NCBI GenBank assembly: GCA_009787025.1
Contig: WRGT01000064.1
Coordinates: forward strand, 1-45,636
Source: Spirochaetota bacterium
GTDB lineage: Bacteria; Spirochaetota; UBA4802; UBA5550
Reading direction: 5' to 3'
DNA length: 45,636 nt
Shown here one piece after another: positions 1-45,636 of this stretch. The notes under the pieces were generated by a model. That model was not told the origin of the DNA, made no database searches, and was given only the letters and a program-made list of their open reading frames with translations. The translations under genes were made by a program, and so were the position numbers. Position 1 is the stretch's first letter. Each line of letters starts with the position of its first letter.

Positions 1-422
1 GCCATAATCTGTTCTCTCTAAATATGCTCTGCTTTTTATGCAAATTATTTTTCAATCCTGACAAATTTTATTTTTTCAACAGTCTCGTTTTATACTTTGG
101 TCAGTACATAATGTTCAACCCTCAAAGTGAGGTTTTTTGTGGTAATCATTGTGCGTTGTGCGCTGAGCATTGAAAAAAGAGGATTATTAAGTAATTTTTG
201 CAGATAAAGATAATGCTGTGAAATATTTATTGGACTATTCTCAAAAGGAAAGATGTATAAAAGAAATTAAAAAAAATCAAAAAATTTTTACTCTATCATT
301 CTATGACATATATGATAATATATTTTGCCATAAAGGTTAATGTTTTTTTGGTACAACGGTGAATTTATCAGGTATTAATAGTGTTGAAAGAAATATAAAT
401 AAAAAGAAATAAGAGGTAAAAT
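1..422. other. Left-edge non-coding region with a short gene relic
   Basis: No convincing gene is present. A weak hairpin (CCTC stem, AAAGT loop, GAGG, then six T) near 120-141 could be a terminator for a gene left of the window. Positions 191-340 form an open frame of 49 codons with an internal GTG at 218 but no ribosome-binding site; it may be the tail of a decayed gene. The segment ends with an AAGAGGTAAA ribosome-binding site at 410-419 for the ATPase gene. One copy of a 17-nt repeat lies at 290-306. Confidence 0.5.
290..306 (+). repeat. 17-nt direct repeat, left copy
   Basis: ACTCTATCATTCTATGA occurs here and again at 2798-2814, identical over 17 nt, with a further AAATTTT shared just upstream of both. 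The two copies flank the ATPase and exonuclease genes. The unit itself contains TCTAT-CAT-TCTAT, a short internal direct repeat that could be a regulator half-site pair. Whether it is an operator or a trace of insertion is inference. Confidence 0.75.
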
Positions 423-2189
423 ATGGAAACAGAAATCTTATTACAAATTATTGAAGTGATAGAACAAGCCGAACAATACTGCAATGATGTGTCTGATAGT
501 GTAAAAGAAGACATTATTGATGATATGTGCATTTTAGATCATATCGAAAAAATTATTGAGATTTCCAAAGAGTTTGGTATTGATGAGTGTTTTGCCAAGG
601 GGAAAGGGCATTTTGATTATGTTACTGCAAAACTTGGCATAAGCCATCTGCAGGCAGTGCTGTTTTCTCATTTTATTGAAAAAAGCTACAATAATTATAT
701 TAGCATAAATGATATGGCAGAAAACATAAAATGCAGTCAGGTTAGAATAATCAAATACTTAGATGAATGTGAAGAGTTGGAAAAGAAAAGATTAATCCGA
801 TTCCGTAATGGGAAAAGGAGCAGGCATAGAAGCTGGAATTACAGGAATAACAACGGCATCTCATTTTGGATTCATCGTGATGTCTTAGATTCACTTAGAA
901 AATTTAATGAGTTTAGACCGAAGAAAATAGAAAACTTGAGTATTTACGAATTTTTCACGGTTATTGATGAACTTTTTGATGAAAGAGAACAAGATGATTT
1001 AAACGTTGGAGCTCTTACTATTGAATTGCTGAATCTTATTAGTCTGAATATGCACCTTTTGTTCTGCAAAAAAATAATGAATTATAGCTTTGATGAAGAC
1101 ATCCTGATTCTGCTTATATATTTTTGTCATTCGTCCGGCAACAATTCCGATGATAGAATTAGAATCTATGATATTGAGTTTTTGTACGAAGATAAATCGA
1201 AAATCAGGGATATTGAAAGAATGCTTACCGGCGGATATCATCCTTTAATGGAAAGCAAACTTATTGATTTTAATAATGACGATATTTTTGCAAAATCTGA
1301 TGCTTGGAAATTGTCGGATAGGGCAAAAAAAGAGTTGCTGTCTGAATTGGATAGTAAAAGGAATAGGAATTACAAGAAAAATCTCACTTTGTATGATTCT
1401 ATCAAGCCAAAGAAAATGTTCTACAACCCCAAAGAAACAGGGGAAATTCAACAACTTACTTCTCTTTTACAAGAAGAAAACTACCGTAAAATCCAGGACA
1501 GATTAGAGCTTAAAGGCATGAGAAAAGGTTTTGCCTGTCTGTTTTCAGGCGGGGCCGGAACTGGAAAAACCGAGACAGCCTATCAAATTGCCCGCGAAAC
1601 AAAACGCCACGTAATGATGGTCGATATCGCTCAAACAAAAAGTATGTGGTATGGAGAAAGTGAAAAACAGATAAAAGCAATCTTCGATAACTATCGAAGT
1701 ATAGTAGAAAATTCAGAAATTGCGCCCATCCTCTTGTTCAATGAAGCTGATGCTGTTATTGGTAAACGAAAAGAATTTAATGATTCAAACCGGGCTATTG
1801 ATCAGACAGAAAACACTATTCAGAATATAATTCTGCAAGAAATGGAAAATCTTTCAGGTATATTGATTGCTACAACTAATTTATTGCAGAACATGGATAA
1901 GGCATTTGAACGCCGTTTTCTGTATAAAATTACTTTTGATAAACCGGGCATAGAGAGCCGCAAGGGTATTTGGACATCTTTGCTTATGGATTTACCCGAA
2001 GACAAGGCTGAAGAATTATCGGCTAAGTTTGAATTGTCCGGAGGTCAAATCGAAAATGTGTTTCGCAAAATAAATGTTGACGCAATTTTAAACGGAGAAA
2101 ATCTTTCTATGGATACTCTGTTTCGATATTGTGAAGACGAAATTAAAAATGGTTTCAATTTCGCAAAAAGAATGGGGTTTATTTCATGA
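423..2189 (+). CDS. AAA-family ATPase with N-terminal helical/winged-helix region
   Basis: A 588-residue ATP-binding protein. The C-terminal third is an AAA module: Walker A GGAGTGKT at residues 376-383, followed by a MWYGESEKQI segment that matches the pore/second-region pattern of AAA proteins, a Walker B-like ILLFNEAD at 436-443, and a TTN sensor-1 followed by FERRF. The usual first acidic residue of Walker B is Asn here (N440) with Glu next (E441), as I recall from a bacterial subgroup of such ATPases. The N-terminal 350 residues are mainly helical with a probable winged-helix section around 85-130. No membrane segment is evident. The start is supported by AAGAGGTAAA upstream. Its stop overlaps the exonuclease start (ATGA), so the two are translationally coupled. 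A nucleic-acid remodelling role is inferred from its partners; the exact function is unknown. Confidence 0.85.
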   Translation: METEILLQIIEVIEQAEQYCNDVSDSVKEDIIDDMCILDHIEKIIEISKEFGIDECFAKGKGHFDYVTAKLGISHLQAVLFSHFIEKSYNNYISINDMAENIKCSQVRIIKYLDECEELEKKRLIRFRNGKRSRHRSWNYRNNNGISFWIHRDVLDSLRKFNEFRPKKIENLSIYEFFTVIDELFDEREQDDLNVGALTIELLNLISLNMHLLFCKKIMNYSFDEDILILLIYFCHSSGNNSDDRIRIYDIEFLYEDKSKIRDIERMLTGGYHPLMESKLIDFNNDDIFAKSDAWKLSDRAKKELLSELDSKRNRNYKKNLTLYDSIKPKKMFYNPKETGEIQQLTSLLQEENYRKIQDRLELKGMRKGFACLFSGGAGTGKTETAYQIARETKRHVMMVDIAQTKSMWYGESEKQIKAIFDNYRSIVENSEIAPILLFNEADAVIGKRKEFNDSNRAIDQTENTIQNIILQEMENLSGILIATTNLLQNMDKAFERRFLYKITFDKPGIESRKGIWTSLLMDLPEDKAEELSAKFELSGGQIENVFRKINVDAILNGENLSMDTLFRYCEDEIKNGFNFAKRMGFIS

Positions 2190-2782
2190 ATGATTTTATA
2201 GCCATTGATTTTGAGACTGCCACGTATTCGCCTGATAGTGCAATTTCAATTGGTCTTGTAAAATATCACAATTACAAGCCTATTGGGTCATATTATTCGC
2301 TCATTAGGCCTCCAAAACTGTATATACGCCCGGATTTTACGGCTATCCATGGTCTTGTACTCACGGACGTAAAAGATGCGCCGGATTTTAAATACATCTG
2401 GGAGCATGAAGTAGAAGAATTTATAGGTACGACGATTCTTGCGGCGCATAATGCCGCGTTTGATATGAGGGTGTTGCGCTCAACACTTAAATACTATGAT
2501 GTACCTGTTCCGGCTGTTTCGTATTTTTGTTCCTGTAAATTATCGAAAAAGGTATGGCCTGTTTGTCGATCGCATTCCTTAAGTAATTTGGCAGCTCGAT
2601 TAAATATAATTTATAATGCCCATAATGCATTGGCAGACGCCGAGACTTGCGGAAAAATTATTAATCTTTGCGCAAGAGAGATTGTTTCTTCTTTAGATAA
2701 AAAGAGCGGTAAAAATACAAGAATGCCATTGAATAAATTGCTGGAAAAAGTAAATGTTAAGGTAAGGACTTTGGGTGGATAA
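2186..2782 (+). CDS. DEDDh-type 3'-5' exonuclease (DnaQ/RNase T superfamily)
   Basis: A 198-residue exonuclease with all catalytic positions visible: D8 and E10 in IDFETA (Exo I), D93 in AHNAAFD (Exo II), and H146 plus D151 in HNALAD (Exo III, DEDDh class). Such enzymes remove nucleotides from 3' ends of DNA or RNA using two metal ions. The protein is little more than the catalytic domain, with a basic tail of about 35 residues. It starts inside the stop codon of the ATPase, so they should be made together, and a WYL regulator follows after 48 nt. It may be a nuclease effector for the ATPase rather than a polymerase proofreading subunit, since no polymerase gene is near; that is inference. 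The substrate cannot be told from sequence. Confidence 0.9.
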   Translation: MNDFIAIDFETATYSPDSAISIGLVKYHNYKPIGSYYSLIRPPKLYIRPDFTAIHGLVLTDVKDAPDFKYIWEHEVEEFIGTTILAAHNAAFDMRVLRSTLKYYDVPVPAVSYFCSCKLSKKVWPVCRSHSLSNLAARLNIIYNAHNALADAETCGKIINLCAREIVSSLDKKSGKNTRMPLNKLLEKVNVKVRTLGG

Positions 2783-2797
2783 TGAGAAATTTTGTTG

Positions 2798-2814
2798 ACT
2801 CTATCATTCTATGA
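2798..2814 (+). repeat. 17-nt direct repeat, right copy
   Basis: Second perfect copy of ACTCTATCATTCTATGA (see 290-306). It starts 16 nt after the exonuclease stop and ends 16 nt before the preferred ATG of the WYL regulator, a position suited to autoregulation by that protein. Confidence 0.75.
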
Positions 2815-2830
2815 AAACTACAATAAACCC

Positions 2831-3820
2831 ATGAAAACAGAAAAACCAAAAACATCTCTGCCTAAAATTGCGCTGCCGAGGATTTACATGATTGATAGTG
2901 AAATTGCCTCCGGCAAGTATCCTAATTCAAAGTATTTGGCTAAAAAGCTTGAAATGAGCGTTGCAACTATCAGCCGGGATATTGAGTTTATGCGTGATCA
3001 GCTTCTTGCGCCGATTGAATATGACACGTTTAAGAAAGGATATTATTATACAGAAAAACTATATAGGCTCCCTGCGGGTTTTAGCAGCGTCGAGGATATT
3101 TTAGCTTTGAGCATGGCTACAAGTATTCTTTCCCTGTATTGTGAAACGCCCATTTACGATGCAGCCAATCATTTGTTAGAGTGCATTACCGCTCCACTCG
3201 CTAATGACAGAAACACAGACTGGTTGGAAAATCGAATTGTTGTTCCCAAAATTGCCTCAGTTAAAGTGAAACCTGAAATTTGGAATATTATAGTAAACGG
3301 GTTGAAGAAGAATAACGTCATTACCTTTGAATACAAAGGAATCATGGATAAGGATTATCAAGATCGGCGCGTCCACCCATATCAGCTTTTGTTTGATTCA
3401 GGAGTATGGTATCTCTACGGTTTTGCAGAGGAGCGCAAGGCTATGCGTATATTTGCTCTTTCTCGGATGCGAAATGTTGCACTTCAAAAAGAGGCTTTTC
3501 CTCTCCCGAAGAATTTTAGTGATACAGACATTGTTGGTGAAAGTTATTTTGGAGTTTATGTAGGAGATGAAAAATACAAGTTTGCCATAGACTGCTATGA
3601 CGATGCTGCGATATTTGCAGCAGAACGCCAATGGGCTGATGATCAAAAAATAACCGAGATCAAAGGCGGAGTTACCATTGAATTTACCAGTACGCAATTC
3701 GACAAGGTATTGAGATGGGTCTTGTCTAATGGAACCAACGCTATTCCCAGAAAACCAAAACAATTAGTCAGCGAATGGAAACGCAAGATAAGTGAAATAT
3801 ATAAAGTTCTATCTAAATAA
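2831..3820 (+). CDS. WYL-domain transcriptional regulator with N-terminal HTH
   Basis: A DeoR-like helix-turn-helix near residues 20-60 (YLAKKLEMSVATISRDIEFM) is followed by a WYL domain around residues 155-225, including the characteristic RRVHPYQLLFDSGVWYLYGF stretch, and a WCX-like C-terminal section. WYL proteins bind small ligands or nucleic acid and often repress phage-defence or DNA-damage operons (BrxR and CapW are examples). I chose the ATG at 2831; an upstream TTG at 2792 in the same frame would add 13 residues but would translate through the 17-nt repeat. No strong ribosome-binding site is seen for either. The gene follows the ATPase-exonuclease pair on the same strand and probably controls it. 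Confidence 0.88.
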   Translation: MKTEKPKTSLPKIALPRIYMIDSEIASGKYPNSKYLAKKLEMSVATISRDIEFMRDQLLAPIEYDTFKKGYYYTEKLYRLPAGFSSVEDILALSMATSILSLYCETPIYDAANHLLECITAPLANDRNTDWLENRIVVPKIASVKVKPEIWNIIVNGLKKNNVITFEYKGIMDKDYQDRRVHPYQLLFDSGVWYLYGFAEERKAMRIFALSRMRNVALQKEAFPLPKNFSDTDIVGESYFGVYVGDEKYKFAIDCYDDAAIFAAERQWADDQKITEIKGGVTIEFTSTQFDKVLRWVLSNGTNAIPRKPKQLVSEWKRKISEIYKVLSK

Positions 3821-3853
3821 AAAATGATGTAAAATGCAAAGCGCAAAAAATCT

Positions 3854-4666
3854 TTATTTCACAGCATAAATTTCAATCGTATCTGAGAATTTCGTAATAT
3901 ATGAAAACAGCCTGTATAGAGCTTCAAAAGGTCTAAAGAATATACTATCCCTTCTTACAACCCTTTCGGGATGGTAGCCGCAGATTTTTATCTTAATTTT
4001 TTTAAAACCTATAGTTTTTAAAATCTTTTTAGCAGAACACGGCGATAAATCAATCGTATGATCTTTTGGATGTGATGCAATCCATTGATTTTTTGAAAAA
4101 CAGAACATGGGTCCAAAAAAGGAGGGTACGGACATGGCAAAAACTCCGCCTTTATTAAGCATATTGTAAATTTTTTTTAGTCCGTCTAAGGGTTCCGGCA
4201 GATGTTCAATAAAGAACCACGATGTGATAATATCAAATTTTTCGTCGGTCTCTATATCCTCAAATGAAGATACAATTATATCTATGAAAAAATTTGTTTT
4301 ACAATATTCGGATGCAAAATGTGATATTTCTATCCCTTTAAGTTTTTTTATGCCGTAATCTTTTGCCGCTTTAAGAAAAAAACCGGCAGCGCTCCCTATG
4401 TCAAGAATTGATAGATCATTTTTATTTTCTATGAGTTTCAATATTTTTTTAAGGCGAACTTTAGACGATCCGTATATATTTTCAAAATCATCTATATAGG
4501 TTTTTCCATATTGGCTTTCATATTCCGTAATAAAATAATCCCTGTTATAAGACAGGGATTTAAAATTAATATTAAATATTAAATTGCATAGACTGCATTT
4601 ATAAAGATCTGCGCTTATCCTTATATTTGAGTTTATTTTACATATTGGACACGATTCTAAACTCAT
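3854..4666 (-). CDS. Class I SAM-dependent methyltransferase with N-terminal zinc ribbon
   Basis: The 270-residue product starts with two CxxC pairs (C6/C9 and C24/C27), a small zinc ribbon. A Rossmann methyltransferase fold follows, with the SAM-binding LDIGSAAGFFLKAA near residue 95 and the later TSWFFIEHLPEP motif typical of the UbiG/Methyltransf_23 group. The C-terminus is basic and hydrophobic. Zinc-ribbon methyltransferases of this shape often modify sugars or small acids in surface polysaccharide synthesis, but no glycan genes are nearby and the substrate is unknown. The start codon overlaps the stop of the upstream DbpA-like gene by 4 nt, so the two form an operon. Confidence 0.85.
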   Translation of the reverse strand: MSLESCPICKINSNIRISADLYKCSLCNLIFNINFKSLSYNRDYFITEYESQYGKTYIDDFENIYGSSKVRLKKILKLIENKNDLSILDIGSAAGFFLKAAKDYGIKKLKGIEISHFASEYCKTNFFIDIIVSSFEDIETDEKFDIITSWFFIEHLPEPLDGLKKIYNMLNKGGVFAMSVPSFFGPMFCFSKNQWIASHPKDHTIDLSPCSAKKILKTIGFKKIKIKICGYHPERVVRRDSIFFRPFEALYRLFSYITKFSDTIEIYAVK

Positions 4667-5154
4667 TTAGTTTTAGTCTTTTTTTTCGCCGGCTCTACAA
4701 CAACAGGAATTCCTCTTATCCTTGCACCTTCAAATGAATGCAGAACAAGTTCTGCATATTGTTCAGGTACTTCAAAAAAGGCATAAGTAGAATGGATGTC
4801 AATTTTACCAATAGTCTTTCCATCAATTCCTGATTTTTTTACAATCTCACGAATTAAGTCTCCGGTAGAAATATTCTGATTTTTGCCGACATTAATAAAT
4901 AGGCGGGCGCGACCGTCTTTTATATCCTCAAAAATAATTTTGCCGGATTCGGTCTTGCTAAATAGCTTACTATTATTAATGTCAAGTTTTGAAATGTCTC
5001 CAAAAAGTTCTTTAAGCAGTGCAGCAGCTATCCTTTTTGTCCTGCCAAAGAAAGGCAAATTTTTCTTCAGCACTTTTAGGAGTTGCTCATATTCGGCTAA
5101 TTCTTCCGAGAGAGCGCACTCCAGAATTTTTTCTAATTTTTTTTCCTGATTCAT
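4663..5154 (-). CDS. Stand-alone DbpA-type RNA-binding domain protein
   Basis: A 163-residue protein. Residues 1-75 are helical and basic. Residues 80-155 match the C-terminal RNA-binding (RRM-like) domain of DbpA/CsdA helicases: ARLFINVGKNQNISTGDLIR, then GKIDIHSTYAFFEVP and a closing RIRGIPVVVEPA strand. There is no DEAD-box helicase core in the gene or beside it. The C-terminus is lysine-rich. In DbpA this domain recognises structured rRNA, so a role in RNA or ribosome binding is likely; the rest is inference. GAGGA upstream on the minus strand supports the ATG chosen. The methyltransferase gene follows with a 4-nt overlap, which raises the possibility of a joint role in RNA modification. 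Confidence 0.85.
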   Translation of the reverse strand: MNQEKKLEKILECALSEELAEYEQLLKVLKKNLPFFGRTKRIAAALLKELFGDISKLDINNSKLFSKTESGKIIFEDIKDGRARLFINVGKNQNISTGDLIREIVKKSGIDGKTIGKIDIHSTYAFFEVPEQYAELVLHSFEGARIRGIPVVVEPAKKKTKTK

Positions 5155-5398
5155 CTAAAACAGTCCTCACTAAGGGAAGGTAATTATTGCAATTTTCAGC
5201 AATATTTAATTGACTATTCAGATTAACAATGTTGTAATCTTTAACTAAAAATGGCAAGTATTTTTCATTAAAAAAGAGTTAAAACATGATGTTTTTAAAT
5301 GAAAGTTTTAATTATATATTTGACTAAAACTGTTCATATATTTTAACTAAATTGAGCATCTATAAATTAAGGATTAATTTAAATTTTAAGTAAAAAAT

Positions 5399-5782
5399 AT
5401 GAATCAACTTAAAAGATATTTAGTTATTATAATTCTTTTTTTCATGGTTGACCTGTATGGTGAATTTCATCCTTGGAATTCAAATATTAAAGTCGGCGAT
5501 GAACTATATCAAAAGGATATTAAAAGTAAGAGTAACCAATATGTTTTAAATGGAGCACAGGGCGGAGCTTATTTTATGATCAGATTTTTTCAGATTGTAA
5601 TCTCGCCTCAAAACGGTCCTAAATGCAGACATATACCCACATGCAGCGCTTATGGCAGAATGGCGGTTGAAAAACACGGCGCATTAATGGGTTCGTTTTT
5701 AGCAGGTGACAGACTTTTAAGATGTAACCCGTTTTATCCACCTGAAAAAGATCCTGTGCCTGATGAGGTCTTTTCTAAATGA
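5399..5782 (+). CDS. yidD: YidD-family membrane protein insertion factor with N-terminal signal sequence
   Basis: The core from about residue 55 is a typical YidD (UPF0161): a hydrophobic RFFQIVISP, then CRHIPTCSAYGRMAVEKHG and RLLRCNPF, with three conserved cysteines. YidD assists insertion of membrane proteins with YidC. This copy is 127 residues, longer than the usual 70-90, because it carries a hydrophobic N-terminal signal or anchor (about residues 5-20) and a linker. It is not next to rnpA or yidC, its usual company. It instead heads an operon with two paralogous TPR/membrane proteins, its stop overlapping the next start (ATGA). A specialised secretion or envelope role is possible. Confidence 0.88.
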   Translation: MNQLKRYLVIIILFFMVDLYGEFHPWNSNIKVGDELYQKDIKSKSNQYVLNGAQGGAYFMIRFFQIVISPQNGPKCRHIPTCSAYGRMAVEKHGALMGSFLAGDRLLRCNPFYPPEKDPVPDEVFSK

Positions 5783-6654
5783 TAAGGGGCATTAGCTTTT
5801 TTCTCTTTTTGCTTATTTCAATTAACCTGTTTGCTGATAAAAATAAAAATTTCAATAAAAATGAAATTAAGTTTATAAAGGAGTTATATAGAAGCGAGAG
5901 GTATTTTGATTGTATTGCAGAGATAGGGAAGCTGCAATTTACCGAAAGAAATTCCGAGCTTGAATATTTTAAATATATAAATTATTATTTGGCAGAACAG
6001 TATTCAACTGTAATATTTAATTACAAAGTAGATCTTTCATCAGATGAGATGCGTTATAACTCGCTCTTCCTTATATCAGGTTCTTATTTTAAAAAAGGCA
6101 TGTATCATGAAAGCTGCGAAATATTAAAAGATATTGAGTATAATAAACTTCCAAAAGATTTAGTATTTACCATGTTTCTCAGAAGAGTCGAACCTCTTAC
6201 CCTGCTGGGAGACAGCGCTAATATAAAAGATGAGATTTATAAGTCTGAGCTACTGATAAGTGATGATTTAAATTTTGTAAAATTAAGAGAGGCGTTGGAA
6301 CTATATAATAAAGCAGGTTTGAAATCTAAAGAATGTTCTGCCATTATGTCTGCAATAATACCGGGTTCCGGTCAAATCTATTCGGGTTATTATATTGATG
6401 GGATAATATCATTTTTATCTGTTGCTGCATGCGCTGCAGGGGGATTGTATATGTATGAGAAGGGACACAAAGGCGTTTCTTATACTCTGTTTTTTTTCTC
6501 AGGTCTGTTTTATGGAGGGAATATTTATAGCGCTTATAATGCTGCCGAAAAAGGAAATTATAAAACGCTGCAAGATAGATATAAAAGTATAACTTCACAA
6601 TATGGTCAATATAATCCCGGAGAATATATTGATATTGAGAGAGTATTCTATTGA
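5779..6654 (+). CDS. Exported TPR-like protein with C-terminal membrane domain (paralogue 1)
   Basis: A 291-residue protein. An N-terminal signal peptide (RGISFFLFLLISINLFA) leads into helical TPR-like repeats across residues 25-175. From about residue 190 there is a membrane domain opening with SAIIPGSGQIYSGYYIDGI, then two hydrophobic segments. The PGxGQxYxG(R/K)xxxG pattern is known from small TM2/DUF5683-type membrane proteins. The next gene has the same architecture, so the two are tandem paralogues. It is linked by 4-nt overlaps to yidD upstream and to its paralogue downstream. I do not recognise a defined function; an envelope-assembly or protein-insertion role is inferred from yidD. 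Confidence 0.7.
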   Translation: MIRGISFFLFLLISINLFADKNKNFNKNEIKFIKELYRSERYFDCIAEIGKLQFTERNSELEYFKYINYYLAEQYSTVIFNYKVDLSSDEMRYNSLFLISGSYFKKGMYHESCEILKDIEYNKLPKDLVFTMFLRRVEPLTLLGDSANIKDEIYKSELLISDDLNFVKLREALELYNKAGLKSKECSAIMSAIIPGSGQIYSGYYIDGIISFLSVAACAAGGLYMYEKGHKGVSYTLFFFSGLFYGGNIYSAYNAAEKGNYKTLQDRYKSITSQYGQYNPGEYIDIERVFY

Positions 6655-7499
6655 AGAGGTTATTGATTTTTCTATTTTTAGTTTACTTATCCAAATCTGC
6701 ATTTTCATCGGAAAAGGGCTTAGTTGATCTTGCAGAGTGCCACTATAATAATTTTGAATACTATAACGCAATAACAGAATCTATGAGGTACCAATTTCTA
6801 TATCCTGATGGAAGTTTATTTCCAAAGAGTATGCTCATTATGGGTAAATCTTATTATAAGGGCGGAGATAGAGAAAAAGCATTAAATATATTCATGGAGT
6901 GTTACCATAGATTTTTAAATTTGAATGAAGGTGAAACTGCGCTCTTTTATTCGGGACTTATCAGATTTGAAGCAGGTTCATATAATTTTGCAGCAAAAAA
7001 TTTTTTAGAATATAAATATGTATATCCTGATGGGAGATTTTATGAAGATGCGATAATTAATTTATCACTTATATATACATTTGCCGAAAATTATGATGAA
7101 GCAGATATACAGTTGGAAGAATACGGTAAAATTTCTCCCGAATGGAGATTAACGCAAAAGGGAAGTGAATTATCATCTATATTATTGCAAGGTAAAAACA
7201 GGCAAAGAAAGAGTTTATACATAGCAGGAATATCCTCAGCGCTAATACCCGGAGCAGGATATTTCTACACTGAAAAATATAAATTGGGGATTTTGTCATT
7301 TCTTTCAAATGTTGCTTTGATTTTTGGCATATATGACGGCTATAAGAGGGACAATAAATTACAGATGATATTTTTTTCAGTGATTGAATTTTCATTTTAT
7401 AATTATTCAATTGTTGGATCTATAAGAAGTGCAAATGAGTATAATAGAAGAGATGATCTGAAAAAGGAAGTTCAAGCCGGTATCCAAATGTCTTTTTAA
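6651..7499 (+). CDS. Exported TPR-like protein with C-terminal membrane domain (paralogue 2)
   Basis: A 282-residue paralogue of the preceding gene. A signal peptide (LLIFLFLVYLSKSAFSS) is followed by TPR-like helices (for example KSYYKGGDREKALNIFMECY), then a membrane domain opening with SALIPGAGYFYTEKYKLGILSF that aligns with the first paralogue's SAIIPGSGQ segment. Here the Gln of the motif is replaced by Tyr. Translation probably starts at TTG 6651, which overlaps the previous stop as TTGA, giving tight coupling. The function is unknown; see the yidD context. Confidence 0.68.
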   Translation: MKRLLIFLFLVYLSKSAFSSEKGLVDLAECHYNNFEYYNAITESMRYQFLYPDGSLFPKSMLIMGKSYYKGGDREKALNIFMECYHRFLNLNEGETALFYSGLIRFEAGSYNFAAKNFLEYKYVYPDGRFYEDAIINLSLIYTFAENYDEADIQLEEYGKISPEWRLTQKGSELSSILLQGKNRQRKSLYIAGISSALIPGAGYFYTEKYKLGILSFLSNVALIFGIYDGYKRDNKLQMIFFSVIEFSFYNYSIVGSIRSANEYNRRDDLKKEVQAGIQMSF

Positions 7500-7512
7500 T
7501 CATGGAGGATTG

Positions 7513-8145
7513 ATGAAAAAAATTATTAAGAGTGATATTCTTGAGAATATTAATCTGGAAAAAAGTCAGTTAATAAATTTTGAAAAAATAATCAAGAATG
7601 AAAGTCTTGAAGATGTAGCTGATAAACTCATTGAATCAACTTTTGTGGAACAGCATTTCAAGAGAAAAGACGCTATAGACCGATTCCTTGAATTCGCTTT
7701 TTCCAGAATCCAGGCAGGTTCATTTTATGTTATTAATATGGCTTATCCTACAAAAAGGATGTATGACAAAGAGCTTGAGGAAAAAATAATAAAGCTGATA
7801 AATGAATATTTATATCCGGAGATAGTCTTACGAATACTTAAATTTTTTTCCAGAAATATACATAATTCGGATACTAATCTTTATATAGCAAATTTAATTG
7901 AATCCGAATCTATAATAAAATCGGTTTATGATACCTTTAAGCTCTTTCAAAAGGATATTTTTGTTTATTCTGAAAAGAAAGCCTTAAATGTAAAGATGAT
8001 TCAACAGTTTTCGCAGCAATCAGATATTTCTCTCTCTATTCCGCTTGACGCTTGCGCAAGATTTAAATATGTATTGGAATTTTTTGCTATTAAACAGAAT
8101 GTAAGTCACATATATACTTCTGATGATCTGCTGCTTGCATCATGA
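7513..8145 (+). CDS. Conserved-looking hypothetical protein of unknown function
   Basis: The 210-residue product is soluble, helical and rich in Lys, Ile and Glu, with no motif that I recognise. I use the ATG at 7513, four nt after a strong GGAGG (7504-7508); a TTG directly before it is too close to the ribosome-binding site. It follows the yidD operon by 13 nt on the same strand and may be its last gene. It ends 15 nt from the convergent unknown gene at 8161-8586. Confidence 0.6.
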   Translation: MKKIIKSDILENINLEKSQLINFEKIIKNESLEDVADKLIESTFVEQHFKRKDAIDRFLEFAFSRIQAGSFYVINMAYPTKRMYDKELEEKIIKLINEYLYPEIVLRILKFFSRNIHNSDTNLYIANLIESESIIKSVYDTFKLFQKDIFVYSEKKALNVKMIQQFSQQSDISLSIPLDACARFKYVLEFFAIKQNVSHIYTSDDLLLAS

Positions 8146-8160
8146 CAGTATTGAACAGGA

Positions 8161-8586
8161 TTATGCCTTATCTTCAATCTCTTTTACAAAGATATTCATG
8201 TAACGTTTTGAATCTTGAAAATCCTTATTATCATTTAGTATTGGTTTATATTCTTTAATAAGCCAAAACATGACATCACGAATATCTTTGGGATTTGTAT
8301 CAATGACGCAATATTTGTAAAACATATCATATTGAATTAGCTTTTCTCTGATGTCATTGTGTTTTAATATAAGATCGTCCATCAGTTTGGAAAAACCAAC
8401 CCTAAGTCCATCTCTCCAACATGCATAAAACAGGGATGTTTCCATTCTTCTTTCAATTTTATTCTGTATCCATATTATCCCCGGCAGTTCGGGCAATACC
8501 CTCCTTGCTTCATATTTATCATATGCAAAGAGTCGTGACCAGTTTATAGAGTAATATACATTTTTTTCTCTTGTATCTTTTTTCAT
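8161..8586 (-). CDS. Hypothetical protein, partner of the Lon-N domain gene
   Basis: A 141-residue soluble protein with several aromatic clusters (YYSINWSRLFAYDKYEARRVLP near the start, FYACWRDGLRVGFSKLMDD in the middle). It has no signal peptide, membrane segment or catalytic motif that I can name. It begins 7 nt after the stop of the upstream Lon-N gene, so the two are almost certainly one operon. I do not recognise the family. Confidence 0.6.
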   Translation of the reverse strand: MKKDTREKNVYYSINWSRLFAYDKYEARRVLPELPGIIWIQNKIERRMETSLFYACWRDGLRVGFSKLMDDLILKHNDIREKLIQYDMFYKYCVIDTNPKDIRDVMFWLIKEYKPILNDNKDFQDSKRYMNIFVKEIEDKA

Positions 8587-8593
8587 ACTTTGA

Positions 8594-9169
8594 TTACTCC
8601 ATCTTTTTTATAAGTTGGTTTAACTTTATTAAAAGTTTATTTGTTCTTTTTTTTATATCCGTACTATTAAGTAAATCTTTTTTCAATTTATAATCAAGAA
8701 TAAAATAGTTTGCTATAAAATCTGTTATCTGATCAAGTCCAAATAAAAAGTTCATAAGCTCAATTAACCTGTCAGATTCCTGAACATTTATGAGAAAGAC
8801 AAGTTCTTGAGCCTTTTTTCTTAATTCCTTTAATAATTCTTGATTTGAATTATCAATTTTAGAGCTGCGTATCTCGAAGAAAGCTTCATGCATACCTCTA
8901 AATTTTTTTATACGCGCCCTTGTAATCCCTTTTAGATGAAGAATAACTTTTTCATTATCATCTCTTACTTCCATTATCTCGGCAAGAGTTGCAACGCGCA
9001 TTTTTAATAAAAGAATATCAAATAGATTTTTAATTGGGAAAGCTAATATCTTATCCCCCTTTTTTAGATTATTTGAAAATGAAGAGTGTCTTAAGTATAT
9101 ACTGGCAGTACAATGAGGGAAAAGAATTTTTTTATGAAGGAAAAATATTTTTACAATTTCATGGTTCAT
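8594..9169 (-). CDS. Stand-alone Lon N-terminal (substrate-binding/PUA-like) domain protein
   Basis: A 191-residue protein resembling only the N-terminal domain of Lon proteases. It opens with FFLHKKILFPHCTASIYLRH, like the LPLRDLVLFPG segment of Lon, then has VATLAEIMEVRDD and the VILHLKGITRARI strand, followed by a helical tail. There is no ATPase or Ser-Lys protease domain. Free-standing proteins of this domain are known in many bacteria; they are thought to bind protein or small ligands, with no settled function. A 7-nt gap to the next gene marks a two-gene operon. Confidence 0.75.
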   Translation of the reverse strand: MNHEIVKIFFLHKKILFPHCTASIYLRHSSFSNNLKKGDKILAFPIKNLFDILLLKMRVATLAEIMEVRDDNEKVILHLKGITRARIKKFRGMHEAFFEIRSSKIDNSNQELLKELRKKAQELVFLINVQESDRLIELMNFLFGLDQITDFIANYFILDYKLKKDLLNSTDIKKRTNKLLIKLNQLIKKME

Positions 9170-9412
9170 GATTATTCATCTAAATTTTTAATACTAATAT
9201 GCAGTATAATTTAAAGTATTAAAAATATTGTTAATTTTGTCAATATGTATATTATAAACGGTACACAGTATATATTATCGATTTTAAAATTTTTTATAGA
9301 TAAATTATAATATTAAATTGATTATATATTTTTTTGATTTTAGACTTTATTTTCAAAATTTTATTGATAAAATAATATGCGTTTGTTAGTAATAGATAAG
9401 GCGTTTGTCTTG

Positions 9413-9554
9413 ATGAAAAAACTTTCCACGGAAGAAAAGATTATGAATGCAGATATTGATCTGTTTTATAAAAAATGAATTACTCAGGTTCAGGTTTGAT
9501 ATGATCTTTAAAACACACGCCGTTGAAGACGACAGAGCAATGAAACCGACTTAG
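9413..9554 (+). pseudogene. Remnant of a TetR-family regulator (N-terminal HTH only)
   Basis: An ATG at 9413 opens 21 codons starting MKKLSTEEKIMNADIDLFY, closely resembling the first helix of TetR repressors (TREKILDAALDLFYEKGY). A stop follows at 9476. Shifting frame continues the match as NYSGSG and, after a second shift, FDMIFKTHAVEDDRAMK, echoing the TetR pattern GYSGSGLxDIIKTAGVxKG. At least two frameshifts and the loss of the rest of the gene make this a dead fragment. It sits directly upstream of the LuxR regulator. Confidence 0.6.
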
Positions 9555-9580
9555 CCTTTAGGAGGAGGTGGTGTAATATT

Positions 9581-12124
9581 ATGGATTCAATGAATCAATT
9601 GAGCTATGATTCAAACATTTTGTTCCATTTTGAGCGCCAGCGGTTAAACCAGTTGTTTAAGGAAGCTGTGAAATGTCCGTTAGTCATGGTGTGCGCCGGA
9701 GCAGGCTATGGTAAAACAAGCGCTGTTCGTGATTTTATACGGGAGTATGGGGTAACTACTGCGTGGGTACAGCTTTCTGAACGTGATAATATACCCACGC
9801 GTTTTTGGGAGCATTTTTCCCATACTATTGCGCAGCTCAACAAGCCGTTTGCTCAAGCGATTGTTAAGCTCGGCTTTCCTGACACTGACGACAAATTTAG
9901 TCAGTTTTTTTCAGTTATGCACAAGCATGTGGAAGAGAAACAACATATATTAGTATTTGACGATTTTCACCTCATAGAGAACCAATCCGTACTTCACCTT
10001 GTGGAGTATTTTATCACCAAACGAATGGATGTAACATCATCTGTGTTTCTGATTTCCCGCGCTCTTCCACAAATCAATGTAACAGGTTTGATGTCCAAAG
10101 GACGTGTGTTCAGTATAAGCGAAAACGATCTGTGCTTCATCGAGCCGGAACTCGCTCAATATTTTCGCAGACAGAAAATTCCACTCCGCTCTGACACTCT
10201 GCGCGAGATTATGCAGGATACTGGAGGTTGGGCATTTGCGATTAATCTCATCATGCGGTCTTATCAAAAAGCGCCCGGCTACAGCGGTTATCTGCGCAAC
10301 GCTATGAAGACGAATATATTTAAGCTGATGGAATCGGAAATCTGGAACGGGATATCGGATCGCCTTCAATCATTCTTGATTCGCCTTTCCCTGATAGATC
10401 ATCTGTCCGTTGACCTGATATCTCTTTTGTCTAATGGTGACAAGGAACTGATCATCGAGCTCGAGCGCCAAAACTCCTATGTGCGGCGCGACAGTCAAAT
10501 AAACGCCTATTTGATTCATCATCTGTTTTTAGAATTTCTTTGCCAAAAGCAAAAACTCCTGACAGAGGAACAAAAGAGGGAAACTTATATTATTGGCGCT
10601 GATTGGTGCAACAAGAACGGTTTTAAGGTCGATGCTATGGGCTATTATGAAAAAGTGGGCGACTATGAATCTATTGTGGCTATTTTTTTTGAACTGCCTA
10701 CGCAGGTGCCGTATGACATCGCGTGCTATGCGGCAGATATTTTCAGCAGAACACCTGAAGAGGCGTTTGACAGCGTGGACTTCCTCGCTGCGATGCATGT
10801 GCGCGCAGTCGTTTGTCTGGGTACTTTGGATAAAGCAGTTAAGCTGATGGAATATTACGAGGAGAAATACCAGAAGCTGCCAATAGATAATGTTTTTCGC
10901 AATCGTACACTTGGGGGTATATATTATTGCTGGGGCTTTGCTCGGATGCTCATGTGTACAATAGACCACCGCTACGACTTTGATTTATATTTTGCCAAGC
11001 AGGATTACTGCCTGACAATATCTCCCGGCACCGATCCGGGTCAGCTGGCAAATCATCAAGTCGGTCCGTGGGTCAGTCAGGCGGGTTCTTCCGAAAAGGG
11101 CGCACTGCAAGAGCATATCGATGCCTTGACCCGTTCTATGCATCATGCGTCACATTGCATGAAAGGAACGATGGCAGGAATTGATGATTTGGCTAAAGGC
11201 GAACTCAAGTTCTATCAAGGCGATATTCGCGCTGCAGAACATTTTGTCGTCCGTTCTTTGGAATTTGCGCGGAAACATAGACAATTTGATATTGCTCACA
11301 GGGCGTTATTCTATATGCTGCGGCTCGCAGTTGCGCAGGGAGATTACCTGAAAGCCGAACAGGCAGTGAAAGACATAGAAACTCAATTAGATGAAAGTGA
11401 TTATACAATCCGCTTCGTCACTTTCGACATCGCTATGGGTTGGTATTACTGTGTTCTTAATATGCTTGAGATGGTCCCAGACTGGTTGAAAGAAAAGTTT
11501 ACGCATTATGGACATCCATATTTTATTGAAAATTTTGGAAATCAGGTGAAAGCGCGTTATTGTTACATAACCAAAAGTTATCCGCTGCTACTGGCCTATA
11601 TGCAAGAGTTAAAACATCGTGAATCGATTCTGTTTGGCCGTGTGGAAATGCTGGCTATGGAAGCCTGCGTGCATTACAAATTGAAGAATAAGACAGAGGC
11701 TTTTGCTATTTTAACGGAAGCCTATGAAACAGCATTGCCCAACAGCATTCAGATACCCTTTACCGAGTTAGGCAAAGGTATGCGCACGCTGACTGCCTCT
11801 GCGCTTAAAGATTCCGGCTGCAAGATTCCTAAGTCTTGGTTAGTAGAAATCAACCGCAAGTCCGCCTCCTATGCTAAATACCAGTCTCATATCATTGCAA
11901 TCTATAAACAGGCTAACCGCATTAAGGATGATATTTCCTTTTCTCAGCGGGAACTTGAAATCCTCACGGACATTTGCCACGGACTTTCGCGTACTGAAAT
12001 AGCAGTCGCTCGCAGTCTTTCGGTTAACACGGTAAAAATGGTTATCAACAACATATATTCTAAGCTCGGCGCCGAAAATCTGGCAGATCTTATCCGGATT
12101 GCAGTGGAGCGAAAGCTGGTATAA
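9581..12124 (+). CDS. MalT-like ATP-dependent LuxR-family transcriptional regulator
   Basis: An 847-residue STAND-class regulator. Walker A GAGYGKT lies at residues 40-46 and Walker B ILVFDDFHLI near 125. A long TPR-like helical region occupies about 350-770. A LuxR helix-turn-helix ends the protein (FSQRELEILTDICHGLSRTEIA, then SVNTVKMVINNIYSKLGA). Such proteins sense a ligand through the repeat region and activate transcription after ATP-driven oligomerisation. A strong AGGAGGAGG ribosome-binding site precedes the ATG. The gene is visibly more GC-rich than its neighbours, uses more GC-ending codons, and has a style familiar from Clostridia, pointing to recent transfer. The regulated genes are not obvious; the small membrane protein downstream is the nearest candidate. 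Confidence 0.9.
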   Translation: MDSMNQLSYDSNILFHFERQRLNQLFKEAVKCPLVMVCAGAGYGKTSAVRDFIREYGVTTAWVQLSERDNIPTRFWEHFSHTIAQLNKPFAQAIVKLGFPDTDDKFSQFFSVMHKHVEEKQHILVFDDFHLIENQSVLHLVEYFITKRMDVTSSVFLISRALPQINVTGLMSKGRVFSISENDLCFIEPELAQYFRRQKIPLRSDTLREIMQDTGGWAFAINLIMRSYQKAPGYSGYLRNAMKTNIFKLMESEIWNGISDRLQSFLIRLSLIDHLSVDLISLLSNGDKELIIELERQNSYVRRDSQINAYLIHHLFLEFLCQKQKLLTEEQKRETYIIGADWCNKNGFKVDAMGYYEKVGDYESIVAIFFELPTQVPYDIACYAADIFSRTPEEAFDSVDFLAAMHVRAVVCLGTLDKAVKLMEYYEEKYQKLPIDNVFRNRTLGGIYYCWGFARMLMCTIDHRYDFDLYFAKQDYCLTISPGTDPGQLANHQVGPWVSQAGSSEKGALQEHIDALTRSMHHASHCMKGTMAGIDDLAKGELKFYQGDIRAAEHFVVRSLEFARKHRQFDIAHRALFYMLRLAVAQGDYLKAEQAVKDIETQLDESDYTIRFVTFDIAMGWYYCVLNMLEMVPDWLKEKFTHYGHPYFIENFGNQVKARYCYITKSYPLLLAYMQELKHRESILFGRVEMLAMEACVHYKLKNKTEAFAILTEAYETALPNSIQIPFTELGKGMRTLTASALKDSGCKIPKSWLVEINRKSASYAKYQSHIIAIYKQANRIKDDISFSQRELEILTDICHGLSRTEIAVARSLSVNTVKMVINNIYSKLGAENLADLIRIAVERKLV

Positions 12125-12151
12125 CTAAGTTTATAATCCTCAGCCGCAAGT

Positions 12152-12223
12152 TCCTGTCATGCAGTTCCTATATTGTAAAGATAAAATTGCGTTTGGCAAA
12201 AGCCTCGTTTTATAATGACAGGA
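12152..12223. repeat. 9-bp inverted repeat with long loop, followed by a T run
   Basis: TCCTGTCAT (12152-12160) and ATGACAGGA (12215-12223) are perfect inverted repeats separated by 54 nt. GGGCG and then six T follow. This lies in the 258-nt gap after the LuxR regulator. It could be a terminator with a large loop, a leader structure for the next gene, or chance. Confidence 0.4.
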
Positions 12224-12382
12224 GGGCGTTTTTTATATGTCGCTGAAATTGTTCATTTAGGGTGTATTTTGCGATTCTCTTTTTTTTATTCAAGGTCTTA
12301 CTCTGTTATATTCAATAATATATAAAAAACGCACATAAAGATTTTCATGAATTGGCAGAAAAATATAAACAGAGGTAAGGTT

Positions 12383-12805
12383 ATGAATACTTTTCTTAAA
12401 CGTAACAGAATGATAAAGCTTTTTACTGCCGGGTGGATTTTTGCGATGGCAGTGATAGCAGTTGTTTTTCTATTGGGAGCTCCTCAGGATGAATATATAA
12501 ATGTTGCGGAACAATTTTATGTCAATGTTGACAAAAACGTATATGAGTATGTATGGTACGACATGAATGGGAAAGCGCAAAGGGTGGTGTACTGCAGCAT
12601 AAATATCTCCTTTGTCAACGATGACTCAAATTGCAGCCAGACCGGGAATGATTATCACAATTATATATGCCAAGCTTGCGGTGTTACCTTTACTCCTATA
12701 GACACTTATGATACTAAATATACGGTAATCATCGCAGAAGAGTTAAGAGAATCGACAGAGGAGAGTACTATAGGAGATACTTACGCTGAGGGTTTCTGGT
12801 TGTGA
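12383..12805 (+). CDS. Small membrane-anchored protein of unknown function
   Basis: A 140-residue protein with a single transmembrane segment at residues 11-32 (KLFTAGWIFAMAVIAVVFLLG) and a presumably extracytoplasmic remainder. That part holds four cysteines, two in a CQAC pair, and an acidic C-terminus. I use the ATG at 12383, which follows AGAGGTAAGG; an ATG 36 nt upstream in the same frame has no ribosome-binding site. It lies downstream of the LuxR regulator on the same strand, in the same GC-richer patch, and may be under its control. I do not recognise a family. Confidence 0.55.
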   Translation: MNTFLKRNRMIKLFTAGWIFAMAVIAVVFLLGAPQDEYINVAEQFYVNVDKNVYEYVWYDMNGKAQRVVYCSINISFVNDDSNCSQTGNDYHNYICQACGVTFTPIDTYDTKYTVIIAEELRESTEESTIGDTYAEGFWL

Positions 12806-12815
12806 TTTGAATTAT

Positions 12816-12875
12816 ATCGGCTTCGAAGATATGGCAGATTTTATCAAAACAACGCTTGAGCGGAAGACAATATAA
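12816..12875 (+). pseudogene. C-terminal remnant of a second LuxR-family regulator
   Basis: In the frame ending with TAA at 12873, the translation is GFEDMADFIKTTLERKTI. This aligns with the last residues of the intact regulator upstream, GAENLADLIRIAVERKLV, and both end at a stop directly afterwards. Everything upstream of this scrap has been replaced by the small membrane protein gene, so it appears to be the end of a lost paralogue. Confidence 0.6.
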
Positions 12876-12894
12876 CCTGTTTAAGCATAAATAA

Positions 12895-13494
12895 TCAAAA
12901 TAATTCAAAGACGGCTTCTGCCATTAATTCATATCCTTTTTCAGTAGGATGAACGCCGTCGTATTGAACTAATTGCGAATGTTTTATACCGGAAGATATT
13001 TTTTCCTCCCAATACTCATGAACAGTAATTACCGGCAGATTATATTTTTCTCCGCTTTGAGATATTTTCATGTAAAATTCTTTTGCAACCTTATTCATAT
13101 TCTTATCTTGTATTGCTACGGATGTCAAAAGCGCAATTTCGGGATTTAATCTGTTTTTAATTTTAACTATTATTGATTCAATATTTTTTTGAAAGTCATT
13201 AGCAGAGAAACCGGAATAAGCATCATTGAGGGCAAATTGAATAAATACAAGGTCAGGGGATAATTTTATGACATCTCTTTCTACTCTATGAAGCCCATCC
13301 GTAGCTGTGTCGCCCGGAACACCTTTATTGAAAATAAATAATTGAGAGTTAGGATACTTTTTTTTAATCAAAATTTCTAAATAATCTAAAAAACCGTATT
13401 GAGTCATCCAGCCATAAGTCAATGAATCGCCTAATGCCACAAGTTGGACCTTTTCGCCTGACTTAAGCTTATGTAGTGTATTATTAATATTCAT
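12895..13494 (-). CDS. SGNH/GDSL-family hydrolase
   Basis: A 199-residue lipase/esterase-fold enzyme. Block I is ALGDSLTYG with the nucleophile Ser; block II Gly is in NKGVPGDTA; block III is the ALND Asn; and block V is DGVHP, giving the catalytic Asp and His. Members hydrolyse esters or thioesters of lipids, acetylated sugars or peptidoglycan. No signal peptide is seen, so it is probably cytoplasmic. I chose the inner ATG at 13494, preceded by GGAG at six-nt spacing; the ATG at 13506 lacks a site. It stands alone, converging on the LuxR remnant. A second, distinct SGNH hydrolase lies at 22963-23592. Confidence 0.9.
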   Translation of the reverse strand: MNINNTLHKLKSGEKVQLVALGDSLTYGWMTQYGFLDYLEILIKKKYPNSQLFIFNKGVPGDTATDGLHRVERDVIKLSPDLVFIQFALNDAYSGFSANDFQKNIESIIVKIKNRLNPEIALLTSVAIQDKNMNKVAKEFYMKISQSGEKYNLPVITVHEYWEEKISSGIKHSQLVQYDGVHPTEKGYELMAEAVFELF

Positions 13495-13506
13495 GTTATT
13501 CTCCAT

Positions 13507-14120
13507 ATTTTAAAAAGAAGGATATATATAAAAATTTGATGTTACAACGAATTTTTCTTAACTAATATAAAAAAAATAAAAAAATTTATAATAATTTTAT
13601 TGCTTGAGAAATGGGATTATTTAAAATGGAATAAATTTGTAGTAGGGTATATTAGTCAGTAAATTACTGCTTTATTAAAAATCTATATAATGAATTGTTT
13701 GGGTATTAAAAGATTAAAAAAGAGTTTACAATTTCATCAAGATGTTTATAGTTAAATGTATTAATTTAAGCAACAATTGCTGTATAGTAGAGTTTTTGAA
13801 TTTTTTTAATCAAATTATGCTTAATTTAGAGGTTATTATAAAATATATCCTAAAAAAACATATAAAAAATTATTTTAATGATAAAATTTTATTAACAAAA
13901 TATATTCTAAACAAACATAATATACAAGAATTGTTTTAATTACAAGTTTTATGGAGCAAAAAATATGAAAATGACATTTCATTATAAAAAACAAGATTTA
14001 TTAATGGAATGTCTATAATGAGTTAATTTTTAAAAAAATTATTCATTATTGGATTTTTTATATTTTTTTGTATATTAATAATAAATAAAATTATATTTTG
14101 ATTAATTAAGAGGTGGGGAA
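13507..14120. other. AT-rich intergenic region
   Basis: About 600 nt of very AT-rich sequence without a supported gene. A 65-codon open frame (13742-13939) has a composition dominated by I, L, N, K and F and no ribosome-binding site. A 17-codon frame at 13964-14017 follows GGAG and reads MKMTFHYKKQDLLMECL, but is too short to judge. The right end carries the AAGAGGTGGGGA ribosome-binding site for the padR gene. It presumably holds the promoters for both divergent genes. Confidence 0.5.
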
Positions 14121-14621
14121 ATGAAAATTGATATTACTATTTTAGGGCTTCTTATGAACGAAAATCTTTATGGTTATGAAATTAAGAAGAAAATTGTAGA
14201 ACAGCTTGAGGATTATGTAGATATAAAATTTGGTTCTATATATTATGCTATAAAGAAGTCCGTTGAAAATGGTTGGGTTAAGAGAGTAGGAACTGAAAAA
14301 GAGAGCGGTAATCCGGAAAGATATGTTTATGAGATACTTCCGGCAGGGAAAAAGCATTATAAGAAACTTTTGAAACAATATTTTGATGCTAATTTCATTC
14401 ACTTTGATGTGGATATAGCGCTCATGTTTTTTGAAAATCTTTCTGACGAACAAAAAGAACAATTTCTTGATGAAAGAACTTCTTTGATAAAAGAGAAATT
14501 AGACAGTATTAAAGAGAAGCTTGAAAAAGGCGCAGATGATAACTCATACAAATATATAATTACATATCTTGAGCATCATCTTAAAGCTGAACTGAATTGG
14601 CTAAAAACTATAAAGATTTAA
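14121..14621 (+). CDS. PadR-family transcriptional regulator
   Basis: The 166-residue protein has an N-terminal PadR winged helix (ITILGLLMNENLYGYEIKKKI, then FGSIYYAIKKSVENGWVKR with the GNPERYVYEILPAGKKH wing). A helical Vir_act_alpha_C-type dimerisation domain follows from about residue 90. PadR proteins usually repress neighbouring efflux or detoxification genes in response to small molecules. None is adjacent here, so its target is unknown; autoregulation is likely. A good AAGAGGTGGGG ribosome-binding site supports the start. Confidence 0.92.
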   Translation: MKIDITILGLLMNENLYGYEIKKKIVEQLEDYVDIKFGSIYYAIKKSVENGWVKRVGTEKESGNPERYVYEILPAGKKHYKKLLKQYFDANFIHFDVDIALMFFENLSDEQKEQFLDERTSLIKEKLDSIKEKLEKGADDNSYKYIITYLEHHLKAELNWLKTIKI

Positions 14622-14632
14622 TGTGAGGATTA

Positions 14633-14665
14633 CAAGCCTATTACAGTTCATCTGTAATAGGCTTG
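14633..14665. terminator. Convergent hairpin between padR and the cNMP-binding gene
   Basis: A perfect 14-bp stem (CAAGCCTATTACAG paired with CTGTAATAGGCTTG) with a 5-nt TTCAT loop. It lies 12 nt after the padR stop. One arm encodes the last codons and stop of the oppositely oriented gene, so the hairpin serves both transcripts. On the plus strand a T-rich tract follows only after about 14 nt, so termination efficiency is uncertain. Confidence 0.7.
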
Positions 14666-15696
14666 AGAAACTCTGCTCTTTTTTTATAGATGACATCATC
14701 AAGTTCATTCTTGAGTTTGTATAAACTCTCCTGAAGTTTCTCAATTTGTGTAACGGTTTTATCATCTGTTATATTATCAATGTGATTTTCTATAAGTGAT
14801 TTGTTAATAGCATTTATATTAATTATATTATAATAATGCTTTTGAGCAAGAGAGACTGCAATACTCTTCATAAAATCGGTCTGTCTTTCACATATCTCTT
14901 TTAGCTCTTTCTTTTTAATAATTGTTATGACAACATTATTTTTAGACTTCAAAGTTGCAGTTCTCTTCTCATTAAGGAGTAAAGCCATCTCTCCGATTAC
15001 AGATCCTTTTTTTTCTATTGTAGCTACTATGTTCCCGCCAATTTCAACATCAATTGATCCGCTTTCAAGTATATACATCTCTTCACCTTCGGTATTCTCT
15101 TTGCATATAATTGATCCGCGGGGATATTCTACCATTTTGTCGGACAGGTGATGTGATGCTTCAATAGTTATAGAGTCTTGAGACCTATAAAAAGCCTCTC
15201 CTTTTTTGTAATTTAAAGAATTAAGATTTTTTTTTAATATGTCGCTTAACCATGGCAGTTTTCTTTTTTCATATTCCTGATTAAGCCTAAATACTCCTAT
15301 GTAATACTTTATTGCCAGCTCACGGAATTGCTTATCTTTCCCTTTTAGCACTTCAATATTTTTATTTAGTATTTTACTTGTGAGCATAACCTGTTTTGCC
15401 AGTACAGTTGCAGTATTTATAAGAAAAGAAAAAGTATTTAATGCGGATAGAAACTTATCAGTAGGAATTTTTTTTATTATGGAATCTTCAGATGCAACAG
15501 CTGTTTCAATTCGTAAAGTTTCATAATTAAGCAGTTTGTTCATAATTAGTTCTGTTGAACCAATAATCAGATTCTGCCCTTTAATGATATATTTGTCCAT
15601 GGTGGAATCATATAGAAAAACTTTACCATTATTCAAAAGGTATGCACAGTCAGGAGAACTATCAGCAGTGTATAGCCTTATAAATTTTTCAGCCAT
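14641..15696 (-). CDS. Tandem cyclic-nucleotide-binding-domain protein
   Basis: A 351-residue soluble protein. Residues 1-100 look like a degenerate cNMP-binding beta-roll. Residues about 180-295 form a canonical one, with the phosphate-binding cassette GSVIGEMALLLNEKRTATL, which keeps the Gly-Glu and Arg that contact cAMP or cGMP. A coiled-coil tail follows. There is no DNA-binding helix-turn-helix, kinase or channel, so it is a sensor or adaptor rather than a CRP-type regulator. A CheY-like receiver gene lies 9 nt upstream in the same direction, suggesting a joint signalling unit. The 3' end lies inside the convergent hairpin. Confidence 0.85.
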   Translation of the reverse strand: MAEKFIRLYTADSSPDCAYLLNNGKVFLYDSTMDKYIIKGQNLIIGSTELIMNKLLNYETLRIETAVASEDSIIKKIPTDKFLSALNTFSFLINTATVLAKQVMLTSKILNKNIEVLKGKDKQFRELAIKYYIGVFRLNQEYEKRKLPWLSDILKKNLNSLNYKKGEAFYRSQDSITIEASHHLSDKMVEYPRGSIICKENTEGEEMYILESGSIDVEIGGNIVATIEKKGSVIGEMALLLNEKRTATLKSKNNVVITIIKKKELKEICERQTDFMKSIAVSLAQKHYYNIININAINKSLIENHIDNITDDKTVTQIEKLQESLYKLKNELDDVIYKKRAEFLKPITDEL

Positions 15697-15705
15697 TGTT
15701 AGACT

Positions 15706-16065
15706 CTAAGACAAAAGTTTATCAACAAGAGCTATTAGCTCCTTCTTTTCAAATGGTTTTGTAATGAAAGCATCAGCTTCAATATTTTTATCATTATTTT
15801 TAATTGTATTCTCACTAAGCGCAGATATGACTACTATTTTTGATTCGGGAAATTTTTGTTTAATCTCTTTTATAGCTGTTATTCCATCTTTTCCTGCCAT
15901 TGTAATATCCATAGTAACAAAATCCGGCTTTATATTTTCATACAAATTTATACCATCTTGGCCATTATCTGCTTCACCGGCGATTGAATAACCGCTTTCT
16001 ATTAGTGTTTCAGCGATTATTTTTCTCATGAATTTTGAATCATCAATAATTATACATTTTTTCAC
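15706..16065 (-). CDS. Single-domain CheY-like response regulator
   Basis: A 119-residue receiver domain with no output. The acidic pocket is D8/D9, the phospho-acceptor is D53 (FVTMDITM), and the switch residues S81 (VVISAL) and K103 (ITKPF) are present. It probably relays phosphate in a chemotaxis-like or phosphorelay pathway. I use GTG 16065, seven nt after AGAGG; an in-frame TTG at 16071 lies too close to that site. The cyclic-nucleotide-binding gene follows after 9 nt, and no histidine kinase is adjacent. Confidence 0.92.
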   Translation of the reverse strand: MKKCIIIDDSKFMRKIIAETLIESGYSIAGEADNGQDGINLYENIKPDFVTMDITMAGKDGITAIKEIKQKFPESKIVVISALSENTIKNNDKNIEADAFITKPFEKKELIALVDKLLS

Positions 16066-16424
16066 TAACAAACCTCTGTACCCTTATGATAATAACAATT
16101 GAAAAGATGAATACAAAGTCATATAAGCATTATATTTTTGCTTTATTTTTTATCATAAAGAATTTATTCTAAGTTGTCTATTGATATTAGATATTTTAAC
16201 AGATAAATATTCAAGTATAAAAAAATTTTTTTGTTCATAGTAAAAAACAGCTTTTTAACGGATTCTGTGGTTTTATAATACAAGCTTTTATATCTCATAT
16301 TAATTTTGCTTGTTTTTTTTACTATCAATTTAATAATCAGAAATAAATTAAATATATATAATATAATGTAACTAATTAGACAGCCCAAAACATTCAATTT
16401 TTATATTATATCGGTATTGTATAG
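16066..16424. other. Divergent intergenic region upstream of hemA
   Basis: About 360 nt of AT-rich sequence between the receiver gene and hemA. A 77-codon minus-strand frame (16164-16397) is low-complexity and has no ribosome-binding site, so it is not called. Promoters for both directions must lie here, but no single convincing pair of -35/-10 boxes stands out. Confidence 0.45.
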
Positions 16425-17741
16425 ATGAATAACAAAAACAGAACTAATTTAAATTTTGGTAATTTAATTGTAATTGGATTAAATCATAAAACAGCTCCTG
16501 TTGAGACAAGAGAACTTTTTTCTCTTCCTCAGACACAACTATCAGCCTTTTATGATAGACTTTCCGAGGCAGGCGCCCATGAATCTGTTTATGTCTCAAC
16601 ATGCAACAGGGTTGAAGTCTATATGACGGCGGAAGACAGTGAATCTGTAGTTGAAAACATTAAAAGATTGATGGAATATTATACTAAATTTCCTCATGAA
16701 CAGTTTATGAGCTCAGTATATGCAAAATTCGGGATTGATGCCGTTAAACATCTCTTTTCGGTATCTTCCTCTTTAGATTCAATGGTGATTGGTGAAAATG
16801 AAATTGTTGGACAGATCAAAGAATCTTACAGAAGGGCTGTTGAGTGCGGTACTACGGGAATTATAATGAACCGCCTTTTCCACAGGGCGTTTGCTACTTC
16901 AAAAAGGGTTAGAACTAAAACAGATATTTCAAAAAATCCGCTTTCTATAGCATCCATTGCTGTTGAGAAGGCAAAGAGTATTTTTTCGGATATATCTTCA
17001 AGAAGCGCGCTTCTGATTGGGGCAGGCGAGATGGGGGAATTAATTCTTAAATACTTAGTCAAAGAGAATCTTCGGAAAATTATTATAGCCAACAGGACTA
17101 TTGAGAGCGCCGAACGAATATGTATGGATATAGACTATAAGGCTGAAATAATAAATATTACAAGGATTGATCAGGCTTTATCCGATGTTGATATTGTAAT
17201 CTCGTCGGTAACAGCTCCGCACCATGTTATAACAGGCTCCGATATAAAAAATATTATGTTTGAAAGAGAGGGGAAACCGATTTGTCTTATTGATATTGCA
17301 GTACCGCGTAACATAGAGCCGTCTGTAACCGAGACTGAAAATGTATATCTTTATAATATAGACAATCTAAAGAGTATAGCAGATACCAACATGAGAGGAA
17401 GAATGAAGGAAATTGAAAAAGCAAATTCTATTATAGATGAAGATATTGATGAATTTATTAGCCGGAATGATGAGCTCTTAATAACCCCTACTATAGCAGT
17501 TATAAAGAATAAGTTTAATGAAATAAGAGAGAATGAATTAAAAAAGTATAAAAATAAAAAATTGAAACATTTATCGGATAATGATTTTAGATTGATCGAA
17601 GAACTTACTTTCCAGATTATGAATAAAACCCTTCATAATCCGATAATGAATTTAAAGAAGCAGATAAGCGGCAGCTCCGAATCGGAATCCGACGAATTGA
17701 AGATGAACACAAAGTTTCTGGAGGATATTTTTACTAAATGA
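16425..17741 (+). CDS. hemA: Glutamyl-tRNA reductase
   Basis: Reduces glutamyl-tRNA(Glu) to glutamate-1-semialdehyde, the first committed step of tetrapyrrole synthesis by the C5 route. The 438-residue length is normal. The catalytic Cys is C60 in VSTCNRVEVY; GLNHKTAPVETRE and SLDSMVIGENEIVGQIKES are family signatures. The NADPH-binding Rossmann motif LLIGAGEMGE follows near residue 190, with a helical dimerisation tail. The operon continues with ahbD, ahbAB, ahbC and a precorrin-2 dehydrogenase gene, overlapping ahbD by 4 nt. No proB- or aroK-like fusion is present. hemL, hemB, hemC and the uroporphyrinogen synthase and methyltransferase genes are not in the window. Confidence 0.96.
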   Translation: MNNKNRTNLNFGNLIVIGLNHKTAPVETRELFSLPQTQLSAFYDRLSEAGAHESVYVSTCNRVEVYMTAEDSESVVENIKRLMEYYTKFPHEQFMSSVYAKFGIDAVKHLFSVSSSLDSMVIGENEIVGQIKESYRRAVECGTTGIIMNRLFHRAFATSKRVRTKTDISKNPLSIASIAVEKAKSIFSDISSRSALLIGAGEMGELILKYLVKENLRKIIIANRTIESAERICMDIDYKAEIINITRIDQALSDVDIVISSVTAPHHVITGSDIKNIMFEREGKPICLIDIAVPRNIEPSVTETENVYLYNIDNLKSIADTNMRGRMKEIEKANSIIDEDIDEFISRNDELLITPTIAVIKNKFNEIRENELKKYKNKKLKHLSDNDFRLIEELTFQIMNKTLHNPIMNLKKQISGSSESESDELKMNTKFLEDIFTK

Positions 17742-18808
17742 TTCATAAAAATGTCCCAAGATTAATTTTCTGGGAGCTTACTAAGAAATGTAACCTGAAG
17801 TGCGCCCATTGCCGCGCAGAAGCAGAGGATTACTCCTTTGCAGGCGAACTTAAATTTGATGAAATAAAAGCGATAATTGATAATATTTCGTCTAATTATT
17901 CTCCAATACTTGTGCTTACCGGCGGTGAACCGTTATATAGAGACGATATATTTGACATTGCAAAATATGCAACAGGCAAAAATTTAAGAACCGCTCTTGC
18001 GACAAACGGGACTCTCATTGACTCAAGTGTTGCAGATAGAATTAAAGAATCTAAAATAGCAAGGGTCAGTATCTCAATTGACGGAGTAGATTCTAAAAGT
18101 CACGATAGTTTCCGCGGAGTCGATGGAGCATTTAACGGTGCGCTTAACGGAGCAAGGCTTTTAAGAGACTATGGAGTTGAGTTTCAATTTAATACAACTA
18201 TAACAAAGAGAAATGTTGATTATATTGATGAAATACTCAACCTTGCCATTAAAGAAAAGGCATCTGCGCTTCATATATTTATGCTTGTTCCGGTCGGATG
18301 CGGTATAGAACTTGCCGAAAGCGATATGATCTCCGGCGAAAAATATGAAGAGGCTCTTAACTGGTTTTATGAAAGATCGCGTCAGGTTGGAATAGAATTT
18401 AAAGCAACATGCGCTCCCCATTATTACAGGATAATAAGACAGCGTGCAAAAGAGGAGGGGCGTGTTCTATCATTTGAAACCGACGGTATGACTGCAATGA
18501 CAAGGGGTTGTCTTGCAGGAACGGGCGTATGCTTTATTTCAAATATAGGCGAGGTTCAACCATGCGGATATCTTCCTGTCGGGGCAGGAAATGTCCTTAA
18601 AACTCAATTTACGGATATTTGGGAGAAATCCGATCTCTTTTTAATGCTTAGAGATTTTAAAACCCTTAAAGGTAAATGCGGAATATGCGAATTTAAAGGT
18701 GTTTGCGGCGGATGCAGAGCAAGAGCTTATTATGCCTGCGGTGACTTTACAGGGGAGGAACCATACTGCTTATATAAACCGGGGATTAAGCATGACGGAA
18801 TTCACTGA
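17738..18808 (+). CDS. ahbD: Radical SAM heme synthase AhbD
   Basis: Final enzyme of the siroheme-dependent heme pathway, which oxidatively decarboxylates two propionates of Fe-coproporphyrin III to vinyl groups. The 356-residue protein has the radical SAM CxxxCxxC (C18, C22, C25), the GGEP SAM-binding motif, and a SPASM-like C-terminal cysteine cluster for an auxiliary [4Fe-4S] centre (CGICEFKGVCGGCRAR, then EEPYC). The internal CAPHYYRI and GCLAGTGVCF motifs are those I associate with AhbD; the NirJ/AhbC-type HPDQFW is absent. It overlaps hemA by 4 nt and the ahbAB gene by 17 nt. The assignment relies on motifs and context; AhbC is the alternative, but it fits the second radical SAM gene better. 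Confidence 0.9.
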   Translation: MIHKNVPRLIFWELTKKCNLKCAHCRAEAEDYSFAGELKFDEIKAIIDNISSNYSPILVLTGGEPLYRDDIFDIAKYATGKNLRTALATNGTLIDSSVADRIKESKIARVSISIDGVDSKSHDSFRGVDGAFNGALNGARLLRDYGVEFQFNTTITKRNVDYIDEILNLAIKEKASALHIFMLVPVGCGIELAESDMISGEKYEEALNWFYERSRQVGIEFKATCAPHYYRIIRQRAKEEGRVLSFETDGMTAMTRGCLAGTGVCFISNIGEVQPCGYLPVGAGNVLKTQFTDIWEKSDLFLMLRDFKTLKGKCGICEFKGVCGGCRARAYYACGDFTGEEPYCLYKPGIKHDGIH

Positions 18809-19826
18809 TAGAGAAGCTCTGATTTTAAACAGGGTACAGAAAGGTATCCCCTGTGTCGGTAAACCCTTTTTAGAGATAGGTAATGATACAGGCTGCAGCG
18901 AAGATGAAGTTTTGGATACGCTTACACATTTAAAAGAAAAGGGCGTTATAAGAAATATATCGGGAATATTTGAAGGTGAAAAGCTTGGATATTATCTCAG
19001 CCTTGTTGCATTTGAAATTCCAAAAGAGAAGATTGAAGAAGCCGCAACTATAATAAACTCCCACCCCGGCGTTAGCCATAATTATTTAAGAGACCATAGA
19101 TACAATATATGGTTTACCTTAGCGGAAGAGGACAAAGATTCTTTTAATAAAACGGTTTCTATTCTTGCATCGAAGTCTTCGGCTTTAGATTTTCTGATTT
19201 TAAGAAATGAAAAGCTTTTAAAGCTGGGAGTATATCTTAATATTGAAAGTAAAGATAATAAGGATAATAAAGATAATTTTGATAATGTAACAACGCATAA
19301 AGAGGCAGGATTAAATTTTGATTCGTTTGATGAGATGAGCAGAGAGGCGGTTCTTCTATTGCAGAATGATCTCCCTATAGATAAAAATCCCTTTAAAAAT
19401 ATCTTAGAGAGCGGAAAAGTGCTTCACGATGAGGAACAACTGCTGTCATATTTTTCTAAATTTATTGCTGCAGGGATTATGCGAAGATATGCTGCAGTTC
19501 TAAAGCACAGGAGCGCCGGGTATAAGACAAATGCAATGACTGCGTGGAAACCCAATGATTTATCCAATACGGATTGTTTCAAAGAATCAAAATCCGTATC
19601 GCACCTTTATTTTAGAACTATACATCCCGGGAGATGGGAATATCCCCTCTTTGCAATGATACACGCAAAGTCAGATGAAGAGCTTAAAAGTGTAATAGAC
19701 GAGCTGTCCGATAAGAGCGGTATTAAGGATTTTCTTGTGCTCTCGTCAATTAAAGAGTTTAAGAAGAAGAGGGTGAGATATTTTTCGGAAGAATTTAATG
19801 AATGGAAAAGGTTAAATTATGATTGA
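18792..19826 (+). CDS. ahbAB: Fused siroheme decarboxylase AhbA-AhbB
   Basis: Two Lrp/AsnC-like halves in one 344-residue chain. Half one (about 1-160) begins with a helix-turn-helix-like segment and contains PGVSHNYLRDHRYNIWFTL. Half two (about 180-340) repeats the layout with VSHLYFRTIHPGRWEYPLF. Siroheme decarboxylase removes the acetate carboxyls at C12 and C18 of siroheme to give 12,18-didecarboxysiroheme; it is normally a heterodimer of AhbA and AhbB. A low-complexity KDNKDNKDNFDN linker joins the halves here. I start at ATG 18792, where similarity begins; the longer open frame upstream would overlap ahbD. A regulator of the Lrp family is unlikely because of the operon and the histidine-containing motifs. 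Confidence 0.88.
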   Translation: MTEFTDREALILNRVQKGIPCVGKPFLEIGNDTGCSEDEVLDTLTHLKEKGVIRNISGIFEGEKLGYYLSLVAFEIPKEKIEEAATIINSHPGVSHNYLRDHRYNIWFTLAEEDKDSFNKTVSILASKSSALDFLILRNEKLLKLGVYLNIESKDNKDNKDNFDNVTTHKEAGLNFDSFDEMSREAVLLLQNDLPIDKNPFKNILESGKVLHDEEQLLSYFSKFIAAGIMRRYAAVLKHRSAGYKTNAMTAWKPNDLSNTDCFKESKSVSHLYFRTIHPGRWEYPLFAMIHAKSDEELKSVIDELSDKSGIKDFLVLSSIKEFKKKRVRYFSEEFNEWKRLNYD

Positions 19827-21090
19827 TATAGGAAAACTTTACTGCGCCGGATCATCAACCGGTGACGGTCTTAGATATGGGGAAGAATCAGGTCCCGATT
19901 GTCACGGCAATTCGCCTCATCAGGTGCAAAAATCAGCAAGCGAAAGAAGACCGATTGTTGTATGGAATACAACACGTACATGTAATTTAAAATGCGTTCA
20001 CTGCTATACGGATTCTGATAATAGAAAATATGAAAATGAATTAACAACGAATGAAGCATTTAGATTGATTGACGAGCTTTCGGATTTTGGAATCCCGTCT
20101 CTACTGTTTTCAGGCGGAGAGCCTTTTGTAAGGAATGATCTTTTTACCCTCCTTGAATATGGCGCTAAGAAAAATGTGCGTCCTGTAATATCTACTAACG
20201 GAACGCTTATTGACAGGGATACTGCACAGAGAGTCAAAGACTCAGGCGTGGTTTATGTAGGGATAAGTCTTGACGGGCTTGAAGATGTTAATGATAAATT
20301 TCGCGGAGTTGCAGGCGCTTTTAAAAAGACTATGCAGGGTTTTGATAATTGCAGAGCTGTTAATCAAAGGGTTGGACTCAGGCTTACATTAACAAGGAGA
20401 AATTTTTTAGATATTAACGGCATATTCGATTTTATTGAAAGAGAGGGTATAAACAGGGCGTGTTTTTATCATTTGGTATATTCGGGCAGAGGCAGTTCAA
20501 TATCAAAAGACGACCTTACTCACAGCGAATCTAAGAAGGCAATGGATATAATACTTGAGAGAACAAAGGATTATTTTGACAGAGGTCTTGATATTAATAT
20601 TTTAACCGTAGATAACCATGTTGACGGAGTTTATACTTATTTGAAGATGAAAGAACAGGGTATGGACAAAGCTGAGGAAACATATTCAATGCTTAAATGG
20701 AACGGCGGCGCGGCAAATTCTTCAGGCGTGGGTATTTCCAATATTGATTTTGTCGGAAACGTTCATCCTGATCAGTTTTGGCAGGATTATACATTTGGAA
20801 ATATTAAGGATAGAAATTTCGGCGATATATGGATGGATGAATCCGATCCTATTATGAGAGGATTAAAGAATAAGACCGAATATATTAAGGGGAGATGCAG
20901 ATTCTGCAAATATAAGGAGATATGTACTGGCGCTATGAGGGTCAGAGCATACAGAACCTATGGCGATCCCTGGGCGCCTGATCCTGCATGTTACCTGAGC
21001 GATAATGAGATTGGTCTTGATAAGGAGAAGATAGAATATTTAAAAGCCCATGGAGAGGAGTTTAAAATACCAAAAGAGATTAATCAATGA
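19819..21090 (+). CDS. ahbC: Radical SAM didecarboxysiroheme deacetylase AhbC
   Basis: Converts 12,18-didecarboxysiroheme to Fe-coproporphyrin III by removing two acetate side chains. The 423-residue protein has CxxxCxxC at C55, C59 and C62, GGEP for SAM binding, and the NirJ/AhbC hallmarks MLKWNGGAANSSGVGISNID followed by HPDQFW. C-terminal cysteines (CRFCKYKEIC and CYL) bind an auxiliary iron-sulphur cluster. NirJ of heme d1 synthesis shares these motifs, but no other nir genes are present and ahbD/ahbAB adjoin. The N-terminus has an extra stretch of about 40 polar residues with two cysteines before the radical SAM core. It overlaps both neighbours by a few nt. Confidence 0.9.
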   Translation: MIDIGKLYCAGSSTGDGLRYGEESGPDCHGNSPHQVQKSASERRPIVVWNTTRTCNLKCVHCYTDSDNRKYENELTTNEAFRLIDELSDFGIPSLLFSGGEPFVRNDLFTLLEYGAKKNVRPVISTNGTLIDRDTAQRVKDSGVVYVGISLDGLEDVNDKFRGVAGAFKKTMQGFDNCRAVNQRVGLRLTLTRRNFLDINGIFDFIEREGINRACFYHLVYSGRGSSISKDDLTHSESKKAMDIILERTKDYFDRGLDINILTVDNHVDGVYTYLKMKEQGMDKAEETYSMLKWNGGAANSSGVGISNIDFVGNVHPDQFWQDYTFGNIKDRNFGDIWMDESDPIMRGLKNKTEYIKGRCRFCKYKEICTGAMRVRAYRTYGDPWAPDPACYLSDNEIGLDKEKIEYLKAHGEEFKIPKEINQ

Positions 21091-21770
21091 CGCTATATCC
21101 GATAATGTTAAATATGAACGGGCAGCAAGCTGTAATTATTGGCGGAGGAGATGTTGCCGTACGAAAGCTCTCCGACCTTATTGATGCGGGCGCTAATATC
21201 AGGATAATATCGCCCGAATTTCATGATGAAATAATTAAATTATCCGAGCTGTTTAAAAACAGGCTTACTCTTATAAAAAGGGGTTATGAAAAGAATGACC
21301 TTGACGGCGCGGCGCTTGTTTTCTCTGCAACAAATGATACGGACGTAAACAGAAAAATTTTTAATGAGGCAAAAGAGAAAAATATTTTAATTAATGCAGT
21401 AGATGATCCGCCAAACTGTTCATTCTATATTCCGTCTTTTATCAGAAAGGGTGATCTTATTTTTTCAGTATCAACAGGCGGCGCCTCGCCTGCTATGGCA
21501 GCGCGTTTAAGAAGGGAGATGGAGAAACATATACCTGAAAATATTGAGACAATACTTGAAAGATTGAATAAGGCAAGAACCCTTCTTAAAGAGGATAAAC
21601 TTTTCTCTAACATAGACTCATCGCAAAGAGGTGAAATTTTAAAAGAGATTACATACAGCGATCAACTCCTTGCATCTTTAATTTCATGTAAAGATGAAGA
21701 GGATGAAGAAAATAAAGAAAATCAAGAGATGATAGATTTTCTTTTACATGTCCAAGATTCATTATTTTGA
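21087..21770 (+). CDS. Precorrin-2 dehydrogenase / sirohydrochlorin ferrochelatase (CysG N-terminal/Met8p type)
   Basis: A 227-residue bifunctional enzyme that oxidises precorrin-2 to sirohydrochlorin with NAD and can insert iron to give siroheme, the substrate of the Ahb enzymes encoded upstream. The Rossmann motif AVIIGGGDVAVRK lies at the N-terminus; DDPPNCSFYIPSF and VSTGGASPAMAARLRREME are the family signatures. The methyltransferase half of full CysG is absent, so precorrin-2 must be made elsewhere. The C-terminus carries an acidic KDEEDEENKENQE insertion. The start overlaps the ahbC stop (ATGA), making it the last gene of the heme operon; the MFS gene converges 2 nt later. Confidence 0.93.
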   Translation: MTLYPIMLNMNGQQAVIIGGGDVAVRKLSDLIDAGANIRIISPEFHDEIIKLSELFKNRLTLIKRGYEKNDLDGAALVFSATNDTDVNRKIFNEAKEKNILINAVDDPPNCSFYIPSFIRKGDLIFSVSTGGASPAMAARLRREMEKHIPENIETILERLNKARTLLKEDKLFSNIDSSQRGEILKEITYSDQLLASLISCKDEEDEENKENQEMIDFLLHVQDSLF

Positions 21771-21772
21771 CT

Positions 21773-22966
21773 TTATCTTGATTTTATATCGTTAAAATTC
21801 TCTATGTCACGAACATTATAAGCGGTAAATAAAGCAATTGCAAGGGCAAATATTATTCCTGCAATTAATACATATATGCTTCCGCATCTTGCAAGTATAA
21901 TCCCTGAGAATAACGGACCTACAGTCTGTCCAAGTCTTAGTACAGATGAGTTAATTGACATAAATGCTCCTCTGTATTCTGCCGGCGCAAATATTGATAT
22001 TTGTGTTTGAACGTTTGGCATCAGTATTCCGTTTGCAAAGCCATATATCAAAATCGGTATTATAAATAGAACTATGGTCGGCATAAAGTATGCAAGAGAA
22101 AGGGTTATTGGGTATATTAGAAAGGCTGCTATAAGAAGTTTTTTAGGTGAAAATTTTGATGATAATCTCCCAAGATTGAAAGATCCTATAATAGCCCCTA
22201 TTGATGCTGCGGACATTGTCATACCGATTATCATTGTATTTGCATTAAATTTTTCCTGTAGATAAAACGGAAAGAAACTAAGGAGAATTCCATAGAGCAA
22301 TATGAATGCTGCAAGCGTTCCAATATACAGTGCGAGTATCTCTTTTTTTATCATTAATTTAAAGGACTCTTTTAGATAGCTCCCTAAATTTTCATTTTTA
22401 ACCGGCTCATCATACTTTAAGCCGAATATTACAAGCAGGACAACCGGAAAAGCCAGGGTTGACAAAAAGAACGGATAATGCCATCCAAGTAAAGCTACAG
22501 CGCCCCCTATTGACGGATACATCATTGTTCCGATATTAAGGACTGAGCTGTTATATCCCATTGCATCTACTCTTTCTTTGCCGGAGAATATATCGCCGAT
22601 AATAGTCTGATTAAGCGCTCCAAATGATGCTGCGCCTGCGCCTTGAAAAAATCTCAATATTAGAATTAATGTAAAATCTCTGGTAAAACCCGATAGAGTT
22701 CCACATATGCCAAAAAGCAGAAGGGTCGGTACAAGTACATTTTTTCTGCCGAATCTGTCGGCTGCAATTCCAAGTAACGGCGATAAGATTATCCCCGGCA
22801 TTGTAAAGACAACAATCAGCAGATTAGCTTTGTCTGCCGTTATTGAAAGCGCTTCGGCAATCTTTGGCAGAACAGGAGTAATAATTGCAACCTCCATAAC
22901 TGCAATAAGGGTTACTGAAAATACGATTTGAAGATTTTTATTAAAAAAAAGGTTGTCTGTTTTCAT
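21773..22966 (-). CDS. MFS transporter, drug:H+ antiporter (12-TM) type
   Basis: A 397-residue major facilitator with about twelve hydrophobic segments. Motif A after TM2 is GIAADRFGRKNVL; the TM4 motif B-like LILILRFFQGAGAA and TM5 PSIGGAVALLGWHYPFFLS match the Bcr/CflA/TetA-like DHA1 exporters. It should sit in the inner membrane and export a small hydrophobic compound by proton exchange; the substrate is unknown. Its ATG overlaps the stop of the upstream SGNH hydrolase (ATGA), so the two are co-translated. Confidence 0.92.
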   Translation of the reverse strand: MKTDNLFFNKNLQIVFSVTLIAVMEVAIITPVLPKIAEALSITADKANLLIVVFTMPGIILSPLLGIAADRFGRKNVLVPTLLLFGICGTLSGFTRDFTLILILRFFQGAGAASFGALNQTIIGDIFSGKERVDAMGYNSSVLNIGTMMYPSIGGAVALLGWHYPFFLSTLAFPVVLLVIFGLKYDEPVKNENLGSYLKESFKLMIKKEILALYIGTLAAFILLYGILLSFFPFYLQEKFNANTMIIGMTMSAASIGAIIGSFNLGRLSSKFSPKKLLIAAFLIYPITLSLAYFMPTIVLFIIPILIYGFANGILMPNVQTQISIFAPAEYRGAFMSINSSVLRLGQTVGPLFSGIILARCGSIYVLIAGIIFALAIALFTAYNVRDIENFNDIKSR

Positions 22967-23592
22967 TTTAACCTGCCTAAAATAAATTCTGCAATTTTTT
23001 TACCAAGTAAAATATGACTGCCCGCATCAAGATGTGAACCGTCAATAGCACTGCCTGTAACATAAGCAGAAGTATTAAAAAAACGACAATTTTTTTCTAT
23101 TGATAATCTTTTATAGGCTGCCGGCAATTCCTTTAATTTATTTATCTGAAGTTCAATAAATTGCGCCCACTCTATATTGCTGTTAAACATTGGCGGCGAC
23201 ATTATTACTGTCTCAGGAATATTACAGCCTTGTTTATTATTATGATGATTATTTACAATGTCAATAATTTTTTCAATGCCGTTTAATATTTCATTAATAG
23301 TAACTTCTTCAAAAATAAATACGTCGTTAAGTCCAAGGCATAATAAAAAAATATCAATGGGACAATGATTTTCGATGAGTGAATCTATATACTCTATTCC
23401 ATTGAGCATAAAATTATCATGGGAGAGGTTTAATACGGTTCTCCCATTAAGTCCCTCTTCAAGTATTAGAAAGTCATTTCCAAGTATTGAGCTCATAACC
23501 ATCGGCCATCTGGTATTTTCATCAAATCTTGAACTGTCAACGGGACTGCATCCCCATGTATTGGAATCTCCATAGCAGAGAATTTTTTTCAT
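22963..23592 (-). CDS. SGNH/GDSL hydrolase, arylesterase-like
   Basis: A 209-residue hydrolase. Block I CYGDSNTWG gives the Ser; EEGLNGRTV carries the block II Gly; LGLNDVF carries the block III Asn; and DGSHLDAGSH carries the catalytic Asp and His. The SNTWGC/RW start is typical of the Mycobacterium arylesterase/acyltransferase subgroup. I choose ATG 23592, where the family begins; a TTG 36 nt upstream would add a doubtful hydrophobic extension. It is translationally coupled to the MFS exporter, so it may modify or release an ester that the exporter handles. Transcription probably starts from the divergent region that carries the inverted repeat. Confidence 0.9.
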   Translation of the reverse strand: MKKILCYGDSNTWGCSPVDSSRFDENTRWPMVMSSILGNDFLILEEGLNGRTVLNLSHDNFMLNGIEYIDSLIENHCPIDIFLLCLGLNDVFIFEEVTINEILNGIEKIIDIVNNHHNNKQGCNIPETVIMSPPMFNSNIEWAQFIELQINKLKELPAAYKRLSIEKNCRFFNTSAYVTGSAIDGSHLDAGSHILLGKKIAEFILGRLK

Positions 23593-23657
23593 AATAAACA
23601 TATATACAGTCATACTAAAATTTTTCAAATATAATTTCTTATAGCGGACTAAAATTT

Positions 23658-23757
23658 TGGGGTGTAAAAAAAGTTTTATTTCTTGTACGGCAATGACATA
23701 ATAATGTACTAATTGTTTAATATGTATGACATTGTTGTTGACTTTTGTTACACCCCA
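23658..23757. repeat. 100-bp segment bounded by 17-nt inverted repeats
   Basis: ACTTTTGTTACACCCCA (23741-23757) and its near-perfect inverse at 23658-23674 (one mismatch) bound a 100-bp stretch between the divergent SGNH hydrolase and dedA genes. The inner halves also show a weaker inverted match around CAATGACATA and CAATGTCATA. It may be two oppositely oriented operators or a MITE-like element. TTGACT at 23738-23743 overlaps the right arm and could be a -35 box for dedA. Confidence 0.6.
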
Positions 23758-23774
23758 TACTATGAGGTATTGCT

Positions 23775-24401
23775 ATGGAATTTTTGTTACAACAGAGTTA
23801 TGATATTATTATGCAGTGGAACATATATTATCTATATCTCTTTCTGTTTGCAAGCGCTATAATTGAAAATCTTTTCCCGCCTATTCCGGGCGATACAATT
23901 ATCGCTTTTGGCGCATTCCTTGCAGGTATCGGCAAGCTCGACTTTTTAATTGTCTTTATAATTACATCTATAGGAAGTACAATAGGATTTATGATGCTCT
24001 TCTATGTTGGAGTTCTTTTTGAGAGAGGATTTTTTTCAAAAACTAAAATAAAGTTCTTCGCAAGCGGCAATATCAAAAAAGCCGAAATGTGGTTTAACAA
24101 ATACGGATATTTTGTCGTAGCAATTAACAGGTTCCTTCCGGGTATTCGTTCGGTTATTTCAATAAGCGCCGGAATTTCAGGTCTTAACAGTCTAAAGGTA
24201 TTTCTATTATCCTTTGTAAGCGCCATGTTCTGGAACTTTTTATGGATCTATGCAGGTTACTCTTTAGGTAATAATTGGGAAAAGGTTTATGAAGCATTGA
24301 CGGTTTTAGTAACACGATATAATATTGCAGCAATAACGGTTTTAGCCGTTGGAGTTATAGTTTATGTTTTGTATAAGGTTGTGAAGGAAAGAAACGATTG
24401 A
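23775..24401 (+). CDS. DedA-family membrane protein (undecaprenyl-phosphate/lipid flippase family)
   Basis: A 208-residue integral membrane protein with the DedA/SNARE-assoc signature: ENLFPPIPGDTI near the start, GSTIGFMMLFYVG, the FNKYGYFVVAINRFLPGIRSVISISAG block with its key Arg, then W-rich TM segments and YAGYSLG. DedA proteins recycle undecaprenyl phosphate or other lipids across the inner membrane and support envelope homeostasis. The length is normal. The start is supported by TATGAGG a few nt upstream. It stands alone, divergent from the SGNH/MFS operon across the inverted-repeat region. Confidence 0.93.
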   Translation: MEFLLQQSYDIIMQWNIYYLYLFLFASAIIENLFPPIPGDTIIAFGAFLAGIGKLDFLIVFIITSIGSTIGFMMLFYVGVLFERGFFSKTKIKFFASGNIKKAEMWFNKYGYFVVAINRFLPGIRSVISISAGISGLNSLKVFLLSFVSAMFWNFLWIYAGYSLGNNWEKVYEALTVLVTRYNIAAITVLAVGVIVYVLYKVVKERND

Positions 24402-24425
24402 TGGGGTGTTGATGTGATTTTTTAT

Positions 24426-24454
24426 TTGACATTATAAATAGGACGGGTTAGTAT
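24426..24454 (+). promoter_or_regulatory. Candidate sigma-70 promoter for the MNT gene
   Basis: TTGACA (24426-24431) and TAGTAT (24449-24454) are spaced by 17 nt. The predicted start point would fall at or within 1-2 nt of the ATG at 24460, implying a leaderless message; no ribosome-binding site is present upstream of that ATG, which agrees. Confidence 0.45.
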
Positions 24455-24459
24455 AAAAT

Positions 24460-24786
24460 ATGAATTATAATATACCATATATAGACAAAATCATCTCCAT
24501 CATTGTATCTCTTGCGTCCCCGGATCAGATTATACTTTTTGGTTCATATGCGCGGGGAGATAACAAAGAAAAAAGCGATATTGATTTGCTCATTGTAAAA
24601 AAGGGTTTAAAGAAGAGCTTTGACATTATTGATTCTATTTATCGCTCTTTTTATGATAATAACATAGGAATTTCTGTTGATGTAATCGCCGTTGATTATA
24701 ATAGATACAATGAATTAAATGATGAGATTGGATATATCTATAAAACGATCAAGAAAGAGGGGAAGATAATATATGGCTCGTTATGA
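24460..24786 (+). CDS. MNT-family minimal nucleotidyltransferase (antitoxin of a HEPN/MNT pair)
   Basis: A 108-residue DNA polymerase-beta-fold nucleotidyltransferase. The motif GSYARG begins at residue 28, with catalytic D40 and D42 (SDIDLL) and a third Asp at D74. In HEPN/MNT toxin-antitoxin systems this enzyme adds AMP units to a tyrosine of the HEPN RNase and silences it. The 3' end overlaps a HEPN-like frame by 14 nt, the usual arrangement, but that partner is broken. The nucleotidyltransferase itself looks intact. Confidence 0.9.
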   Translation: MNYNIPYIDKIISIIVSLASPDQIILFGSYARGDNKEKSDIDLLIVKKGLKKSFDIIDSIYRSFYDNNIGISVDVIAVDYNRYNELNDEIGYIYKTIKKEGKIIYGSL

Positions 24787-24907
24787 AGAATGGATTGAAC
24801 GGGCAAAGAGCAGTCTTAAAATTTCAACGATTGCAGTTAATAGCGGTGTTTATTATGAAGACTTATGCTACCAATCGCAACTTTCTTTATTATTATTGTA
24901 CCTCTAA
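24773..24907 (+). pseudogene. Truncated HEPN-domain partner of the MNT gene
   Basis: The frame begins MARYEEWIERAKSSL and continues to YYEDLCYQSQ, matching the first helices of HEPN proteins (typically followed by QAAEKAIKAL). After CYQSQ it degenerates into a run of leucines and stops at codon 45. HEPN domains are about 120-140 residues and need a downstream RX4-6H motif for RNase activity; that part is missing and no continuation is recognisable in other frames. The toxin is therefore probably inactive. Confidence 0.78.
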
Positions 24908-24934
24908 AATTCATTTTATCCCCCAACGAAGTAT

Positions 24935-24957
24935 TCTATAATTTACAAAATAACATA
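24935..24957 (+). repeat. 23-nt element, copy 1 of 3
   Basis: Starts TCTATAATTTACA and ends AATAACATA. Near-identical copies occur at 28710-28732 and 29866-29888 in the leaders of two SH3-domain genes. Here it lies after the HEPN relic, 195 nt before the phospholipase-like gene. Shared upstream elements suggest common regulation or a trace of duplication. Confidence 0.5.
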
Positions 24958-25088
24958 AGAATATATATGTGTCAATAATACAATTTTTTTTAAAATGACT
25001 TGAAGACAATATTTTTTAATACATAGATTTCTTTGGCTTGCGTTGTATAAGTTAAAAATATAAAGAATCCATATCTCAAATTTATTGC

Positions 25089-25116
25089 TTTACAAGCATA
25101 AATTTACAAGCATAAA
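25089..25116 (+). repeat. Perfect tandem duplication of a 14-mer
   Basis: TTTACAAGCATAAA is repeated twice head-to-tail, ending 36 nt before the start codon at 25153. It may be a paired operator or a replication slip; nothing else points to either. Confidence 0.6.
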
Positions 25117-25152
25117 GGTAGAGTTATAATTTAATAAGTTTATGGAGGATCA

Positions 25153-26241
25153 ATGCCGGGAATTTATACTCATAACTATATCTTTCGTAAAGCTGTTGAA
25201 AATATAGTTAAAAATAAAAATAAAATTTTTTTAAATAGAAATATAGAAGTTCTGTTCTCTACGCCTGCATATTTTCAGGCAGGACTGTTTGGGGCAATAG
25301 GACCTAACATATTTGATTACATGGAGATAATCAGAAAGGGTAACAGATACTGCAATGAAATATCCTTTGCTCTTCATAATAAAAATTCTAAGACATATTT
25401 ACAGCATTTAATCAATATTGTAATAAGCAATAAGGATATGAGGAGTGAGTGGACATCTTTGCAAAGGAGTTATCTTCTTGGGTATATATCTCATTTAGTA
25501 GCAGATTCATTTGTTCATCCCTATATATTCTTTAGTTCGGGTTTCCCTAATAATATGGAGAAGGATGAGATTAACTTTTCCAAAATAAGAAATCTTAGAT
25601 TTCAGTATAATATTGATAATTATTTTCTCTATAAAGATGAATCAGGCGCTGTTATAAATTCTCTGGGTGAGATGCTGCCTCTTTACACTTTTAAGAATAA
25701 AAAAATTGTATGGCCTGCAATAAAGTATCTTGTACTTGAATCTTTAAAGAGGGATAATGAATCTCTCTTTAAAAAATATTTTAGAGACATTAAAGACAAA
25801 AAAATTGATGGCGATATAGTTTATGTAAAAAATTTTGATAAGATTCCCAAGATGATTCTATACTGCTATAAGCTCAAGAGAACAGATAATCCTAAAGTGA
25901 TTGAGATTCTTGATAAATTGTGTAATAATAAACTTGTATATTCTGATTTTTTTATAAGATATCCGGCTGCAAGGAGAGTTGATGAAGATGCAATGAATAT
26001 TCATCAAGGCAGATGGCAATATCCCGCATTACAAAAGGGGTTTAGGTATGAGTCTGTACTCCAACTGATAAAATCTTCAATTGAACAGATTACCAAAATT
26101 TGGGAGAGCTTTATGCAGTCTGCTTATGATAATAAGCCCTTTGAAATAAATGAGATTCTTTCTTTAAATCCTTATACAGGCGAGAACGGCGTTTATTTTG
26201 AGGATATGAATATTAAAGACCCTGTTAAATTAAAGGTATGA
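25153..26241 (+). CDS. Zinc-dependent phospholipase C family protein
   Basis: A 362-residue protein whose N-terminal third matches the zinc-dependent phospholipase C/S1-P1 fold: MPGIYTHNYI with H7, GPNIFDY with D55, and GYISHLVADSFVHPYIF with H114, D118 and H122, which would bind the metal cluster. The remainder, from about residue 140, is helical and unassigned. No signal peptide is apparent, so a role in internal lipid or nucleic-acid turnover is possible. TATGGAGGATCA upstream is a strong ribosome-binding site. It is a lone gene before the SH3 array. Family members in anaerobes are mostly uncharacterised. Confidence 0.8.
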   Translation: MPGIYTHNYIFRKAVENIVKNKNKIFLNRNIEVLFSTPAYFQAGLFGAIGPNIFDYMEIIRKGNRYCNEISFALHNKNSKTYLQHLINIVISNKDMRSEWTSLQRSYLLGYISHLVADSFVHPYIFFSSGFPNNMEKDEINFSKIRNLRFQYNIDNYFLYKDESGAVINSLGEMLPLYTFKNKKIVWPAIKYLVLESLKRDNESLFKKYFRDIKDKKIDGDIVYVKNFDKIPKMILYCYKLKRTDNPKVIEILDKLCNNKLVYSDFFIRYPAARRVDEDAMNIHQGRWQYPALQKGFRYESVLQLIKSSIEQITKIWESFMQSAYDNKPFEINEILSLNPYTGENGVYFEDMNIKDPVKLKV

Positions 26242-26372
26242 TTTATAAGTATAATGGTTGATGAAAAAAGAAAGAGTTTCGCGCAAGATCGCAGGGGCTG
26301 CAATTTTGCCGCCCGCAATTGTGAAAAAATTTTTACTCGCATAAAAATAATTTAATGAATGATGGAATTTCC

Positions 26373-27515
26373 ATGAAGAAAAAAATAATACTAATCAGCA
26401 GTGTAACTGTAATTACAGCAGCAGGTTTAATTCTGTTTTTAGTTCTGTCAAAAAGTAAAACTTATGAAGAAAAAGAAATTCCCGGAATTATTCAAGACAC
26501 AATTAAACCGAATGATAAATTTGTTGCGGCAAAATCCGGCTTAAATCTTCGTTCAGATTCTGATAAATCGTCAAAGATTATAACTTTAATTCCATTCGGA
26601 ACAAAGGTCGCCATAGAAAAATCAGATGGAAATGAAATATTTTTGGACGGAAGATATGGTAAGTGGGTAAATGTAAAGTTCGCTAATAAAATAGGATGGG
26701 TATTTAGCGGATTTTTATGTGATTTTAAACCTGATACTGTTATAAAACCTGCGGCTGCTTTTTACAGGGATAAATACAGGAAGAGTGGTTACTCTTAGTT
26801 TAAGGAACTTACCCATTTTAAGGATAGTGAAGTATCTATCGAAGAAATTTTAGATAATTATATTGTTTTAAAAACTCCGGCGCCATTGGAAGGTACTATT
26901 GATGCGGGTTGTTTTGTATGGAGATATGATGTAAAGCAAAAAAAATTTTTTGAGGAGGCCTTCTTTAACGAGAAGTTTGATCCACCAATACATCGTTTAT
27001 TTAGAATACATCTTTTATATTTAGATAACGATAAATATCCCGATTTAGTTGCCGTAGATGGATTTGATGGTAATGGGTGGATTTATATTCTACTTGGATC
27101 GGAAAAAGGATTTAAAAGCGTTTTTGATTGGTGGGATAATTGTAGTGATCTTTATGATTATACTGCAGGCTCTTGCGGAGATATGGAATTTGCATGTGAA
27201 AAAATAATTAACCTTGTTGAAGATCCTGGCATTATGTATTTTTTTAGATTCAATTGCGATAAGAGAAAATTTGAGAAATATGCGGAGGGTCAACCTGCTT
27301 TGTCAGATGGCATTATAACATCAATTGATTTAAAAAGCCTGTCTGTTGTCATAAATGATTCAAAAGATACATCATATAAATTCTATAAGGGTTACTCATC
27401 AGGTTGGTCCGCTGAAGAGTTGAAAAAGATGAAATTAAAAAAAGGTGATAAAGTATCACTTAAGTATGTAACTATTGACGGTAAAAAAATAATCATTGAT
27501 ATATGGAAAAAATAG
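26373..27515 (+). pseudogene. SH3-domain protein, copy 1, interrupted by an in-frame amber codon
   Basis: The frame encodes a membrane-anchored N-terminus (KIILISSVTVITAAGLILFLVL), an SH3_3 domain (about residues 45-115) and the C-terminal region shared with the three following paralogues. A TAG at 26796-26798 (codon 142) breaks it between the two halves, yet similarity continues without a gap in the same frame to 27515. The break is thus a single point change, or a sequencing error. The N-terminal fragment alone could still make an anchored SH3 domain of 141 residues. I start at ATG 26373 by comparison with the paralogues. Confidence 0.75.
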
Positions 27516-27572
27516 TAAAAAGAAGAATTAAATAAAATTTAATCTATCTATCTATAGCAGGAGAGAATTCCC

Positions 27573-28688
27573 ATGAAGAAAAAAATTTTATTCAACAGTA
27601 TATTTGTTTTATCCTGCGTTCTATTTCTGTCAACGCATATAATAAATGGAGCAGAGACCGATCAATCAAAAGATAAATATGTTGCGGCAAAGTCCGGCTT
27701 AAATCTTCGTTCAACTCCTGATAAATCGTCAAAGATTATAACTTTAATTCCATTCGGAACAAAGGTCACCATAGAAAAATCAGACGGCAAAGAAATATTT
27801 TTAGACGGAAGATATGGTAAGTGGGTAAATGTAAAATATGATAATAAAACAGGGTGGGTATTCAGCGGGTTTCTCTGCGATTTTAAACCTGATACGGTTA
27901 TAAAACATGTAGCTGATTTTTATAGAAAAAAGAATAGTAATAGTGATAATGAATATATATCAAAGAATAATGGATTGACCCATTTTAAGGACAGTCAGGT
28001 ATCTCTTGAAAGTATTTTTGATAATTATATTGTCTTAAAAGTTCCATTAACTTTAATGGATGGTGATCCATATCAACTTGCTGTTGTATGGAAATATAAT
28101 ATAAAGCATAAAAAATTTTTTGAGATCCTTGAAACCATGGGGCATAAAGCGGATATATTTTATTTAGATAATGACAGATATCCCGATTTAGTGGTTGATA
28201 ATAGTTGCTGTACAAGCTTTATTATAGATTTTTACCTTGGATCGGAAAATGGATTTATAAAGCTTCCTGATTTTTGCGGTGATTATACTTGTGAAGATGG
28301 TCTTTCTTATTATACTGCCGGTTTGTGCGGAGATATGGAATTTGCATGTAGCGGAACAAAATACGACCACAAGACAGGCAAGACAGATGATGCTATTATG
28401 TTTTACTATAGATTCAACTGCAAAACGAAAAAATTTGAAAAATATGCAGAGGGTAAAGTTAGTAGATCAGATGGTAATATAGTATCAGTTGATTTAAAAA
28501 ATATGTCTATTGTTATAGAAGAGGAAAAAGAAAAGTCATATAATTTTTCTGACAAGACTTATGTATTTTATAATCGAAGTAATAAAGATATTAAGGTTAA
28601 AGATTTAAAAAAAGGTGACAAGGTAGAATTTTATTATGTAACTATTGGTAGCAAAAAAACAATCCTTAGCATGCGAGTATATGATTAA
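27573..28688 (+). CDS. Exported SH3-domain protein, copy 2
   Basis: A 371-residue secreted or periplasmic protein. A signal peptide covers residues 1-27 (ILFNSIFVLSCVLFLSTH). The SH3_3 (bacterial SH3) domain follows at about 33-105: SGLNLRSTPDKSSKIITLIP, then GKWVNVKYDNKTGWVFSGFL. The rest is a beta-rich region with YLDNDRYPDLVV, resembling calcium-binding FG-GAP-type turns, and a C-terminal strand block (KGDKVEFYYVTIG). Bacterial SH3 domains bind peptides or cell wall. The start has CAGGAGAG upstream. It is the second of four tandem paralogues and most similar to copy 3. The function is unknown; an envelope or substrate-binding role is inferred. Confidence 0.8.
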   Translation: MKKKILFNSIFVLSCVLFLSTHIINGAETDQSKDKYVAAKSGLNLRSTPDKSSKIITLIPFGTKVTIEKSDGKEIFLDGRYGKWVNVKYDNKTGWVFSGFLCDFKPDTVIKHVADFYRKKNSNSDNEYISKNNGLTHFKDSQVSLESIFDNYIVLKVPLTLMDGDPYQLAVVWKYNIKHKKFFEILETMGHKADIFYLDNDRYPDLVVDNSCCTSFIIDFYLGSENGFIKLPDFCGDYTCEDGLSYYTAGLCGDMEFACSGTKYDHKTGKTDDAIMFYYRFNCKTKKFEKYAEGKVSRSDGNIVSVDLKNMSIVIEEEKEKSYNFSDKTYVFYNRSNKDIKVKDLKKGDKVEFYYVTIGSKKTILSMRVYD

Positions 28689-28753
28689 TTTATGTATAAA
28701 TTGTACAAATCTATAATTTACATAATAACATAGAATCTATGGGGGAAATTTTT
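28686..28753 (+). repeat. Duplicated leader upstream of SH3 copy 3
   Basis: The segment from the copy-2 stop to the copy-3 start is nearly identical to 29843-29909 before copy 4 and includes the 23-nt element (28710-28732) and the ribosome-binding site GGGGGAAA. It shows that the duplicated unit included the regulatory region. Confidence 0.75.
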
Positions 28754-29845
28754 ATGAAGAAAAAAATACTTTTAACCAACAGTATATTTGTTTTAGCCTG
28801 TGTTCTATTTCTGTCAACGCATTCAATCAATGGAGCAGAAACCGATAATTCAAAAGATAAATATGTTGCGCCAAAGTCCGGCTTAAATCTGCGTTCAGAT
28901 CCAAACAAATCGTCAAAGGTTGTAACTTTAATTCCATTCGGCACAAAAGTCGCCATAGAAAAATCGGAGGAAGATGAAATATTTTTGGACGGAAGATATG
29001 GTAAGTGGGTTAATGTAAAGTATGGTACTAAGATAGGGTGGGTATTCAGTGGATTTCTTTGTGATTTTAAACCTGATGCAGTTATAAAAATTGCAGCTGA
29101 TTTTTATAGGGATGAATACAGGAAGTACGAGTGGAAAGAGGGGTGTTATACCAATTTTGAGGATAGAGAGGTTTCTATCGTAAATATTATAGATAATTAT
29201 ATTGTTTTAAGAGTTCCTGCAGCGCTATTGGATATAGCGAAAGTTGATGTTGTGTGGAGATACGATGTAAAACAAAAAAAATTTTTTGAAGCCCATAGTT
29301 ATGGATATACTATAGAAATTTTTTATTTAGATGACGACAGATATCCTGATTTAATTGTTGATACAAGCTGCTGTACAAGCTTTATTATAAATTTTTACAT
29401 TGGATCGGAAAATGGATTTATAAAGCTTCCTGATTTTTGTGATGATTATTATTGTGGAGATGATCTTTCTTATTATACTGCCGGTTTGTGTGGAGATATG
29501 GGAATTGCATGTAATGGAATATATAACAGAAAGACAAGCAAGCATGATAATATTATGTTTTACTATAGATTCAACTGTAAAACGAAAAAATTTGAAAAAT
29601 ATGCAGAGGGTAAGGTTACTGAATCAGATGGTAATATAGTATCAGTTGATTTAAAAAATGTGTCTATTGTTATAGAAGAGGAAAAAGAAAAGTCGTATAA
29701 TTTTTTTGACAAGACTTATGTATTTTATAATCGAAGTAATAAAGATATTAAGGTTAAAGATTTAAAAAAAGGTGACAGGGTAACATTTGATTATGTAACT
29801 ATTGGTGGCAAAGAAACAATCCTTAGTATACGGGTATATGATTAA
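28754..29845 (+). CDS. Exported SH3-domain protein, copy 3
   Basis: A 363-residue paralogue of copy 2 with the same signal peptide, SH3_3 domain and C-terminal region. The last 60 or so residues (for example YNRSNKDIKVKDLKKGD) are almost identical to copy 2, so the pair duplicated recently or underwent gene conversion. The centre carries paired cysteines (DTSCCTSF, then DYYCGDD) shared with copy 2, which may form disulphides outside the cytoplasm. I start at ATG 28754, after GGGGGAAATTTTT; the ATG 15 nt upstream lies before that site. Confidence 0.8.
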   Translation: MKKKILLTNSIFVLACVLFLSTHSINGAETDNSKDKYVAPKSGLNLRSDPNKSSKVVTLIPFGTKVAIEKSEEDEIFLDGRYGKWVNVKYGTKIGWVFSGFLCDFKPDAVIKIAADFYRDEYRKYEWKEGCYTNFEDREVSIVNIIDNYIVLRVPAALLDIAKVDVVWRYDVKQKKFFEAHSYGYTIEIFYLDDDRYPDLIVDTSCCTSFIINFYIGSENGFIKLPDFCDDYYCGDDLSYYTAGLCGDMGIACNGIYNRKTSKHDNIMFYYRFNCKTKKFEKYAEGKVTESDGNIVSVDLKNVSIVIEEEKEKSYNFFDKTYVFYNRSNKDIKVKDLKKGDRVTFDYVTIGGKETILSIRVYD

Positions 29846-29909
29846 TTTATGTATAATTGTACAAATCTATAATTTACATGATAACATAGAATCTATGAGG
29901 GAAATTTTT
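29843..29909 (+). repeat. Duplicated leader upstream of SH3 copy 4
   Basis: Near-identical to 28686-28753, differing by about three positions, with the 23-nt element at 29866-29888 and GAGGGAAA as ribosome-binding site. Confidence 0.75.
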
Positions 29910-30959
29910 ATGAAGAAAAAAATTTTATTCAGTAGTATAAGTGCAACATTAGTCTGTTTCATTTCACTTTTAGTTCTGTCAACACATAGTGTGAATGCGG
30001 CAGAGGGTGATGATAAATATGTTGCGCCAAAGTCAGGCTTAAATCTTCGTTCAAATCCTGATAAATCGTCAAAGATTATAACTTTAATTCCATTCGGCGC
30101 GAAAGTCACTATAGAAAAATCAGAGGGTGATGAAATATTTTTAGACGGAAGATATGGTAAGTGGGTTAATGTAAAGTATGACAATAAGACGGGATGGGTA
30201 TTCGGCGGATTTCTCTGTGATTTTAAACCTGATACGGTTATAAAACCTGTAGTTGATTATTATATGAATTATTTTAAGAAGATATTGGACGTTAAAGATC
30301 GTCCCCATTGGAAGTACAGCGAAGTATCTATTAAAAATATTATGGATAATTATATTATTCTGAATGTTCCAAACGGGATGTATGATAGCGGCAATGTTGT
30401 GTGGAAATATGACACAAGACAAAAAACTTTTTTTGAGGCATGTAAAGAGATATGTAAAGAAGCAATTCTGTATAAGGCAGAACTTTTGTATTTAGATAAT
30501 GACAAATACCCTGATTTAGTTGTTGAACAGGCAAGACATCTTGAATATGCTGATGTAGAGATTTTACTTGGATCAGAAAATGGATTTATAAAGATTTATG
30601 ATACTTCTGATTGTGATATGAATGACGGTTATTTTCTGAGTATAGGTCGTTGCGGAGATATGGAATTAGCCTATGGCGGTGATACTATGCATTTCCTTAG
30701 ATTTAATTGCAGCAATAGAAAATTTGAGAAATATGCAAAGAGTAAAGTTACTGAATCAGATGGTAATATAGTATCAGTTGATTTAAAAAATATGTTTATT
30801 GTTATAAAAGATTCAAAAGATAAGACATATAAATTCTATAAGCATTACCCATCAGTTGCATTCAAATATTTGAAGGAACTGCAAAATGGAGATAAAGTAT
30901 CATTTTCTTATGTAACTATTGATGGTAAAAAAACGATCATTAGCATAGGGAAAAATTGA
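29910..30959 (+). CDS. Exported SH3-domain protein, copy 4
   Basis: A 349-residue paralogue with signal peptide (SSISATLVCFISLLVLST), SH3_3 domain (SGLNLRSNPDKSSKIITLIP) and a C-terminal region that ends like copy 1 (DSKDKTYKFYKHY) rather than copies 2 and 3. It lacks the paired cysteines of copies 2 and 3. The open frame extends 108 nt upstream into copy 3, but the ribosome-binding site GAGGGAAATTTTT points to ATG 29910. It is the last gene of the array; the rimP operon follows behind a promoter and hairpin. Confidence 0.8.
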   Translation: MKKKILFSSISATLVCFISLLVLSTHSVNAAEGDDKYVAPKSGLNLRSNPDKSSKIITLIPFGAKVTIEKSEGDEIFLDGRYGKWVNVKYDNKTGWVFGGFLCDFKPDTVIKPVVDYYMNYFKKILDVKDRPHWKYSEVSIKNIMDNYIILNVPNGMYDSGNVVWKYDTRQKTFFEACKEICKEAILYKAELLYLDNDKYPDLVVEQARHLEYADVEILLGSENGFIKIYDTSDCDMNDGYFLSIGRCGDMELAYGGDTMHFLRFNCSNRKFEKYAKSKVTESDGNIVSVDLKNMFIVIKDSKDKTYKFYKHYPSVAFKYLKELQNGDKVSFSYVTIDGKKTIISIGKN

Positions 30960-31031
30960 TTAAACTGGAGTTAATAAGATTTTTTATAAACAGAGATAAA
31001 ATTTAAACTCTAATTAATAATAAAAAAACAG

Positions 31032-31059
31032 TTGCAAAAAAAAACATATAAATGATAAT
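31032..31059 (+). promoter_or_regulatory. Sigma-70-type promoter of the rimP-nusA-infB operon
   Basis: TTGCAA (31032-31037), a 16-nt spacer, and GATAAT (31054-31059). The predicted start point near 31066 lies just before the hairpin at 31073 and about 47 nt before the rimP start, with no other candidate promoter between hairpin and gene. Confidence 0.65.
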
Positions 31060-31072
31060 GGTTACGGATTGG

Positions 31073-31096
31073 GAGTGGCAGAGCCACTCTTTTTTT
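31073..31096 (+). terminator. Intrinsic terminator/attenuator in the rimP leader
   Basis: GAGTGGC-AGA-GCCACTC, a perfect 7-bp stem with a 3-nt loop, followed by seven T. It ends 16 nt before the preferred rimP start and starts about 7 nt after the predicted transcription start. It may terminate transcripts from the SH3 genes, but must also be crossed by rimP transcripts if the promoter at 31032 is used, so attenuation is likely. NusA feedback is known for nusA operons elsewhere. Confidence 0.8.
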
Positions 31097-31112
31097 ATGT
31101 ATGGGAACGCAG

Positions 31113-31550
31113 ATGCTGAAAAATGATATATTAAACATTATTAACAAAGCAGCTGAAAATTCCGGTTATTTTATTTATGAATCATTTGTCATTTTTAGCA
31201 AGGGAGATGCTAAAATTATAGTTAAAATAGATTCCGAAAGGGTTATATCTCATAATGACTGTGAGATTTATAGCAGGGAATTAAGCCTGCTCCTTGACGA
31301 GAGCGGACTTTTGCCAAACTATTTTCTTGAAATTTCTTCACCGGGAACTAATCGCAAGATAAGGGATACTGAAGAGTTTATAAGATTTAGAAATGCTCCT
31401 GTGAAAGTAGTATATTCATTTGGGGATCAACAGAGAGTAGCAAAGGGTATTCTTTCTGAAATTAATGAAAGTGGTATTGAAATTATAGAAGAAAAGAGTA
31501 AGATATTTATTAATCATGGTGATGTTATTAAAGCCAATTTAGATTATTAA
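31113..31550 (+). CDS. rimP: Ribosome maturation factor RimP
   Basis: A 145-residue protein required for maturation of the 30S subunit. The N-terminal alpha/beta domain holds the DCEIYSRELSLLLDE segment, followed by YFLEISSPGTNRKI, the strongest RimP signature (usually LEVSSPGLDRPL). A small SH3-like C-terminal domain follows. I use ATG 31113, six nt after GGGA; ATG 31101 in the same frame has no site and abuts the terminator. First gene of an operon with nusA (11 nt) and infB. Confidence 0.93.
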   Translation: MLKNDILNIINKAAENSGYFIYESFVIFSKGDAKIIVKIDSERVISHNDCEIYSRELSLLLDESGLLPNYFLEISSPGTNRKIRDTEEFIRFRNAPVKVVYSFGDQQRVAKGILSEINESGIEIIEEKSKIFINHGDVIKANLDY

Positions 31551-31561
31551 AAGGTTTAGTG

Positions 31562-32899
31562 ATGAGCAATAATTTTTTTGAAGCACTGCATCAGATTGCA
31601 ACAGATAAGGGTATTACAAGGGAAGAGATAGAAGGTATAGTCGAATCTGCCATGCTTTCAGCTTTTAAAAAACAGTATGGCGCTGTAGAGAATGTAAAAG
31701 TCGCCTTTGACAGGGATAAAAATACAGTTACGGTTATAACAAAAAAGATGGTTGTTAAAAAACCTACTTACCCTGCCGAAGAGATTGCCTATGATAAAGC
31801 GCTAAAGATACGTAAAGATGTTAATCTTGGCGATGAGATATATGTTGAGGAAAATCCCTTTGATTCATTCGGCAGGATTGCGGCGCAGACAGCCAAGCAG
31901 GTAATAATTCAGAAGATAAAAGAGGCTGAAAAGAATATTGTCTATAACGAATACAGTGGAAGAGAGGGTGAGCTGATTAATGGTTATCTTCAGAGGAGAA
32001 CTAAGGATAATCTTTTTATAGATCTTGGAAGGACTGAAGGGCTTTTACCTCTTAGAGAACAGAATCCCCTTGAAAGATATAAGATAGGCGATAGGGTAAA
32101 GGCTTTAATTTTATCAGTACAGAAGAGCGCTAAGGGACCGGATGTTATTCTGTCACGCGCTCACCCTAAGTTTGTTGAAAAACTTTTTGAAATGGAAATT
32201 CCTGAAATCTATGACGGAATAGTTAATATTGTTAAGATTGTAAGGGAACCGGGACTGCGAACAAAGGTTTCTGTTACAAGTGACAGGGATGATGTTGATT
32301 CCGTAGGCGCATGTGTAGGTATGAAGGGTATCCGTATTCAGTCTATAGTGAGAGAGCTTGAAGGTGAAAAAATTGATGTTGTGGCATACTATGAAGATAA
32401 AAAGATTATGGCTGCAAATGCTTTAACTCCTGCTAAGGTTAAAGAGATTATATTGACATCTGGTGGAGGAGTTATTGCAGTTGTTGATAATGATCAATAT
32501 TCACTTGCAGTTGGAAGGTCAGGGCATAATGTAAGGCTTGCATCAAGATTATGCGGGTTTGATATAGATATTAAAACAGAAGAGAATTATCAGGCATTTC
32601 TCGGATCAAGCGAGTCAAGGTCGATTGTTGAGAAACTCTTTACAACTGATGATATGGAGGAAACGCCTCTTGAAGAACTTGTTGATTTAGAACCGAGAAT
32701 AGTTAAAATTCTTGAAAAAGCGGGTATTTTTTCTGTTGAAGATCTTGTTGAAAGATCTTTTGAGGATCTTATGAAGATAGAGGGTATAGGTGAAAAAACC
32801 GCTCAAAGGATTTTAGAAATTTTGGCTGATGCGGTTGATTTTGAAGAAGGGGGAGAATCAAAGGATTTTGACGATTCCTCAGAAGAGGATCATGTATAA
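31562..32899 (+). CDS. nusA: Transcription termination/antitermination factor NusA
   Basis: A 445-residue NusA. The N-terminal RNA polymerase-binding domain covers about residues 1-125; the S1 domain (GELINGYLQRRTKDNLFIDL) runs to about 200; and two KH domains follow, with SVGACVGMKGIRIQ and LAVGRSGHNVRLASRL motifs. A single C-terminal helix-hairpin-helix region (VERSFEDLMKIEGIGEKTA) sits near residue 400, and the tail is acidic. It modulates pausing, termination and antitermination. AAGG seven nt before ATG 31562 supports the start. It is second in the operon and a plausible sensor for the leader terminator. Confidence 0.96.
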   Translation: MSNNFFEALHQIATDKGITREEIEGIVESAMLSAFKKQYGAVENVKVAFDRDKNTVTVITKKMVVKKPTYPAEEIAYDKALKIRKDVNLGDEIYVEENPFDSFGRIAAQTAKQVIIQKIKEAEKNIVYNEYSGREGELINGYLQRRTKDNLFIDLGRTEGLLPLREQNPLERYKIGDRVKALILSVQKSAKGPDVILSRAHPKFVEKLFEMEIPEIYDGIVNIVKIVREPGLRTKVSVTSDRDDVDSVGACVGMKGIRIQSIVRELEGEKIDVVAYYEDKKIMAANALTPAKVKEIILTSGGGVIAVVDNDQYSLAVGRSGHNVRLASRLCGFDIDIKTEENYQAFLGSSESRSIVEKLFTTDDMEETPLEELVDLEPRIVKILEKAGIFSVEDLVERSFEDLMKIEGIGEKTAQRILEILADAVDFEEGGESKDFDDSSEEDHV

Positions 32900-32920
32900 A
32901 AATTTAAAACAGGATTGTTC

Positions 32921-35668
32921 ATGAAAGCTATTGATGTTGCAACAAAAAATCATATTACTTTTGACGATATCGTTGAAATTTGTAAAGAGCTGAATATTAT
33001 CTGTCAGAATAATGATACCGAACTAAGCGAACATGAAACTTTTCTTGTGGAAAGAAGAATTGAAAGTGTAAAAAAACGTAAATTAGAAGATGCTGAAAAA
33101 GCTAAAAAGAATAAAAAGATTAAGCTAAAGAAGAAAGTTGATTTATCAAATGATATTAGGAAAAAGAAAGGACTTGAATTAAGAGAAGAAAAAGATGATA
33201 TTGATGAAGATGCTATTAGTAGCGGCAGCTATGAAAAGACAGATAAAGTTAAACTTGATGATAAAACTACAATATCAGATAATGCAAAAGAGTTAAACAA
33301 AAAAACTGAAAATAGACCGCAAAAAAATCAGAGTCATAAACCTGACAGGAAATCAGAAAATAAACCAGATGGAAAGCCTCGCTATCAGGGTCAGCGTCAA
33401 TCAGGTCAAGGTTCTTCAGATGGAAAGCCTCGCTATCAGGGTCAGCGCCAATCAGGTCAAGGTTCTTCAGATGGAAAGCCTCGCTATCAGGGTCAGCGTC
33501 AATCAGGTCAAGGTTCTTCAGATGGAAAGCCTCGCTATCAGGGTCAGCGTCAATCAGGTCAAGGTTCTTCAGATGGAAAGTCCCGCTATCAGGGTCAGCG
33601 TCAATCAGGTCAAGGTTCCTCAGATGGAAAACATCGCTATCAAGGTCAAAAACATGAAGGCAGATCAAGCGGAGATAAAGATGGAGGTCAAAGAGGCTTC
33701 GTCAGGAGACCTGTTATTAAAGATGATGTCTCTTCATCAATAGAGATAGATGATCAGGCAGTTAAGAAGACTAAGGGTCTTGATAAGGAGAAGGAGAAAG
33801 AAAAGCATAAAGAGAAGGAGTTTAGAAGATTAAATAAAAAAGAGAAAGAAGAAGCCGAAAAAGCCTTAATCTTAAAGAAGAAACAGAATTTAGAGATAAG
33901 AAGGAATGTTTCACCTGAAAAGATAAATATTACAGAGAGTATAACCGTAGGCGAACTTGCTAAAAAATTAAATATTAAGGCAAGCGAAGTTATTAGTAAA
34001 CTTATGAAGCTTGGAGAAATGGCAACTATTAATCAGGCAATAGATTCTGATACGGCTACGATCCTTGCATCTGAATATAATACTGAGGTAGATGTTGTCT
34101 CATTATTTGATGAGACTGTAATAAAGATTGAACAGGAAGATAGAGCAGAAGATGCTATGACACGTCCGCCGGTTGTTACGGTAATGGGTCATGTTGATCA
34201 TGGAAAAACAAGACTTCTTGATGTAATAAGATCTGCAAATGTAATTGATAGTGAATTTGGCGGTATTACTCAACATATCGGCGCATATACCGTATCGGTT
34301 GGTGATAATAAGAGTATTACTTTTTTTGATACTCCCGGTCATGCCGCTTTTACTACTATGAGGGCGCGCGGAGCAAGTATAACGGATATTGTAATTCTGG
34401 TAGTAGCTGCAAATGACGGCGTAATGCCCCAAACTGTGGAGGCTATCAGTCATGCTAAAGCTGCTAATGTTCCTATAATTGTTGCCATAAATAAAATTGA
34501 TCTTCCCGAAGCAAATCCTGCAAAGGTAAAACAGGAATTGAGTAACTACGGATTAATCCCTGAAGATTGGGGCGGAACTACGCTGTTTGCAGAGATAAGC
34601 GCAAAGCAGAATTTAAATATAGAACAGCTTCTTGAATTAGTGCTTATACAGGCAGAGATGCTTGAACTAAAAGCTAATCCGAAACTTTTAGCTAAAGGTA
34701 CGGTAATAGAATCAAGGCTTGATCCGGGACGCGGAGCTGTGAGTACCGTACTGGTACAACACGGTACGCTTAATATAGGCGATCCGTTTGTTGTCGGCGT
34801 ATATTCCGGCAAAGTGAGGGCTATGTTTGATGATAAGCGGAATTCTATTGAGAGCGCAGGACCGTCAACGCCGGTAGAGATACTTGGTCTATCGGGAGTT
34901 CCGGCAGCAGGCGATCCATTCGAAGGTGTTGAATCCGACCGTATGGCTAAGCAAATATCTCAGAAACGTCTTGAATATAAAAGAATAGAATCTGCCAAGA
35001 AAGTAAGAAAGGTTACTCTTGAGTCGCTTAATGAGATGATTAAAGAGGGCGAGGTTAAGGATCTTAATGTTATAGTTAAAGCGGATGTTGACGGTTCATC
35101 GCAGGCTTTAACGGAGGCTCTGGAGAAACTCTCTAATGAAGAGATCAGGGTAAGAGTTATTCATGCAGGATCTGGAGGGATTAATGATTCGGATGTAATG
35201 CTTGCTTCCGCATCAAATGCAATAATAATAGGATATCATGTCAGACCGACAGGAAAGGTTGCCGATCTTGCCGAGAAAGAAGATGTATCAATCAGATTTT
35301 ATAATATTATATTTGAAGCTACCGATGATATAAAAGCGGCTATGGAAGGGATGTTATCTCCGATATTTGAAGAGAAGGTAATAGGGACAGGCGAGATAAA
35401 GCAGGTGTTTAAAGTATCTAAAGTAGGTTCAATAGCCGGTTCTATATGTATGTCGGGGAAGGTAATAAGAAAGTCAAAGGTTAGAATAATGAGAGACGGA
35501 GTAGTCGTGTTTGACGGACCGCTCGCATCGCTTAAGAGATATAAGGATGATGTTACTGCAGTTGAAGCAGGGCAGGAGTTTGGTTTTTCAACTGAAAATT
35601 TCAATGACATGAAAGAAGGGGATGCTTTTGAAGCTTATGAAGTTATTCAGACTGCTAAAAAATTATAG
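32921..35668 (+). CDS. infB: Translation initiation factor IF-2
   Basis: A 915-residue GTPase that places initiator tRNA on the 30S subunit. The long N-terminal region is lysine-rich and contains five 17-residue repeats (about residues 150-234), followed by a charged helical stretch. An IF2_N domain (ITVGELAKKLNIKASEVISK) precedes the G domain: G1 GHVDHGKT at 423-430, DTPGHAAF as G3, and NKID as G4. The tRNA-binding C-terminal domains are complete. AGGAT precedes ATG 32921; a TTG six nt upstream is less likely. The operon spacing to nusA and rbfA is short. Confidence 0.97.
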   Translation: MKAIDVATKNHITFDDIVEICKELNIICQNNDTELSEHETFLVERRIESVKKRKLEDAEKAKKNKKIKLKKKVDLSNDIRKKKGLELREEKDDIDEDAISSGSYEKTDKVKLDDKTTISDNAKELNKKTENRPQKNQSHKPDRKSENKPDGKPRYQGQRQSGQGSSDGKPRYQGQRQSGQGSSDGKPRYQGQRQSGQGSSDGKPRYQGQRQSGQGSSDGKSRYQGQRQSGQGSSDGKHRYQGQKHEGRSSGDKDGGQRGFVRRPVIKDDVSSSIEIDDQAVKKTKGLDKEKEKEKHKEKEFRRLNKKEKEEAEKALILKKKQNLEIRRNVSPEKINITESITVGELAKKLNIKASEVISKLMKLGEMATINQAIDSDTATILASEYNTEVDVVSLFDETVIKIEQEDRAEDAMTRPPVVTVMGHVDHGKTRLLDVIRSANVIDSEFGGITQHIGAYTVSVGDNKSITFFDTPGHAAFTTMRARGASITDIVILVVAANDGVMPQTVEAISHAKAANVPIIVAINKIDLPEANPAKVKQELSNYGLIPEDWGGTTLFAEISAKQNLNIEQLLELVLIQAEMLELKANPKLLAKGTVIESRLDPGRGAVSTVLVQHGTLNIGDPFVVGVYSGKVRAMFDDKRNSIESAGPSTPVEILGLSGVPAAGDPFEGVESDRMAKQISQKRLEYKRIESAKKVRKVTLESLNEMIKEGEVKDLNVIVKADVDGSSQALTEALEKLSNEEIRVRVIHAGSGGINDSDVMLASASNAIIIGYHVRPTGKVADLAEKEDVSIRFYNIIFEATDDIKAAMEGMLSPIFEEKVIGTGEIKQVFKVSKVGSIAGSICMSGKVIRKSKVRIMRDGVVVFDGPLASLKRYKDDVTAVEAGQEFGFSTENFNDMKEGDAFEAYEVIQTAKKL
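33368..33661 (+). repeat. 51-nt tandem repeats in infB
   Basis: Five complete units of 51 nt (starting at 33368, 33419, 33470, 33521 and 33572) and a degenerate sixth from 33623. Each codes for DGKPRYQGQRQSGQGSS. The copies are nearly identical at DNA level, so expansion is recent and copy number may vary between strains. Confidence 0.95.
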
Positions 35669-35679
35669 ATAGATTGTTT

Positions 35680-36051
35680 ATGAAATATAGAAAAGACAGG
35701 CTCGAAGAATTAATTAAAAGGATAGTATCTGATATTATTTTTAGAGAACTTAAAGATCCAAGAATCGGATTTCTTACGGTTACAGGCGTTGAACTGAATA
35801 AAGATTATTCGGAAGCAAGAATCGGCGTATCAATACTTGGAGATTCGACAGAAATCAGGAAGAGTATGGAGGGGATAAGATCATCAAGCGGTTTTGTGCA
35901 AAGATTATTAGGCAAGGAACTTAAAATACGAAATTTACCAAGTGTTTATTTCTATCTTGATAAATCTGTGGAAGAAGGAGTTGATATGGTTAATAAGATA
36001 AACAATCTGCCGGGTGTTCTAAATAAAGAGATAGATACCGAAGCAGAGTAA
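35680..36051 (+). CDS. rbfA: Ribosome-binding factor RbfA
   Basis: A 123-residue KH-like protein that helps to mature the 5' end of 16S rRNA during cold adaptation and 30S assembly. ELIKRIVSDIIFRELKDPRI and FLTVTGVELNKDYSEARIGVS are the family signatures, and LRNLPSVYF-like KIRNLPSVYFYLD is present. It starts at ATG 35680 rather than the TTG six nt before it; the site is weak, so coupling to infB (stop 11 nt upstream) is likely. Confidence 0.94.
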   Translation: MKYRKDRLEELIKRIVSDIIFRELKDPRIGFLTVTGVELNKDYSEARIGVSILGDSTEIRKSMEGIRSSSGFVQRLLGKELKIRNLPSVYFYLDKSVEEGVDMVNKINNLPGVLNKEIDTEAE

Positions 36052-36079
36052 ATCAGGGAGTGGATAAATTATATTTTAA

Positions 36080-37003
36080 GTGAAAATTTTCGGTTTTAAT
36101 AATGCGGTTATACTGCTTGATAAACCTAAGGGGAGAACCTCTTTTGAACTGGTATCGGAGGTTAAGAGGATAACAGGGATAAAAAAAATCGGTCATTCCG
36201 GGACGCTTGATAAATTTGCAACCGGCTTGATGGTAATATGTACAGGAAATGCAACAAGGTTAACGAATTTTTTCCTTGAAGATGATAAAAAATATAGAGG
36301 CAGAATTAAATTAGGAGTTGAAACAGATACCTGTGATATAACAGGCAGAATAGTATCGGAAAAACCATGTTTAGAAGTAGATTGGGAAGCTGCTATCAAT
36401 ACACTTTCTCAATTTTCCGGCGAGATGATTCAGGTTCCTCCTAAATTTTCAGCATTGAAGATTGATGGGAAAAGGGCGTCTGATAGAATAAGATCCGGTG
36501 AAGATATAAATCTCGCAGGTAGAAAGATTAAGATTTATACCATTAATGTTACAGGTATTGATAAGAGTGAAAATTATATCGACTTTGATGTATCCTGTTC
36601 TAAAGGTACATATATTAGATCTATTGCAAGAGATTTTGGCAAAAAAACCGGCACAGGCGCTTGCTTAACAGAGTTGCGCAGAGTCTCTTCGGGTGTGTTT
36701 GATATTTCTCAGGCTGTCACAATTGAAGAGTTACAGCAGGTTAAGGAGAATAGGGATTGTATTAATAAGCCGTTTCTGCTTAAGCCGACAGATGTGCTGG
36801 AGGATTTTGGCAGAATAGTGATTAATGATTCCGGTAAGAAAAAGGTTATCAATGGTGCGCCGTTTAAAAGAGATGATGTTATAAGCCTTGAAAAGAGGAA
36901 CAGAGATTTTTGTATGATAACGGACGATGATGAAAATCTTATTGCAATAGCAGAAATAGATATTGATAAATGGCTAATTGCTTATTATTGCGTATTTAAT
37001 TAA
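36080..37003 (+). CDS. truB: tRNA pseudouridine(55) synthase TruB
   Basis: A 307-residue synthase that forms pseudouridine 55 in the T-loop of tRNAs. The catalytic Asp is D44 in GHSGTLDKFATGLM; the more common form is GHTGTLDPLATG, so the Ser and Lys-Phe are lineage variants. LLDKPKGRTSF, VPPKFSALKIDGKRA and CSKGTYIRSIARD are other family motifs. A PUA-like C-terminal extension follows. The start is GTG at 36080, with only a weak site. It is between rbfA (28 nt) and rpsO; a ribF gene, often next to truB, is absent. Confidence 0.95.
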   Translation: MKIFGFNNAVILLDKPKGRTSFELVSEVKRITGIKKIGHSGTLDKFATGLMVICTGNATRLTNFFLEDDKKYRGRIKLGVETDTCDITGRIVSEKPCLEVDWEAAINTLSQFSGEMIQVPPKFSALKIDGKRASDRIRSGEDINLAGRKIKIYTINVTGIDKSENYIDFDVSCSKGTYIRSIARDFGKKTGTGACLTELRRVSSGVFDISQAVTIEELQQVKENRDCINKPFLLKPTDVLEDFGRIVINDSGKKKVINGAPFKRDDVISLEKRNRDFCMITDDDENLIAIAEIDIDKWLIAYYCVFN

Positions 37004-37041
37004 ATTTGAATAAATGAATCTATAGGAGGATATAGTAAGGC

Positions 37042-37299
37042 ATGACTGCAAGTAAGGAGATAATAGAAAAATACATGAGACATGAAGGGGATACAGGTTC
37101 CCCTGAGGTACAAATAGCCCTATTAACAGACAGGATTAATCATCTTACAGAGCATTTTAAAGTGCATACGAAAGATCATCATTCAAGAAGAGGACTTCTG
37201 AAGCTTGTAGGTCAGAGGAGAAGACTTCTTGATTATCTAAAAAAGAAAGATCTTAATAAATATAGGGATTTGATTAAAGGTCTTGGTCTCAGAAGGTAG
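37042..37299 (+). CDS. rpsO: 30S ribosomal protein S15
   Basis: The 85-residue protein has the S15 signature: [20 protein letters not shown], then [20 protein letters not shown] and a basic C-terminus. It binds the central domain of 16S rRNA. A strong AGGAGG lies upstream. It is followed by a hairpin and pnp, the same order as in many bacteria. Confidence 0.98.
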
Positions 37300-37301
37300 C
37301 G

Positions 37302-37324
37302 AATGCCAATTCATTATTGGTATT
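37302..37324 (+). other. Hairpin in the rpsO-pnp intergenic region
   Basis: AATGCCAAT-TCATT-ATTGGTATT, a 9-bp stem with one G-U pair and a 5-nt loop, right after the rpsO stop. There is no T run, so it is not a standard terminator. In E. coli, RNase III and PNPase control pnp through a hairpin in this place; a similar role is possible. Confidence 0.5.
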
Positions 37325-37348
37325 AAAAAAGTATTGTGAGAGGTTTTA

Positions 37349-39427
37349 ATGTCATTTGATTATAGCATAGAAATTGGTAAAGAGAGACTAAACTTCAATA
37401 CAGGATATCTTGCAAAGCAGGCTGACGGAGCTGTTGCTGTTTCTTATGGTGAGATTGTTGTTTTTGCAAGTACGGTTGCTTCAAGGGAGGTTAAGGAGGG
37501 ACAGGATTTTTTCCCTCTTACTGTAGATTACAGGGAAAAATCTTACGCTGCCGGTAAAATCCCCGGCGGATTTATTAAAAGAGAGAACAGACCAAGTGAT
37601 AAAGAGGTACTTGTATCGAGATTAACAGACAGACCCTTAAGACCGCTCTTCCCTGAAGATTTTGTTAATGAAATTCAGATAATTATATATGTACTTTCGG
37701 CTGATGGTATTAACCAACATGATGTTATTGCAATAAATGCAGCTTCAGCTTCTTTGATTGTTTCCGGTATGCCTTTTAATGGTCCGGTTGGAGCAGTTAG
37801 GGTTGGAAGAATAAACGGTAATCTCATAGTAAACCCTGCATTTAATGAAATGGAAGAGAGTGATATAGATTTAGTAGTTGCAGGAACAAAAAAAGCAGTG
37901 ACGATGATCGAAGGGTGTTCAAAAAATGTATCTGAAGATGATATGCTTGCCGCTGTTCAGTTTGCTCATGATAATATTATAAAGATTTGCGAAGTGCAGG
38001 AAGAGCTAAAGAAGGCTGTAAATAAGCCGCCCTTTCCATATAAACCGTATATACCTGATCAAGAGTTTAAGATAGCAGTGAGAGAGAGATACTATTCTGA
38101 TCTTGAACAGTTAAAGAACATTACTGTTAAGAAACCGCGTGAAGATGCATGGAATGCAATATATGAAAAAGCCAAAGAGGAATTAAGAGATCAATTCCCC
38201 GATTCTATAGATCAGCTTAGAGGCGTATTGGATGGTCTTGACGGCGAGATTATGAGACGGCGATGCCTTGAAGAAGGCGCCAGAGCTGACGGCAGGGGAC
38301 TTAGGGATATAAGACCAATAGATATAATGACCGGGATTCTTCCAAGGGCGCACGGTTCTGCTGTTTTTACAAGGGGTGAAACACAGAGCATTGGTGTTAC
38401 AACACTTGGGACTTTGGCTGAAGCTCAAAAACTTGATAATCTTGAAGGAAATTCTTCAAAGCGATTTATGCTGCATTATAATTTTCCGCCCTTCTCAGTT
38501 GGAGAGGTAGGAAGGACAGGTAATCCGGGAAGGCGTGAAATAGGGCATGGAATGCTTGCAGAGAGATCTCTTGAATATGTAATACCTGATGCTTCGGTTT
38601 TCCCATATACAATCAGGCAGGTTTCTGAAATTTTTGAATCAAACGGTTCTTCTTCGATGGCGAGTGTATGTTCTGGCTCACTTTCACTTTTTAATGCAGG
38701 CGTACCTATTAAGGGTGCTGTTGCAGGTATAGCCATGGGTCTTATTATGGAAGATGATAAATTCTCTATTTTGAGTGATATTCAAGGTCTTGAAGATCAT
38801 CTTGGCGACATGGATTTTAAGGTAGCAGGCACAGAAACTGGTATAACGGCATTCCAGCTTGATATTAAAATTGAAGGGATTACTCCTGAGATAATGAAAG
38901 CAGCGCTTGAACAGGCAAAAGACGGGAGACTGCAAATTCTTAAAACTATGAATTCGTTCATCTCTAAACCTGAGACAGCAGTTTCTGTTCATGCGCCAAA
39001 GATAAAGATATTAAATGTCAGGGTAGAGAAGATTGGCGAGATAATAGGTCCCGGCGGTAGAGTTATAAAGGCTATAGTTGAAGAAACAGGCGCTGAGATT
39101 AATATAGATGATACGGGTAGAGTTGTAATATCTTCAATTAGTGAAGAGTCAATAGATAATGCTGCAAGGAAAATTCTTGGAATTGCCGAAGATGTTGAGG
39201 TAGGAACATTTTATACAGGGACTGTAAAAAAGATTATGGAATTTGGCGCATTTGTTGAGATAGCTCCCGGAAAAGAGGGGCTTGTCCATATTTCAAATCT
39301 TGACCATACAAGGGTAAAAGAGGTTACTGATATTTGCGCTGTTGGAGATAAGATGAGAGTAAAAGTAATAAAGATAGATCGCCAGGGAAGGATTGATCTT
39401 AGCAGAAAGGAAGCCTTACAAGAATAG
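37349..39427 (+). CDS. pnp: Polyribonucleotide nucleotidyltransferase (PNPase)
   Basis: A 692-residue phosphorolytic 3'-5' exoribonuclease and polymerase, normally a trimer and core of the RNA degradosome. Two RNase PH domains are present: the first with FFPLTVDYREKSYAAGKIPGGF, the second with GETQSIGVTTLGT and RRCLEEGARADGRG. A KH domain (EIIGPGGRVIKAI) and an S1 domain (GTVKKIMEFGAFVEIAPGKEGLVHISN) end the protein. The start is preceded by GAGAGG. It is immediately followed, with no gap, by the M16 peptidase. Confidence 0.98.
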   Translation: MSFDYSIEIGKERLNFNTGYLAKQADGAVAVSYGEIVVFASTVASREVKEGQDFFPLTVDYREKSYAAGKIPGGFIKRENRPSDKEVLVSRLTDRPLRPLFPEDFVNEIQIIIYVLSADGINQHDVIAINAASASLIVSGMPFNGPVGAVRVGRINGNLIVNPAFNEMEESDIDLVVAGTKKAVTMIEGCSKNVSEDDMLAAVQFAHDNIIKICEVQEELKKAVNKPPFPYKPYIPDQEFKIAVRERYYSDLEQLKNITVKKPREDAWNAIYEKAKEELRDQFPDSIDQLRGVLDGLDGEIMRRRCLEEGARADGRGLRDIRPIDIMTGILPRAHGSAVFTRGETQSIGVTTLGTLAEAQKLDNLEGNSSKRFMLHYNFPPFSVGEVGRTGNPGRREIGHGMLAERSLEYVIPDASVFPYTIRQVSEIFESNGSSSMASVCSGSLSLFNAGVPIKGAVAGIAMGLIMEDDKFSILSDIQGLEDHLGDMDFKVAGTETGITAFQLDIKIEGITPEIMKAALEQAKDGRLQILKTMNSFISKPETAVSVHAPKIKILNVRVEKIGEIIGPGGRVIKAIVEETGAEINIDDTGRVVISSISEESIDNAARKILGIAEDVEVGTFYTGTVKKIMEFGAFVEIAPGKEGLVHISNLDHTRVKEVTDICAVGDKMRVKVIKIDRQGRIDLSRKEALQE

Positions 39428-40693
39428 ATGGTGATAAAATATAAGCAAGAAAACGAACTAACGGTTCTCCTTGAACCTATTGATGATGCAGTATCGGTAT
39501 CGATTGGTCTTTGGGTCAATAAAGGTTCAAGGAATGAAAAAGAGAGTCAATACGGATATGCTCACTTTGTTGAGCATATGCTTTTTAAAGGGACAGAAAA
39601 GTACAGCGCAAAGGATATTGCCCGCAGTATAGATCGGGTTGGCGGGCAGCATAATGCCGCTACAAACAGGGAGTACACCTGCTATTATATCAATGTAGTA
39701 TCGGATTATCTTGAACTTGGAATTGAGATTTTATCTGATATGTATTACAATTCACTTTTTAATCCTGAAGAAATTGAAAAAGAGAAAAATGTAATATTAG
39801 AAGAAATAAAAATGTATGAAGATACTCCTGATGAATTTATACATGACCTTTTTATGGAAAAGATGCTGCAGGGACATCCACTCAGCCATTCAATTCTTGG
39901 AACAGTTAAAAAGATAAGTAATGTATCGCAGCAATCAATCTTATGTTTTTATAATGAACATTATGTTAATAATAATGTTATTATAGCAATTGCCGGGAAT
40001 TTTAACTTAGATGAAACTAAGTCTATGATTGCCGAATATTTTGGGCGTGAAAAAAAATCTACTCTTACAATATCTCCTGTTATTACAGGAGCGCCGGCAA
40101 GGATATCAAGGGAGCATGTGGAAAAAGATCTGGAACAGGTTCATTTTTGTATTGGATTAGAGGGAATTAAAAGAGGTGATGAAGATCGCTGGGGTCTTTA
40201 TATTTTAAGCACAATCTTAGGCGGCAGCATGTCGTCCAGATTGTTTCAGAATATAAGAGAGAAAGAGGGGATAAGTTATTCAATATACTCATTTCATTCT
40301 TCATATATTGATTGCGGTGTATTTGGAATTTATTGCGCTACAATGCCTGAAAAGTTTGGTTTAACTGTTGATCTTATTATGAAAGAATGTAAAAAGATGC
40401 TTTATGAAGGGATTACAGATGAGGAGTTTAATGATACAAAAGCATTTATGAAGGGTAATTTGGCTTTAAGCCTTGAAAGCAATGAGGTTAAAATGAGTCA
40501 GCTTGCCAGAAATGAGATGACATACGGCAGATATTTTGATTTTAACGATATAGTTAAAATAATTGATAATATATCCATTGATGATTATATCAGGGTTTGT
40601 GATAAAATTTTTAAAAATAAAACATTTTCATTAGTATCTGTAGGGAAACTGAAAAATAAAATAAAGCTTGAAAATCTAAATCTAACTATATAA
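39428..40693 (+). CDS. M16-family zinc metallopeptidase (processing-peptidase-like)
   Basis: The 421-residue peptidase has the inverted zinc motif HFVEH at residues 46-50 and the distal Glu in NVILEEIKMYED near 120, so it should be active. The C-terminal half has the R/Y-type SSRLFQNIREKEGISYSIYS loop. It has the length of the bacterial PqqL/YmxG-like single-subunit forms. No signal peptide is seen. Its ATG follows the pnp stop with zero spacing, so translation is coupled. This pnp-M16 order is common to several phyla; the substrate is unknown. Confidence 0.94.
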   Translation: MVIKYKQENELTVLLEPIDDAVSVSIGLWVNKGSRNEKESQYGYAHFVEHMLFKGTEKYSAKDIARSIDRVGGQHNAATNREYTCYYINVVSDYLELGIEILSDMYYNSLFNPEEIEKEKNVILEEIKMYEDTPDEFIHDLFMEKMLQGHPLSHSILGTVKKISNVSQQSILCFYNEHYVNNNVIIAIAGNFNLDETKSMIAEYFGREKKSTLTISPVITGAPARISREHVEKDLEQVHFCIGLEGIKRGDEDRWGLYILSTILGGSMSSRLFQNIREKEGISYSIYSFHSSYIDCGVFGIYCATMPEKFGLTVDLIMKECKKMLYEGITDEEFNDTKAFMKGNLALSLESNEVKMSQLARNEMTYGRYFDFNDIVKIIDNISIDDYIRVCDKIFKNKTFSLVSVGKLKNKIKLENLNLTI

Positions 40694-40883
40694 TTTTTAA
40701 TAGAATATATGCGATAATAAAGAGTTAAAATATAAATTTTATCTTGAATTTTAATTCAAAATAGACAATTAATTGATTTACATAAAGATAACCTGTTTTT
40801 ATATTTAATTCTAAGTTACTAATAGATGAATTGCTTTTAGATTCATGACAAGGTAATATTTTTTTGTTTAAATGGAGTATTAT

Positions 40884-41297
40884 ATGGCGTCAAAACCTGA
40901 GGGTATAAACAGTACAATCGGCGAAGGTTCGGTTTTTGAGGGGAAGTTTTATATAAGCGGCTCTTTAAAGATTGACGGTAAGTTTGAAGGTGAAATTAAG
41001 ACTGATGAAGAGCTTGTTGTAGGCGAAAGCGGGAGAGTAAAAACAGATATATTTGCAAAATCTGTAGTTATTGCAGGAACTGTTATAGGAAATATAACCG
41101 CAGAAAATGAAGTTAGGCTTCTTGAATCGGCAAAGGTTCTTGGGGATATTACAGCCCCGTCAATTTCAATTCAACGAGGTGTTGTTGCTCAAGGGAAAGT
41201 AATTATAACAGGTATGAATAAAAAAGATCCAAAAAAATATATTGAGGAAATATATTCCGGTTCTTCAGTAATAAACAAAGTACCTGATAGAAAATAA
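40884..41297 (+). CDS. Bactofilin (polymer-forming cytoskeletal protein)
   Basis: A 137-residue bactofilin: a beta-helical core from about residue 12 to 110 (GSVFEGKFYISGSLKIDGKF, then VVGESGRVKTDIFAKSVVIAG) with flexible ends. Bactofilins polymerise without nucleotide at the membrane and position wall-modifying enzymes. I start at ATG 40884, six nt after GGAG; the ATG 12 nt upstream lies before that site. An M23 endopeptidase gene follows on the same strand, the typical genetic partner (as in Helicobacter CcmA and Csd proteins), so the pair probably shapes the cell. Confidence 0.93.
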   Translation: MASKPEGINSTIGEGSVFEGKFYISGSLKIDGKFEGEIKTDEELVVGESGRVKTDIFAKSVVIAGTVIGNITAENEVRLLESAKVLGDITAPSISIQRGVVAQGKVIITGMNKKDPKKYIEEIYSGSSVINKVPDRK

Positions 41298-41369
41298 GTA
41301 TTAAATTAATATTTTATATCAGACGATTATTAATTATTATCTATAATTTTAGAAGTAGATCAAAAAGGG

Positions 41370-42479
41370 ATGTTTAAGAAAGGTTTTAATACATATAAAA
41401 TCGGTAAACTCACAATAAATGTTTTTACAAATGATATAGTCCTGGTTTATGTAGGTAAAAAAGGGACTCATATAAAAAACATTTATAAAAGGGATTTTTT
41501 TCGTTTATCAAAAGCAGTAGCAATGACTATATGTTTTATTGCTATTTCATCTATAATAATTGCAGCGATACCCTCAAGCGAAGCCTCTGCCGGATCATCC
41601 ATAAGAGGAGCATTTATAGAAAATACTAATGACGATGAAATTGATACAAATGGATTTGTAGTTTATACGGATAATGATATAAAAAATATAGAAGAAGATG
41701 AAAAGCTAAAAAACGGACTCCTTCTTTCAGATAAAACAGATTTTTCTCTTCCATCGGTAAATGTCCTCTTAAAAATAAGAACTCATAAGGTTAAAGCCGG
41801 CGAGAGTTTAAATGGAATTGCCAAGAAATATGGTGTTTCAATTGATACTATATGCGGAAGCAATAATTTAAAGTCTTATGATTATGTTGATCCCGGTGTT
41901 ACTCTAAGAATTCCTAATAAAGACGGTATTCTCTGTAATATGAAAGAAGGTAATACTATAGCCGGTTTTGCTTCTAAATATAAGGTGCCTGTTGAAAAGA
42001 TATTAGCTGAAAATAATTTTAAAAATTCTGACTTTATTCCAAAGGGCGAACTCATTTTTATTCCAGATGCAAAACCACAAAATATTTTTTCAGGATTTTT
42101 ATGGCCTGCGGCGAGTAGAAAGATTACCTGTAATTATGGCTGGAGAATAAATCCATTTAACTCTGAATATAATGAATTTCATAAAGGTATGGATATTGGA
42201 TCCCAATATGAATGGGTTCGATCAACAAAATATGGTAAAGTGACATTTGCCGGATGGATGGGAGGATATGGTTATACTGTAATTATTGCGCACCCTGACG
42301 GATGGAAAAGTTTATACGGTCATTTATCAAGGATTATTGTCCAAGAGGGGCAGTATGTCAAACAGGGACAGAATATAGCAAAGAGCGGAAATACAGGCAG
42401 ATCAACAGGACCTCACCTGCACTTTGAGCTAATAAATAAAGGAAATCATATTAATCCTAAAAAGTATCTTAAAAAGTAA
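41370..42479 (+). CDS. LysM and M23 peptidase-domain membrane-anchored protein
   Basis: A 369-residue protein. A single transmembrane anchor lies at about residues 48-67, followed by two LysM domains (THKVKAGESLNGIAKKYGVS and the more degenerate CNMKEGNTIAGFASKYKVP). The M23 endopeptidase domain closes it, with zinc ligands H271, D275 (HKGMD) and H351, and catalytic H349 (HLHFE). It should cut peptide cross-links in peptidoglycan in the periplasm. It follows the bactofilin gene by 72 nt. A cytoplasmic stretch of about 45 residues precedes the anchor and could contact the bactofilin filament. Confidence 0.93.
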   Translation: MFKKGFNTYKIGKLTINVFTNDIVLVYVGKKGTHIKNIYKRDFFRLSKAVAMTICFIAISSIIIAAIPSSEASAGSSIRGAFIENTNDDEIDTNGFVVYTDNDIKNIEEDEKLKNGLLLSDKTDFSLPSVNVLLKIRTHKVKAGESLNGIAKKYGVSIDTICGSNNLKSYDYVDPGVTLRIPNKDGILCNMKEGNTIAGFASKYKVPVEKILAENNFKNSDFIPKGELIFIPDAKPQNIFSGFLWPAASRKITCNYGWRINPFNSEYNEFHKGMDIGSQYEWVRSTKYGKVTFAGWMGGYGYTVIIAHPDGWKSLYGHLSRIIVQEGQYVKQGQNIAKSGNTGRSTGPHLHFELINKGNHINPKKYLKK

Positions 42480-42588
42480 TTTTTTTAAATCTGTTTTTAC
42501 CCCTATTTAATATTTTATTGATCTATCTTAAAGCTTCTATGATATATTAAAAACTGATATTTATTATAGTTAATTTCCGGAGAATTGT

Positions 42589-44676
42589 ATGTTGAAAGAT
42601 GCAAATTTTTTATGCGAGATTGGGGTTGAAGAGATCCCTGCCGGTTATATTCCGCCTGCTATTGATTCCTTAAAAAATATGTTTAAAGAAAAACTCAACG
42701 AATTAAGGATTGATTTTGATGATATAGATGTATATGCCACACCAAGAAGATTTTCTATCCTTGCCTCAAGATTATCCGAAACTCAAAGGAGTGAAATTAT
42801 TGAGTTGAAGGGACCATCTGCTCAGGCTGCATATAATGGCGACGGTTCTCCTACAAAAGCTATGGAAGGATTTTTAAGAATCCATGGCATTGAATTAAAT
42901 AATACTATTATCAAAGAGACCGATAAGGGGAAATATGTTTTTGCATCAAAACATCTCTCTTCAGAAAAAACAGAGAGCGTAATTCCTCAAATATTAGAAT
43001 ACTGCTTAACCAATCTTCAGTTCCCTAAAAGAATGAGGTGGAGTGATAAAAAGATAACTTTCCCAAGGCCTATACAATACTTTGTATTAATGTTAAATGA
43101 TAAGGTAGTTCCGTTTGAGATTGAAGGAATAAAATCCGGAAATTATACAAGAGGTCATTTTATTCAGAATAACATAATGATTGAGATTAAAAGAATTTCC
43201 GAATACAGTGATAGATTAAGAGAAAATGGAGTTATACTCAATCATAATGAGAGAAGGGAAATAATAAAGAGTGAACTTATTAAAGGGGCAGAGATGGCAG
43301 GCGGAGTTCTAAATGAGGATGAAGAACTCCTTGATATAGTTACATTTTTAGTAGAGAATCCTCACATAGTAGTATGTGAATTTAATAAAGAATTTATTGA
43401 GATTCCTGATATTGTTTTAATAACCGAAATGAAGGAGCACCAAAAATATTTTGCAGTGATGGATCGTAATGGCAAACTTATAAACAAATTCCTTGTAGTA
43501 GCAAACAATCCTGAAAATGAAAATATTATAAAGGGCAATGTAAAGGTTATATCTGCCAGATTTACAGATGCGAGATTCTTCTATGACGAAGATTCCAGAA
43601 TTAAACTTGCAGAGAGGGTAAACTCTTTAAAGAATGTTCTTTTTCATAAAGAATTAGGCTCAATTTACGATAAGATCATGAGAATGAAGAACATAGCTGT
43701 GTGTATTGGGGATATTCTTAATATTGATAGTACGGTAAAGTCTAAAATCGACAGAGCTGTATTACTCTCTAAGGCTGATCTTGATACTGCTATGGTTTAT
43801 GAGTTTGCATCTCTTCAGGGTAAAATGGGGAGAATCTATGCAATCAATGACGGCGAGGATATGGATGTTGCTGATGCAATAAATGATCATTACAGCCCAA
43901 GGTTTTATGGCGATAGAGTTCCATCGGGTATGGTTTCTATTGTACTTTCACTTGCGGAGAAAATAGATAATATTTTCGGATCATACTCAGTAGGGAATAT
44001 TCCAAAGGGTTCGCAAGACCCATATGCTTTAAGAAGACAGGGGCATGCAATTGTTGAAATTATTATTAAAAACAAAATATCAATTAATATAAGCGATATT
44101 TTAACTAAGGTTTCACCTAATTATAAGAATGGACATGAGTTTGTTGACAAGATTACTGAATTTATAAATGCAAGAGCAAAGACAATTCTTCTTGATGAAG
44201 GGTTTAAGTATGATGAGATTGATGCATGCATGATCTCCGGTAATAGTGATTATCTTGAGCTCTTTAGAAGAACTGAAAGTCTTAATAGTTTTAGAAAGGA
44301 TGAAAAATTTTCAGAACTCCTTTTAGGTTTTAAAAGGATGAATAACATTGTTAGCAGTTTTAGAAAGGATAATAAAGACTATAAACTAACTTTCAGCGAT
44401 TCGTTTCTTGAAGAAAATGAAGAGAAAGAGTTATATAACTTTTTTAGTTCAAAAAAAGAGACAATTACCCAACTTATATTACAGAGTAATTATATAGAAT
44501 TTTTTAAACTTATTACAAATGCTAAACAGTACATTGATAATTTTTTTGATAAGGTTATGGTTATGGAAAATAGAATTGAGGTGAGGGATAACAGACTTTC
44601 AATTCTTGAAGGGATTTTAAGTAATTTTAAGGGATTAATCGATTTTTCAAAGATAAGCAATGATGGTTTTGTATGA
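42589..44676 (+). CDS. glyS: Glycyl-tRNA synthetase beta subunit
   Basis: The 695-residue beta chain of the alpha2beta2 bacterial enzyme. It starts with LCEIGVEEIPAGYIPPA, the hallmark of GlyS, followed by ATPRRFSIL and an HD-like domain (LSKADLDTAMVYEFASLQGKMG), then RVPSGMVSIVLSLAEKIDNI and a C-terminal helical anticodon-binding part. glyQ (alpha subunit), usually just upstream, is not in the window, so the two subunits are encoded separately. TCCGGAGA precedes the start. A possible promoter (TTGATC, 17 nt, GATATA) begins at 42518. Confidence 0.97.
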   Translation: MLKDANFLCEIGVEEIPAGYIPPAIDSLKNMFKEKLNELRIDFDDIDVYATPRRFSILASRLSETQRSEIIELKGPSAQAAYNGDGSPTKAMEGFLRIHGIELNNTIIKETDKGKYVFASKHLSSEKTESVIPQILEYCLTNLQFPKRMRWSDKKITFPRPIQYFVLMLNDKVVPFEIEGIKSGNYTRGHFIQNNIMIEIKRISEYSDRLRENGVILNHNERREIIKSELIKGAEMAGGVLNEDEELLDIVTFLVENPHIVVCEFNKEFIEIPDIVLITEMKEHQKYFAVMDRNGKLINKFLVVANNPENENIIKGNVKVISARFTDARFFYDEDSRIKLAERVNSLKNVLFHKELGSIYDKIMRMKNIAVCIGDILNIDSTVKSKIDRAVLLSKADLDTAMVYEFASLQGKMGRIYAINDGEDMDVADAINDHYSPRFYGDRVPSGMVSIVLSLAEKIDNIFGSYSVGNIPKGSQDPYALRRQGHAIVEIIIKNKISINISDILTKVSPNYKNGHEFVDKITEFINARAKTILLDEGFKYDEIDACMISGNSDYLELFRRTESLNSFRKDEKFSELLLGFKRMNNIVSSFRKDNKDYKLTFSDSFLEENEEKELYNFFSSKKETITQLILQSNYIEFFKLITNAKQYIDNFFDKVMVMENRIEVRDNRLSILEGILSNFKGLIDFSKISNDGFV

Positions 44677-44793
44677 AGCTTTGATAAATGTTTTATTAAT
44701 TATTACTAATTATTAATAAAATTCAGTTGATTTTTTATTATATCATTTTATATAATATTAATTAATAAAATCTATTTAATAAAGGTAATTTTA

Positions 44794-45588
44794 ATGCTTC
44801 GGTTAGGAAGAGATAAATCTCGTTTACAGAAAAAATTAAGTTTATATTTTATCCTGATTGCTGTGGTTTCAATTTCTGTCAGTGTTGAGATGATAATTGA
44901 GTTTAGCACAGCGAAATTTAGAGATGATATAAGTGCGAGTATTGTAAAAACAGAAGTGGTGAACTCGTTAATTCCTGACAATAATAACAAAAAAACTGAC
45001 GAATATGTCAAAAAAATTGAAAAACTTAATTCGGCAATAAGTGAACCTATAAGCGATTTTAGAAACAGGATTATAATTATCATGATTATTATTTGCGGCA
45101 GTATTTTTGCCGCTTTCAGGCTGTTTGCTAAAGATATAGTATCACCTATGGAACATATAGTTGAGGCAACGAAAAAAATCGCAGATGGAGATCTTACCGT
45201 AACGGTTCCTGTAATGACTAACGATGAGATTGGTCAGATAGCTAAATTGATCAATGATATGAATATTAATCTGCAGCGTATGATAATACAGATTAAACAG
45301 GAGTTAGACAGACATAAAGAGAAGATTCAACATTCCAGTAAAACTATTTCGCTAATATCACAAGAAAGCGCTAAAGAGATGATTGAAAAAAGGGAAATAA
45401 GGTTGTCGGATTTTAAAAAGATGGTGAAACTCAACAAAGAAGTCGTTAAGCTCCTTGAAACTATGCTTTTTGATACGGACTCTCTTGAAAATTTTGTTAA
45501 TATGTATAAAACTTATACTATAGACGGTACCACCAATGTTCGTCAAGCTGAATTAGATAAGATTCTAAGCCAGAATAATATCAAATGA
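44794..45588 (+). CDS. HAMP-domain membrane protein lacking an output domain
   Basis: A 264-residue protein. TM1 spans about 15-33 and TM2 about 90-112, with a periplasmic loop of about 55 residues between them. A HAMP domain follows (DIVSPMEHIVEATKKIADGD, then NDEIGQIAKLINDM), and coiled-coil and helix extend to about residue 264. No histidine kinase, GGDEF or methyl-accepting domain follows before the stop, so it is either a truncated receptor or a signalling adaptor. AAAGGTAA lies about 7 nt upstream. The next gene starts 20 nt later. Confidence 0.85.
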   Translation: MLRLGRDKSRLQKKLSLYFILIAVVSISVSVEMIIEFSTAKFRDDISASIVKTEVVNSLIPDNNNKKTDEYVKKIEKLNSAISEPISDFRNRIIIIMIIICGSIFAAFRLFAKDIVSPMEHIVEATKKIADGDLTVTVPVMTNDEIGQIAKLINDMNINLQRMIIQIKQELDRHKEKIQHSSKTISLISQESAKEMIEKREIRLSDFKKMVKLNKEVVKLLETMLFDTDSLENFVNMYKTYTIDGTTNVRQAELDKILSQNNIK

Positions 45589-45608
45589 TGATTCTGAGGT
45601 AAAAAATA

Positions 45609-45636
45609 ATGAGTTTTGAATATTGGTTTATGTTTC
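45609..45636 (+). CDS. Start of a gene cut by the window edge
   Basis: ATG at 45609, eight nt after CTGAGGT, opens a frame reading MSFEYWFMF before the sequence ends. The hydrophobic-aromatic start suggests a membrane protein; I recall similar starts in TauE/SafE-type transporters, but nine residues cannot support a family. Confidence 0.35.

What the first reader, a model, noticed from the sequence alone, without database searches (positions are those of the whole stretch)
26373..30959. Tandem array of four exported SH3-domain paralogues
Four neighbouring genes share signal peptide or anchor, SH3 and a C-terminal region with LDNDKYPDL turns. The SH3 portion is nearly identical between copies while the middle has diverged, the pattern expected of proteins with a constant anchor and variable binding surface.
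Basis: partly seen in the sequence, partly recalled or inferred. Interest (0 to 1): 0.5.

Follow-up and report, generated by a model that had tools for sequence, protein, structure and literature searches.

The report
Tandem SH3–partial-propeller envelope proteins
An uncultured spirochaete carries four neighbouring copies of a gene for a probably exported protein with a constant SH3 domain and a changeable second domain; one copy is interrupted by a stop codon, and the set may be a small repertoire of envelope-bound inhibitor-like proteins.

Summary
The array is real. Four paralogues lie at 26373-30959 in a Spirochaetota MAG: export-type signal, SH3_3 domain, a ~185-residue domain with one FG-GAP-like motif (YLDNDxYPDL), and a C-terminal CusF-like OB domain. 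Corrections: copy 1 has an in-frame TAG at 26796-26798; the LDNDKYPDL motif lies in the middle domain, once per copy; SH3 is 84-92% identical, not "nearly identical". SH3 sameness has two likely sources: purifying selection (dN/dS about 0.2) and homogenisation between copies (synonymous differences 0.29 versus 0.50 in the next segment, p=0.002). The later domains evolve at dN/dS about 0.4-1.0: relaxed constraint, no sign of positive selection. Copies are recombinant mosaics. In all five relatives in which both flanking genes were found, these lie side by side without the array. SH3+middle architecture recurs in scattered Spirochaetota; the OB domain and the tandem array were seen only here. 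The middle domain is predicted as three four-stranded blades. XAC2610, an immunity protein against a peptidoglycan hydrolase, is the only match of similar size among 50 printed, but weak. I read the array as envelope-tethered binding proteins, possibly hydrolase inhibitors: a new variant built from known domains, of modest interest.

The parts
26373..27515 (+). Copy 1: hydrophobic signal/anchor + SH3 (26514-26732) + middle domain (26733-27287) + OB (27288-27512), interrupted by TAG at 26796-26798
27573..28688 (+). Copy 2, intact, 371 aa: signal region 27573-27671, SH3 27672-27890, middle 27891-28451, OB 28452-28685
28754..29845 (+). Copy 3, intact, 363 aa: SH3 28856-29074, middle 29075-29608, OB 29609-29842
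29910..30959 (+). Copy 4, intact, 349 aa: SH3 30012-30230, middle 30231-30740, OB 30741-30956
28194..28223 (+). Copy 2 loop (VDNSCCTSFI) aligned with the XAC2610 inhibitory loop; counterparts at 27051-27080, 29357-29386 and 30522-30551; among the most variable stretches
28699..28767 (+). 69 nt covering the leader and first codons of copy 3, repeated at 29855-29923 at copy 4 (97%): non-coding leader is shared too
26242..31010 (.). Approximate extent of the stretch missing between the Zn_dep_PLPC-like gene and the rimP promoter region in five relatives
31071..31091 (+). Terminator-like hairpin just before rimP, also present in the five relatives without the array: it belongs to the rimP leader, not to the array

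Best explanation
A lineage-specific tandem array of exported envelope proteins. Shown: domain order, presence between two genes that are direct neighbours in five relatives (gain here is the simpler reading; loss there is not excluded), mosaic relationships, and interruption of copy 1. Predicted: the folds. Inferred: each mature protein sits in the periplasm or envelope, its SH3 domain tethers it to peptidoglycan, and the middle three-blade partial propeller binds a partner through loops that differ between copies. The most likely partner class is a peptidoglycan-acting enzyme, so that these work like inhibitors of the XAC2610/PliI/Tsi1 type. The copies diversified by duplication, relaxed constraint on the binding half and conversion between copies. 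I put the anatomy and history at about 0.9, tethered binding proteins at about 0.5, and hydrolase inhibition specifically at about 0.25.
For: SH3_3 over the cut-off in 4 of 4 copies; predicted SH3 superposes on endolysin and NlpC/P60-type SH3b domains (4krt_B Z 10.5, rmsd 2.1, 65 aligned). The middle domain alone is predicted well (pLDDT 83.7, pTM 0.77) as three four-stranded groups. XAC2610 (4qtq) aligns over 135 residues of a 209-residue chain (Z 6.6, rmsd 5.1) and was the best of 177,635 PDB sequences with one profile (E 0.062). That alignment puts its inhibitory loop on our variable CC loop (loop 165-173 and Tyr170 from passages of PMC10933484). At the column of Tyr170 copy 4 has Tyr, copies 2 and 3 have Phe, copy 1 has Gly followed by Trp. 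Array locus. Mosaic. Recurrent SH3+middle architecture in Spirochaetota.
Against: With a larger profile (22 rows) XAC2610 fell to E 0.37 and integrin alpha-6 became best (E 0.0019), so the sequence signal is the general FG-GAP loop. Z 6.6 is under the value of 8 below which the tool warns of mere common arrangement, and pieces of large propellers score up to 7.9. XAC2610 has three extra residues right after the aligned Tyr, so that column is uncertain, and five relatives I compared by eye (L061, L063, L064, L067, L075) have no aromatic there. No peptidoglycan-hydrolase gene directly adjoins the array (an M23-type gene by eye lies about 10 kb away) and none was recognised by eye in the short flanks of 12 relatives. 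Variation is spread over many loops and strands (mean difference 0.49 in strands, 0.55 in loops). SH3 domains can bind things other than peptidoglycan.
Confidence: 0.4

Rival explanations
1. An ordinary gene amplification with no special function of diversity: redundant exported proteins drifting under relaxed constraint, with one copy already inactivated and the others partly homogenised by recombination.
For: In-frame stop in copy 1; dN/dS 0.39-0.99 after SH3 and no value over 1; absence of the array in 5 of 5 relatives in which both flanks were found; no match to the middle+C-terminal profile in the congener G001.
Against: Three copies keep open frames and complete domain sets at synonymous divergence up to about 1; SH3 and the Cys pair remain under constraint.
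Confidence: 0.35
2. Surface-exposed variable proteins (adhesins or antigens) whose diversity is exposed to hosts, predators or phages.
For: Probably exported, multi-copy, mosaic; two Leptospira plasmids examined carry clusters with SH3 lipoprotein-like genes.
Against: No outer-membrane anchor was recognised by eye. Copies 2-4 each have their own start and signal, so this is not one expression site with silent cassettes. No host association is known to me for the nearest MAG (one search gives its name only).
Confidence: 0.12
3. Periplasmic copper/silver chaperones, because the C-terminal domain resembles CusF.
For: OB domain matches CusF by fold (2qcp Z 8.1, rmsd 2.5, 71 aligned) and weakly by sequence (E 0.0089).
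Against: Below the Pfam cut-off (16.2 and 16.5 bits against 27 in copies 2 and 3). The Trp and Met residues of the CusF stretch NWPEMTMRF have no counterparts in the copies (that these are metal ligands is recalled). No efflux genes recognised beside the array.
Confidence: 0.03

Closest known systems
XAC2610 (X-Tfi; PDB 4QTQ), with PliI-Ah and Tsi1
   Same: Exported; partial-propeller topology of similar size; DxDxxxD-type loop followed by a loop that in XAC2610 is predicted to enter the enzyme's active site; an aromatic at the aligned column in copies 2-4
   Different: No specific sequence relationship established beyond the FG-GAP-like loop; SH3 and OB domains added; no adjoining effector gene; four tandem copies
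Bacterial SH3_3 (PF08239) envelope proteins, e.g. Leptospira plasmid SH3 domain-containing proteins
   Same: Signal or lipobox then SH3, clustered in the two stretches examined
   Different: Those have other C-terminal domains: no match above threshold to the A6 profile among 15 proteins of the two stretches (best i-E-value 0.047 in that small set)
FG-GAP/integrin alpha repeat proteins
   Same: YLDNDxYPDL is of the calcium-loop type; FG-GAP_3 matches 5 of 22 domains at E<=1, best 1.5e-6
   Different: One motif per protein; predicted three-blade domain rather than a closed seven-blade propeller
CusF/SilF and PilY2 OB domains
   Same: Predicted OB fold of the last ~78 residues
   Different: No CusF-type Trp/Met positions; below family cut-off
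Orphan immunity islets (e.g. SAIDI-1 of Salmonella Typhi, which includes an XAC2610 homologue; PMC7400221, passages read)
   Same: Idea of several inhibitor-type genes in one genomic stretch
   Different: Those are several different families; these are four paralogues of one family

Membership tests
Bacterial SH3 domain SH3_3 (PF08239) | Score over the curated cut-off | tested here: met
   4 of 4 copies: 41.2, 52.4, 45.0, 53.6 bits against 27
Bacterial SH3 domain SH3_3 (PF08239) | SH3b fold | tested here: met
   Predicted model of copy 2: 4krt_B Z 10.5, rmsd 2.1, 65 aligned
Bacterial SH3 domain SH3_3 (PF08239) | Binding to peptidoglycan | not testable with these tools
   Needs a binding assay
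FG-GAP/integrin alpha repeat | Curated cut-off in the array copies | tested here: not met
   12.6 bits against 26.9 for copy 1's downstream part; not reported for copies 2-4
FG-GAP/integrin alpha repeat | Several repeats forming a closed propeller | tested here: not met
   One motif per copy; three four-stranded groups predicted
XAC2610/PliI/Tsi1 inhibitors | Partial-propeller fold of the inhibitor | tested here: inconclusive
   4qtq Z 6.6, rmsd 5.1, 135 aligned; other propeller pieces score as high or higher
XAC2610/PliI/Tsi1 inhibitors | Sequence relationship | tested here: inconclusive
   E 0.062 with A5, 0.37 with A6; PliI below cut-off (14.9 bits against 27, copy 4)
XAC2610/PliI/Tsi1 inhibitors | Inhibitory loop residue (Tyr170 in XAC2610; Ser in PliI-Ah and Tsi1) | tested here: inconclusive
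   Aligned column: Tyr in copy 4, Phe in copies 2 and 3, Gly in copy 1; alignment weak and gapped there; residues of the known proteins
XAC2610/PliI/Tsi1 inhibitors | Cognate hydrolase gene beside it (XAC2610) | tested here: not met
   Neighbours are a Zn_dep_PLPC-like gene and rimP-nusA-infB
XAC2610/PliI/Tsi1 inhibitors | Inhibits a peptidoglycan hydrolase | not testable with these tools
   Needs an enzyme assay
CusF metallochaperones | OB fold | tested here: met
   2qcp Z 8.1, rmsd 2.5, 71 aligned, on a predicted model
CusF metallochaperones | Metal-binding Trp/Met stretch and family cut-off | tested here: not met
   alignment; 16.2 and 16.5 bits against 27 in copies 2 and 3

The most novel reading that the evidence does not exclude
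The array is a small chromosomal repertoire of peptidoglycan-tethered hydrolase inhibitors. A constant SH3 module parks each protein on the wall, and a propeller with a changeable inhibitory loop recognises different attacking enzymes. Copies are diversified by duplication and by gene conversion that keeps the anchor alike while the binding half drifts: an envelope-side counterpart of an orphan-immunity array, built from one family.
Probability: 0.17. Interest if true: 0.68.

Novelty: new variant of a known kind. Interest (0 to 1): 0.33.

Why it matters
It outlines an architecture scattered through Spirochaetota (SH3 + single-FG-GAP partial propeller with a nearly invariant Cys pair) that no Pfam or NCBIfam model named as a whole in my scans, and shows a lineage-specific amplification of it with an added OB domain at a housekeeping locus. 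If the inhibitor reading holds, it would give a simple system for asking how wall-anchored immunity-like repertoires diversify.

Tried and rejected
Metal chaperone reading of the CusF-like domain: rejected on residues and cut-offs. Phage or plasmid origin: no match in 50,697 phage records; among 72,556 plasmid records 19 matched, all Leptospira, none covering 80% of the query. PADLOC (5 proteins): one weak hit, copy 3 residues 35-85, E 0.0031, within SH3, treated as shared SH3. PHROGs (3 proteins): one weak amidase hit, copy 3 residues 40-102, also SH3. Rfam over 26000-31300: one sub-threshold match (E 0.24, 31.8 bits against 46.5), ignored. PliI family search in 59 genomes: 3 with E<=0.01, 0 over the cut-off; 0 of 14 control genomes. 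Named-genome scan with copy 2: 122 pattern stretches, no relative. Search with the OB part in 59 genomes: own genome only. PliI-Ah and Tsi1 structures are not in the 50 printed VIA rows, which excludes nothing. Promoter scan: 29 found against 31.2 expected, uninformative. Of the matches I left out of A6, as multi-repeat FG-GAP proteins or doubtful: L068/L103, L069, L071, L072, L073, L104-L108, L114 and the unfetched fragment G035:C269; L074/L111 was in A5 and dropped from A6; L076/L109 duplicate L075.
Full report
What is there. The window is contig C64 of a 1.66-Mb, 73.6%-complete MAG. Its NusA is 89% identical to that of Spirochaetae bacterium HGW-Spirochaetae-5; of 22 NusA loci found, 20 carry Spirochaet- titles, one is an "uncultured bacterium" (72%) and one an Ignavibacteriae fragment (43%). 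Four paralogous genes run from 26373 to 30959 on the + strand, followed by rimP-nusA-infB (rimP by eye). Each has a hydrophobic N-terminus, an SH3_3 domain over the Pfam cut-off, a middle domain with one YLDNDxYPDL-type motif, and a C-terminal domain with weak, sub-threshold CusF or DUF1344 similarity. Copy 1 has an in-frame TAG at 26796-26798 that leaves signal plus SH3 only. No other full copy was found in the own genome.

History. I searched 21 of the 22 NusA loci (all but the Ignavibacteriae one) with the array copies and flanking proteins. None matched any array copy at E<=1e-5. In the five where the Zn_dep_PLPC-like gene was found (L039-L043), it and rimP lie 92 to 344 bases apart; in the other 16 the PLPC-like gene was not found, so they do not inform on the site. 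The rimP promoter-like region and the hairpin before it are conserved on the far side. The array therefore occupies about 4.8 kb that those five relatives lack; gain here is the simpler reading. The congener G001 has SH3 proteins (6 matches) but no match to the middle and C-terminal profile.

Evolution along the length. SH3: protein identity 84-92%, dS 0.29-0.41, dN/dS 0.11-0.23. Next segment (copy 2 residues 107-190): identity 42-57%, dS 0.60-1.02, dN/dS 0.39-0.76. FG-GAP/Cys segment: dN/dS 0.47-0.82. OB: 0.63-0.99. Signal region: 0.24-0.39 where dS is defined. Pooled synonymous difference is 0.289 in SH3, 0.495 in the next segment (permutation p 0.0018), 0.379 in the FG-GAP segment (p 0.088) and 0.308 in OB (not tested). 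So the low divergence of SH3 reflects selection and probably homogenisation; protein conservation alone would not lower synonymous divergence. Copies 2 and 3 differ at 0.538 of synonymous sites in one segment and 0.160 in the following ones (p 0.0002). Of 102 two-against-two sites, 66 join 1+4, 24 join 1+3 and 12 join 1+2; those favouring 1+4 cluster in the 3' half (38 runs, permutation p 0.0004). A 69-nt stretch with the leaders and first codons of copies 3 and 4 is 97% alike. This is a recombinant mosaic. Nothing shows positive selection, and four sequences give little power.

Relatives. A profile of the middle domain finds matches at E<=0.01 in 21 of 392 Spirochaetota genomes, the own one included; some are ordinary multi-repeat FG-GAP proteins. 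I aligned 22 domains (A6): two Asp of the motif and two Cys (GxC, F[DN]C) are conserved in at least 90%; a CC pair is present in 13 of 22 by my count, and missing from copies 1 and 4. Seventeen relatives' proteins were scanned with Pfam over their full length: SH3_3 reached or passed the cut-off in 6 (L064, L067, L075, L098, L099 just at it, L113), was reported below it in 6 (L010, L035, L063, L112, L100, L101), and was not reported in 5 (L062, L066, L070, L117, L102). Thus SH3+middle is a recurrent but scattered Spirochaetota theme, and the domain also occurs without a recognised SH3. A simple lipobox pattern follows the signal in 5 of 19 relatives (L061, L063, L067, L098, L099; L074's match lies inside the domain and is not counted). 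The OB domain was matched only in the own genome among 59, and by eye no relative in A4 has it.

Structure. AlphaFold2 of copy 2 (pLDDT 78.4, pTM 0.71, 12 sequences): SH3 matches SH3b domains of endolysin and NlpC/P60-type enzymes (Z 8.5-10.5), and the C-terminus matches CusF, SilF and PilY2 (Z 6.3-8.5). The middle domain alone (pLDDT 83.7, pTM 0.77, 15 sequences) has three groups of four strands. Foldseek found nothing at E<=0.001. VIA-align's best rows are pieces of large propellers (Z up to 7.9); XAC2610 (4qtq) is at Z 6.6, rmsd 5.1, 135 aligned. It stands out only because its 209-residue chain is the smallest in the 50 printed rows and the alignment spans most of it.

Reading the function. 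XAC2610 is a periplasmic immunity protein against the peptidoglycan hydrolase XAC2609. It shares propeller-like topology with the inhibitors PliI-Ah and Tsi1, and its loop 165-173 with Tyr170 is predicted to enter the enzyme (PMC10933484, passages). Profile A5 aligned XAC2610 best among PDB sequences, E 0.062, with that loop on our CC loop (residue 170 inferred from chain length 214 = residues 54-267). At that column copy 4 has Tyr, copies 2 and 3 Phe, copy 1 Gly followed by Trp; five relatives compared by eye have no aromatic there. But profile A6 lowered XAC2610 to E 0.37 and put integrin alpha-6 first at 0.0019, so I do not claim family membership. The loop differs strongly between copies (mean 0.81, reached by 9% of windows), yet so do several others. 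I conclude that these are envelope-tethered binding proteins, with peptidoglycan-hydrolase inhibition the leading but unproven job, and that plain redundant duplication remains almost as likely.

Novelty. The listings for SH3, tandem, paralogue, spirochaete, lipoprotein and FG-GAP (3 papers), bacterial SH3 and peptidoglycan (15), Leptospira SH3 proteins (12 of 103 shown), HGW-Spirochaetae (10 of 81 shown) and orphan immunity with gene conversion (12 of 35 shown) show no title about this architecture; I saw listings only, so this does not prove absence from print. All domains are known kinds; the combination, the extra OB domain and the tandem mosaic are the new parts.

Noticed in passing
window 26288-26333: Intergenic GC-rich hairpin-like stretch (GGGGCTGCAATTTTGCCGCCC) just upstream of copy 1; partial copies at other places of the own genome (C58, C43 twice, C61, C32): a REP-like repeat at the 5' edge of the array.
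   Followed up: partly
window 33368-33670: The IF-2 gene carries six 51-nt tandem repeats (DGKxRYQGQ...) in its N-terminal region.
   Followed up: partly
window 31030-31100: Hairpin GGAGTGGC..GCCACTC plus T-run directly before rimP, conserved in L039-L043 by eye with a promoter-like stretch before it: a probable rimP leader or attenuator; no Rfam family matched it at E<=1.
   Followed up: partly
L122 and L123 (Leptospira plasmids NZ_CP091938.1, NZ_CP044512.1): Clusters of SH3 domain-containing and other exported-looking hypothetical proteins with TPR proteins and Rpn-family nuclease/transposase genes nearby, in both orientations.
   Followed up: partly
window 9581-12124: A LuxR/MalT-like regulator gene (family name by eye) in a stretch of 44-45% GC, above every other 1-kb step of the window (0.249-0.420), possibly a recent acquisition.
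   Followed up: no
L075, L076 (G095:C1): Two identical 356-codon SH3+middle-domain frames 26 kb apart in one genome, a recent duplication in another lineage.
   Followed up: no
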